Below are positions 1 to 40,617 of a DNA stretch of 40,617 nucleotides, one piece after another. The DNA comes from Candidatus Muproteobacteria bacterium. GTDB lineage: Bacteria; Pseudomonadota; Gammaproteobacteria; Acidiferrobacterales; SPGG2. The position numbers and the translations under genes were made by a program. Numbering within the stretch: position 1 is the first letter of the stretch; every line of letters begins with the position of its first letter. The notes under the pieces were generated by a model. That model did no database searches, was not told the origin of the DNA, and saw only the letters and a list, made by a program, of their open reading frames with translations. Where the stretch lies: positions 1 through 40,617 of the forward strand of contig QKEI01000298.1 of the NCBI GenBank assembly GCA_003251795.1. The letters run 5' to 3'.

Positions 1-69
1 GTTAAACGAGATATCATCGTTGGCGACGAGGCCGCCGAAATGCTTGCTCAGACCACGCACCTCAAGCAT
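1..69 (-). CDS. livG: Branched-chain amino-acid-type ABC transporter ATP-binding protein (LivG-like), N-terminal fragment
   Basis: Only the first 23 codons are inside the window; the gene runs off the left edge. The visible residues begin MLEVRGLSKHFGG, the usual opening of LivG-type ATPases, where the beta strand and the aromatic residue that stacks on the adenine precede the Walker A loop (not in view). The ATG overlaps the end of livM by 8 bases, so the two are translationally coupled. It would supply ATP hydrolysis on the cytoplasmic face of the importer formed by the next two genes. The assignment rests on the short N-terminus plus operon context. Confidence 0.8.
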   Translation of the reverse strand, partial: MLEVRGLSKHFGGLVANDDISFN

Positions 70-1141
70 TGCCACGTTTGCTACCCTCCCGCAACAGCGC
101 ACGAACGCGTCGATGCTTGAACAGCCCAAGCAATCCACTCGGCCTGAAGATACAGATAAGGACGATCAACGCGCCGTAGAGCATCAGATCGACGGTGCCC
201 CCGGTACCGCCGAGATAGATGCGTGTCGCTTCCGAAAGCGGCACTAGTACTGCGGCGCCAATCACCGGCCCCCATAAGGTCCCTACCCCACCCATAACAG
301 CAATGAGTAACACCAAGATCGATAGCGCCAGCGGGAACACGGTCTCCGGGTCGATGACCAGCACGTACTGAGCGTAGAAGGTGCCGGCCATCGCCATAAA
401 AGCGGCCGACATCATGAAAGCGATGACTTTATAGAGTGAGACGTTGATACCGAGACTACTGGCGGCCTCAGGTTCTTCGCGGATGGCGCGGAAGTAGAAG
501 CCCGCCTTCGAACGCTCGAGATAGGCCACGGCCAGACAGACTAGCACTAGGAATGCGAGTGCGATGTAGTAATAAGGTATCTTCGATTCATTGAACTGGA
601 AATTAACATAGGGATGCTCACGCACGATCGGCAACCAGATGCCGGACGCGGCACCGACGAATTCCCAGCGCTGGAATACGATCTGCACGCTTTCACCGAT
701 AACCAGCGTGGCAATGGCGAAGTAGTGCCCGCGCAGGCGCAAGGTCGGGATACCTATTACTACCGCCATCACCGCGGCGATGGTGATGCCTACCAACATG
801 CCGAGCCAGGGCGAAACATGGTAAGTCGCAAACAGGTACCCCGAACTGTAGGCGCCGATGCCGAAGAATACGACGTGGCCGAGCGAGATCTGCCCGCAGT
901 AGCCCGCCAGAATGTTCCACGACTGCGCCATCAAGGCATAGAGAAAAATCAGGATCATTACGTGATGGGCAAACGGCGTATTAAGCGCAAACGGGTAAGT
1001 CAGCAACGCCAGCAAGCCGAGCAGGCCCGCTAGCTTCGTGCGCAGACTCAGCCGTGCACGCAGCGGCTCTGCCAACGCCGCTTGTAACGTCTGCGCTCCT
1101 TCGCTGTTCATCGCCGACGGTACCGTGGACGACGACATCAA
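62..1141 (-). CDS. livM: Branched-chain amino-acid-type ABC transporter permease LivM
   Basis: A 359-residue polytopic inner-membrane protein and one of the two permeases of a HAAT-family importer. After a roughly 35-residue cytoplasmic N-terminus it shows serial hydrophobic segments. It carries the family signature around residues 80-100 (SWNILAGYCGQISLGHVVFFGIGAY) and the EAA-like loop near residues 215-235 (FRAIREEPEAASSLGINVSLYK), which contacts the ATPases. It overlaps livH by 4 bases (ATGA) and livG by 8, so the genes form a tightly coupled leftward operon. The substrate cannot be read from the permease: members of this family carry leucine-type amino acids, but also urea, amides and aromatic acids. 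Confidence 0.93.
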   Translation of the reverse strand: MMSSSTVPSAMNSEGAQTLQAALAEPLRARLSLRTKLAGLLGLLALLTYPFALNTPFAHHVMILIFLYALMAQSWNILAGYCGQISLGHVVFFGIGAYSSGYLFATYHVSPWLGMLVGITIAAVMAVVIGIPTLRLRGHYFAIATLVIGESVQIVFQRWEFVGAASGIWLPIVREHPYVNFQFNESKIPYYYIALAFLVLVCLAVAYLERSKAGFYFRAIREEPEAASSLGINVSLYKVIAFMMSAAFMAMAGTFYAQYVLVIDPETVFPLALSILVLLIAVMGGVGTLWGPVIGAAVLVPLSEATRIYLGGTGGTVDLMLYGALIVLICIFRPSGLLGLFKHRRVRALLREGSKRGNA

Positions 1142-2004
1142 AATCTCCCGAATAACCCCTGTGGGCGCATGAACACGACCGCCAAGTACAGCGTGAAAAT
1201 AAACAGCACCTTGAAAGAGGGGTCGATCAACAATCCGCCCAGCGATTCGAGCAAACCAATCAATACACCGGCAAGCAGCGCCCCGAAAATGCTGCCGAAT
1301 CCCCCCAACGCCACGGCGACATAGGCAAGCAGGGCGAACTGCAAGCCCACCTCGGGAAAGACGAAGTAAAACGTGCTCAGCAGCACACCAGCCACGCCTA
1401 CGCAGGCGGCCCCGATCATCCAGCCAAGCGCATACATGCGATCTGTCGGAATACCCATGAGTGAGGCGGCCTCTCGATCCTGCGCCGTCGCCTGTAACGC
1501 CAGTCCTGTCTCCGTTCGCGTAATAAACAGGTAAAGCGCCGCAAACCCGACAATGCAGCCTGCACTCGCGACAATCTGTGGCAAGCCCAGGTAGATACCC
1601 ATGATGTCCACACGGCCCTCCACCAACGGATGCTGGATCGTGCGGAAGTCAGGGGTCCACAGGAATTGCGCAAGCGCGCGCAGAAACACCGCGAGCCCGA
1701 AAGTGGCGCAGATCTGCGCAAGCATGGGTGCGCGCAGAATCGGGCGAATGATGCCGTAGTGCGTAGCGAGCCCCATGAGCGCCAACAACATGGTGCACAG
1801 CGGCAATGCGTACAGCGGGTCCAGACCGAAAAGCGCCCACAGCCAGAACGCAGAATACATGCTCATCATCATGAACTCGCCATGAGCGAAGTTGACGATC
1901 TCCATGAGGCCGAAGATCAGGCTGAGTCCGGCGGCGATCAAGGCGTAAACAAACCCCATCAGCAACCCACTGATGATGGCCTGGATGATGATCTCCTTGG
2001 TCAT
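1138..2004 (-). CDS. livH: Branched-chain amino-acid-type ABC transporter permease LivH
   Basis: A 288-residue permease, first gene of the leftward liv operon. The N-terminus is a transmembrane helix followed by the LivH hallmark YALIAAGLSLIFGLMEIVNFAHG (about residues 20-42). The coupling loop near residues 180-200 (ATAQDREAASLMGIPTDRMYALGW) matches the EAA-type motif. Length is normal for LivH. It pairs with LivM to form the membrane channel. The substrate-binding protein is encoded separately on the opposite strand 266 bp away, so the transport system is split over two divergent transcripts. Confidence 0.93.
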   Translation of the reverse strand: MTKEIIIQAIISGLLMGFVYALIAAGLSLIFGLMEIVNFAHGEFMMMSMYSAFWLWALFGLDPLYALPLCTMLLALMGLATHYGIIRPILRAPMLAQICATFGLAVFLRALAQFLWTPDFRTIQHPLVEGRVDIMGIYLGLPQIVASAGCIVGFAALYLFITRTETGLALQATAQDREAASLMGIPTDRMYALGWMIGAACVGVAGVLLSTFYFVFPEVGLQFALLAYVAVALGGFGSIFGALLAGVLIGLLESLGGLLIDPSFKVLFIFTLYLAVVFMRPQGLFGRF

Positions 2005-2270
2005 GGTGGCTGGTGCCTGTGGCGTCTTTCTTGGAATTTTCGTCCGCGCCCTTGGCCCGGGACGAAGTTATCGTAACACGGTAACGCGCCGACCAACGGC
2101 TTGACACCCTCTCTGAGCTGCAGGATAGTGGGTCTAGTGCGTTAGCCCGCCTGTATGCGTTACGTGGCGGCTAAGTATCTGAAAACTCTGGGACATAACA
2201 CGCACGTGGCTTTTCAGCTGAGAAACGTCGCTCGACGCTTCCGGCAGAACTACTAAGGAGGACAAACACC
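2005..2270. promoter_or_regulatory. Divergent intergenic region of the liv importer with strong Shine-Dalgarno
   Basis: This 266 bp spacer separates leftward livH from the rightward binding-protein gene, so promoters for both must lie here. The clearest element is a near-perfect ribosome-binding site, AAGGAGGA at 2255-2262, 8 nt before the ATG at 2271. That predicts very strong translation of the periplasmic component, as expected because binding proteins are needed in excess over permeases. I could not pick out convincing -35/-10 pairs or an operator. Confidence 0.55.
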
Positions 2271-3539
2271 ATGAAACGTCGAATCTTGGTATCCCTTTGT
2301 GCCTTGATGGCGACCACGTTGGCACCGCTCAGTCAGGCGTTGGCCAAAGAGGTCGTCATCGGCGTGATCTATCCACTTAGCGGTCCGGTGGCCCAGGTCG
2401 GCATCGATGCCGTGGCGGCGCTCAAGACCGCCATCGAGATCATCAATGAAGACGTTAACGTCAATGTACCGCTTGGGCCTGGCAAGGGCTTACCCAATCT
2501 CGGTGGGGCGACCATTCGCATCGTAGTTGCCGATCACCAGGGCAAACCGGAAATTGGCCAGGGCGAGGCGGAACGCATGATCACCCAGGAAAAGGTAAAT
2601 GCCCTCTACGGCGCCTATTACAGCAGCGTCACAGCTGCCGGCAGTCAGGTCGCGGAGCGTCATCAGATTCCCTGGGTAAACGGCGAGTCCACGTCGCCGA
2701 AACTCACGCAGCGTGGTTTCAAATGGTTTTTCCGTACGACACCGCACGACGGCGAGTTTACGCAGCTGATGTTCGATTTCATGCGCGACTTCCAGGCGAA
2801 AAAGGGCGTCAAATTGGGCTCGGTCGCCATCTTCCATGAAGACACCTTGTGGGGAGCGGATAGCGGCAAAGTGCAGAAGGAGATGGCCGACACTCTCGGC
2901 TACAAGGTGCTCGAGAAGATCAGCTACCGTGCCAAGACCACCTCGCTCACCTCCGAGGTGCAACGTATCAAGGCATCTGCTCCCGACGTGTTCCTACCGT
3001 CTTCGTACACATCGGACGCAATGCTGTTCTTGCGCACAGCTAAGGAACTGGATTACAACCCGAAGCTGCTGGTTGCACAAAACGCCGGCTACACGGATCC
3101 GACTTTTGTCTCGACCATGGGTAAAGACGCAGAGGGTGTAATCACACGTTCGCCCTTCAACAACGATCTGGCGAAGACCATTCCCTTGATCAACGAAATC
3201 AACACGCGTTTTAAGAAATATTCCAACGGCCGTGATCTGTCCGATGTGCCGGTGCGGGCGTTTACCGGTTTCATGGCGCTGGCGGATGCCATCAACCGAG
3301 CAGGCTCGACGGATCCGGAGAAGATCCGCAAGGCGCTGACGGAAACCAACATTCCGGCAGACCAACTGATCGTGCCGTGGAAGGGCATCAAGTTCGGGCC
3401 GGACGGTCAGAACTTGTTGATACGAGGCATCCTCATGCAGGTACAAAACGGCAGCTACTGCACCATCTACCCGTTCGAGTTAGCCTCATGTGATGTCGTC
3501 TATCCTATGCCGACTTGGCAACAGAAAGCGAAGATGTAA
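2271..3539 (+). CDS. ABC transporter periplasmic substrate-binding protein, LivK/HAAT type
   Basis: A 422-residue Periplas_BP_6-type protein. Residues 1-25 form a classical Sec signal peptide (KRR, hydrophobic core, cleavage after QALA). The mature part starts KEVVIGVIYPLSGPVAQVG, the typical first strand and ligand loop of leucine/amide-binding proteins. It continues with AYYSSVTAAGSQVAERHQIPWVNGES, which matches the substrate-binding hinge region. It delivers ligand to the LivHM permeases encoded divergently. The insert around residues 60-80 is somewhat longer than in LivK, and two C-terminal Cys residues (YCTIYPFELASC) may form a disulphide. The ligand is unknown: branched-chain amino acid, amide or aromatic acid are all possible. 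The start is fixed by AAGGAGGA at 8 nt spacing. Confidence 0.9.
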   Translation: MKRRILVSLCALMATTLAPLSQALAKEVVIGVIYPLSGPVAQVGIDAVAALKTAIEIINEDVNVNVPLGPGKGLPNLGGATIRIVVADHQGKPEIGQGEAERMITQEKVNALYGAYYSSVTAAGSQVAERHQIPWVNGESTSPKLTQRGFKWFFRTTPHDGEFTQLMFDFMRDFQAKKGVKLGSVAIFHEDTLWGADSGKVQKEMADTLGYKVLEKISYRAKTTSLTSEVQRIKASAPDVFLPSSYTSDAMLFLRTAKELDYNPKLLVAQNAGYTDPTFVSTMGKDAEGVITRSPFNNDLAKTIPLINEINTRFKKYSNGRDLSDVPVRAFTGFMALADAINRAGSTDPEKIRKALTETNIPADQLIVPWKGIKFGPDGQNLLIRGILMQVQNGSYCTIYPFELASCDVVYPMPTWQQKAKM

Positions 3540-3551
3540 ATTCTCTATGCT

Positions 3552-3586
3552 GGCCCTCCCCGATTATCGGGGAGGGCCTTTTCTTT
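3552..3586 (+). terminator. Strong rho-independent terminator of the binding-protein gene
   Basis: A perfect 12-bp stem (GGCCCTCCCCGA / TCGGGGAGGGCC) with a TTA loop at 3552-3578 is followed by TTTTCTTTT, 12 nt after the stop codon of the binding-protein gene. The T-run exists only on the plus strand, so it terminates the rightward transcript; the convergent esterase transcript has no U-tract here. Confidence 0.93.
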
Positions 3587-3621
3587 TGGACTCGTGTCAT
3601 GCCAGCACCTCACGAACGCTT

Positions 3622-4617
3622 TCAACGACCCGGTTTGGTCGCGGGCTCTGGAGAATTCTGGTCGGCCTTCTTGGAATGTCTTTTGAAAAACTCGAACATG
3701 AGATCGTTGGCGGAGACAAGTTGAGACGGCGGATCTGCCCGCCAGTAGCCCTTCTTTCCGCCCGGCCAGGCATGCCCCTGATTCAATAGGATGTATTGCG
3801 TGACCTCACTCCCGACCCGGCAGCCGCTGTGAGTGAGGCGTCGATATTGCTTCACCTCATTGTTCTCTACCGTCGGCGTTTCATTGCATCGATTATGCCT
3901 TACCCAGAAATCAATCGTCTGCTTTACTGACCACATCTCAACCGGGCCATGCCCCGTGAATCTTTTTTGCCAACCCCCTTCAGATGGAACTCTTTCGTCC
4001 AGAGCACCATTGAAAGCGATAATAGACACAGCTCTGTTGGGCGTCGCAGGAATTGTCCAGAGTCTCTGTTCTTTCGCGCGGCCACCCGCAGTCGCCACGA
4101 TGGGTGCAATAGCCGCGATCTGACCCGAGACCTCGGCAGCTAACAGGTGGCAGAGAATTCCGCCATTCGATATGCCGGTTGCATAGACGCGATTCGCATC
4201 TATGCTGTAGTTGGCTTTTAACAGCTGCAATAAATGCCGCACAAAACCGATGTCATCGACGCGGTTTCGCATAGCGTAGCCAAAACCAAAACCGACATTC
4301 CACGTCAGCAGTCGACGGGCAAATCTCCCGCTGCCCGCAGGCGCCACAAGTAGCCAATTCTCCTTTTCTGCTTTTTCGACAATATCTGATGATTTCAGCA
4401 CCTGCTCGGGGTTCCCACCGCCTCCATGAAATACCAGCAGCAAGGGATGACGATGGTTAGGTGAATACCCGGAAGGAACGCTTATAAGATAGTGCCGACC
4501 GATGCCGGCGTATTCGATCGACTTTCTGGCAACATCCGCCCGACCCGTTTCAGCAAAGCCGAGCAGGATGGCGCAAGTAAGAACAATCAGAATAAAGTCG
4601 TGTCTGGTTGTCGCCAT
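3622..4617 (-). CDS. Secreted PHB-depolymerase/feruloyl-esterase-type alpha/beta hydrolase (LpqC family)
   Basis: A 331-residue alpha/beta hydrolase with an N-terminal signal peptide or anchor (hydrophobic residues about 8-24, then ETGRADVARK). The oxyanion-hole motif HGGGGN lies near residue 64. The nucleophile elbow GISNGG (GxSxG) is near residue 150, the acid is probably Asp in FNGALDERVP, and the catalytic His is in GHAWPGG near residue 287. These match the polyhydroxybutyrate depolymerase/LpqC esterase family. It is the last gene of a leftward run, 48 bp after the glutathione S-transferase, and probably hydrolyses an ester in the periplasm or outside the cell. The C-terminal 20 residues are charged and Pro-rich. 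Confidence 0.85.
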   Translation of the reverse strand: MATTRHDFILIVLTCAILLGFAETGRADVARKSIEYAGIGRHYLISVPSGYSPNHRHPLLLVFHGGGGNPEQVLKSSDIVEKAEKENWLLVAPAGSGRFARRLLTWNVGFGFGYAMRNRVDDIGFVRHLLQLLKANYSIDANRVYATGISNGGILCHLLAAEVSGQIAAIAPIVATAGGRAKEQRLWTIPATPNRAVSIIAFNGALDERVPSEGGWQKRFTGHGPVEMWSVKQTIDFWVRHNRCNETPTVENNEVKQYRRLTHSGCRVGSEVTQYILLNQGHAWPGGKKGYWRADPPSQLVSANDLMFEFFKRHSKKADQNSPEPATKPGR

Positions 4618-4665
4618 GCTACACGGACCCTTGCTGTTGCGCGTGTCGAGCCCGTATCACACGAC

Positions 4666-5283
4666 TCAGCGACTGGCGTAGTACGCAACCACCTTGGGAT
4701 GAGTGTTCACGCGCTCGAAATGCGCGATAAGCAGTGGCGCCACGCGATTGGTCAGGTCCGTGGGGATGTAGTCGAAATTGCCCGACCTCAAATCTTTGAT
4801 CCAGGCAAACACCTTCAAATCCGCAACCGTTAGCCGATCGTCAGCAAAGTAGTTCCCGCCGCTCTGCTCAAGGCGCGTCTGCATCTGCTGCAAGGACAAA
4901 CGTAGCGGTCCGTCGGCCAGCACCTGTCGGGCAGCCTTTTTCTCCTCGTCGTTCTTAATTCCGAACGTCCCGGCGAGCAGCCGAGTGCTATCCTCGACGG
5001 CATCCATGATCTCGTCACAAAGCGCCGCTTGCCAGGGGTCGTTCGGGTAAAGTCCGGTAAGCTTGCCGACAAAGCGGTTAATGCTGTTGGACTGCGCCAA
5101 CAATTTGCCGTCGACCTCCAGTACTGGCAACGCCTGGTACGGCATCTGTGGCTTAATGGCTGGCCAATCACTAAATGCCACGCGTTGATCTTCGAACGTG
5201 ACGCCGCCGATGTGTAAGGCAAGGCGTGCAGGCTCGCCACGACCACCGTGAAAATCGAAGTAAACCAACTTTACTTTTGCCAT
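4666..5283 (-). CDS. Glutathione S-transferase family protein
   Basis: A 205-residue two-domain GST. The N-terminal thioredoxin-like domain has LVYFDFHGGRGEPARLAL with Tyr8 in the catalytic-tyrosine position of alpha/mu/pi/sigma enzymes. It also has the cis-Pro loop QALPVLEVDG and the glutathione-binding QS pair (LLAQSNSINRFVG) near residue 64. The all-helical C-terminal domain includes FADDRLTVADLKVF, the N-capping-box Asp region. It lies 40 bp after the aldolase gene and 48 bp before the esterase, so it is likely co-transcribed. Sequence style is closest to sigma-type enzymes. The electrophilic substrate is unknown; context suggests detoxifying a catabolic intermediate. Confidence 0.9.
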   Translation of the reverse strand: MAKVKLVYFDFHGGRGEPARLALHIGGVTFEDQRVAFSDWPAIKPQMPYQALPVLEVDGKLLAQSNSINRFVGKLTGLYPNDPWQAALCDEIMDAVEDSTRLLAGTFGIKNDEEKKAARQVLADGPLRLSLQQMQTRLEQSGGNYFADDRLTVADLKVFAWIKDLRSGNFDYIPTDLTNRVAPLLIAHFERVNTHPKVVAYYASR

Positions 5284-5323
5284 GGCTTTATCTTAACCGC
5301 CCTCGCTGCGGCAGCATAGCCGG

Positions 5324-6250
5324 TCAGTCCACCATCCCAGTGACCGCACGTGCTCCCAGTGCCCTAAGTACGTCCCCGACCTCAACGCGACCCACTTCGG
5401 ATAGCGGTGCCTGCGGCGGCAACGGTGGGCCAACCTCGTAACCCTGAAGCTCCAATGCACCCTTGATACATGCCGCCAGGTTGTACTTGGCGAACACCCG
5501 ATTCATCTGCCAAAGCTCGGCTTGTAACCGCATCGCCTGGTCCCATCGGTGGGCTTGGCAGAGTTCATATAACTGCACGCTTTGCCGCGGCACGACGCAC
5601 GCCGGGCCGGCCATCCAACCGACACCCCCAATCAACATGACGCATGCAGGGATGTGGGCAGAGGCACTAAATACCTTAATGCGATCGCCGACGGCATTGA
5701 TAATACTGAGCAACCTGCCGGTATCAGAAGATGCATCCTTGAGGTAGCGAATGTTTTCCACCTCAGCCAGACGTTCGATTGCCGTAAGCGTGAGGTCGCT
5801 GCGTTGAAACTGTGGGTTCGTATACAGCACGAGTGGCAGCGCCGTCGCCTTCGCCATGGCCGTGAAATAGGCGACCACACCGTCCTCAGCCACCGGAAAA
5901 TAGGCCTCAAGGATTCCAAGGATGCCGCTCACGCCGAGCGCCTCGTACATCTTGGCCTGCTCCACGGCATCCGCAATCGTCGTCGCAGCGACGCCCGCCA
6001 CAACTGGGACCCGATTCTGCGTTGCCTGCACCACTATTTCCACAATACGCCGGCGTTGTTCCCGATTGAGGTAGGCAAATTCCCCGGTCGATCCGAGTGG
6101 CGTCAAGCCGTGCACACCAGCATCGATCAGATTATCGACGAGACGTATTAGCACCGCGTCTTTGACGCGACCGCGTTCGTCGATCGGCGAGACTAGATAG
6201 GGAAAAACGCCGTGAAACGCGTCGTGGGCCATGCGCAACTCTGAGGACAT
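5324..6250 (-). CDS. Dihydrodipicolinate synthase / N-acetylneuraminate lyase family aldolase
   Basis: A 308-residue class I aldolase of the DHDPS/NAL superfamily (TIM barrel). GSTGEFAYL near residue 53 is the carboxylate-binding GxTGE motif. VLYTNP (about 142) holds the conserved Tyr and YLKDASSD (about 170) the Schiff-base Lys. As the cluster has no lysine-biosynthesis genes, it is more likely a catabolic lyase or dehydratase acting on a 2-oxo acid than DapA. The aldehyde dehydrogenase upstream in the same orientation could oxidise the aldehyde product. AAGG about 8 nt before the ATG supports the start. Confidence 0.88.
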
Positions 6251-6300
6251 ATCTCTAGCCTTTTTAGGTACCAGCGCGCCGTCTCATGACCCGGACAGTC

Positions 6301-6951
6301 TCACGCCGACACGCCAAGAAGCGCCGGCAGCGCTCGCATGTCCGTGAACACGGCCGAGGCGCCAGCAGCGCGCAAGCGCGCCGCCGGCATCCGCGCGGCA
6401 TAGCCGAATACTGTCATGCCCGCGGCGCGCCCGGCGGTCACACCTACGGGCGTATCTTCGACGACCGCCACCTGCTCGGGTGCGACCGCCATCTGCTCGG
6501 CGGCGTACAGAAAAATGTCGGGTGCCGGCTTGCCGTGAGCAACCTGGGTAACGCTGAATAGCCTTCCCTCGAATCGGCGCAGTAGCCCGGTCAGTCCGAG
6601 GGTCGTCCGCATCTTGTCGTGGTCGCCGCTCGATGCGACGCACGCTGGTATCCCGAGAGCATCGAGCACCCCGGCAATACCCTCGACCGGTTGCAGTTCT
6701 TGTGCCAGTGCTTGTGCCGTACGCTCGCGGCACCGCGCCGCGAAGTCGGCCGGGGGCTCATGACCCAACAGTTCACGTACGATACCCAGGCAATGCACCA
6801 TCGAATAGCCAACGAAGTGCTCGAACATGTACTCCATAGTCACGGATATGCCGAGTTCGCGCAGCATGTCCGCGAACACTCGATTGGCTATGGGCTCGCT
6901 ATCGACGAGCACCCCATCACAATCAAAGATTACGAGTTGATAAGCCGCCAT
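6301..6951 (-). CDS. HAD-superfamily hydrolase, beta-phosphoglucomutase/phosphatase-like
   Basis: A HAD subfamily IA protein of about 216 residues. Motif I is FDCDGVLVDSEP, with nucleophile and acid/base Asp two residues apart. Motif II is VASSGD, motif III is the Lys of HGKPAPDIF, and motif IV is VVEDTPVG. A helical cap lies between motif I and II. These residues predict a Mg-dependent phosphatase or phosphomutase on a small metabolite. The open frame extends upstream to a GTG at 6993 with an ATG at 6966. I prefer ATG at 6951 because the domain begins immediately (MAAYQLVIFDCDG), but no start has a good ribosome-binding site. It lies 50 bp before the aldolase gene in the same run. Confidence 0.85.
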   Translation of the reverse strand: MAAYQLVIFDCDGVLVDSEPIANRVFADMLRELGISVTMEYMFEHFVGYSMVHCLGIVRELLGHEPPADFAARCRERTAQALAQELQPVEGIAGVLDALGIPACVASSGDHDKMRTTLGLTGLLRRFEGRLFSVTQVAHGKPAPDIFLYAAEQMAVAPEQVAVVEDTPVGVTAGRAAGMTVFGYAARMPAARLRAAGASAVFTDMRALPALLGVSA

Positions 6952-7026
6952 ACCGTGGGTCCGCATCTCCGCGGGATCGCCTGATGCGCTCACCTAGGAA
7001 TGGTACAACCTTCCATGCGATTGCAT

Positions 7027-7410
7027 TTAGCCGCTGAACCTGCCGGGAAACGACAACTCGAGAACGACACAACCTACATCCGTCTTGAATGGTCCATGTA
7101 CTTCCCCGGGTGGCCTGCTCGCATAATGGCCTGTCTCGAGCCACATATTGAAGGCTTGGTCGTACAAACGACCGCTTACAATGAATATCTCCTCTGGATA
7201 GGCGTGGCTCTTGCCGCCAAATTCGCTGGTATCCGCACCGGCGTGAAATCTCGTGAGGCGAGTGTATTCGCCGGTTTTGTTGTCGATACTCAACGTGAGT
7301 TCATCGGCCATGCCCTCGAGTCCTTTCACCGGCGTCCATCTCTCTTGAGCATCCGATGCCAGGGTATTCCAATAGGTTGAGGTTGACTTAGCCATCGCCC
7401 TTTCGGACAT
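7027..7410 (-). CDS. Cupin-domain protein, ChrR-cupin/DUF4437-like
   Basis: A small protein of 127 residues with a single cupin barrel. The first cupin motif is degenerate (SHAYPEEIFIVSGRLYD, with Glu residues available as metal ligands) and the second is PPGEVHGPFKTD with a conserved His. It resembles the cupin found in ChrR-type anti-sigma factors and in stand-alone dioxygenase-like proteins, but has no zinc-binding anti-sigma domain. It sits in the run between aldehyde dehydrogenase and HAD phosphatase, suggesting an enzymatic or sensing role in the same pathway. An internal ATG at 7395 with AAGGG just upstream is an alternative start. Confidence 0.75.
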   Translation of the reverse strand: MSERAMAKSTSTYWNTLASDAQERWTPVKGLEGMADELTLSIDNKTGEYTRLTRFHAGADTSEFGGKSHAYPEEIFIVSGRLYDQAFNMWLETGHYASRPPGEVHGPFKTDVGCVVLELSFPGRFSG

Positions 7411-7532
7411 GAAACCAGAACTCTATCTCCGATGTGTCCATCTCACTTCGCTTCCAATTTGAACGCAGCGAAAGGTCCGTCAAACGGCGGAAGACCACGA
7501 ACGAGTGCCGGCAAATGTGCCATCGTCTCGCC

Positions 7533-9026
7533 TCAGTATTCCAAATTAACGGTAACACTCTTTCGTTGAGTGAAGCTGTCGAGCATGCCTTCGAGCGAGA
7601 ACTCGCGCCCGATCCCGCTTTGCTTGAAACCGCCGTAGGAGTGACCAGGCGATTGGCCGATCCCCTGGTTGATCTGGATCCAACCGGATTCGATCGCATG
7701 TGCCGTTCGCAGCCCTTTGCCGATATCGTGCGTCCACACGTAGGCGGCAAGACCGTAGTGACTGTCATTTGCCATGCGCACGGCTTCCTCCTCGTCCTCC
7801 CAGGGAATAGCCACCAACACCGGACCAAAGATTTCCTCGCGCGCAATGCGCCATTCGTTGCGCACCTCCGCGAACACGGTTGGTTCGACGAAATAACCCT
7901 GTGCGAGCGGGCCCTCACGCGGAGGCAGGCCGCCCAGCAACAGACGCGCCCCCTGCTGATGTAGGCCATCCTCGATATACGAGCAGACGCGCTCGAATTG
8001 TTTGCGGTTGATAATCGCCCCCATATCGGTCGCTTCGTCGGTCGGATCACCGATCTTGAGGGCGGAAAGCTTGTCGGCAAGTTTGCCGAGCAGCGAATCG
8101 AAGATCGAACGGTGCAGGAAGAGCCGCGACCCAGCCGTGCACGATTGCCCCTGCCGAGTAAAGCGCATACCGCTGATAACGCCATCGACTGTCTTATCGT
8201 TATCGGCATCGGGAAACACGATGATCGGGCTCTTACCGCCGAGCTCGAGCGATACCGGCACGATGCGATCCGCCGCTGCGTGCATGATCAGCTTGCCGAC
8301 TTCGGTCGAACCGGTGAAAGAAAGCTTGCGCACGAGCGGGTGACGGGCGAGCGGCGCGCCGCACTCTTCCCCGTACCCGGTGAGCACGTTCAGGACGCCC
8401 GGGGGCAGATGTGCGGCACAAATCTTCGCCATCATCAGCACCGCCAGCGGCGCATCTTCGGCGGCCTTGAGCACTAGCGTATTTCCCGCCGTGATCGACA
8501 TGGCGATCTTCAACGCACCCAGGATCACTGGTGAGTTCCACGGAATAATTCCACCGACTACGCCGATCGGTTCACGACGCGTGTAGCTGAGCACCTGTTC
8601 GCCGAGCGGCACTGTCTCGCCTTTGAGCTCACTCGCGAGCCCTCCGAAATAACGCAACATGTCGGCCGCGCTCTTTGCTTCCGGACGCGACTGCGTACGC
8701 AGCGCATTGCCGGTCTCAGTGGCGATGAGCAGCGCCAGCGCTTCGCTCTGCGCCTCCACCTCATCGGCGATCTTTAGCAACAGTTTGCCGCGCTCACGCG
8801 GTGCCACGCGTTTCCACTTCTCGAACGCACGCGCCGCCGACTGTACGGCCCGATCGACGTCTTCGTCGCGTCCGCGGGGGACTTCGGCAATAACCTGGCG
8901 GTTGGCGGGATTTTCGACCGGGAGGAATTCCGCTTTGGCGCTTTCCACCCAGGCGCCATCGATCAGCATCAGCGTGCGTGGAGCGCTGGTGGCCTTGGTG
9001 CTTTGCTGCTTCGTTGCGGTTGTCAT
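7533..9026 (-). CDS. NAD(P)-dependent aldehyde dehydrogenase
   Basis: A full-length 497-residue ALDH-superfamily enzyme that oxidises an aldehyde to the acid. Visible motifs are PWNSPVILGALKIAMSITAGNT (Rossmann entry), SFTGSTEVG (cofactor loop), LELGGKSP with the general-base Glu near 270, and GQSCTAGSR with the catalytic Cys near 304. EEIFGPVLVAIPW and the C-terminal GGFKQSGIGREFSLEGM are further family signatures. This is the style of betaine-aldehyde/gamma-aminobutyraldehyde-type dehydrogenases, but substrate specificity cannot be read. GGAG lies 9 nt before the ATG. It is the first gene of the leftward catabolic run, with a 122 bp gap to the cupin gene. Confidence 0.94.
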   Translation of the reverse strand: MTTATKQQSTKATSAPRTLMLIDGAWVESAKAEFLPVENPANRQVIAEVPRGRDEDVDRAVQSAARAFEKWKRVAPRERGKLLLKIADEVEAQSEALALLIATETGNALRTQSRPEAKSAADMLRYFGGLASELKGETVPLGEQVLSYTRREPIGVVGGIIPWNSPVILGALKIAMSITAGNTLVLKAAEDAPLAVLMMAKICAAHLPPGVLNVLTGYGEECGAPLARHPLVRKLSFTGSTEVGKLIMHAAADRIVPVSLELGGKSPIIVFPDADNDKTVDGVISGMRFTRQGQSCTAGSRLFLHRSIFDSLLGKLADKLSALKIGDPTDEATDMGAIINRKQFERVCSYIEDGLHQQGARLLLGGLPPREGPLAQGYFVEPTVFAEVRNEWRIAREEIFGPVLVAIPWEDEEEAVRMANDSHYGLAAYVWTHDIGKGLRTAHAIESGWIQINQGIGQSPGHSYGGFKQSGIGREFSLEGMLDSFTQRKSVTVNLEY

Positions 9027-9388
9027 GATTATCTACTCCGTGCTTTTTTGAATTTCAAAAACTGCCCTTACGACAGCGCCAGAGGTCAGCGCCAACGCGG
9101 AAGGGATTCGTTTAAGGTATTGTCCCGCGCTTCGATGACTTATCCAAGGGTTCGACGCTACCAAGACGGCAAGAGGCCCAGAGATGCCCCCGGTATTTTC
9201 GCTTTGAAGTATTGCCTCCCGGAAACGGGTTGTTCTGATTAATCATAAAGATGGGCAACGAGCAAGAAGGTTGCTACCCTTGAGGCTGCCGGGCTTGGAA
9301 TAACAATGCAATAGGGAATTCTAATCCCCTTTTCACACTCATCTCGTGTCCTTGGGGGCAGCGTGTTGTACGGTGCGCTCGAGGCCGG
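9027..9388. other. Divergent intergenic region, no gene seen
   Basis: This 362 bp spacer separates the leftward aldehyde dehydrogenase from the rightward DMT exporter and should hold both promoters. I see no credible ORF, tRNA or terminator. A small AT-rich stretch (TTGTTCTGATTAATCATAAAG, about 9229-9249) is the likeliest promoter/operator area, but no -35/-10 pair is convincing. Confidence 0.4.
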
Positions 9389-10327
9389 TTGCGAGCGGCC
9401 AACTTGAGTACATCGACTCTCGACGATTCCACTTCTACCCCTGGGGCGAGCACCACTGCCATCCGTTCCATCGGACTGATGCTCGCTTCCTCGGGCGTGC
9501 TCACCATCAACGACGCCATGGTCAAATGGCTCGCACAGACCTATCCAGTGGGTCAGGTAATGAGCTTGCGCGGCGTATTCGTGATGGGCGTCGTCATCGC
9601 CTGGGTGCTAGCCCGTCGCCATACCGGCCAATTGCGTGTGTACAACTGGCGCCTGCAACTGGCTCGCGGCGGCCTCATGTCGTTGTCGACATTCCTGTTC
9701 GTCACCGCGCTTACTCTCATGCCCCTGGCAGACGCGATCGCCATTGCGTTTGCGGGGCCGATTCTGGCCACAGCACTCGCCGCATTGTTGTTGCGAGAAC
9801 CGGTCGGGTGGCGCCGATGGTGCGCGGTTGCCGTCGGTTTCGCCGGCGTGATCATGATGATGCGCCCCACGCCTGAGCTGTTCCGCCTTGTTGCAATCGT
9901 GCCGTTGCTAGCGGCGTTGATGGGCGCGTGCCGCGACATTGTCACCCGCAAGATGGGAACGGGCGGTGAGTCGACACTCGCGATTCTGTTCATATCGACT
10001 TTCGTTGTGACGCTCGCGGGTCTGCTGACCATTCCCTGGGGTTGGACGGCGATAAGACTGAGCGACCTTGCGCTCTTCGCCGGCAGTGCGCTACTCGTCG
10101 CGCTCGCCCAGGGACTCATGATCGAGTCGTTCCGTCTCGGCGAGGTCGGTCTAGTGGCCCCGTTCAAGTACGCGAGCCTGGTGTGGGCCGTGCTGCTAGG
10201 TCTGCTGGTCTGGGGTGACCTGCCCGGTCCGTGGACCTGGGCGGGTGCAACTTTGGTGGTCGGTGGCGGACTGTACATCTGGCGCCGCGAGTTCGCGCTC
10301 GCCAGATCAGGGCGACGATCCGCGTAA
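9389..10327 (+). CDS. DMT-superfamily (EamA) metabolite exporter
   Basis: About 300 residues with ten predicted transmembrane helices in two EamA repeats. The first repeat runs from IGLMLASSGVLTINDAMVKWL, with LRGVFVMGVVIAW in it. The second follows after about residue 150 and ends in GATLVVGGGLYIWRRE with a short positively charged tail. Such proteins export amino acids, nucleosides or drugs across the inner membrane. The start is uncertain: TTG at 9389 gives the longest frame, TTG at 9404 is possible, and the first ATG (9476) would begin only a few residues before the first helix. It converges on the zinc-finger gene only 12 bp away. Confidence 0.87.
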   Translation: MRAANLSTSTLDDSTSTPGASTTAIRSIGLMLASSGVLTINDAMVKWLAQTYPVGQVMSLRGVFVMGVVIAWVLARRHTGQLRVYNWRLQLARGGLMSLSTFLFVTALTLMPLADAIAIAFAGPILATALAALLLREPVGWRRWCAVAVGFAGVIMMMRPTPELFRLVAIVPLLAALMGACRDIVTRKMGTGGESTLAILFISTFVVTLAGLLTIPWGWTAIRLSDLALFAGSALLVALAQGLMIESFRLGEVGLVAPFKYASLVWAVLLGLLVWGDLPGPWTWAGATLVVGGGLYIWRREFALARSGRRSA

Positions 10328-10339
10328 TCTTGCATTCAA

Positions 10340-10882
10340 TTACTGCATTGCTCGTTCCGCAGTCGTGGCCAAGGCCAGCTTCAGGTCGTCGAGATCGCTA
10401 GCGTTGAGGTTCGGGCTAAAGTGCTTTATGCGTTCGATCAAGTCGGTCGTCTCGAAGTATTCGCGGGCGCAGGTCGCATGGACGAAACCAGACGGTTCGA
10501 ATCGAAACTCCTCGAAATATACCAGTGCAATGCGCCAAGCCCCGCGCTCGATGAGCTGCTTACAGCTTCGACACCGCGCCCGGCCGCTGGGTGCGCGTTC
10601 GGCGCCGTTTATTCGGGGCACCCGTCGATGGGCGATACCGAATTCGGCAACCGCTGCCAGTCGCTCACGATCCTCCACGGCTTTTTCATTTTCCAGAGCC
10701 TGGAGGAAGGGTTCGGGGCGCTTGTAAGCGGCGCAGTCGAGATGAAACCAGAGAGTCATCTCGCCTTCGCCAAAGGCGTTTGGCTGGCGTTCTCCGAAGC
10801 GTAGCTCGCCCTTGGCAATCTTCTGATCGCAGCCACGACATTTGGCGCGACTGCTCGAGGCAGGTTCAATGACGTGCGGCAT
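10340..10882 (-). CDS. Small protein with two PARP-type zinc fingers
   Basis: A 180-residue soluble protein built from two copies of a Cys-x2-Cys...His-x2-Cys unit. Copy one has C15, C18, H47, C50 (AKCRGCDQKI ... WFHLDCAAY). Copy two has C104, C107, H135, C138 (ARCRSCKQLI ... FVHATCARE). Ligand order, the x28-type spacing and the basic 'G..R' context fit the zf-PARP family, which in eukaryotic PARP1 and DNA ligase III recognises DNA breaks. No catalytic domain is attached. Bacterial proteins of this architecture exist, but I know of no assigned function; binding to nicked or damaged DNA is an inference. It is transcribed towards the DMT gene and starts 41 bp after the stop of the VOC gene's neighbour on the right. 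Confidence 0.8.
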   Translation of the reverse strand: MPHVIEPASSSRAKCRGCDQKIAKGELRFGERQPNAFGEGEMTLWFHLDCAAYKRPEPFLQALENEKAVEDRERLAAVAEFGIAHRRVPRINGAERAPSGRARCRSCKQLIERGAWRIALVYFEEFRFEPSGFVHATCAREYFETTDLIERIKHFSPNLNASDLDDLKLALATTAERAMQ

Positions 10883-10923
10883 CGTCGCAACAATCTACTA
10901 AATTGGCGCAAAGCCGCCGACGC

Positions 10924-11295
10924 TCACGAAGATGCTTGCTTCGACTGCCATAACCCCATCATGCGTCCCTCAGGATCGGTGAAGAGTGAGAAGGCGCCCA
11001 TGTCGGGTACTTGCTGTTCCTCGACGTGGATCTTGCCGCCGGCCGCAACAACCTTGTTGCGATAGGCCGCGAGGTCATCAACCGCAATGTAGAACATCAT
11101 GTTGCCGGGCCACGGACCCTCACGCTCTGGCTTGAAGATGCCACCGTTGATACCGCCCTCGCCGCCGGTGTCGACCATGCGGTAATTCATCTCGGGCATG
11201 TGCTGGATCTTCCAGTCAAAGATCTTTTCATAAAAAACGGATAGTTTTGCTGGGTCCATCGACATCAGCTCCCAATGAACAACGGGTCTACCCAT
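10924..11295 (-). CDS. VOC (glyoxalase/bleomycin-resistance) family protein
   Basis: A 123-residue protein made of two beta-alpha-beta-beta-beta modules typical of the vicinal-oxygen-chelate fold. The N-terminus is VVHWELMSMDPAKLSVFYEKIFDWKI, with His near residue 6 as a possible metal ligand, and it ends near FSLFTDPEGRMMGLWQ. This is the PhnB/27-kDa-antigen-like subgroup, usually of unknown substrate. It follows the YCII gene by 38 bp and is probably co-transcribed with it; VOC and YCII genes are often paired in bacterial genomes. Confidence 0.85.
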   Translation of the reverse strand: MGRPVVHWELMSMDPAKLSVFYEKIFDWKIQHMPEMNYRMVDTGGEGGINGGIFKPEREGPWPGNMMFYIAVDDLAAYRNKVVAAGGKIHVEEQQVPDMGAFSLFTDPEGRMMGLWQSKQASS

Positions 11296-11333
11296 GACAA
11301 GCTCCTTTGATGGTTAAAGGTGAAACCAAGCTA

Positions 11334-11750
11334 TTACTTCTTCGTCCCGACCCCCATATCGCGAAAACGTTCGACCGCCTCGCTCGGGCCAAAGTCCTCG
11401 AGCTCGAACAACTGACGTACCTCGATCTCGCCTTCGTTGCCGTCAACGGCGGGGTTGGGGAAACGTTTGGCCCATTCCATCGCCTCTTCCCTCGACTTCA
11501 CCTGAATGAGTGTGTAACCGGCGATGAGTTCCTTCGTTTCAGTGAAGGGGCCGTCGACAAAGGTACGCTTGTCTCCGGAGTATTTGATGCGCCAGCCCTT
11601 CGAGCTCGGTTGTAGCCCGGAGGCATCAAGCAGCGCCCCAGCTTTCGCCAACTCCTCATGATACGTCGCCATTGCGGCAATAAGCTTCTCCTCCGGCATG
11701 ACACCTGCTTCCGAATCCTTGGTGGCCTTCACGATGATCATAAATCGCAT
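11334..11750 (-). CDS. YCII/DGPF-domain protein
   Basis: A 138-residue protein of the YCII-related (DGPF) family. It begins MRFMIIVKATKDSEAG, contains the signature VDGPFTETKELIAGYTLIQV near residues 65-85, and ends in EVRQLFELEDFG. The fold is ferredoxin-like. Some family members are fused to or encoded next to ECF sigma factors, but the neighbour here is a VOC protein 38 bp downstream. The biochemical function is not established. Confidence 0.87.
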   Translation of the reverse strand: MRFMIIVKATKDSEAGVMPEEKLIAAMATYHEELAKAGALLDASGLQPSSKGWRIKYSGDKRTFVDGPFTETKELIAGYTLIQVKSREEAMEWAKRFPNPAVDGNEGEIEVRQLFELEDFGPSEAVERFRDMGVGTKK

Positions 11751-11946
11751 CGCTGTCTCTCCTTAGTTGGTTTCCAGTTGGGAGCTGGCGCTAGACGGTC
11801 TCGGCCGGGTACAAACCCTCGCTCTACTGTACGACGAACGGGCCCTCGCGAGATCGACATATCCGACAACCTTTTTTTGGGCTGTTCTTTAGTGCTCAAA
11901 TGCCGAACCGGAGGCTGATGCCAATCGCGCGAATTCCCTCTCCTTT

Positions 11947-12285
11947 CTAACGACGGCTCTTGCCGGCGAGCCCAGACACGAAACCGCTAGACCGGTCGAG
12001 CCATTTCTTGAGAGCCCTATCGGTCTTGGTTCCGTTACGCCCAACATAGACGTAACCTCGCATCGCGCGGCCGGTGAAATCCATCGGCCGGACATGCGGT
12101 TCCTTGAGGGCTTTCTCGTAGCTATCCACCCCGATGCGCGCCACCAGGTCGTCCTTTAGGACGCCGCAACACATTCTGCCTCGGAGCATGAAGGCAAGAC
12201 CGCCGAACATTTTCTTCTCGCTGAGGCCCCTCTTATCCTTGAGCAACTGACGAACTCTGTCGGCAAGCTTTTCGTCGAACGCCAT
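11947..12285 (-). CDS. TfoX N-terminal-domain protein
   Basis: A 112-residue protein consisting only of the TfoX N-terminal domain: MAFDEKLADRVRQLL, KKMFGGLAFMLRGRMCCGVLKDDLVARIG and the C-terminal MRGYVYVG. Full-length TfoX/Sxy proteins, which act in competence regulation with CRP, carry a second C-terminal domain that is absent here, so a competence role should not be assumed. I chose ATG 12285 because GGAG lies 6 nt upstream; the longer open frame to 12414 would run into the RND gene. It follows the RND pump gene by 28 bp. Confidence 0.87.
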   Translation of the reverse strand: MAFDEKLADRVRQLLKDKRGLSEKKMFGGLAFMLRGRMCCGVLKDDLVARIGVDSYEKALKEPHVRPMDFTGRAMRGYVYVGRNGTKTDRALKKWLDRSSGFVSGLAGKSRR

Positions 12286-12313
12286 GGTAGCTCCGTGCGA
12301 GAAAGCAAAAGAC

Positions 12314-15300
12314 CTACCGGCCCCGAGCTTTGGGGGCAACAGGAACCTGACGCCAACTAGACACTGCCGGCCGCTTCTTCTCGATCGATCCCGTCTTGCT
12401 CCGACGGGCCGCAATCCAGTCCTTCAGTGACTCGAAGTACAGGTAAATCACCGGCGTGATGTACAGCGTCAGCAGTTGCGACAGCAGCAAGCCGCCCACC
12501 ACCGTCAGTCCCAATGGGCGGCGCGATTCGCCGGCTGCACCGAGACCGATCGCGATCGGCAGGCTGCCCATGAGCGCCGCCATCGTGGTCATCATGATCG
12601 GACGGAAACGCACGCTGCACGCACTATAGATGGCTTCGAACGGAGGCTTCTTCTCCACGCGCTGCGCATCGAGCGCAAAATCGATCATCATGATCGCGTT
12701 CTTCTTGACGATACCGATCAACATGATCATGCCGACGAAACCGTACATATCCAGCTCCATGCCGAACAACGTAAGTGCAAGCAACGCACCGAGACCGGCG
12801 GTCGGTAATCCCGACAGAATAGTAAGCGGATGGACGAAGCTCTCGTAAAGGATGCCAAGCACGAGATAAATCACCAGGATGGCGATGGCGATCAGGAATC
12901 CCATTCCCGCGAGTGACGATTGAAACGCTTGAGCGGCCCCTTCGAAGCTGCCGCTGAGGGTCGTCGGCACGCGCAGGTCCTGTAGAGCACGATCGATTCT
13001 CGTGATTGCTTGCCCTAAGGACGTGCCGGGAAGGAGGTCGAACGAAATCGTGACCGATGGTAACTGACCCAGGTGGTTGACGGACAGCGGCCCCACACCC
13101 CAGGCGAGGTGTGCGACCGCGCTCAACGGCACCAGGTTACCGGTGGAGGATCTCACATAGAGCAGCGACAGTGCTGAACGGTCTTGCTGGTATTTTGGTT
13201 CCAGTTCCAGGATCACTTGGTACTCGTTGCTCGGCGCATAAATCGTTGAGACCTGACGTGCGCCGTAGGCGCTGTAGAGGGCATTTTCGATCTGCTCTGC
13301 CGTTACACTCAAGGCCGAAGCCTTGTTACGGTCAATCTGCACCAGCACCTGCGGATTCTTGATCTGCAGGTCGCTTGTGACATCGCGCAATCCGGGCAGC
13401 GTACGCAGCTTCGCCTCGATCCGAGGCGCCCAGTGATACAACTCCTCGGTATCCGGGTCCTGCAGCGTGTACTGATACTGGCTCTTGGTGAGGTGGCCGC
13501 CAATACGGATGGTCGGGTAATTCTGGAGGTACACCTTCATGCCCATGATCCCGGAAAGCTTGGGACGTAGCTCGCGGATAATCGCGTCCGCGTTCACGCG
13601 CTCGGAGCGCGGCTTCAGGCGGATGAAGATGCGACCGAGATTGAGCGACTGACTTGAGCCGGATGTGCCGATGAACGCCATGACTGATGCGACGTTCGGG
13701 TCCTTGCGGATGATCGCCGCCGCCTGCTGCTGTAGGCGCGACATCTCGTCAAACGAAACGTCTTGGGCGGCCTCAGTAAAGGCGAACAGCTGACCTGTAT
13801 CCTCGCTCGGCAGGAAGCCTTTCGGCATCCTGATGAACAGACCCACGGTCAATACGATAACGCCGAGAAACAACGCCATCGTGAACCGACGGTGCCGTAG
13901 TACCCAATCGAGACTCAGCACATAGGCGCGTTTCATGGCGTCAAAACCCGATTCGCTGAACGCGTACAGACGGCCGTGTTGCGTGGTGCCTCCCGGTTGC
14001 AGCACGCGCGCGCACATCATCGGCGTCAGGCTCAGGGACACGAAGCCCGAGATCAGCACCGCAGTGATGATGACGACCGAGAACTCATGCAACAGTTTGC
14101 CGAGAATACCGCCCATGAACAGCACTGGGATAAACACTGCCGCCAGCGACAGTGTCATCGACAGAATCGTGAAGCCGATCTCCTCGGCACCCTTGATGGC
14201 GGCGGTGTAGGTCTTCTCACCACGCTCCACGTGTCGTGTTATGTTTTCCAACACGACGATCGCATCGTCCACTACGAAACCGACGCACAATGTCAGCGCC
14301 ATTAGCGACAGCACGTCGAGGCTATAGCCCATCACGTACATGACGGCGAACGTGCCGATGAGCGACATTGGTAGCGCCAGGCTCGGGATGACGGTCGCGC
14401 GCACGGTACGCAGAAACGCGAAGATCACGAGCACCACCAATACCAGGGCAATGCCAAGCGTCAACTGCACCTCGTTCACCGCCTCGCGGATCGACACCGA
14501 GCGGTCGAACAAGACATTCATCTCCACACCCGCCGGCATCTGCGCGCGGAACTTGGGCAGCAGCTGCTTGATCGCGTCGACCACCTCGATCGTATTGGTG
14601 CCGGGTTGCCGCTGGATAGCCAATACGATTCCGCGTTTTCCGTCGTACCATGCCGCGACCTTATCGTTTTCGACACCATCGATCACGCGTCCGAGCTCCT
14701 GCAGTCGCACAGGAGCGCCGTTGCGGTAAGCGACGATCAACGGCCGGTAGGCAGCCGCATCGTTCAGCTGGCCGCTCGCCTGCACAGTGACTGCGCGCTG
14801 CTGCCCATATAGCGTGCCGGTGGGTATGTTGACATTGTGCTGACTGATCGCCTGGGCGACTTCGTTGATGCCAATGCCGCGCGAGGCGAGCGCATTCGGG
14901 TCAAGCTGCACGCGCACGGCATAGGTTTGCGCGCCATAGACCAGCACTTGCGCCACGCCGTTGATAGTGGAGATGCGCTGACCGATCATCGTCTGCGCGT
15001 ACTCATCGACCGTGGAGAGCGGTAATGTCTGCGAGGTTAGTGCCAAATAAAAGATCGCCAGCGCCGCCGGGTTGACCTTGCGATAGGAGGGCGGACTTGG
15101 CATCTCCGGCGGGAGTTGGCGCTGTGCAGCAGATATGGCCGATTGCACGTCTTGGGCGGCGGCGTCGATGTTGCGGTCGAGCGTGAACTGCAGCGTGATG
15201 CGTGTCACGCCCTGCCCGCTCACCGAGCTCATCGAGTCGACTCCGGGAATGGTGGAGAACTGCTTCTCCAGTGGCGTCGCGACCGCCGCGGCCATCGTCT

Positions 15301-15469
15301 CCGGGCTCGCGCCCGGTAGGCTAGCGGAGACCTGGATGGTCGGGAAATCGACGTTCGGCAGGGCTGCCACCGGTAACCAACGGTAACCGAGTACGCCGAA
15401 AATGAGGATTCCGGCCATAACCAGCACGGTCATCACCGGGCGTCGAATGAAGGGAGTGGGTATGCTCAT
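12314..15469 (-). CDS. RND multidrug efflux pump, inner-membrane transporter (HAE1/MdtB-MdtC type)
   Basis: A 1051-residue AcrB-family proton antiporter. It starts MSIPTPFIRRPVMTVLVMAG, the family's first helix, and the porter region has LPGASPETMAAAVATPLEKQF. Helix TM4 carries the paired proton-relay aspartates in CVGFVVDDAIVVLENITRH (about residue 405). The second half shows GFLPSEDTGQL and the helix with GIVKKNAIMMIDFALD near 945. It works as a trimer with the membrane-fusion lipoprotein encoded 7 bp upstream in the same operon. No outer-membrane channel gene is adjacent. Style is closest to the MdtB/MdtC branch; the transported drugs cannot be inferred. Confidence 0.95.
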   Translation of the reverse strand: MSIPTPFIRRPVMTVLVMAGILIFGVLGYRWLPVAALPNVDFPTIQVSASLPGASPETMAAAVATPLEKQFSTIPGVDSMSSVSGQGVTRITLQFTLDRNIDAAAQDVQSAISAAQRQLPPEMPSPPSYRKVNPAALAIFYLALTSQTLPLSTVDEYAQTMIGQRISTINGVAQVLVYGAQTYAVRVQLDPNALASRGIGINEVAQAISQHNVNIPTGTLYGQQRAVTVQASGQLNDAAAYRPLIVAYRNGAPVRLQELGRVIDGVENDKVAAWYDGKRGIVLAIQRQPGTNTIEVVDAIKQLLPKFRAQMPAGVEMNVLFDRSVSIREAVNEVQLTLGIALVLVVLVIFAFLRTVRATVIPSLALPMSLIGTFAVMYVMGYSLDVLSLMALTLCVGFVVDDAIVVLENITRHVERGEKTYTAAIKGAEEIGFTILSMTLSLAAVFIPVLFMGGILGKLLHEFSVVIITAVLISGFVSLSLTPMMCARVLQPGGTTQHGRLYAFSESGFDAMKRAYVLSLDWVLRHRRFTMALFLGVIVLTVGLFIRMPKGFLPSEDTGQLFAFTEAAQDVSFDEMSRLQQQAAAIIRKDPNVASVMAFIGTSGSSQSLNLGRIFIRLKPRSERVNADAIIRELRPKLSGIMGMKVYLQNYPTIRIGGHLTKSQYQYTLQDPDTEELYHWAPRIEAKLRTLPGLRDVTSDLQIKNPQVLVQIDRNKASALSVTAEQIENALYSAYGARQVSTIYAPSNEYQVILELEPKYQQDRSALSLLYVRSSTGNLVPLSAVAHLAWGVGPLSVNHLGQLPSVTISFDLLPGTSLGQAITRIDRALQDLRVPTTLSGSFEGAAQAFQSSLAGMGFLIAIAILVIYLVLGILYESFVHPLTILSGLPTAGLGALLALTLFGMELDMYGFVGMIMLIGIVKKNAIMMIDFALDAQRVEKKPPFEAIYSACSVRFRPIMMTTMAALMGSLPIAIGLGAAGESRRPLGLTVVGGLLLSQLLTLYITPVIYLYFESLKDWIAARRSKTGSIEKKRPAVSSWRQVPVAPKARGR

Positions 15470-15476
15470 TAGTCTC

Positions 15477-16613
15477 TCAACCAGCAGACTGAATGCTAAC
15501 CCGCGCGCCAGGAACGATTCTTGACTGACCGTTAGTAACTACCTGTTCGCCCGGCGACACGCCGCTTGCGATGACGGTATCTGCACCTTCGGTGCGCTCA
15601 ACGACAACATCGCGCATCTCCGCGGTCATATCCGGTTTCACCACAAACACGTACTGGCCTTTGGGGCCCGTCTGCACCGCGTCGGCAGGCACGACAACAG
15701 CATTCTGCTGCTCGTACAAGATCAAGTTGACGTTGACAAACTGGCCCGGCCACAGCACCTGCTCAGCGTTCTCGAATTCCGCCCGCAGTATGATCGTACC
15801 GGTAGTCGTGTTCACGGCATTATCGACAAATACGAGCTTGCCCGAGACAATCGGCTGAGTGGATTTGCGAACGACGGATACCTGTGCCGTGCCTTTCTTT
15901 AGGTACTCGCGCACCGCGTCCAGAGAATTTTCGGGCACCGCGAAAGTCACGTAGACCGGGTTTACTTGGTTGATCACGACCAACGGGTTCGTGTCATTGG
16001 CTTTCACGAGGTTACCTTCCTGGATCATGATCTTGCCGGTGCGGCCGGTGATGGGTGAGCGGATCTTGGTGTACTCGAGTTGCAACTTGGCGTGGGCGAC
16101 CACAGCCTCATCCGCCTTAACGTTCGCCTCGGCAACCTCGAGGTTGGCCTTAATCTGGTCATACTGCTCACGTGACACGTATTGTTTCTGCAGCAACTGC
16201 TCATAGCGGCGTGCCTGCGCAAGCGCATTCTGCTGCTGCGCCTGGTCACGCACGACGTTCGCCTGTGCTTGGCGCAACTGGTCCTCGAACGGGCGTGGGT
16301 CTATTTCGAATAGCAGCGCGCCCTTGTCGACATCCTGGCCTTCTTTGAAGTGGACGCGAACGATCTGGCCGTCGACCTGCGCCTTGATGGCGACCGTAAC
16401 GTAGGGATCCACATTACCGATCGCATACAGACTCACCGGCACGGTCTTCTCGACTACCGGCGCAACCATCACGGGCACGCCCTCGCGTGCCTTGGCAGCC
16501 GTGGCGACGGATTCCTTCTCCGAGCACGCGGTCAGGACCAACGCGGCGATCATGATCCCCAGCACGCCAGGAAATAGCGCGAGAGATGGGTGGCAACGAA
16601 AAGAATGGGCCAT
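15477..16613 (-). CDS. RND efflux membrane-fusion (periplasmic adaptor) lipoprotein
   Basis: A 378-residue HlyD/AcrA-type adaptor. After the signal sequence comes the lipobox ALVLTAC, so the mature N-terminal Cys should be acylated and anchored. Barrel-sandwich halves GNVDPYVTVAIKAQVDGQIVRVHFKEGQDV and LEYTKIRSPITGRTGKIMIQEGN flank a long alpha-hairpin (about residues 95-165, rich in Gln, Ala, Arg), followed by beta-barrel and membrane-proximal domains. The frame is open much further upstream (to 17159), but that part overlaps trkH and is not adaptor-like, so ATG 16613 is chosen, with AGG a few bases upstream. It precedes the RND pump by 7 bp. Confidence 0.93.
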   Translation of the reverse strand: MAHSFRCHPSLALFPGVLGIMIAALVLTACSEKESVATAAKAREGVPVMVAPVVEKTVPVSLYAIGNVDPYVTVAIKAQVDGQIVRVHFKEGQDVDKGALLFEIDPRPFEDQLRQAQANVVRDQAQQQNALAQARRYEQLLQKQYVSREQYDQIKANLEVAEANVKADEAVVAHAKLQLEYTKIRSPITGRTGKIMIQEGNLVKANDTNPLVVINQVNPVYVTFAVPENSLDAVREYLKKGTAQVSVVRKSTQPIVSGKLVFVDNAVNTTTGTIILRAEFENAEQVLWPGQFVNVNLILYEQQNAVVVPADAVQTGPKGQYVFVVKPDMTAEMRDVVVERTEGADTVIASGVSPGEQVVTNGQSRIVPGARVSIQSAG

Positions 16614-16810
16614 AGGGACCTGCGCTGCGGGGCGGGGTACTCTAGTGCAGCTTGCCGGTGTGCCCCACGGGTCGTAGCGGGCGCGAATTATACACTGGGC
16701 CGCATGCAGAATCATGAAAAACAGACCGATAGAATCTGTAAATGTGTGTAAAGGTCCGGGAGATCTTAGAGGCTGGCGGCGCGCCGCTCTCACCGCGCCC
16801 GCTTTCCAGC

Positions 16811-18262
16811 TCAGTTCCTCCAGAACGCCGGGGTCAGGATGATCAGCACGGTGAATATCTCCAGGCGTCCCAGCAGCATGCCAAAAGCCAAAAGCCACTT
16901 TGCGCCGTCCGGCAGCGAAGAGAAGTTTCCAGTAGGACCGATAATGTCCCCTAGTCCGGGTCCGACGTTGCCCACCGCGGTGGCGGCACCGCTCAAGCTC
17001 GTGACCAGATCCAGGCCCATAGCGGCCAGGGCCAGCGCCAACACCGCCACGCTCACCGCATAGAAGAAGGAGAAAGCCACGACCGAGCGCCCGATGTCGT
17101 CGCCGATTAAGCGGCCGTTGTAGCGATTCACGAAGATGCCGCGCGGGTGCAACATCCATTTGATCTGATTCATGAACATCATCATTGCGATCTGAAAACG
17201 AAACGTTTTAATCGCGCCGCTGGTGGAACCCGAACAGCCACCCACGAAGGTGATGTAGAAGAAAACCGTAAACGCGAGCGTCCCCCAGGCACTGTAGTCT
17301 TCCGAGGCATAGCCCGTGGTCGTGATGATGGAGATGACGTTAAATGCAGTATGCGTGAAGGAATGAAACCAGTTCTCGTGCTGAAACACGGCCCGGTACA
17401 GGCTAAAGGCAATAACCAGCATTGCTACGAACAGGACGAACCCGCGTACCTGCTGATCGCGCCAAAGTGCGCGGGTGTCACCTCGGACAAAGCGCACGTA
17501 GAGCAGAAACGGCAGGGACCCTAGCATCATAAAGAAACTGGTTAGCCAGAGGATGCCAGGATGATTGGCATAATGGCCGAGCGAAGCATCGTAGGTGGAA
17601 AAACCGCCGGTTGAGATCGTCGTCATGCTGTGAACCAGGGCGTCGAAAGGCAACATCCCGGCTGCCCAGTAGCTCACCACTACGAGTCCAGTGAGCACGA
17701 GATACAGCACACCAACTGTGCGAATGATGTCGCGCGACCTCGGCATAAGTTTGTCCGACCAATCCGAGGACTCGGTGTGGAACAGTCGCATGCCGCCAAC
17801 TTCCAGGAACGGCAGGATAGCGATGGCAAATACGATGATGCCGATACCTCCCATCCATTGCAGCTCGCCGCGCCACAGTAGCGTGCTCGGCGGCAGGTTC
17901 TCGAGACCGGCGAGTACTGTCGAGCCGGTCGTCGTCAGACCCGAGGCGGCCTCGAAGAATGCGTCGACGTAGTTCCTGTGTACTGGTGTGAGCACGAAGG
18001 GCAAAGCCGCGAACCCACTAACGACGAACCAACTCATCGTAGTCATGACGAATAGCTGCCGCGTGCTCAATGAGAACTTCGCGCGCCAACCCGAGAGCAT
18101 ACAGACAACGGCTGTCGCAGCGGTGAGCAGCGCAGAAGCGAGAAAGCCCTGCCATTGCTCGGTCCCCTCGGCGAGCGAAAACAGAAGCGGGAGCAGCATG
18201 AGTGCCGTAAGGGTGCCGAGAACAACACCCTGTATCAGCAGAAGTGGGGCTAGAAAGTGCAT
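16811..18262 (-). CDS. trkH: Trk-type potassium uptake protein TrkH/TrkG
   Basis: A 483-residue potassium translocating subunit with four K-channel-like repeats. Pore-loop signatures are visible as AASGLTTTGSTVL (first filter, near 90), SMTTISTGGFSTYD (second), ISIITTTGYASEDYS (third) and GAATAVGNVGPGLGD (fourth, near 435). These provide the Gly residues of the selectivity filter. It needs the NAD-binding TrkA regulator, whose gene is not adjacent. It runs leftward; 197 bp separate it from the efflux adaptor, so separate transcription of the pump operon is likely. Confidence 0.95.
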   Translation of the reverse strand: MHFLAPLLLIQGVVLGTLTALMLLPLLFSLAEGTEQWQGFLASALLTAATAVVCMLSGWRAKFSLSTRQLFVMTTMSWFVVSGFAALPFVLTPVHRNYVDAFFEAASGLTTTGSTVLAGLENLPPSTLLWRGELQWMGGIGIIVFAIAILPFLEVGGMRLFHTESSDWSDKLMPRSRDIIRTVGVLYLVLTGLVVVSYWAAGMLPFDALVHSMTTISTGGFSTYDASLGHYANHPGILWLTSFFMMLGSLPFLLYVRFVRGDTRALWRDQQVRGFVLFVAMLVIAFSLYRAVFQHENWFHSFTHTAFNVISIITTTGYASEDYSAWGTLAFTVFFYITFVGGCSGSTSGAIKTFRFQIAMMMFMNQIKWMLHPRGIFVNRYNGRLIGDDIGRSVVAFSFFYAVSVAVLALALAAMGLDLVTSLSGAATAVGNVGPGLGDIIGPTGNFSSLPDGAKWLLAFGMLLGRLEIFTVLIILTPAFWRN

Positions 18263-18313
18263 CGATGAGGACTAGCGTTAATTATAGCGCTAGCGCGCCA
18301 CGTGAAAAAGAAA

Positions 18314-18344
18314 GGGGTCGGAGTACCTACCCCACTCGGTACTC
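18314..18344. repeat. REP-like palindromic element
   Basis: Two nested inverted repeats lie in the spacer upstream of trkH. GGGGT (18314-18318) pairs with ACCCC (18329-18333), and GAGTAC (18321-18326) pairs with GTACTC (18339-18344). The core GGGGTCGGAGTACCTACCCC resembles extragenic REP palindromes that are spread by REP-associated tyrosine transposases in proteobacteria. No second copy was seen in this window, so the class is inferred from memory of such elements. Confidence 0.4.
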
Positions 18345-18466
18345 TCATACCTATCTTGAGATACGCGTCCTGATCAAGGCGCAGCTGGTTCGCGGTGATC
18401 GAGGGATGCATGAAAGAACTTCCAGCCTCCCGTGCCTTCGTTTCTCGGGTGTTCTTGCCCCTTCTA

Positions 18467-18563
18467 TCACGTCATGTCCCAAAACGAGGCGGCGACACCG
18501 ACGATGCTCTCGCCGGCAATCAGGCCCGCGGCAGCCGCGATCGCGAAGCCGTCGGTTTCTTGC
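18467..18563 (-). pseudogene. Probable C-terminal remnant of an OPT-family oligopeptide transporter
   Basis: Immediately after the stop of the bestrophin-like gene, another frame encodes about 31 residues ending at TGA, containing GFAIAAAAGLIAGESIVGVA. The block GLIAGES(L/I)VGV is typical of the last transmembrane segment of OPT-superfamily transporters. No other part of such a gene is present; the upstream side is occupied by the bestrophin gene. I read it as the tail of a deleted gene, not a functional peptide. The short length makes a chance match possible. Confidence 0.45.
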
Positions 18564-19595
18564 CTAATAGAGAACATCATCCACTGGTTCGAGTAGCGAC
18601 GGTATATTCGTTTCCCCGAGGTCCTGCAAGAGGTCGATCTCAGTAACACGAAACAGCGCTGAAATCGGTACGTCATTCACTCCACCTTCGAAGGGGTCCT
18701 CGCTGCTATCGCCGACCTTCTCGATCATGAAGAAGATCCAGGAGATCAGCATGGCAAACGGCACGAGCGAAAACATGAATTCATGGGTTAGGATCGTCGA
18801 TAAGTGTTCGGTCCCGGCTTCGCTTTCGAAAACATCGAGAAAGGCTAAGGGCAACAAAACAATGAAAAGCCAGGTGAACACGGTGCCGAAGTAAGCGATC
18901 TGGCGAGGAAAGGGTGTGTGCTTGATGCGCTCGCAGATACCGTGGCCGAAATCGAGCCTGGCGAGTAGTGCAATCATCTCGTATTGACGCACACTGTCCA
19001 GGTACCCAGTCCTTGCAAGCTCGCGTACCGTCTCGGCTTGTCGGCGGATGAGGTAAGCCGGCGGATTCCTGTAGGTCTGGGCGGCGGCGTACTCTGCCGG
19101 CGTTAGGAAGCGCCCGAAGGACGCCGGATCCTGATGCATGGTTGGGGTGTCGTGATCGATGCGCCGATGCCGGAAGATGCGTGTGCGGTTACTGGCTTTC
19201 AGGCGCGAAGTTCTGCGCAGCATGTAAGCGACTGCGTAGAGCCATGCCAAGTGACGATAGATCAGTTCCTTCACAACATCCGGCGGTGCAATGTCGGTGT
19301 CATTGAAAATCAAGCTACGTACTTGGAACGCCCACTCGCGGCTCCTCGCAACAATGCCACCGAGCGCGATACGCGCTTCCCACCAGCGATTGTAGGCAGA
19401 GACACTTTTGAAGCCGAGGTAAAGTGAAACGGCAATGCCGATCAGCGTAACCGGCAGCACCGGCATTACTATCCACCTGTAACCCAGGATTTCATGTACG
19501 TAGACAGCGATGAATGACCATAGCGCAGCGAACGCAAGAACTACCCAAGATTCTTCCAGCATGTACTTGATTCTTATGTTTCTCCGCACATACAT
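18564..19595 (-). CDS. Bestrophin-like (UPF0187) membrane channel
   Basis: About 343 residues. The N-terminus MYVRRNIRIKYMLEESWVVLAF leads to two hydrophobic helices, followed by the bestrophin-family signature SVSAYNRWWEARIALGGIVARSREWA (about residues 70-95). Two further membrane segments occur near 235-285 (YFGTVFTWLFIVLLPLAFLD and FMFSLVPFAMLISWIFFMIEK), then a soluble tail. Bacterial homologues such as KpBest form pentameric ion channels. I chose ATG 19595 because GGGGAG lies 5 nt upstream; the frame extends to 19724 but is not bestrophin-like. The stop abuts the OPT remnant. Confidence 0.87.
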   Translation of the reverse strand: MYVRRNIRIKYMLEESWVVLAFAALWSFIAVYVHEILGYRWIVMPVLPVTLIGIAVSLYLGFKSVSAYNRWWEARIALGGIVARSREWAFQVRSLIFNDTDIAPPDVVKELIYRHLAWLYAVAYMLRRTSRLKASNRTRIFRHRRIDHDTPTMHQDPASFGRFLTPAEYAAAQTYRNPPAYLIRRQAETVRELARTGYLDSVRQYEMIALLARLDFGHGICERIKHTPFPRQIAYFGTVFTWLFIVLLPLAFLDVFESEAGTEHLSTILTHEFMFSLVPFAMLISWIFFMIEKVGDSSEDPFEGGVNDVPISALFRVTEIDLLQDLGETNIPSLLEPVDDVLY

Positions 19596-19820
19596 ATCCG
19601 CTCCCCTCTTTTTGTTCGCGAACCAGCACAATAACAGATTACTCCCAATAGGCTTGATCTGGCAAAGCAGGCGTGCGCTCGGTGACGGTCGATGACCTAA
19701 AGGACGCGGTCGAGGCCCTCTCACCGGTAACTTGATTGAATTAGATCTCTCGCGCCCGTTCCAATGCGGTCGTCGCAGAACGTAAGTCGAGACATGCGGG
19801 GGAGGTACTACCCTAATCTA

Positions 19821-20075
19821 CTAGAAGTCGTGGAATTCTATTGATATTACGGGAGCCTGTTCTTTTTCCCGGTAGATGAGCACTAAGCGGTTCTCGAAAT
19901 CAAAGTGAAACTCCGTATCTTCGTACTTGAATATTCTCGGGTCGCGATGCTTTCTTGAGAACGCGCCTGTATCTTCCGGTTCCCCTAGCTTCTTGATAAC
20001 TGTCTCTTTCGTATCGCCAGGCCCGAACGAATTTTCTTTCTCGCGAATCAAGATATTTATTCCGGTGATTCTCAC
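19821..20075 (-). CDS. Small uncharacterised protein
   Basis: An 84-residue protein from a GTG start with no clear ribosome-binding site. It is highly charged, without signal peptide or membrane segment. The core reads GPGDTKETVIKKLGEPEDTGAF and later FKYEDTEFHFDFENRLVLIY. The pattern 'GDT.E.V...LGEP...G' followed by a beta strand resembles small stand-alone proteins of the SmpA/OmlA-like or immunity-protein style, but I cannot name a family. Its codons are visibly AT-richer than those of neighbours, which suggests acquisition by transfer. No toxin gene lies beside it. Confidence 0.6.
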   Translation of the reverse strand: MRITGINILIREKENSFGPGDTKETVIKKLGEPEDTGAFSRKHRDPRIFKYEDTEFHFDFENRLVLIYREKEQAPVISIEFHDF

Positions 20076-20181
20076 GGTTCGGCGTGCTTCAGGTTATGAC
20101 ATCGATTGCTGGGGCATCTCGTGTGTTCGTTAAGGGGCCAATTCAGGACGTATTGACGTCTAACACAATCAATCGCAGATA

Positions 20182-20886
20182 TTAGCGGAGCAACTCAAAG
20201 CCCCCTAGAAAACTCTCGAGGTTCACTTCTACCGGAATGACTCTAATGGGGCTGGACTGCTTCGGCAGCTTGTCGCCAACTGTGTAGCTAAGTCGGTAAA
20301 CGCGACCAGCAGCATAGAAGATATACATGCCGACCTGCGCATCTGGGTGCTTGATGGTAAAACCCTGACTGAGCAATTTCTTCTCGTCAGCCTTGTTATA
20401 ACCACCCGGTTCGACCAGAGTCGCGTGTGGAGCCTGATAGACTGTGCACGGGGCGTGCTTGGGCTGGCGATAGCGCAAGAGCATCATCGGGTGCGGGCCT
20501 TGGGCAATGTGCTTGGCGCTCATTAGCACACCCCCGCTCTGTTCAATCTGCGGGATCACCACCCGTAATACCCAACTCGGGAAGTCCTCACCTGCCAAGT
20601 CTATGTGGCGCTCGGAGAGAGTGTAATTTCGACACAAATCGTCTGCGAACTCCACGAGCCAGCCATTGGCGTGGAAGATCCTGTCTTGAATAACAGCCGC
20701 TGGCTCTCGAAGTCGCGGCAGCTCAATGCGGAAGGTTCGGTCGGGGTTCACATACGCTCCGCCTTCGATCCTGCCCGACACGTCAATGCGGGAGCGACTG
20801 GTAGCGTCCACACTCGTCACGAGCGCAATCGTCACCAACGATGCGTAACAAACCGCCCTTCTCGCTAGACGCCCGCTTGTATTCAT
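20182..20886 (-). CDS. Exported protein of unknown function
   Basis: A 234-residue protein with a Sec signal peptide (RLARRAVCYASLVTIALVTSVDA, residues 6-28). The mature part begins SRSRIDVSGRIEGGAYVNPDRTFRIELPRL, a 'displayed-substrate' beta-strand pattern often seen in periplasmic proteins that process or bind peptides. It has two Cys residues (near 84 and 146) that could pair. No catalytic motif is recognisable. It stands alone, leftward, 107 bp before the small 84-residue gene. Confidence 0.72.
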   Translation of the reverse strand: MNTSGRLARRAVCYASLVTIALVTSVDATSRSRIDVSGRIEGGAYVNPDRTFRIELPRLREPAAVIQDRIFHANGWLVEFADDLCRNYTLSERHIDLAGEDFPSWVLRVVIPQIEQSGGVLMSAKHIAQGPHPMMLLRYRQPKHAPCTVYQAPHATLVEPGGYNKADEKKLLSQGFTIKHPDAQVGMYIFYAAGRVYRLSYTVGDKLPKQSSPIRVIPVEVNLESFLGGFELLR

Positions 20887-20999
20887 CGCGTATAGACAGA
20901 ACGTGACAGGTCGTACCGAACCGCCTGCTTCATGCTGGACGATGTAAGTGGTTGGACTGCACGCTCTAAGTGTAGTCGAGGCCTCGCTACCCCATTGGC

Positions 21000-21923
21000 T
21001 CAGCGCACGCTCAATACCAGCTTGCCGCGGAGATGGCGACCCTCGCTCACCGCATGCGCCGCGGCAGCCTGCGACAGCGGATAGAGCGTGATCTCGGGCG
21101 GGCGTAAGGTACCTGCGGCGACCAGTGCCAGAATACGCTCGAGATGTGGGCGGTCTCGTCCGACCTTGGGCCGCAGTGAGACTACGTCCGGCCGAGGTGA
21201 GGATGGAGCCGAGGCACCGGAGGCGATAAAGGCCGCGCGCCCACCGGGTCGCAGCACCGAAAAAGATCGCTTTGCTACCTCACCCCCAACGGTGTCAAAC
21301 ACCGCGTCGCAATCGGAAACTTCTTGCGCGAAGTCCTGCGTGCGGTAATCGATGATTACATCCGCGCCAAGCGCGCGCACATAGGCGTGGTTCACTGCGC
21401 TGGCTGTGGTAATCACTTTCGCGCCGATGTGCTTGGCGAGTTGGATCGCGAAGCTCCCGACACCGCCGGCGCCGCCGTGGATCAGGATTGTCTCCCCGGA
21501 CTTTAACTCGAGTGTGTCCTCGACCGAGACCAGTGCAGTAATTCCAGTGAGCGCGAGCGCCGCACACTCGGCGTGCGAAAGGCTCGCAGGCTTTTTTGCG
21601 ACGATCGCAGCCTCGATCGCGACTCTCTCTGCGTAGGCGCCTTCCTGGCCGATATCGCAGACCCCGAAAACTGCGTCACCGACAACAAAGTCGCGTACAC
21701 CCGCGCCGAGCGCGGCGACGACCCCGGAAAAATCGCGCCCCGGGACATAGGGAAAGCCCTCGATCGGCGTGTAGGTCCCGCTGCGCACCTTCCAGTCGAC
21801 GCCGTTAATGCTTGCCGCGTGCACGTCGACCAGCACTTCGCCGTCTCCGGCTGTCGGGTCGGGCAACTCCCCGTACTGCATCACCTCGGGCCCGCCGTGC
21901 TTCATAAAGTAGGCTGCTTTCAT
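21000..21923 (-). CDS. Zinc-independent MDR-family NADPH:quinone/enone reductase
   Basis: A 307-residue medium-chain dehydrogenase/reductase. The GroES-like N-terminal domain reads MKAAYFMKHGGPEVMQYGELPDP with AASINGVDWKVRSG and PYVPGRDFSGVV. The Rossmann domain has the NADPH-binding loop ILIHGGAGGVGSFAIQLAKHIGAKVITTAS near residues 145-175. Catalytic zinc-ligand Cys/His residues are absent, as in quinone oxidoreductases (QOR, zeta-crystallin type). It probably reduces quinones or alpha,beta-unsaturated carbonyls. It is transcribed leftward, divergent from the large fused gene on its right. Confidence 0.92.
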   Translation of the reverse strand: MKAAYFMKHGGPEVMQYGELPDPTAGDGEVLVDVHAASINGVDWKVRSGTYTPIEGFPYVPGRDFSGVVAALGAGVRDFVVGDAVFGVCDIGQEGAYAERVAIEAAIVAKKPASLSHAECAALALTGITALVSVEDTLELKSGETILIHGGAGGVGSFAIQLAKHIGAKVITTASAVNHAYVRALGADVIIDYRTQDFAQEVSDCDAVFDTVGGEVAKRSFSVLRPGGRAAFIASGASAPSSPRPDVVSLRPKVGRDRPHLERILALVAAGTLRPPEITLYPLSQAAAAHAVSEGRHLRGKLVLSVR

Positions 21924-22107
21924 CGCTAGAACGCTTTCCTACACGATTCGGCTTCGCACTGCAAGATTACTCCATGCCTCTTTAGCTATGCACGGCGAAC
22001 AAGTATCCTGAACAGGTGTAACGCCTGTCGCAAGAACTCTCGTTGCAGGCAAGTTTTAGCAAGGATTTCTGTCGCTTCACAACGCGACTAGTATCAGAAG
22101 GCAATCT

Positions 22108-24969
22108 ATGCGGCTACTCGTATTCGCGCTTTTCTTCCTTTCCGGAGCATGTGGTCTCGTCTACCAGATCGTCTGGATCCGGATGCTCACGCATGTGTTC
22201 GGCACGACGGCAGCCGCGGTAGGCGTAGTACTGGCCGCTTTCATGTCGGGGCTTGCGCTCGGGAGTTGGTTACTCGGAAAAGCGGCGGACCGCAATTCCA
22301 ATCCGCTTCGCTTCTATGCCATTCTGGAGGTCGGCATTGGCCTTACAGCACTCGGCGCGCACTTTCTGCTGTCGCGGATCACGCCAATATATCTCACGCT
22401 ATACGAGATCTCAGGAAATTCAGAAGTAACGCTGGCGGCGACGCGTTTCGTCCTAGCCTTCGGTCTGGTGATGATACCGACCTTCCTCATGGGTGGGACG
22501 CTACCGGTGCTCGCGCGGTTCGTTGTCAGACGTCTCGCGGCGGCTGGTGCTGATCTCAGCACGCTCTATGCCATCAATACCATGGGCGCGGTCGCCGGAA
22601 CCCTGGCGTGTGGTTTTTACCTCATTGGAACCTTTGGCGTCCACGTAACTGTCTACATCGCGGTCGTGGGTAATCTGGGCCTTGGCTTGATTGCATGGGG
22701 TATGTCCAGCCATGTGAAGGCGGCACTAGCAACCATGACGGCTCGGACCGACGCAATTCCTACAGCGGGCGAGCCAGGTCCGGGCGTGCTTTCGAACACA
22801 ACCTATGCGTTGCTTCTCTTTGCCCTGGCTATCTCTGGTCTCACGTCCTTTGCCTATGAGATCTATTGGACACGCTCACTCGTGTTCGTGCTGGGGAATT
22901 CGACTTACGCGCTCACCACCATGCTCACGGCATTTATCGCCGGCATCGCGCTCGGTGGTTACCTGGTGCGCTGGGTCGTGGATCAGGTAGCGGACCGGCT
23001 GGCTCTTTTTGGTTGGATCCAGGTACTCATCGCCGTATCCTCGGCAATCGTGCTGCCGGTGCTTTTTGCGTTCCTTGAGCCACAGACGATTCGCGAATTT
23101 CTGCGCGACACAACCGGCGAAGTAGCGATCCTCACCGTCGCACGTTTTAGCATTGCGCTGCTCGTGATGCTGGTCCCGGCGACGTTGATCGGCGCGACAT
23201 TCCCGCTGGTAGGACGTGTAGGTATCGTCGACCTTCAGTACACGGGTCGGCGCGTTGGAATGGTCTACGCCAGCAACACCTTCGGTAATGTAGTCGGTGC
23301 CCTGCTGCCCGGCTTCCTGCTATTGAACTGGTTCGGCATCCAGCAGGGCATCCTGCTAATGGCAGCGTTAAATGCGTGCATTGGATTCGCGTTTCTGGCT
23401 TCACGCCTGGTTAGCGCCGTGCATTTGCGCTGGGCCGTACCTGCGGCGGCTGTGGGCACGCTCGTGGTTCTCGCGCATGTGCCGCTCGATTTTCAGTTTC
23501 CCACAGAAAATGAGCGGCCGACGGACCAAGTTCTCTTCTACCGCGACGGGCCGTCGGCCACGACTAAGGTAACGTTCAATCGGGAGACCGGCGAGAAGGT
23601 AATGGCCATCGATGGGATAGTTATCGGTGGGAACACGTTCACAGAGTACAAGCAATTGTTGCTGGCCCACTTGCCTAAGCTGCTGCGGGATGACGTTTCA
23701 ACCGAACTGTCGGTTGGGCTTGGTTCCGGCATACTGGCCGGCGAAAGCATTCGCCATCAGCGAGTGAAAGCGATCACTTGCGTGGAGATCGAGCCGAGCG
23801 TGGTCATGGGAGCGACGCTCTTTGCCCGCGAAAACCACCGCGTCCTGTCCAACCCGCGTGTACGCGTCGTGATCGACGATATCGCGAATTACTTGCGAAT
23901 CACCTCTGACCGATATCACGTGATATCCGCCGACGAGAAGACAGCACTCGAATACGCGTCCAACGGATTTTCCTACTCCCGGGAATACTATGGCTTGCTC
24001 CGGCGACACCTGGCACCCGGCGGCATCTTAATTCAGTGGGTGCCAGCAGACTTACCACCAAGGCTATACAAGATAGTCCTAAAGACTTTCGCCAACAGTT
24101 TTCCCCACGTGCTGATGGGTCACTTTATGCCCGCACTCAAGGATAGTGGCTTGAACACGATACTAGTTGGCTCGGATGAAAAGATCTCGCTCGACAATAG
24201 TCGCATCGGCCGGGTTATGGGGTCCGAGAGTGAAGCATTTGCCGGGCTTGCCCGTTACGGTCTGACGACGCCGGAATCGGTGGTGGCCCAGTTCGTCGCG
24301 GACGGGAAGTTCATCCGCCAGGCGGTCCTTGATGCGCCCCAAAATACACTGGTGCATCCCCGCTATGAATTCTACTCGCTGCGTGAGTATGCCGTTTCGC
24401 TCAAGCAGCGGTCGGCCGCGAACATCGAATTTATTGCGGCTCTTAAGCGTGCCGCTGCACCCGACTTTCTGGCGGCGATCAAGGTGCGCGGTCAGGAGGA
24501 AGCGAGAAGGCTCAGTCGCGCGCTCGACGCCGAGCAGGCATACCTCGCCGGCTATCACCTGAGTCTGAGCCCGGGACCGGTGTCAGGGATGGAAATAGTT
24601 CGTCAATATGATACGGCGCTAGCGCTCGCACCCTGGAATGAGAGTTTGCGTGCCCGCATCTTCCTGCACTATTCCTACATCGCCGCCTCGCAAACCAACG
24701 TTAGTGTCAAGGCCTATCTCATGGAGCGCGCGCTGTCCGTCTACAGCAAGAGCGCCATGGGGTATGTCGATTACAGCCGAGTCTTGGGCAAGCTGCACAA
24801 ACCGGAACGCGCGCTGGCAGCAGCGCGCAAAGCGGTAGAGCTCGATCCCACTCTCCTTGCAGCGCGGCGCACACTCGCCGACCTCCTGCTGAAAACCGGG
24901 AAACAGGCCGAGGCGCAAACGCACTTGCGGGCACTAGCCGAACTGCAAGAACCGACCGATAGTAATTAA
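22108..24969 (+). CDS. Fused membrane transporter-like / spermidine-synthase-like protein with TPR tail
   Basis: A 953-residue multidomain protein. Residues 1-440 hold two blocks of hydrophobic helices, each opening with a similar motif (SGACGLVYQIVWIRMLTHVFG and SGLTSFAYEIYWTRSLVFVLG), so the membrane half is itself duplicated. Residues about 470-690 are a spermidine-synthase-like Rossmann domain: GLGSGILAGES (AdoMet-type glycine loop), VEIEPSVV (acidic ribose-binding position), ISADEKT (region of the catalytic Asp) and APGGILIQWVP. The C-terminal 120 residues form TPR-like repeats. The architecture is widespread, but its substrate is not established. The gene converges on a SpeD-like gene 64 bp away, which hints at polyamine-type chemistry. 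Confidence 0.87.
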   Translation: MRLLVFALFFLSGACGLVYQIVWIRMLTHVFGTTAAAVGVVLAAFMSGLALGSWLLGKAADRNSNPLRFYAILEVGIGLTALGAHFLLSRITPIYLTLYEISGNSEVTLAATRFVLAFGLVMIPTFLMGGTLPVLARFVVRRLAAAGADLSTLYAINTMGAVAGTLACGFYLIGTFGVHVTVYIAVVGNLGLGLIAWGMSSHVKAALATMTARTDAIPTAGEPGPGVLSNTTYALLLFALAISGLTSFAYEIYWTRSLVFVLGNSTYALTTMLTAFIAGIALGGYLVRWVVDQVADRLALFGWIQVLIAVSSAIVLPVLFAFLEPQTIREFLRDTTGEVAILTVARFSIALLVMLVPATLIGATFPLVGRVGIVDLQYTGRRVGMVYASNTFGNVVGALLPGFLLLNWFGIQQGILLMAALNACIGFAFLASRLVSAVHLRWAVPAAAVGTLVVLAHVPLDFQFPTENERPTDQVLFYRDGPSATTKVTFNRETGEKVMAIDGIVIGGNTFTEYKQLLLAHLPKLLRDDVSTELSVGLGSGILAGESIRHQRVKAITCVEIEPSVVMGATLFARENHRVLSNPRVRVVIDDIANYLRITSDRYHVISADEKTALEYASNGFSYSREYYGLLRRHLAPGGILIQWVPADLPPRLYKIVLKTFANSFPHVLMGHFMPALKDSGLNTILVGSDEKISLDNSRIGRVMGSESEAFAGLARYGLTTPESVVAQFVADGKFIRQAVLDAPQNTLVHPRYEFYSLREYAVSLKQRSAANIEFIAALKRAAAPDFLAAIKVRGQEEARRLSRALDAEQAYLAGYHLSLSPGPVSGMEIVRQYDTALALAPWNESLRARIFLHYSYIAASQTNVSVKAYLMERALSVYSKSAMGYVDYSRVLGKLHKPERALAAARKAVELDPTLLAARRTLADLLLKTGKQAEAQTHLRALAELQEPTDSN

Positions 24970-25033
24970 TGACTTAACGCTCGGCGCGTTAGGATGGTCG
25001 GAAATACCGTGCGGAGATACCCCACCCAGGGTT

Positions 25034-25390
25034 CTAAAACGAGTGATACTCAATCTCAGACGCAGCGAAGAACTTCCTCGTATAGCTTAGCGCACTCGCG
25101 GTATTGAACTTCTTGCATGTAAAGAGAAGAGAGGCAAAGAACTTTGCTGAGGTCCACACATACAGCGATATGCCGGAATCTATCAGCGGTATGAATGCAT
25201 CGAAACCTTCATTCTCTTCTTTTCCAAGACCGCCAGGTGCATGAACCGTAGGTGTGCCGTAGGTTCGCAAATCCAAGTGGGAAGCAAGTCCCAACAGATA
25301 CGATTCCACCACCGTTTGATCGATATCGATGGTATAGAGTCCTTCTATTAGGAGCCGCTGACGGGTAATTTGCGGAGCGAGGTCTCTCAT
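25034..25390 (-). CDS. SpeD-like protein (AdoMet decarboxylase family) lacking the canonical active-site His
   Basis: A 118-residue protein with the layout of short S-adenosylmethionine decarboxylases: DLAPQITRQRLLIEG at the N-terminus, DSGISLYVW in the processing region, FTCKKF, and a C-terminal SYTRKFFAASEIEYHSF. Against Thermotoga AdoMetDC, Ser63 (pyruvoyl serine), His68 and Cys83 map to Ser72, Tyr77 and Cys92, with identical spacings of 5 and 20. The serine and cysteine are kept, but the histidine needed for self-processing is Tyr and the residue before Ser is Asp not Glu. It may have another decarboxylase activity or none. ATG 25390 is preferred; a TTG lies two codons upstream. Confidence 0.68.
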   Translation of the reverse strand: MRDLAPQITRQRLLIEGLYTIDIDQTVVESYLLGLASHLDLRTYGTPTVHAPGGLGKEENEGFDAFIPLIDSGISLYVWTSAKFFASLLFTCKKFNTASALSYTRKFFAASEIEYHSF

Positions 25391-25528
25391 TTGCAAGGAT
25401 ACGCAATTCCCTCTATCCGGACCGCACTATAGGTTACCCTGCTGGTATCGGGCGGGCAAAGCGGAGCGCCCCACTGCGGTCGATGGCGCGTTTGGAAAAG
25501 TGGAACGCGCCTTTTTTTGGCCATACGA

Positions 25529-25542
25529 TTGATCTAGGTCAA
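25529..25542 (+). promoter_or_regulatory. FNR/Anr-type box upstream of the SpoIIAA-like gene
   Basis: TTGATCTAGGTCAA matches the FNR/Anr consensus TTGAT-N4-ATCAA at nine of ten positions. It is identical to the site at 35098-35111. The centre is about 69 nt before the ATG at 25605. A -10-like TAAAAG lies at 25564-25569, close to the class II spacing. Activation under low oxygen is inferred. Confidence 0.7.
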
Positions 25543-25604
25543 CGAATCCAGTATCTATAGTAGTAAAAGTACGCAGATTGGATTGGGGAAACAAAGGAAG
25601 AAGA

Positions 25605-25958
25605 ATGGTCGAAGTGTTACCCGAGAGTAATGGAAACATTCTCGTTCTCCAGGCTAAAGGTCGATTGACACACCAGGACTATAAGAATGTGATCATTCCG
25701 CGCCTTGAAGCCATGATCCGTGACCACGGCAAGGTGCGTTTTCTGCTGGATAATTTCCAGGGCTGGCGAGCTGTGGCTTTCTGGGAGGACGCTCGCTTTG
25801 GATTGATCCATAGAAAAGATTTTGAAAAAATCGCCTTGATCGGCGGACCCAAATGGATTCTGTGGGCCCTCAAGCTGGTAGCGTTGGTAGTGAGCGGCGA
25901 AATGAGAACCTTCTCAGCACATGAACGCAATGAAGCGCTGAGCTGGATTCAGGCGTAG
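25605..25958 (+). CDS. SpoIIAA/STAS-like protein
   Basis: A 117-residue cytosolic protein of the SpoIIAA-like family (STAS-type fold). It begins MVEVLPESNGNILVLQAKGRLTHQDYKNVIIPRLEAMI, the opening beta strands plus helix. A mid-part VRFLLDNFQGWRAVAFWEDARFGL follows, then KIALIGGPKWILWALKLVALVVSGEMRTF. Members are thought to bind lipids or protein partners; no enzymatic role is known. ATG 25605 is preferred over the open frame's upstream start because AAAGGAAG (25594-25601) sits just before it. The FNR-type box 63 nt upstream suggests induction when oxygen is low. Confidence 0.82.
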   Translation: MVEVLPESNGNILVLQAKGRLTHQDYKNVIIPRLEAMIRDHGKVRFLLDNFQGWRAVAFWEDARFGLIHRKDFEKIALIGGPKWILWALKLVALVVSGEMRTFSAHERNEALSWIQA

Positions 25959-25977
25959 GCACGAGGTTACCTTTCGG

Positions 25978-26004
25978 CTTGGGTAGCATTCGAGCTTGCC
26001 CAAG
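25978..26004. terminator. Possible bidirectional terminator hairpin between convergent genes
   Basis: CTTGGG (25978-25983) pairs with CCCAAG (25999-26004), with an inner AGC/GCT extension, in the 100 bp between the convergent SpoIIAA-like and DsrL/GltD-like genes. There is no clean U-tract on either strand, so this is a weak candidate. Confidence 0.35.
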
Positions 26005-26058
26005 ATTGCGATCGCGTAGGTGAGGAGGGACTGAGCGAGGCTCTGTTTCGCTGGAAAG

Positions 26059-27741
26059 TTACAAACGTGGCTGTGCACTTAGTGTCCCGAGGTAGCCGCA
26101 TGGACACACGTCAATACACTTGCCACATCCCTCGCACGCGTCAAGCGATAAGACAAAGTAGCGACCCGGTGCCGGGGATTCGAGTCGAACAAACCCCTGT
26201 GCGTTGCAGTACATCCAGCAATGCTGGCAGCCGAAACAGGATCCGCAGGACAGGCAACGTTTCGTTTCGTTCAGAAATTCGTCCTCCGAAATCGTTGCAG
26301 AGACCTCGAGGTGCGGGTCGCTCAAGCGTGTTTCCACCTCTACTTCCGGCATTGCGACACGGAAACTCTCTGGATAAAAGTCAGTCTCTATGTGTTCCCC
26401 GTCGATTGCCGTGCCGTTCGGCGCCGGCTGCGGTTCCGGCAAACCTCGCAGGCGTGCATGCATCCGTTCCGCCGCCGCCCGACCCTGGGCGATCGCATGG
26501 CTTGCGATGTCCAATCCCGTGATGTCCCCTCCAGCCGAAATCGCACCATCCTGTTGGTCGGCCGCTCGCAACCAACCGTCCCCGCGGTGTAACTCCTCGA
26601 GCGCCGACCAGTCCGGCTCCTGAGAAATGGCGTTGACCACGGTCGAGGCGAGTACCGTAGATATGGCTCCTTCGATGGGTACCGGTCGTGGCCTACCCGA
26701 AGCGTCAGGCTCACCCAACCTCATGCGCTGCACCTGTATTCCGGTCAGGTCTCCGGAGTCGGTGCGGATAAACGCGATGGGTGACGCAAGGTATTCGATT
26801 CGAACTCCTTCCTTGAGGGCCTCGTCGATTTCGATGTCGATCGCGGGCATCTCCGCTCGCGTACGCCGGTAGAGAATGGTCACGTTAGCTTGTTTGCGGC
26901 GAGCGACACGGGCGACATCGATCGCGGTGTTACCCCCGCCCACGACCACGACTTCTGTCCCGATCGGTATGTCTTCGCCGGAGTTGTGACGGCGCAGGAA
27001 CTCCGTCGCCGTCCAAGTATCCACCCCTGATTCACCGGCGAGTCCGAGATCTTTTCCTGCTTGGGCACCAAGACCAACAAAAAGCACCTCGTGGCGCGCC
27101 CGCAGCTCAGAAAACGGCAAATCCATACCGATCCTTGCATCCATCTCCAGACGCACGCCGAGATCGACGATTCGGTCAACTTCCGCCTCCAGCACGTGTC
27201 GTGGCAGCCTGAAATCGGGTATGCCGTAACGCAGCATACCGCCTGGTGCTGGGTGGCGGTCGTACACCGTCACCGCGTAACCGCGGCGTTGCATCTGATA
27301 GGCGAACGATAAACCAGCCGGCCCCGCACCGATGACGCCGACAGATTCCGGTTTGGCATCTGCCTCCAGTACCGGTAGCGACAGTCCCTGTTGGATCGCC
27401 CAATCGCCAATAAAACGTTCCAACGCATTCACTGCGATGGCACCGTCTTTGTCCTTTCGATTGCAGTCTGCCTCACAAGGATGGGGGCATATTCGCCCCA
27501 TCGTCGCCGGAAACGGGTTGCACTCGACGATGCGACTCCACGCACGCGCATAGGCTTCTTCCTTGCTCAAGCCGATCCGATCGTGCTGCGCGATGATGGC
27601 AATCCAATCACGGATGTTCGTTCCGCTCGGACAACCCGCTCGACAAGGTGGCAACTTATCGAGTTGCTCCGGTTGGATAATTTCTAGGCGAAACTCTCCC
27701 GTGAGTGCGGGTTCGCTGCGCCGTTTCTCATCAGTCTCCAT
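26059..27741 (-). CDS. DsrL/GltD-like iron-sulphur flavoprotein oxidoreductase
   Basis: A 560-residue NAD(P)H-linked oxidoreductase of the glutamate-synthase small-subunit family. The N-terminal Fer4_20 module has C33, C37 and CPHPCEADC (85-93). The FAD loop GVIGAGPAG lies at 135-143 and the NAD(P) loop VVVVGGGNTAIDVARVARR near 275. Unlike GltD, it carries a C-terminal two-cluster ferredoxin region: CLSCGSCFGCQHCWMYC and CEGCGKCIDVCPCGYL. That arrangement resembles DsrL of sulphur oxidisers, where it links NADH to a redox partner, but no dsr genes are here. It probably moves electrons between NAD(P)H and a ferredoxin-level partner. It is the last gene of a three-gene overlapping operon (11 bp overlap with the cNMP gene). 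Confidence 0.86.
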   Translation of the reverse strand: METDEKRRSEPALTGEFRLEIIQPEQLDKLPPCRAGCPSGTNIRDWIAIIAQHDRIGLSKEEAYARAWSRIVECNPFPATMGRICPHPCEADCNRKDKDGAIAVNALERFIGDWAIQQGLSLPVLEADAKPESVGVIGAGPAGLSFAYQMQRRGYAVTVYDRHPAPGGMLRYGIPDFRLPRHVLEAEVDRIVDLGVRLEMDARIGMDLPFSELRARHEVLFVGLGAQAGKDLGLAGESGVDTWTATEFLRRHNSGEDIPIGTEVVVVGGGNTAIDVARVARRKQANVTILYRRTRAEMPAIDIEIDEALKEGVRIEYLASPIAFIRTDSGDLTGIQVQRMRLGEPDASGRPRPVPIEGAISTVLASTVVNAISQEPDWSALEELHRGDGWLRAADQQDGAISAGGDITGLDIASHAIAQGRAAAERMHARLRGLPEPQPAPNGTAIDGEHIETDFYPESFRVAMPEVEVETRLSDPHLEVSATISEDEFLNETKRCLSCGSCFGCQHCWMYCNAQGFVRLESPAPGRYFVLSLDACEGCGKCIDVCPCGYLGTLSAQPRL

Positions 27742-28153
27742 GTATGCGCCTTCCCGTGGATGGCTCTGCGGACGTTGTTTCGCGCCCGAGTTCTTGCTTT
27801 AAGGTGGCCACCTCCAAATCCAACTTTCGCACGCGCTGAGACATGACCTTCAGTACAGTCAGCGCCAGGGAGGGATCTTCTTGGACCCGACGAATGAAGG
27901 TCTTCTTATCAACGGTCATGATGCGGGCTGGCGAAGACGCACGTACGGTCGATGATCGAACGGTGTGCTCGATAATGGCCATTTCGCCGAAGATGTCTCC
28001 GGTGTGCATGGTGTCGACAACAGTCTGGACACCGTTCTCCTCCTTCAATACCTCCACGTCACCGTCCTGGATGACATACATGCAGTCACCCAGGTCCCCC
28101 TGACGCACGATGATCTCTCCGGGACGATATGTTTTGCCGAGTACGTCTGTCAT
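27731..28153 (-). CDS. Stand-alone cyclic-nucleotide-binding-domain protein
   Basis: A 140-residue protein with a single CRP-type cNMP-binding barrel and no DNA-binding helix-turn-helix. The opening RPGEIIVRQGDLGDCMYVIQDGDVEVL is followed by the phosphate-binding cassette GDIFGEMAIIEHTVRSSTVRA, with the conserved Glu and Arg. A C-terminal helix (about 105-125) ends in a short polar tail. It may act as a small regulatory subunit sensing cAMP or a related ligand. It overlaps the upstream FAD gene by 4 bases (ATGA) and the downstream flavoprotein by 11, so the three are translated together. Direct control of the two flavoproteins by ligand binding is an inference. Confidence 0.85.
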   Translation of the reverse strand: MTDVLGKTYRPGEIIVRQGDLGDCMYVIQDGDVEVLKEENGVQTVVDTMHTGDIFGEMAIIEHTVRSSTVRASSPARIMTVDKKTFIRRVQEDPSLALTVLKVMSQRVRKLDLEVATLKQELGRETTSAEPSTGRRIHGD

Positions 28154-29676
28154 GACACCATGGTCTTGTCTTCTCTTACCCTTGCGTTAGGGGCATTGCC
28201 AGCAATCAAGTTCCACGCCAGGCCGCCGATAAAAGCCGGATGAAGCGTGCGAACCAGCACTTCGCGATATGGCGCACTGCCGGTGAATACGTCCCACAAT
28301 ACACTGCTCATCAGCCGCCTGCTGCTCGGGGTTGTTTGTTCGAGAAACGTCATGCGACGCACGGCGCGGCGGGAAAATCGAAGTTTCTGGATGAGATGAC
28401 ACACGCCAAAAATCAATCTTCCGATCATGTTATCCCGATCGATCGCCCGGCAGGCAGGCCAATATTGATGCGCAAACGCCTCCTCTGAGATCCCGTGTAG
28501 CGCTGCGGTCATCGCGGCTGCCTTGGATGTCCGGTAGGCCGCTCCGATGCCGTCTTTGTACAGACGCGAGACACCGCTGTCTCCTATCAGAACAAGACGA
28601 TTTGCAAATGGTTTACGCGCCTTGCGTACATTGATGCGTGGGAAGCAGTGGCAGCAGTTGGTTGGAACGGTTGCGCTGGGGAAACAGCGACGGACTTCAG
28701 GTGCGTTCAAGAACGTATTCACCAGCTGTTCGTCGATATTATCCCCGAGCATGCACATGGTGATGAAGTCTCCTTTCGGAATCAACGCGGCAAACTTCAG
28801 CCGTGGAATATCGAGCAGAAAGACGTGCATCGATGTGCCCAAATGTTGCTGAATCAAACGTTGACCCATGTGGAACTCGGCGATGAAAGTCGTCACCGCC
28901 GACGGAGTCTTATAACCCAGCCCGAGTTCTTCTATGATGTGCATAACCTGGCTGTTCACCCCGGACGCAACCACAAGCAGATCGTACGTTGCCTCCGCTC
29001 CATCCCCGCAAACCACGCGCGGACGACCCTCGGGCCACTTCACGTCAGTAACGAGCTTGTGCTGGACTGTTGCTCCATTGCTCACGGCCAAGTCGAGCAG
29101 GTACCGATCAAACCCCTCCGTCGTGATCCGTTCTGAAGTTCGCGGCCCGTTACCACGGTACACCGCAGCGATGCGCTTTTCGTGAAGCGGCGTATCGATC
29201 CGGACACTGCCAACGTCCATGTGAACCACGTATGAATCAATGCCACGCTGCACCACCTCGGCGGGCAACAGGATTCCCTCCGTGGCCAGAATCTGAACCA
29301 GTGATTCGGAAACGATACCGCCGCAGTGGTTGCACCCGGCGGGGCCGCAATGGTCGAAATGCCGAGGTTCGTAAATATCGACCGTGACCTCGGTATCGAT
29401 AAGCGCTAGCGTCTTGAGAAGAAAGAAGCTGAAGAGCGATCCGGCAGGACCACCACCGATGACCGCCACACGAGAACCTTGTGTTAGCTTAAGGTTATCC
29501 GCAACGGTTTCGCCAAACGTACCGCCATCGCCCGGTTGCCCTTCTTTGCTGACGCCCGAGCCCCAGGTTCTGGGATCACCCAGGACGCGCGCGATATCCG
29601 ATGCCAGAGGGCGTTCGTCCGTGTCGCCGTGGCCTCGCGCTGGGTCTCTCTCTCCTGTGCGAGGAGCTTTGGTCAT
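28150..29676 (-). CDS. FAD-dependent oxidoreductase (geranylgeranyl-reductase-like) with Cys cluster
   Basis: A 508-residue flavoprotein. After a 65-residue polar leader comes the FAD loop VAVIGGGPAGS (71-80). Soon after is an unusual C-x4-C-x2-C element, CGPAGCNHCGG (C110, C115, C118), which could hold a metal or act in redox chemistry. The second FAD motif is LVLIGDSGVSRLYKDGIGAAYRTSKAA near 370, as in geranylgeranyl reductase and halogenase-type proteins. The C-terminal 100 residues are basic with hydrophobic stretches (IGRLIFGVCHLIQKL, FIGGLAWNLIAG), suggesting membrane association. It is the first gene of the operon with the cNMP-binding protein and DsrL-like flavoprotein. Substrate unknown. 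Confidence 0.82.
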   Translation of the reverse strand: MTKAPRTGERDPARGHGDTDERPLASDIARVLGDPRTWGSGVSKEGQPGDGGTFGETVADNLKLTQGSRVAVIGGGPAGSLFSFFLLKTLALIDTEVTVDIYEPRHFDHCGPAGCNHCGGIVSESLVQILATEGILLPAEVVQRGIDSYVVHMDVGSVRIDTPLHEKRIAAVYRGNGPRTSERITTEGFDRYLLDLAVSNGATVQHKLVTDVKWPEGRPRVVCGDGAEATYDLLVVASGVNSQVMHIIEELGLGYKTPSAVTTFIAEFHMGQRLIQQHLGTSMHVFLLDIPRLKFAALIPKGDFITMCMLGDNIDEQLVNTFLNAPEVRRCFPSATVPTNCCHCFPRINVRKARKPFANRLVLIGDSGVSRLYKDGIGAAYRTSKAAAMTAALHGISEEAFAHQYWPACRAIDRDNMIGRLIFGVCHLIQKLRFSRRAVRRMTFLEQTTPSSRRLMSSVLWDVFTGSAPYREVLVRTLHPAFIGGLAWNLIAGNAPNARVREDKTMVS

Positions 29677-29692
29677 GCCGGGGCGGCTATTT

Positions 29693-29706
29693 AGTTACAC
29701 GTAACT
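29693..29706. promoter_or_regulatory. Palindromic operator-like site in the flavoprotein operon leader
   Basis: AGTTACACGTAACT is an inverted repeat with 6-bp arms and a 2-bp centre. It lies 17 nt upstream of the FAD gene's start codon. If the FNR-box promoter is used (start near 29707), it covers roughly +1 to +14, a classic repressor position. Further GTAAC half-sites (29815-29819 and 29824-29828) lie 100 bp upstream as a direct repeat. Confidence 0.45.
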
Positions 29707-29712
29707 CGGCCA

Positions 29713-29755
29713 CCTATACAGGGGTTGTGCGAAACATAACAATGATATGGATCAA
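29713..29755 (-). promoter_or_regulatory. FNR-type box and -10 of the flavoprotein operon
   Basis: ATGATATGGATCAA at 29742-29755 fits TGAT-N4-ATCA. On the leftward strand, TATAGG (29718-29713) makes a -10 placed so that the box is centred near -41.5, the class II activator position. The centre is 72 nt before the ATG at 29676, similar to the other two boxes in the window. The 332 bp between the FAD gene and the amidotransferase otherwise contains no gene. Confidence 0.6.
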
Positions 29756-30008
29756 GAAACTGCGTACCTCCTGCGCCGTCCTTATGCAGCAAACAAATCC
29801 ACGCAGATTCGTGTGTAACGTACGTAACGAAGGAATGGTGCGCTGCAAGATCGATCGCTCAATGCCTCCACTTATTACTATTCAATCGTCCCGTCTGCTG
29901 CGGAGAACGACAGCCTGTCGCCTTTCGGGACCTATTGCCCCCGGAAATGCGTCTTATGCAGAAAGGAGCACATTCTCCGGTACAAACGAACCAGAAGGGA
30001 AAATGACC

Positions 30009-30812
30009 ATGTGTGAACTTTTTGCCATGAGCGCCGACCGGCCCACTGACGTAGGGCACTCGTTGTCACTGCTCATGCCACGGGGAGGCAAAATCGGCCC
30101 TCATGCCGACGGCTGGGGAGTCGCCTATTATGAGGGCCGCGCCGCACGGATCTTCAAGGAACCGGCACCCGCCTCCGAAAGCCGGTGCCTTGCCTTGCTC
30201 GCCGAGTACGACCTAAAGAGCACGACGGTCATTGCCCATATCCGTAAAGCCAATCCGGCGATATTCGGCCGTGCCACAGCGAATACCCACCCATTCGAGC
30301 GGGAATGGAATGGGTGTTCCTGGGTCTTTGCCCACAACGGCAAGCTGCCGGGACTGAAAAGCATGAGTGCCCTTCGCAACCAACGATTTCAGCCAGTGGG
30401 CGACACGGATTCAGAATATGCCTTTTGCCTCATTATGAATGCCGTCGCCCGTGCGGCACTGCCTGGCGAAGGTAGGCCCTCACCGAAGAAACTGCTCAGT
30501 ACCATCCGGCCCATCGTCGATGATCTCGCCGGGCTGGGCGAATTCAACTTCATTCTTAGCGACGGTGAGAATTTATATGCCCACGCCCACACGAAGCTCC
30601 ACGCGTTGCGGCGTACGATTGAGACAAACGGTCGTAAACAGAGCGTCACTTTGCTGGCGACCGCACCCTTGACGGCAGAACCCTGGCAACCGTTGGCTCC
30701 GAACAGCCTTCGCGTTTACGCCGGTGGAAGCGATATTACGCCGGTTCCGCGGCGCACCGGCATCCGGCCCAGACCGACCGCGTTTGGCGTGTTGACGGCA
30801 GCGGTCGCATAA
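30009..30812 (+). CDS. Class II glutamine amidotransferase (YafJ-like)
   Basis: A 267-residue Ntn-hydrolase. The start is decided by chemistry: class II amidotransferases need Cys at position 2, exposed by Met removal, and ATG 30009 gives MCELFAMSA. The frame is open back to 29601 and an ATG two codons upstream exists, but neither exposes the Cys. Further motifs are DGWGVAYY (near 35), AHIRKANPA (near 75), WVFAHNGKL (near 102) and VGDTDSEYAF (near 124), the usual glutaminase pocket. No synthetase domain is attached, so the ammonia acceptor is unknown. AAGGG lies upstream. The ECF sigma gene follows by 30 bp and is probably co-transcribed. Confidence 0.88.
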   Translation: MCELFAMSADRPTDVGHSLSLLMPRGGKIGPHADGWGVAYYEGRAARIFKEPAPASESRCLALLAEYDLKSTTVIAHIRKANPAIFGRATANTHPFEREWNGCSWVFAHNGKLPGLKSMSALRNQRFQPVGDTDSEYAFCLIMNAVARAALPGEGRPSPKKLLSTIRPIVDDLAGLGEFNFILSDGENLYAHAHTKLHALRRTIETNGRKQSVTLLATAPLTAEPWQPLAPNSLRVYAGGSDITPVPRRTGIRPRPTAFGVLTAAVA

Positions 30813-30842
30813 GGCCACGATAACGGCTGAGCAGACGACACA

Positions 30843-31490
30843 ATGCATTTGGCTCAGGTCACCGTAGTGATGAGGGGCGGAGAAGACGCAAAAGCACATT
30901 TCAGTCGCGCCATCGAAGAAACCATGGATGCGCTATACACTGTGGCACTTCGCCTTACGCGCAACGGGGCTGACGCCGAAGACCTGGTTGCCGAAACTGT
31001 TGCCAAGGCTTGGGCCGCGTTTGGCCAGCTCGAAGACAAAGAGCGCTTTCGTCCATGGATTTTCCGCATCCTGCACAACAGTTTCATTAGCGATTTTCGC
31101 AAGAAAAAGGTCCGTCCCGTCGAGGAATCTGACATTAGGGTAAACACGTGCGGCGAGGACGACGATGACATCTTTTCGCTGCTTGAGACCATGCCCCATG
31201 ATTTTCTTGTGTGGTGGGGAAACCCGGAACGGGAGTACGTGAACAAACTTTTGGGCGACGACATCAGAAAAGCGATCGCAAGCCTGCCGGAGGCCTTCAG
31301 GGTTACGGTGATCCTTGTGAATGTAGAAGGCCTTTCCTATGACGAGGCCGCGGAGGTTCTCGGCGTTCCACCGGGAACGGTTCGCTCTCGCATGAAAAGA
31401 GGACGCACGCTTCTTCAAAAGAGTCTGTGGGAGCAGGCCACGGGTGCCGGCCTAGATGTTTCCGATAGAATGAAGGAGGGCATCGAATGA
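30843..31490 (+). CDS. ECF-type RNA polymerase sigma factor
   Basis: A 215-residue sigma-70 family factor with only regions 2 and 4. Region 2 spans about 25-90: ALRLTRNGADAEDLVAETVAKAWAAF and WIFRILHNSFISDFRKKK. Region 4 spans about 145-200: ASLPEAFRVTVILVNVEGLSYDEAAEVLGVPPGTVRSRMKRGR, with the -35-recognition helix at the end. The linker is unusually long and acidic (GEDDDDIFSLLETM). It overlaps the following zinc anti-sigma gene by 4 bases (ATGA), a standard sigma/anti-sigma pairing. An ATG at 30870 is an alternative start; neither has a strong ribosome-binding site. Confidence 0.93.
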   Translation: MHLAQVTVVMRGGEDAKAHFSRAIEETMDALYTVALRLTRNGADAEDLVAETVAKAWAAFGQLEDKERFRPWIFRILHNSFISDFRKKKVRPVEESDIRVNTCGEDDDDIFSLLETMPHDFLVWWGNPEREYVNKLLGDDIRKAIASLPEAFRVTVILVNVEGLSYDEAAEVLGVPPGTVRSRMKRGRTLLQKSLWEQATGAGLDVSDRMKEGIE

Positions 31491-31744
31491 CGGACGACAA
31501 GGGCAAGAAGGCCGTTGCAGAAATCGATTGCCTGCAAGCGATTACCCAGCTTTACGAATACCTGGACGGCAACATAGATGAAGAGTCTCGCGCCAGTGTT
31601 GAACATCACCTGGACCATTGTCGCGACTGTTTTTCTAGGGCCGAATTCGAACGTGCGCTCACGGAGCGCATTCAGGAATCTCAAAAGGGCAAAGCGCCGA
31701 AGTCCTTGCAGGAACGCCTTCGTCACCTGATCGATAGCTTCTAA
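31487..31744 (+). CDS. Zinc-binding anti-sigma factor (ZAS, RsrA-like)
   Basis: An 85-residue cytosolic protein. C15, H41, C45 and C48 form the ZAS signature H-x3-C-x2-C, with the upstream Cys exactly 26 residues before the His. That is the same spacing as C11/H37/C41/C44 in the Streptomyces disulphide-stress sensor RsrA. No transmembrane segment is present, so it senses inside the cell. The expected role is to hold the ECF sigma factor until zinc loss and disulphide formation release it. It is translationally coupled to the sigma gene. Confidence 0.88.
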   Translation: MTDDKGKKAVAEIDCLQAITQLYEYLDGNIDEESRASVEHHLDHCRDCFSRAEFERALTERIQESQKGKAPKSLQERLRHLIDSF

Positions 31745-31802
31745 GGTAAGAACGAGGAACCGATCTTATTGGTTCCCGGCGCGCCCGGGCTTGCCTGGTC
31801 GT

Positions 31803-32075
31803 TCAGACCTTCATCAGCGTCCAAATTCCGATGCCGACGAAACCTATTCCGGCTAAGTAGTGCAGATATCTTTCACTTACATATTGGGAGATCACACCAC
31901 CTGCTAACACGCCGATTCCGGATGTCACGATCAGCGCCAAGGAGGCCCCGACAAAAACGGTGAACTTACTTACGTCCTTGTCCGCAGCGAACAGCAATGT
32001 TGCCAGTTGCGTCTTATCGCCAAGCTCTGCAACGAAAATGGCCGTGAACACTGTTAAGAGTATCTTGATATCCAT
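31803..32075 (-). CDS. GDT1/TMEM165 (UPF0016) half-length membrane protein
   Basis: A 90-residue membrane protein with the family signature VAELGDKTQLATLLFA near residue 16 and two to three helices, ending HYLAGIGFVGIGIWTLMKV. Usual family members have two copies of this unit. A single copy implies a homodimer or a partner encoded elsewhere. Relatives export manganese or move Ca/Mn against protons. I chose ATG 32075 because GAGAG lies just upstream; a GTG is four codons earlier. An AT-rich stretch, TGATTATTAATAAG, directly precedes the ribosome-binding site. Confidence 0.85.
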   Translation of the reverse strand: MDIKILLTVFTAIFVAELGDKTQLATLLFAADKDVSKFTVFVGASLALIVTSGIGVLAGGVISQYVSERYLHYLAGIGFVGIGIWTLMKV

Positions 32076-32165
32076 AAACGCTCTCACTTATTAATAATCA
32101 TTCGACTAGCTTATGGCGGCGTTGTGTTGAATTCTAAAAGAGACGCAGCGCACTAGTGCCATCGA

Positions 32166-32294
32166 TCACCGCAATCTCTTCCAACTGCCACCACTGCCAT
32201 GATAGGTCTCAGCCGTTAGCTCAAACATGCCATCACACTTCGGGCAGGTGAAATAGTAATGCAGCACATCAGGATAAGGCCCGGACTTGGCCAA
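32166..32294 (-). CDS. Candidate small zinc-ribbon protein (start unclear)
   Basis: A short frame 17 bp after the DUF3147 gene encodes MAKSGPYPDVLHYYFTCPKCDGMFELT and ends at TGA 32166, 42 residues if TTG 32294 is used. The CPKC knuckle is clear. Directly upstream in the same open frame lies a second knuckle, CARC, just outside the TTG start. The full CxxC...CxxC ribbon would therefore need a start inside the DUF3147 gene, but no ATG/GTG/TTG is found there in frame. It is either a real small protein with a non-standard start or a decayed one. Position within a leftward membrane-protein cluster is noted. Confidence 0.4.
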   Translation of the reverse strand: MAKSGPYPDVLHYYFTCPKCDGMFELTAETYHGSGGSWKRLR

Positions 32295-32311
32295 ACACCT
32301 AGCGCAGCAAC

Positions 32312-32662
32312 CTACAACTCCACCCCGAAGCGCTGAAGCACCGCTACCATCAGGAAATAACAGCCCACCATCACGGCTAAAGAAATGGTCAGACTCAGGT
32401 AGAAATTCATGTGTTGTCTAAGCAGCACCGGCAGCAAAACGAACAGCGAAAGAGAAGGAATCACAAGCCAAAAGACACTCGTGGAAAGCGCTGCAACCTT
32501 CTCGACGCTCTTGGTATCGATATAGAGCCACATCATGGCGAGCACAGACACCAGAGGAACCGATGCCAAGATAGCGCCGATGAATGAGCTGCGCTTGGAA
32601 ACCTCGGAGATCAGCACGATAAGCGCGGCGGTGATAACGAGCTTTGTGACATAGTACGCCAT
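32312..32662 (-). CDS. DUF3147-family membrane protein
   Basis: A 116-residue inner-membrane protein with four hydrophobic helices and very few charges, beginning MAYYVTKLVITAALIVLISEVSKRSSFIGAILASVPL. This opening and the LYIDTKS turn after helix 2 are typical of the DUF3147 family. The function is unknown. It is upstream of the zinc-ribbon frame and the GDT1-like gene on the same strand. Confidence 0.8.
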   Translation of the reverse strand: MAYYVTKLVITAALIVLISEVSKRSSFIGAILASVPLVSVLAMMWLYIDTKSVEKVAALSTSVFWLVIPSLSLFVLLPVLLRQHMNFYLSLTISLAVMVGCYFLMVAVLQRFGVEL

Positions 32663-32789
32663 GTTCGCTCCTAATTGATTTCTATTGTCTCGAAAAACGC
32701 TTCGGGATTATCTCCGGTTGGATCGAGCGGACAAGAGAGGGGATTGTGCGCTAGAGCAGTCGATAATTTAGAGAAGGCTTCCGGTCCCT

Positions 32790-33623
32790 TTAGTTTCGCT
32801 TTTCGGCGAGTGCTTGGACGACGACGATACGGGCTTCTTTGAGGTTTGCAATGACGTTCTTCAACTTGTTTCTCGCGGTGTCGCCCATCAACAAGTGAAT
32901 GCCGAGTGGTGGCGGGCCAGATTGTTCGATCTTCTCCGCTGTAGCCGCGAACCAGTCTAACGAATGCTGGGTCTTGTCTTCCCAGTCGAGGATATCGAAA
33001 CCTAGCTCTTCGAGGATCCGGCGTACCGTCTCCGGTAGTGTTAGGAAACTGATTGAGCTGTCTTCTGCCCAGGGGACAGGATAATGGGGCGGACCTCCGG
33101 CGCCTTGAAAGATATCATGGAAAAGCAAACGTCCGCCGGGTGCGAGCACGCGCGCGATTTCCTTGTAGAATGCCCGCTTATCGGCGATGTTCATCTGAAC
33201 ATGTTCGGTCCAGACCACGTCGAAGGAGTCTTCGGCGAATGGCATCTCGAGCGCACTGCTCTGGTGAAACTCGACAACGCCCTTGAGCCCGACGAGCTCC
33301 GCGAGGGCGTTGGCTACGTCGACATATTCCTTGGTCAGATCGATGCCGGTGGCTCGACATTGGTGCTCGGAGGCCAGATAGCGCGTTGAGCCGCCGAGGC
33401 CACTGCCGACATCGAGCACTCTGAGCCCGCGCTTTAGCGAAGCCCGATTGGCTAGCTCAACTGTAGCCTCCCGGCCGCGTATGTGAAACTCGTCCACCAT
33501 GGCGAGATCGGATGGAACCAGCTCGTTCAGATCCTTGCCCAACTTCTCAAGGGCATTAAGGATCGCATCGAGGAGTCCTCCGCGGCCGTAGTGCTCATCG
33601 ATAGGGTCCTGTGCCTTTCTCAT
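32790..33623 (-). CDS. SAM-dependent methyltransferase (UbiE/sarcosine-methyltransferase-like)
   Basis: A 277-residue class I methyltransferase. Motif I is VLDVGSGLGGSTRYLA (about residue 68), the acidic ribose-binding position is in ATGIDLTKEYV, motif II/III is FDVVWTEHVQMNI, and APGGRLLFHDIFQG follows. A 45-residue N-terminal helical cap starts MRKAQDPIDEHYGRGG. The style resembles glycine/sarcosine or MPBQ-type methyltransferases, but the acceptor is unknown. I chose ATG 33623, with GGGA upstream, over a TTG-initiated extension. It is divergent from the second methyltransferase to the right. Confidence 0.87.
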   Translation of the reverse strand: MRKAQDPIDEHYGRGGLLDAILNALEKLGKDLNELVPSDLAMVDEFHIRGREATVELANRASLKRGLRVLDVGSGLGGSTRYLASEHQCRATGIDLTKEYVDVANALAELVGLKGVVEFHQSSALEMPFAEDSFDVVWTEHVQMNIADKRAFYKEIARVLAPGGRLLFHDIFQGAGGPPHYPVPWAEDSSISFLTLPETVRRILEELGFDILDWEDKTQHSLDWFAATAEKIEQSGPPPLGIHLLMGDTARNKLKNVIANLKEARIVVVQALAEKRN

Positions 33624-33949
33624 GAAGTTTTTCCCGACAAGACGCGATAGATAAGGATTATTCCCATTCGGATCGCAGGGTAAAATGGCGTTGCACGCCA
33701 AGGTGGTCGATGGGGCACGCGGCGAAAGTCGAGTGCCCTTTTTGGTTTCTTGACACCTACTGTCTCGTGCTCGCCGTTATCGGCAAGAGGGGTTATGCTA
33801 TGCGCCAAAATACTGTGAGCGGAGCCTGGCCCCGCCGTGCTACCGGACTGACAGGTTCGGACGGATCGGAGTATGGCATAGATCTCGGGTTCGGGAATGG
33901 GGAGAGTGGAAATCGTGCCTCGATTGGGTCGCGCAATATAACAACCAGC
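33624..33949. other. Divergent region between two methyltransferase genes
   Basis: 326 bp containing the promoters of both methyltransferases. An inverted repeat GGCGT-TGC-ACGCC lies at 33687-33699. AGAGGGG precedes an ATG at 33800 that is in frame with the right-hand gene, so part of this stretch may be coding, although its codons do not look selected. Nothing else is recognisable. Confidence 0.4.
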
Positions 33950-34750
33950 ATGCGAACCGAAACTTTGGCAATCCTATGCAGTCCGCGCGAGCACGCCGCG
34001 CTCGAGCTTGAAACCAATGGGACTGTGAATGGCGAGGCTCAGCAATTCCTTGTCAATCACCAGCACGGGCTCAAGTTTCCGATTCAGGATGGTATCCCGC
34101 TTTTCGTCGAACCGCACCAGATTACCGGTATCAACAACCGCTTTCGCAAAATCTACGACCGCTGGGCACCCTTCTACGACCTCTTAAGCAGAGTCGGACT
34201 GTACGTCCTCGGCGTCTCTGAGCTCAAGTTGCGCAAGAAGTTCATAGAGACTCTCGAAATTAACCCGGGCGATCGGGTGCTCGCCACTTCGGTGGGTACC
34301 GGATCCGATCTGCCCTTTCTTCCGCACGACTGTAATTATTACGGGCTTGACCTTTCTTCGGGGATGCTGAAAGTCTGTCGGAAGAAGATGCGGAAACTGG
34401 ACGCGAGCGCCGAACTGTTTCTAGGCCAGGCCGAACATCTGCCGTTCAAGAACGACAGTTTTGACGTGGTCTACCAGATGGGGGGGATCAATTTCTTCAG
34501 CGACCAGGAAAGAGCCATCCACGAGATGATTCGCGTGGCTAGGAACGGTTCGAAGATCGTCATAATGGACGAAACGGAGAAGGTTGCCCGCACGTTGGAG
34601 CACATTCCGGGCATCAATGCCTGGTTCAGACATCAGCGCAGGCCCATCATTCCGCCCAAAACGCTGATCCCGGCAGGGATGGAGCAGGTGATGTATCAGG
34701 AGCTGTACAACGGACAGGCCTGGTATCTGAGCTTCAGGAAACCGCTGTGA
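33950..34750 (+). CDS. Trm112-like domain fused to class I methyltransferase
   Basis: 266 residues from ATG 33950. The first 55 (LAILCSPREHAALELE ... FLVNHQHGLKFPIQDGIPLFVEP) resemble the Trm112/YcaR zinc-ribbon-like domain, reduced to a single Cys. The rest is a UbiE-like methyltransferase: DRVLATSVGTGSDLPFL (motif I), YYGLDLSSGML, FDVVYQMGGINFF and RNGSKIVIMDETEKV. The domain begins exactly at this ATG but has no ribosome-binding site. ATG 33800 has AGAGGGG at good spacing and would add 50 residues without recognisable similarity. Acceptor unknown; quinone or lipid is possible. Confidence 0.8.
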   Translation: MRTETLAILCSPREHAALELETNGTVNGEAQQFLVNHQHGLKFPIQDGIPLFVEPHQITGINNRFRKIYDRWAPFYDLLSRVGLYVLGVSELKLRKKFIETLEINPGDRVLATSVGTGSDLPFLPHDCNYYGLDLSSGMLKVCRKKMRKLDASAELFLGQAEHLPFKNDSFDVVYQMGGINFFSDQERAIHEMIRVARNGSKIVIMDETEKVARTLEHIPGINAWFRHQRRPIIPPKTLIPAGMEQVMYQELYNGQAWYLSFRKPL

Positions 34751-35097
34751 GTGCCAACTAGAGAATTGAAGCGCTGGTCGCTGTACTTGGTGTCTCCTCG
34801 ATAGCTTTCGTATTAAGGCGCGACACTCCGGTTGATGATCGTATTTGGACACATCTGAGAACCGGTCCAGTCCGTATCCACAAATCTCTGCCAACGTTCG
34901 AAATGGTTGTATGTAGGCCGTTGCGCCATTGAAGCTATTGGCCGCTTCAGAGCACTTTCCCCACGATCGAGGTGCTTGCCGGAAGTACAGACGAAGCGTT
35001 CTTACCATGTAAGAGTCTGGCCGACGACGAATGTTTGTTTTTGAGCGGCCATCACAGCGCAGCCTCCGATAGTCAGGAAACGCGATCTTGACCGTCT
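34751..35097. other. Non-coding stretch before the multihaem lipoprotein
   Basis: About 350 bp without a supportable gene. A leftward open frame crosses it (34421-35008), but it is mostly the antisense of the methyltransferase and resembles nothing. The promoter elements of the multihaem gene begin at its right end. Confidence 0.4.
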
Positions 35098-35140
35098 TTG
35101 ATCTAGGTCAAGAAGAGCGGATCTGGGTTTGGGCTAAAAT
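35098..35140 (+). promoter_or_regulatory. FNR-type box with matching -10 upstream of the multihaem lipoprotein
   Basis: TTGATCTAGGTCAA at 35098-35111 is identical to the box at 25529. TAAAAT at 35135-35140 is a good -10 and places the box centre about 42 nt before the predicted transcription start (near 35147). This is the class II FNR activation geometry. The ATG at 35172 then has a leader of about 25 nt with GGAG 8 nt before the start. Confidence 0.75.
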
Positions 35141-35171
35141 GCCCAAATTCATCCTGCCCGGAGCATTAGCC

Positions 35172-37469
35172 ATGAAGCGCTTCTATCAGCTCGCGATCGT
35201 GGGATTTCCTCTCTTTGTGGCTGGCTGCGGCGGCGGTGGTGGTTCTGACGGCGCAGCGTCCACAGGCGCGTCGATACGGGGGACCGTGCCGGGGACAACG
35301 ATCGAAGCGCTTGGCGACAACGGCTCGTACTATGTCGTCCAATCGCATAATGACGGCACCCAGCGGCATCCATTCAAGCTTCAGCTACCCTCAGGTCTCG
35401 GTTTTCATCTCGTCATGATTACAGGACAAGGGACGCCCGACGAGGTGGTGATACCCATTGGGTACCGCGATTCGGCGAACAATCTCCGAACCCGTTTCAT
35501 GCTCGGCAAAGGAGACGTGGTCGATTTGGGCTATATCCCGCTGCCCATGGGTAGATATGCTGCAGCGGCACATGATCTCGACAGTGACGGTGTGTTCGAC
35601 ATGCCGCTGTTACTGGACGACGTGGGAGCCAAAAACCCTTTGAAGCAAACCCATGTTAACCAGAAAGGCATTACCGACTGGGATGATTCAAAGAACGGCG
35701 GATACCACTACGACACTAATACGATTGATCCTCAAGACGTGAATGGTGACGGTATTCCCAACCTTTATGACCGGCGTTACGTACGCAGGGAAAATGACAG
35801 CGATGGAGATGGCTTGCCGAACAACGTCGATGCGAATCCCTACAACGACAGCAAGCATGGCAACCACGATATATCAGATGATCGTGATGGAGACGGCTAT
35901 AGCGACAAGGACCGAAACCACGACGGTTTCTGTGATGATGACAGGGACCGCGACGGGTATTGCGACGAACCGGCCCCAGCCCCGACACCTACACCTACGC
36001 CTACGCCTACGCCGACAACGGGGGAGGCGCTGTACAACAGCAACTGCGCCGGCTGCCACGACGGCGAAGCCCTCGCTGGCGGCGGACGCCAGGTGCTCGG
36101 CGCGCGTGAGTGCTCGATCAAAAGCGCGATCTATGGCACCTCGGCGTTCCCGGATGGCGTACCGACGATGCAGTTCCTGAAAGGACTGCTTTCTGATGCG
36201 GAGATCAGGCAGATCGCCGACTTTTTGAACCAGGGCACCGTGACGGGCCAGCAGCGCTACATCACCGCATGCGCGGGTTGTCACGGTATCGACGCGCGGG
36301 GTGGGCCCACGGGAGAGGGCGTGTGGGGCGAGAACGGCAGCGAGATTCGCGAATACATCTACGAAGAGCGCGATATGCGCTTCTTGAGCTGCCTCCCACG
36401 TTCTGACACCGATGCGATGAGTATTTACCTTACGGGCAAAGAACCACCGACGCCTACGCCTACAAACCAACCGCCAACGGCCAATCCGAACGGCCCGTAC
36501 GGCGGTGCAGTCGGTTCCCCGGTAAGCTTTAACGGCTCGGGGTCCGCGGATACCGACGGCACAATCGTTACCTACGCTTGGAACTTTGGTGATGGTACTA
36601 CGGGTAGCGGGGTGTCACCGACGCACACTTACGCCAGCGCAGGCACATTTACCGTCACGCTGACTGTGACCGACGATGGCGGCGCGACCGCCACGGCGAC
36701 CACCAGTGCCAGCATCGGCTTGTCCACGAACCAGCCACCGACGGCCAATCCGAACGGCCCATACAGCGCGCTGGCGAATCAGGCGATCCTATTCGACGCG
36801 ACAGGCTCCACAGATCCGGACGGCACCATCGTTCAGTACGACTGGAACTTTGGCGACGGCACTGTTATGGCGAACGCGGGTCCCCAACCGACACACATCT
36901 ACACGACAGACGGTACTTTCACCGTCACGCTCAGTGTGACCGATGACGGCGGCGCAACCGCCACGGCGACCACCAGCGCCAACATCGGCGCGTCCACCCC
37001 TCCGCCACCTCTCGGCACGCTCACGCCGAGCTGTGGCTCTGCATGTCACGGACTTCCGCCGGTAATCGTAACGGGCGGCTTTGGAGGGGGCGCGGCGACG
37101 AACATGCCCCACACGGCTAGTAACACGTGCGGCACGTGTCACGTGATCGGTGGCTGGGTACCGGGAACGACGACGTTCGACATGACGAATGTGGCCTCGC
37201 ATAACAACGGCACGCTCGACATCCGCAGCGACCTGCCCACACCGAGTTGCGGTGCATGCCATGGACTGCCTCCACCGCCCAATCCCGCGCAGGGTTTGCC
37301 GACCGTGTCGTCCCCAGCGGGCTACTCGATCACGGGTATCCACCCATCAGGGAAGAGCTACATGTCGAGCTGTGGTGCGTGCCACCCCGTTGGTCCGGGC
37401 AGCCCCTTCACCACCATGCCAGCTACCCATACCGCAATCGGGGGAGGCGTACTCAACTTTAATCCCTAG
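35172..37469 (+). CDS. Multihaem c-type cytochrome lipoprotein with Ca-type repeats and PKD domains
   Basis: 765 residues. The lipobox is FVAGC with Cys19, followed by a Gly-rich linker, so it is a surface or periplasmic lipoprotein. After a beta-rich N-terminal domain, residues about 185-268 carry thrombospondin-type-3-like Asp repeats (DSDGDGLPNNVD, DRDGDGYSD, DRDRDGYCD). A Pro-Thr linker leads to two cytochrome c units with CAGCH at 292 and 367. Two near-identical PKD domains follow (about 432-607), then a tail with CGSACH (621), CGTCH (653), CGACH (693) and CGACH (734). Six haem sites suggest electron transfer across the periplasm or outer surface. ATG 35172 is chosen for the lipoprotein signal and GGAG. 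Confidence 0.88.
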   Translation: MKRFYQLAIVGFPLFVAGCGGGGGSDGAASTGASIRGTVPGTTIEALGDNGSYYVVQSHNDGTQRHPFKLQLPSGLGFHLVMITGQGTPDEVVIPIGYRDSANNLRTRFMLGKGDVVDLGYIPLPMGRYAAAAHDLDSDGVFDMPLLLDDVGAKNPLKQTHVNQKGITDWDDSKNGGYHYDTNTIDPQDVNGDGIPNLYDRRYVRRENDSDGDGLPNNVDANPYNDSKHGNHDISDDRDGDGYSDKDRNHDGFCDDDRDRDGYCDEPAPAPTPTPTPTPTPTTGEALYNSNCAGCHDGEALAGGGRQVLGARECSIKSAIYGTSAFPDGVPTMQFLKGLLSDAEIRQIADFLNQGTVTGQQRYITACAGCHGIDARGGPTGEGVWGENGSEIREYIYEERDMRFLSCLPRSDTDAMSIYLTGKEPPTPTPTNQPPTANPNGPYGGAVGSPVSFNGSGSADTDGTIVTYAWNFGDGTTGSGVSPTHTYASAGTFTVTLTVTDDGGATATATTSASIGLSTNQPPTANPNGPYSALANQAILFDATGSTDPDGTIVQYDWNFGDGTVMANAGPQPTHIYTTDGTFTVTLSVTDDGGATATATTSANIGASTPPPPLGTLTPSCGSACHGLPPVIVTGGFGGGAATNMPHTASNTCGTCHVIGGWVPGTTTFDMTNVASHNNGTLDIRSDLPTPSCGACHGLPPPPNPAQGLPTVSSPAGYSITGIHPSGKSYMSSCGACHPVGPGSPFTTMPATHTAIGGGVLNFNP
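35982..36017 (+). repeat. Hexanucleotide tandem repeat encoding Pro-Thr linker
   Basis: Six in-frame CCTACG/CCTACA/CCGACA units encode alternating Pro-Thr between the Asp-repeat region and the first haem domain. Units of six bases keep the frame, so copy-number slippage would only change linker length. Confidence 0.85.
36467..36993 (+). repeat. Two tandem PKD-domain repeats (DNA-level duplication)
   Basis: Copies at about 36467-36717 and 36731-36993 encode matching PKD domains: both contain PPTANPNGPY, then a WNFGDGT core, then FTVTL.VTDDGGATATATTSA. The DNA is also closely similar at both ends of each copy, indicating recent duplication or gene conversion. Confidence 0.85.
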
Positions 37470-37545
37470 CCCGGCGAGCGCGCGGATGCACTGGGCGTTC
37501 TACCGAAACCAGACCAATACGGGGCGCCGCCTGGTTTTGTTTCTT

Positions 37546-37926
37546 TCAGCGCTGCCTCGCGCCCAGCAGGCTCGCCACGAAACCGGTAACGAACTGTGGA
37601 ATAGACACGATCGTCATGGCAACGATTGACAGCGGCCATAGGTTCAACGAGCCGCCCCCTGAAACAATGGCAAGGGATTGACCGACAGCCATGCTCAATG
37701 TCCAACGCCACGCGTGTGTGGGGAAGAAATAGCTGATCGCGAAAATCAGCGCGCACATAATGGGAATGCCCACGTAGAAATAGACACTCGAATCCCAAGC
37801 CTCTTTTTTTCCCGTGACCAGCGTAATAGCGAGACAAACGCCCAGTCCCGCTAGTGCCGAGGCTACGTAAGGAACGTATTGGTTATTCAACTTGCTCACA
37901 GCATTACCGACATGTCGGTCTGTCAC
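37546..37926 (-). CDS. Uncharacterised inner-membrane protein
   Basis: 126 residues with four predicted helices (YVPYVASALAGLGVCLAITLV, FYVGIPIMCALIFAISYFF, WTLSMAVGQSLAIVSGG, and a last helix ending VTGFVASLLG). I recognise no family. Translation begins at GTG overlapping the stop of the 61-residue gene by 4 bases (GTGA), so the two are coupled. It converges on the multihaem lipoprotein gene 76 bp away. Confidence 0.72.
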   Translation of the reverse strand: MTDRHVGNAVSKLNNQYVPYVASALAGLGVCLAITLVTGKKEAWDSSVYFYVGIPIMCALIFAISYFFPTHAWRWTLSMAVGQSLAIVSGGGSLNLWPLSIVAMTIVSIPQFVTGFVASLLGARQR

Positions 37927-38108
37927 ACCGCCGTAAGCCGGACAACCAGATAGACCGCGGCCACGAAAAGAAGCAACGCGCCCGCGCCGCGTAGCAGACG
38001 GATCTTCCTTGCATCAGGGTTGACCTGTGCCCCCACAAACATTGATTGCGGCCAAATCAACAATACAAGCCCAATAATTCCGGGTATTGCTGCGTCGATA
38101 AAGGACAT
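37923..38108 (-). CDS. Small two-helix membrane protein
   Basis: 61 residues: MSFIDAAIPGIIGLVLLIWPQSMF, a short polar loop with charged residues (NPDARKIRLLRG), then GAGALLLFVAAVYLVVRL. No family recognised. It is the upstream member of a coupled pair with the 126-residue membrane protein (4-base overlap), suggesting a small membrane complex. Confidence 0.7.
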   Translation of the reverse strand: MSFIDAAIPGIIGLVLLIWPQSMFVGAQVNPDARKIRLLRGAGALLLFVAAVYLVVRLTAV

Positions 38109-38290
38109 GGATTGGTCTTCATTGTCGCCTCATACCTAGCCTAGTACTAACTGCGCCGTATTCAAATGTTGGACAAAAGAGAACCGTCACTATCCACGGG
38201 CAAAAACGAAGTGCGCTCCACGGTAATCTGTGCGCATCAATAACTAGGTCGAGACACAAGCTCGAGCAGGTCGCTTATGGTGGTCATTCG

Positions 38291-38692
38291 CTATTGTGGC
38301 CTGATCGCCGCGACGCTGGTTCGCGCCGAGAAGATCGCCCACCAGAACAGCAATACCGAAACGAGGACCACTATCGAGGCGACGCCGGCAATCGGACCAG
38401 CGCCCGTCATGCCCGAGAAGATGAGCGTGACCGCGACCAGCAATACGGGTACAGCCAGCTGGTACAACCAGAAGTGCCACACGGCGAGGCGCGTCTGCGC
38501 CGCGGCGGGAAAGGACCGATACAGCAGTCCCGTGAGCCCCATCGAGGCCCAGCCAAGAAGGTTTATGTGCGCGTGCACGGCAAACAGCGTGTGGTTTTGG
38601 CTTATGCCCATGTACACCCCGAAGGTGATGCCGATCACAAAATAAGTGATCGCCGCCAAAAACCAACGCCGCGAGAGCTCATGTGCTTCCAT
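38291..38692 (-). CDS. Mini haem-copper-oxidase-like (CcoN/NorB-type) membrane protein
   Basis: 133 residues with four helices. FGVYMGISQNHTLFAVHAHINLLGWASMGLTGLLYR (about 24-59) resembles the start of cbb3/NO-reductase-type subunit I, where a His in this helix binds low-spin haem. Here H34, H40 and H42 are candidates, plus H73 in VWHFWLYQ. The catalytic half with the copper ligands is absent, so it cannot be an oxidase by itself. It could be a haem-binding or assembly membrane protein. A conserved ~65 bp repeat shared with msrA lies 28 nt upstream of its ATG. Confidence 0.78.
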   Translation of the reverse strand: MEAHELSRRWFLAAITYFVIGITFGVYMGISQNHTLFAVHAHINLLGWASMGLTGLLYRSFPAAAQTRLAVWHFWLYQLAVPVLLVAVTLIFSGMTGAGPIAGVASIVVLVSVLLFWWAIFSARTSVAAIRPQ

Positions 38693-38720
38693 TTTTTTCC
38701 TCCTCTGGAGAGATTACTTA

Positions 38721-38786
38721 GTCATGCGTCAAGAATGTTTTCACAATGCTCGATGCTGAGAAAGGGTTCGTAGAGATGGTGAAGCA
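38721..38786 (-). repeat. Upstream repeat, copy A (before the mini oxidase-like gene)
   Basis: A 66 bp segment directly upstream of the leftward oxidase-like gene matches 39555-39617 at about three quarters of positions, including AAGGGTTCGTAGA and TTTTCA/ATGCTCG blocks. On the gene's strand, GAACCC (38769-38764) could serve as an ECF-type -35. Its position just before a start codon suggests promoter or leader function. Confidence 0.7.
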
Positions 38787-38900
38787 ACCCTTCGATGGCG
38801 GCAAACGGGCAAGGAGTGAATTCTTCCTATCTAGCTGTTGCGACTAGCGGCTCACGGTTAACGAATGGTAATCGGCTCGGTAAAGAGAGGCTAGAATGAC

Positions 38901-39533
38901 CTACGTGCCTTTTCCCCAGATTTCGCTAAGACGTTGATCTCGACCGCAACCGTAGCGATAGACAGTGTAACGAATTGGATTCTTGTGGTGATAATCCTGA
39001 TGATATTCCTCGGCAGGGTAAAACTCCGATGCCTTTGTTATCTCGGTGACGATCGGCTCTTTGAATGGCTTCGACTTCTCGAGCTCGCGTTTTGACTCCT
39101 CGGCGAGGCGTTTCTGCGTTTCATCGTGGTAGAAAATCGCGCTACGATACTGACTGCCGGTATCGCAGAATTGTTTATTGGGCGTGGTCGGGTCGATATT
39201 GCGCCAGAAAACTTTTAGCAAATCGCTGTAACTGACTTTCTTCGGGTCATAGACGATCTCCACGGCTTCTGCGTGACCCGTACCCCCGGCAGACACTTCG
39301 TGATATGTCGGGTTCTTCTTGTGCCCGCCGATGTAGCCGGATGTCGTTGAGACGACGCCCTCGACTTCGTCGAAGGCGTGCTCCACGCACCAGAAGCAGC
39401 CCCCCGCGAATGTCGCCACTTCAACCCCTTCCTGGCCCGTCGTTGGTGTCGTACCCGCCGCAGAGATGCTGAACGCGCTCAGTGCTAGCAAGCTGACTAT
39501 CAAGGGTACGCGTAAGAAGGTATTGGCCTTCAT
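38901..39533 (-). CDS. msrA: Exported peptide-methionine (S)-S-oxide reductase MsrA
   Basis: 210 residues. A signal peptide (MKANTFLRVPLIVSLLALSAFSISA) precedes the MsrA domain, so it should work in the periplasm. The active site is AGGCFWCVEHAFDEVEGV with the catalytic Cys, followed by SGYIGG, TGHAEAVEIVYDP and GSQYRSAIFYHDE, the usual family blocks. Recycling Cys residues may be those in FCDTGSQ and YGCGRDQ. It repairs oxidised methionine in exported proteins. ATG 39533 is chosen for the signal peptide; the longer frame upstream runs through the shared repeat. Confidence 0.93.
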   Translation of the reverse strand: MKANTFLRVPLIVSLLALSAFSISAAGTTPTTGQEGVEVATFAGGCFWCVEHAFDEVEGVVSTTSGYIGGHKKNPTYHEVSAGGTGHAEAVEIVYDPKKVSYSDLLKVFWRNIDPTTPNKQFCDTGSQYRSAIFYHDETQKRLAEESKRELEKSKPFKEPIVTEITKASEFYPAEEYHQDYHHKNPIRYTVYRYGCGRDQRLSEIWGKGT

Positions 39534-39554
39534 CCGTTTAGTTACCTTTTTGCA

Positions 39555-39617
39555 ATCATGGGTCAACAATATTTTCATAAATGCTCGGACTCGGGAAGGG
39601 TTCGTAGAAATGAAGCA
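39555..39617 (-). repeat. Upstream repeat, copy B (before msrA)
   Basis: 63 bp with close similarity to copy A, lying 21 nt before the msrA start and filling most of the 85 bp between the upstream lipoprotein's stop and msrA. On the msrA strand, GAACCC (39603-39598) is followed 17 nt later by TTATGA (39580-39575), a possible ECF-style promoter. This is an inference from spacing. Confidence 0.7.
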
Positions 39618-39618
39618 C

Positions 39619-40116
39619 CTAGCGCCAGCGGCAGTGCCGCGTGCCCGAGAGGAACTGGTCCACCAGCGGGCCGCGGGCGACGACGTCACCACTGTCGACA
39701 CGCACCAGCAGCGCCTGCTCCGCCGAGCGATCCTCTCGCAGCCGATAGACAACGTTGGCCTGCAGTTCTACATCGATCGTGTAGCAATGAATGCGCCCAG
39801 CTGGAATGGGTGTAGCTCCGAGGACCTCGGCTGGCGACATCACCCACAGCACCCGTCGGCCTGGTGGTACCAGATACTGATAGGGAAAGAAGGGCGTTGG
39901 CACACGGTAGGATTCCAGCATTGTACCGTCCACGGCCCGCAACAGGACCGGCCACCGCGAGTCTTCCTCCAGGCGCGCCAATTGCGTCGGATCCTGCCGA
40001 CCGGCCTCTTCGATTGGTATAAGCATCGGCTGCGTAGCACAGCCCCACAGTCCTAGTACGGCAAGATAGGCGCAAAGCAGGAAATAAATCCCCCTTTCCG
40101 AACCACGTCTCGGCAT
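39619..40116 (-). CDS. Lipoprotein of unknown function
   Basis: 165 residues. The signal sequence GIYFLLCAYLAVLGLWGC gives a lipobox ending at Cys near residue 25, followed by ATQPMLIPIEE. The mature part is beta-rich, with VPTPFFPYQYLVPPGRRVLWV and AGRIHCYTIDVELQANVVYRLRED, typical of small envelope proteins with a 'PEGA/DUF-like' sandwich. No catalytic motif. I chose ATG 40116 because it gives a proper lipoprotein signal; the longer frame is not signal-like. The stop is 85 bp from msrA on the same strand. Confidence 0.68.
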   Translation of the reverse strand: MPRRGSERGIYFLLCAYLAVLGLWGCATQPMLIPIEEAGRQDPTQLARLEEDSRWPVLLRAVDGTMLESYRVPTPFFPYQYLVPPGRRVLWVMSPAEVLGATPIPAGRIHCYTIDVELQANVVYRLREDRSAEQALLVRVDSGDVVARGPLVDQFLSGTRHCRWR

Positions 40117-40207
40117 GCGGACATCGGTCCTTTGAGTTAGCAAATGATTGAACTGCGGTGTGTCGAGAGCACCAAACGACATTTGAGCGTCGAAATCTGG
40201 CCCGCCT

Positions 40208-40617
40208 TTAATTTCCAGGTACTCTGCCCCGACAGGCCCAAGCTGTGGCAGTGAAGGACCGGGGCCCGTCCGGTTGGCCCAATTCATAGGCTGCCCTTAC
40301 GCATCGTTCCAGCTCCATCCGCAGAGCCTCTGATATCCCATCGAGATAGGCGCCAACCGGGCCGGTCTTACCCAAGAACGGCTCCCAGTAGTCCGCAAAA
40401 CGCTCGAACTCGAAGCGTACGGTAATTTCGCTCTGCTCAATGGCCTCGAGACCCAGCCCACGCCAGCACGAGACAAGCTCGCCTGGCCGCGTCATCGGAT
40501 GCGCACAGTAACGATTGCGCGCTTCCTTTGCATTGGGATCTGCGGCGCAGGCCGTATCCCAAAACATGCGAAACGAGGGCAATCCACCACGCACGTCCCA
40601 CACCGTGGCCGCCACGA
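40208..40617 (-). CDS. SAM-dependent methyltransferase, C-terminal part (runs off right edge)
   Basis: Only the last 135 residues are visible; the N-terminal AdoMet-binding half lies beyond the window. VAATVWDVRGGLPSFRMFWDTACAAD is the strand-5 to helix region after the 'pgG' loop of UbiE-type enzymes. It is followed by a helical lid (YCAHPMTRPGELVSCWRGLGL) and ITVRFEFERFADYWEPFLGKTGPVGAYL, a segment common in class I small-molecule methyltransferases. Acceptor unknown. Confidence 0.75.
   Translation of the reverse strand, partial: VAATVWDVRGGLPSFRMFWDTACAADPNAKEARNRYCAHPMTRPGELVSCWRGLGLEAIEQSEITVRFEFERFADYWEPFLGKTGPVGAYLDGISEALRMELERCVRAAYELGQPDGPRSFTATAWACRGRVPGN

Follow-up and report, generated by a model that had tools for sequence, protein, structure and literature searches.

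The window, a 40,617-nucleotide stretch of Candidatus Muproteobacteria DNA, carries three consecutive genes on its minus strand (29676-26059). P1 (28150..29676, minus) encodes a 508 aa FAD oxidoreductase of an unnamed family in the GGR/FixC superfamily (GGR, geranylgeranyl reductase). It is followed by P2 (27731..28153, minus), encoding a stand-alone cyclic-nucleotide-binding domain (CNBD) of 140 aa, and P3 (26059..27741, minus), encoding an NAD(P)H flavoprotein of 560 aa that resembles GltD and DsrL and carries a ferredoxin domain at its C-terminus. ORF calls confirmed the original prediction that the three genes overlap, by 4 and 11 bases. The GC content of the operon (0.578) was near that of the window (0.572), and its tetranucleotide correlation lay within the range of other window segments, which argues against contamination or recent foreign insertion. 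Only two genomes with P1 turned up in two draws (96 and 369, overlapping) from the window's class, which makes the operon an accessory element; a plasmid search for P1 gave no match. No GltB was annotated in the neighbourhood of the operon. The dsr genes, originally described as missing, are indeed absent from the window, but dsrAB and DsrL are encoded elsewhere in the genome.

Upstream of P1, an FNR/DNR-type box, TTGATCCATATCAT (29742..29755, minus), matched TTGAT-N4-ATCAA with one mismatch (9/10). A putative -10 element, TATAGG (29713..29718, minus), was read from the sequence, and by manual placement the box centre falls approximately at -41.5 from the predicted transcription start, the geometry of class II FNR promoters. 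Across the genome, boxes with no more than one mismatch numbered 194, compared with 15 when the pattern was reversed as a control, and both an FNR-type (L124) and a DNR-like (L116) regulator are encoded. Box, spacing, -10 element, regulators and genome-wide excess thus uphold, at the level of sequence, the FNR-type promoter first proposed, and we infer a class II FNR-dependent promoter before P1. The box was perfect in one locus with the same three genes (L072), near in a second (L097, 8/10) and absent upstream in two more (L073 and L078). It was therefore rejected as a common feature of the operon and is taken to be lineage-specific.

P1 contains the motifs GGGPAG, GCNHCGG, CHC and LIGDSGVSRLYKDGIG. 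A search of Pfam and NCBIfam gave only a weak match to geranylgeranyl reductase models (TIGR02032, E 1e-8), with a score of 35.1 bits against a curated cut-off of 158.8. Members of that family (ChlP/BchP and archaeal GGR) share with P1 the FAD fold, GxGxxG, a CGG cysteine near the flavin and LxGD. In P1 the CGG-type catalytic cysteine is C118, within GCNHCGG; it was kept in 18 of the 22 sequences of A2 and was matched to Cys47 of GGR by motif rather than by structure superposition. P1 differs in its additional invariant cysteines C115, C342 and C344, in an RLYKDG motif, and in the absence of the PxxYxWxFP cavity motif of GGR, in place of which the aligned region reads PRLKFAALIPKG, with similar sequences in relatives. 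The sub-threshold score and the missing cavity motif led us to reject P1 as a geranylgeranyl reductase proper. Archaeal GGR genes frequently adjoin ferredoxin genes (PMC10821996).

The structure model of P1, poorly predicted over residues 1-58, was compared with solved structures using Foldseek. The best fold matches were FixC / ETF:quinone oxidoreductase and kynurenine monooxygenase, which share a C-terminal helical part with P1. At 12-17% identity and a TM-score of ~0.55 these are matches at the superfamily level only, and no close solved homologue was returned. P1 is thus a distant relative of geranylgeranyl reductase and of FixC. It is a cysteine-bearing FAD oxidoreductase; the label 'Cys-cluster FAD reductase' given to it earlier is descriptive, and an Fe-S site in it is putative.

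P2 consists of a single cNMP_binding domain (PF00027, E 7e-22; 77.7 bits against a gathering threshold of 27.5). Its predicted model comprises a beta-roll and a C-helix (95-127), with the phosphate-binding cassette FGEMAIIEHTVRSS (FGE...RS). No DNA-binding or HTH domain was detected in P2 with Pfam and NCBIfam, the 140 aa chain stopping after the C-helix. Profile search thus bore out the claim of a free-standing CNBD lacking a DNA-binding domain, and P2 was rejected as a truncated CRP/FNR regulator. The residues F55-G-E57-M58, R66-S67 and R107 correspond to F56-G-E58-M59, R67-S68 and R108 of Bd1971, a cAMP-sensing CNBD-EAL c-di-GMP phosphodiesterase of Bdellovibrio whose cAMP-bound structure has been solved (PMC6717892). 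The ligand pocket of P2 is accordingly complete, consistent with binding of cAMP or cGMP, and E57 and R66 were retained in all five three-gene operons, that of the window included. Bd1971 has the same type of single-domain CNBD, with the contact residues seen in P2, and there too the CNBD governs an enzyme and not DNA binding, as proposed here (PMC6717892). In contrast to the CNBD of Bd1971, which is part of a CNBD-EAL protein, P2 forms a polypeptide of its own, and the target presumed for it is a flavoprotein.

P3 comprises Fer4_20, Pyr_redox_2 and a C-terminal 4Fe-4S domain (Pfam, NCBIfam), with five invariant cysteines in the N-terminal region. It scored 518.1 bits against NF009410/PRK12771, just over the cut-off of 516. 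Its GltD scores of 239 and 164 bits fell below the respective cut-offs of 483 and 448, and with no neighbouring GltB it was not assigned to GltD. DsrL is an iron-sulfur flavoprotein NAD(P)H:acceptor oxidoreductase, and its order of N-terminal Fe-S region, FAD/NAD(P) core, linker and C-terminal two-[4Fe-4S] ferredoxin is found in P3 also (PMC7596348). The P3 linker, however, spans only ~65 aa (residues 431 to 496), against ~100 aa for DsrL; in the tree, P3 formed a separate clade (100/99) with DsrL as its sister (80/80); and P3 lies outside the dsr operon, in which a distinct DsrL of 650 aa is encoded on another contig of the same genome. P3 was on these grounds rejected as DsrL. The description 'DsrL/GltD-like Fe-S flavoprotein' therefore stands as to kinship and domain order, with the qualification that P3 belongs to a clade of its own. 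An NF009410-type paralogue in the same genome (L138) has the domain layout of P3 and is 34% identical to it, but adjoins pyruvate:ferredoxin oxidoreductase (PFOR) rather than P1 and a CNBD gene.

Relatives of P1 were sought by an alignment-based scan of genome contigs, a single-protein scan having given no match. The full three-gene set was found in four relatives (L072, L073, L078 and L097), from two Gammaproteobacteria, one Betaproteobacterium and one Gemmatimonadota, and in the P1 tree these and the window formed a single clade (90/95). A CNBD gene adjoined P1 in 43 of 54 main-clade loci, spread over six phyla, and in none of the 13 outgroup loci. The two stayed paired whichever gene came first, and in diverged paralogues as well; most P1-CNBD loci were without P3. 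The concern that the genes might rarely be neighbours elsewhere was thus not realised, and the arrangement of P1, P2 and P3 is not due to chance. In Magnetococcia the CNBD is fused to GGDEF or HD-GYP domains, and at one locus a PAS histidine kinase comes next. The motifs of the GGDEF and HD-GYP domains are degenerate (RFGxDRF for GGDEF, YDIGN for HD), so that the domains are probably not catalytic, and active c-di-GMP output there was rejected. In L074 a class III cyclase (FHA-GAF cyclase) directly follows P1-CNBD. In outgroup lineages other Rossmann flavoproteins are fused to P1 or encoded next to it, Pyr_redox_2 in L084.

Taken together, these observations could be explained if the operon were an NAD(P)H-driven reductase module controlled at two levels, by FNR/DNR-dependent transcription and by CNBD gating of P1, a reading that we consider evenly poised between right and wrong. 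Low oxygen or NO would induce transcription from the predicted class II promoter. P3 would then pass electrons from NAD(P)H to P1, which, with its FAD and three invariant cysteines, may reduce a substrate that is probably hydrophobic or bound to the membrane, for example an isoprenoid or a quinone; this last is the weakest step. P2, on the evidence of its pocket residues, would bind cAMP or cGMP and regulate P1 as a subunit able to dissociate from it. P1 is the presumed target because the CNBD pairing is conserved with P1 rather than with P3. In other lineages P1 keeps its CNBD while the further partners differ, being degenerate GGDEF/HD-GYP fusions or a co-encoded class III cyclase. Relatives of P3 in this genome work with other enzymes, namely the PFOR-linked paralogue and DsrL in its dsr operon. 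This was counted in favour of the module, as were the flavoproteins joined to P1 in the outgroup and the approximately 16 class III cyclase domains found in the host genome.

Alternatively, P1 may itself be a sensor, its flavin redox or ligand state being passed to the CNBD and on to signalling outputs, with P3 merely keeping P1 poised with electrons. The GGDEF-like and HD-GYP-like domains of the Magnetococcia partners, the PAS histidine kinase and the cyclase of L074 would fit such a role, but the degeneracy of the former makes them unlikely as active outputs, the CNBD of the window and its clade stands alone with no output domain, and a sensor has no need of a dedicated enzyme such as P3 for electron input. 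We regard a sensory P1 as unlikely. Somewhat less likely still is that P2 has lost its dependence on cyclic nucleotides and now serves P1 as a structural or assembly subunit. CNBDs that have lost the ribose Glu or the phosphate Arg do still adjoin P1 (L075, L055-type, L060, L061, L068, L053 and L071), and nucleotide binding is therefore not universal in the association; against this, the full cassette is kept in the window and all four three-gene relatives, and a cyclase comes after the CNBD of L074.

A flavin-based electron-bifurcating pair of the Nfn or Stn kind, made up of P1 and P3 and regulated by P2, is improbable. Among the solved proteins nearest to P3 in sequence there are indeed NfnL-type subunits and GltD-like modules from larger complexes, yet the five N-terminal cysteines of P3 suffice for one cluster, where GltD/DsrL-type proteins have two, and the operon encodes no NfnS-like or ETF partner. 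Accidental co-transcription of three genes with unrelated jobs would accord with the rarity of P1 within the class, but is contradicted by neighbourhood conservation, since the three genes, as a single clade, are found together in different phyla, and the P1-CNBD pairing survives both gene orders and diverged paralogues; we consider it scarcely credible.

In bacteria, cAMP is best known as a signal to transcription factors, and few enzymes are known to be its direct targets. The recurrence of P1-CNBD in several phyla suggests that a second messenger may directly control a redox enzyme, and no description of a CNBD with P1's flavoprotein family was found among the papers searched. We tentatively propose, as a possibility that falls short of an even chance, a widespread and undescribed system: a separate receptor of one domain would let cAMP or cGMP directly switch an NAD(P)H-driven flavoprotein chain for electron transfer, and other lineages would have re-wired this receptor to a co-encoded cyclase or to degenerate domains of c-di-GMP type. 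If true, a CNBD beside one flavoprotein family in six phyla, once with its own cyclase, would point towards a direct metabolic effector route. It would also offer a first functional handle on the P1 family, conserved but with neither a name nor a close relative of solved structure, and bring a new partner to the electron-transfer subunit of DsrL/GltD type.

Analysis of P1-containing loci showed that P1 and a cyclic-nucleotide-binding domain (CNBD) gene form a conserved module, and that the three-gene operon of the window is recurrent. On the minus strand, the ORFs for P1, a cysteine-bearing FAD oxidoreductase (29676-28150, 508 aa), P2, a stand-alone CNBD (28153-27731, 140 aa), and P3, a GltD/DsrL-like NAD(P)H flavoprotein (27741-26059, 560 aa), overlapped by 4 bases (P1/P2) and 11 bases (P2/P3). 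GC content and tetranucleotide use of the operon were in keeping with the remaining window and other contigs of the host genome (3.67 Mb in 306 contigs; completeness 94.6%, contamination 4.9%).

P1 is rare within the window's class, occurring in 1 of 96 relatives and, in a second draw, 2 of 369, where the draws overlap and both counts take in the window's own genome. It was present in 40 of 398 genomes of the phylum, the other carriers apparently being Magnetococcia, most of which have two or three copies each. A GTDB contig scan located P1 in Betaproteobacteria, Gammaproteobacteria, Gemmatimonadota, Aminicenantes, Chloroflexota, a Deltaproteobacterium (Myxococcota), Verrucomicrobiota and Bacteroidota, and more distant forms in anammox bacteria and others. 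In the main clade, 43 of 54 loci had a CNBD gene no more than 1 kb from P1, a count in which Magnetococcia copies are not independent of one another and one Bacteroidota locus (L080; diverged domain, opposite strand) is doubtful; 2 of the 11 loci lacking a CNBD stop at a contig edge. Both gene orders were seen, with the same-strand CNBD gene downstream of P1 in 28 cases and upstream in 14. None of 13 loci outside the main clade had a CNBD gene near P1. The 3.7 Mb host genome encodes 13 CNBDs; because chance would place a CNBD gene beside a given gene in an estimated <1% of cases (about 3500 genes assumed), the pairing is not chance. Two tandem CNBD genes follow P1 at L050:8344-9164 and L051:9879-10678, the second in each having a diverged cassette.

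The complete P1-P2-P3 set was found in L072, L073 and L097, and in the order P2-P1-P3 in L078. Together with the window, these loci form one P1 clade (90/95). Since this clade spans two phyla, we infer transfer, the distribution suggesting that the operon moved between lineages.

By sequence, P1 has little similarity to known families, scoring 35 bits against TIGR02032 geranylgeranyl reductase (cut-off 159) and below threshold against Pfam Pyr_redox_2. A PDB search with a 22-relative profile returned distant FAD enzymes only (halogenases, FixC). The AlphaFold model (pLDDT 83.5; residues 1-58 unpredicted) matched KMO, FixC and squalene epoxidase at TM about 0.55. The substrate of P1 may be membrane-located or an isoprenoid/quinone. 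The family signature was GGGPAG...GCNxCGG...P-x3-FA-x3-PKG...CxC...GDxxxxRLYKDGIG; C115, C342 and C344 were invariant down to 31-35% identity, and C118 almost so.

P3 comprises Fer4_20, an FAD/NAD(P) core and, C-terminally, a two-[4Fe-4S] domain, and forms a separate clade with four orthologues (100/99). The relationships of P1 and P3 are thereby established. In outgroup lineages, P1 is fused to, or adjoins, another Rossmann flavoprotein, which is Pyr_redox_2 in L084 and a second P1-like match in L085, L086, L098 and L091-L093. Fusions of about 890 aa, in which a P1-like half is linked to another Rossmann flavoprotein half (L084:9926-12592, L085:6379-9036, L098:9998-12697), occur in Chloroflexota, Aminicenantes and anammox bacteria, and in Anaerolineales (L075) P1-CNBD is followed by a further Rossmann flavoprotein. 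Thus, such pairing recurs with changing partners, and it is chiefly this that favours P3 as the putative electron donor to P1. P3 is itself one of several NAD(P)H input subunits that are interchangeable. At L138:6229-11466 the host also carries a 542-aa PRK12771-type paralogue (34% identity to P3), with a perfect FNR box upstream and a pyruvate:ferredoxin oxidoreductase gene downstream. The host's DsrL lies in an apparent dsrABEFHCMKLJ operon (L137; dsrA called by profile, the remaining genes by order and size), and the host probably oxidises sulfur.

The P2 model is a beta-roll with a single long C-helix, and a domain search found no DNA-binding domain. In the solved cAMP complex of Bd1971, contacts in and after the cassette F56GEMALIDNQNRSA are made by E58 (ribose), M59, R67/S68 (phosphate) and R108 (base cap) (PMC6717892). 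P2 resembles Bd1971, aligning at equal length (query 12-111, chain 10-109) with F55GEM, R66S67 and R107, and its nucleotide pocket is intact; these residues do not indicate a base preference. E57 and R66 were retained in 5/5 three-gene operons and 12/13 CNBD-GGDEF proteins, but only 8/20 other Magnetococcal CNBDs. With about 16 class III cyclase domains above cut-off in the host, a cyclic-nucleotide ligand is likely available. P2 may bind it and gate P1 directly. The full mechanism, in which P3 supplies electrons to P1, P1 reduces its substrate, nucleotide on P2 gates P1 and an FNR/DNR-type promoter drives the operon, we would give an even chance.

Signalling domains accompany the CNBD in other lineages. 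In Aminicenantes (L074:9094-12679), P1, a CNBD and an FHA-GAF-class III cyclase are consecutive on one strand. Among 17 long Magnetococcia CNBD proteins, many closely related and not independent cases, 15 were fused to GGDEF and 2 to HD-GYP; fusions adjoin P1 at L049:8086-8961, L053:10152-11159 and L071:8522-9559, and L034, 6 kb from P1, was left out of the adjacency count. They are probably not active c-di-GMP enzymes, since the catalytic motifs are degenerate (RFGxDRF for GGDEF, YDIGN for HD-GYP).

The FNR/DNR-type box preceding P1 (29755-29742), TTGATCCATATCAT, is centred 72 bases from the start codon, and TATAGG at 29718-29713 would put its centre at -41.5. Its score was reached in 2 of 200 shuffles of the upstream region. 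The host genome holds 194 boxes with ≤1 mismatch (control, 15), and encodes an FNR with a cysteine cluster (L124) and a DNR-like protein (L116). Upstream scans found a perfect box in L072 and none in L073 or L078. The operon may be under FNR control. Elsewhere in the window, one-mismatch boxes lie at 25316, 25529 and 35098, two of them just upstream of a SpoIIAA-like gene at 25578; TTGATCTAGGTCAA occurs twice, at 25529 and 35098.

The literature searched gave no account of the system, and novelty is provisional because most subscription journals fell outside the search. The window also encodes a protein joining a cytochrome c domain to several PKD domains (35088-37469), and one of 953 aa that carries a spermine/spermidine synthase domain and, at its C-terminus, TPR repeats (22108-24969).
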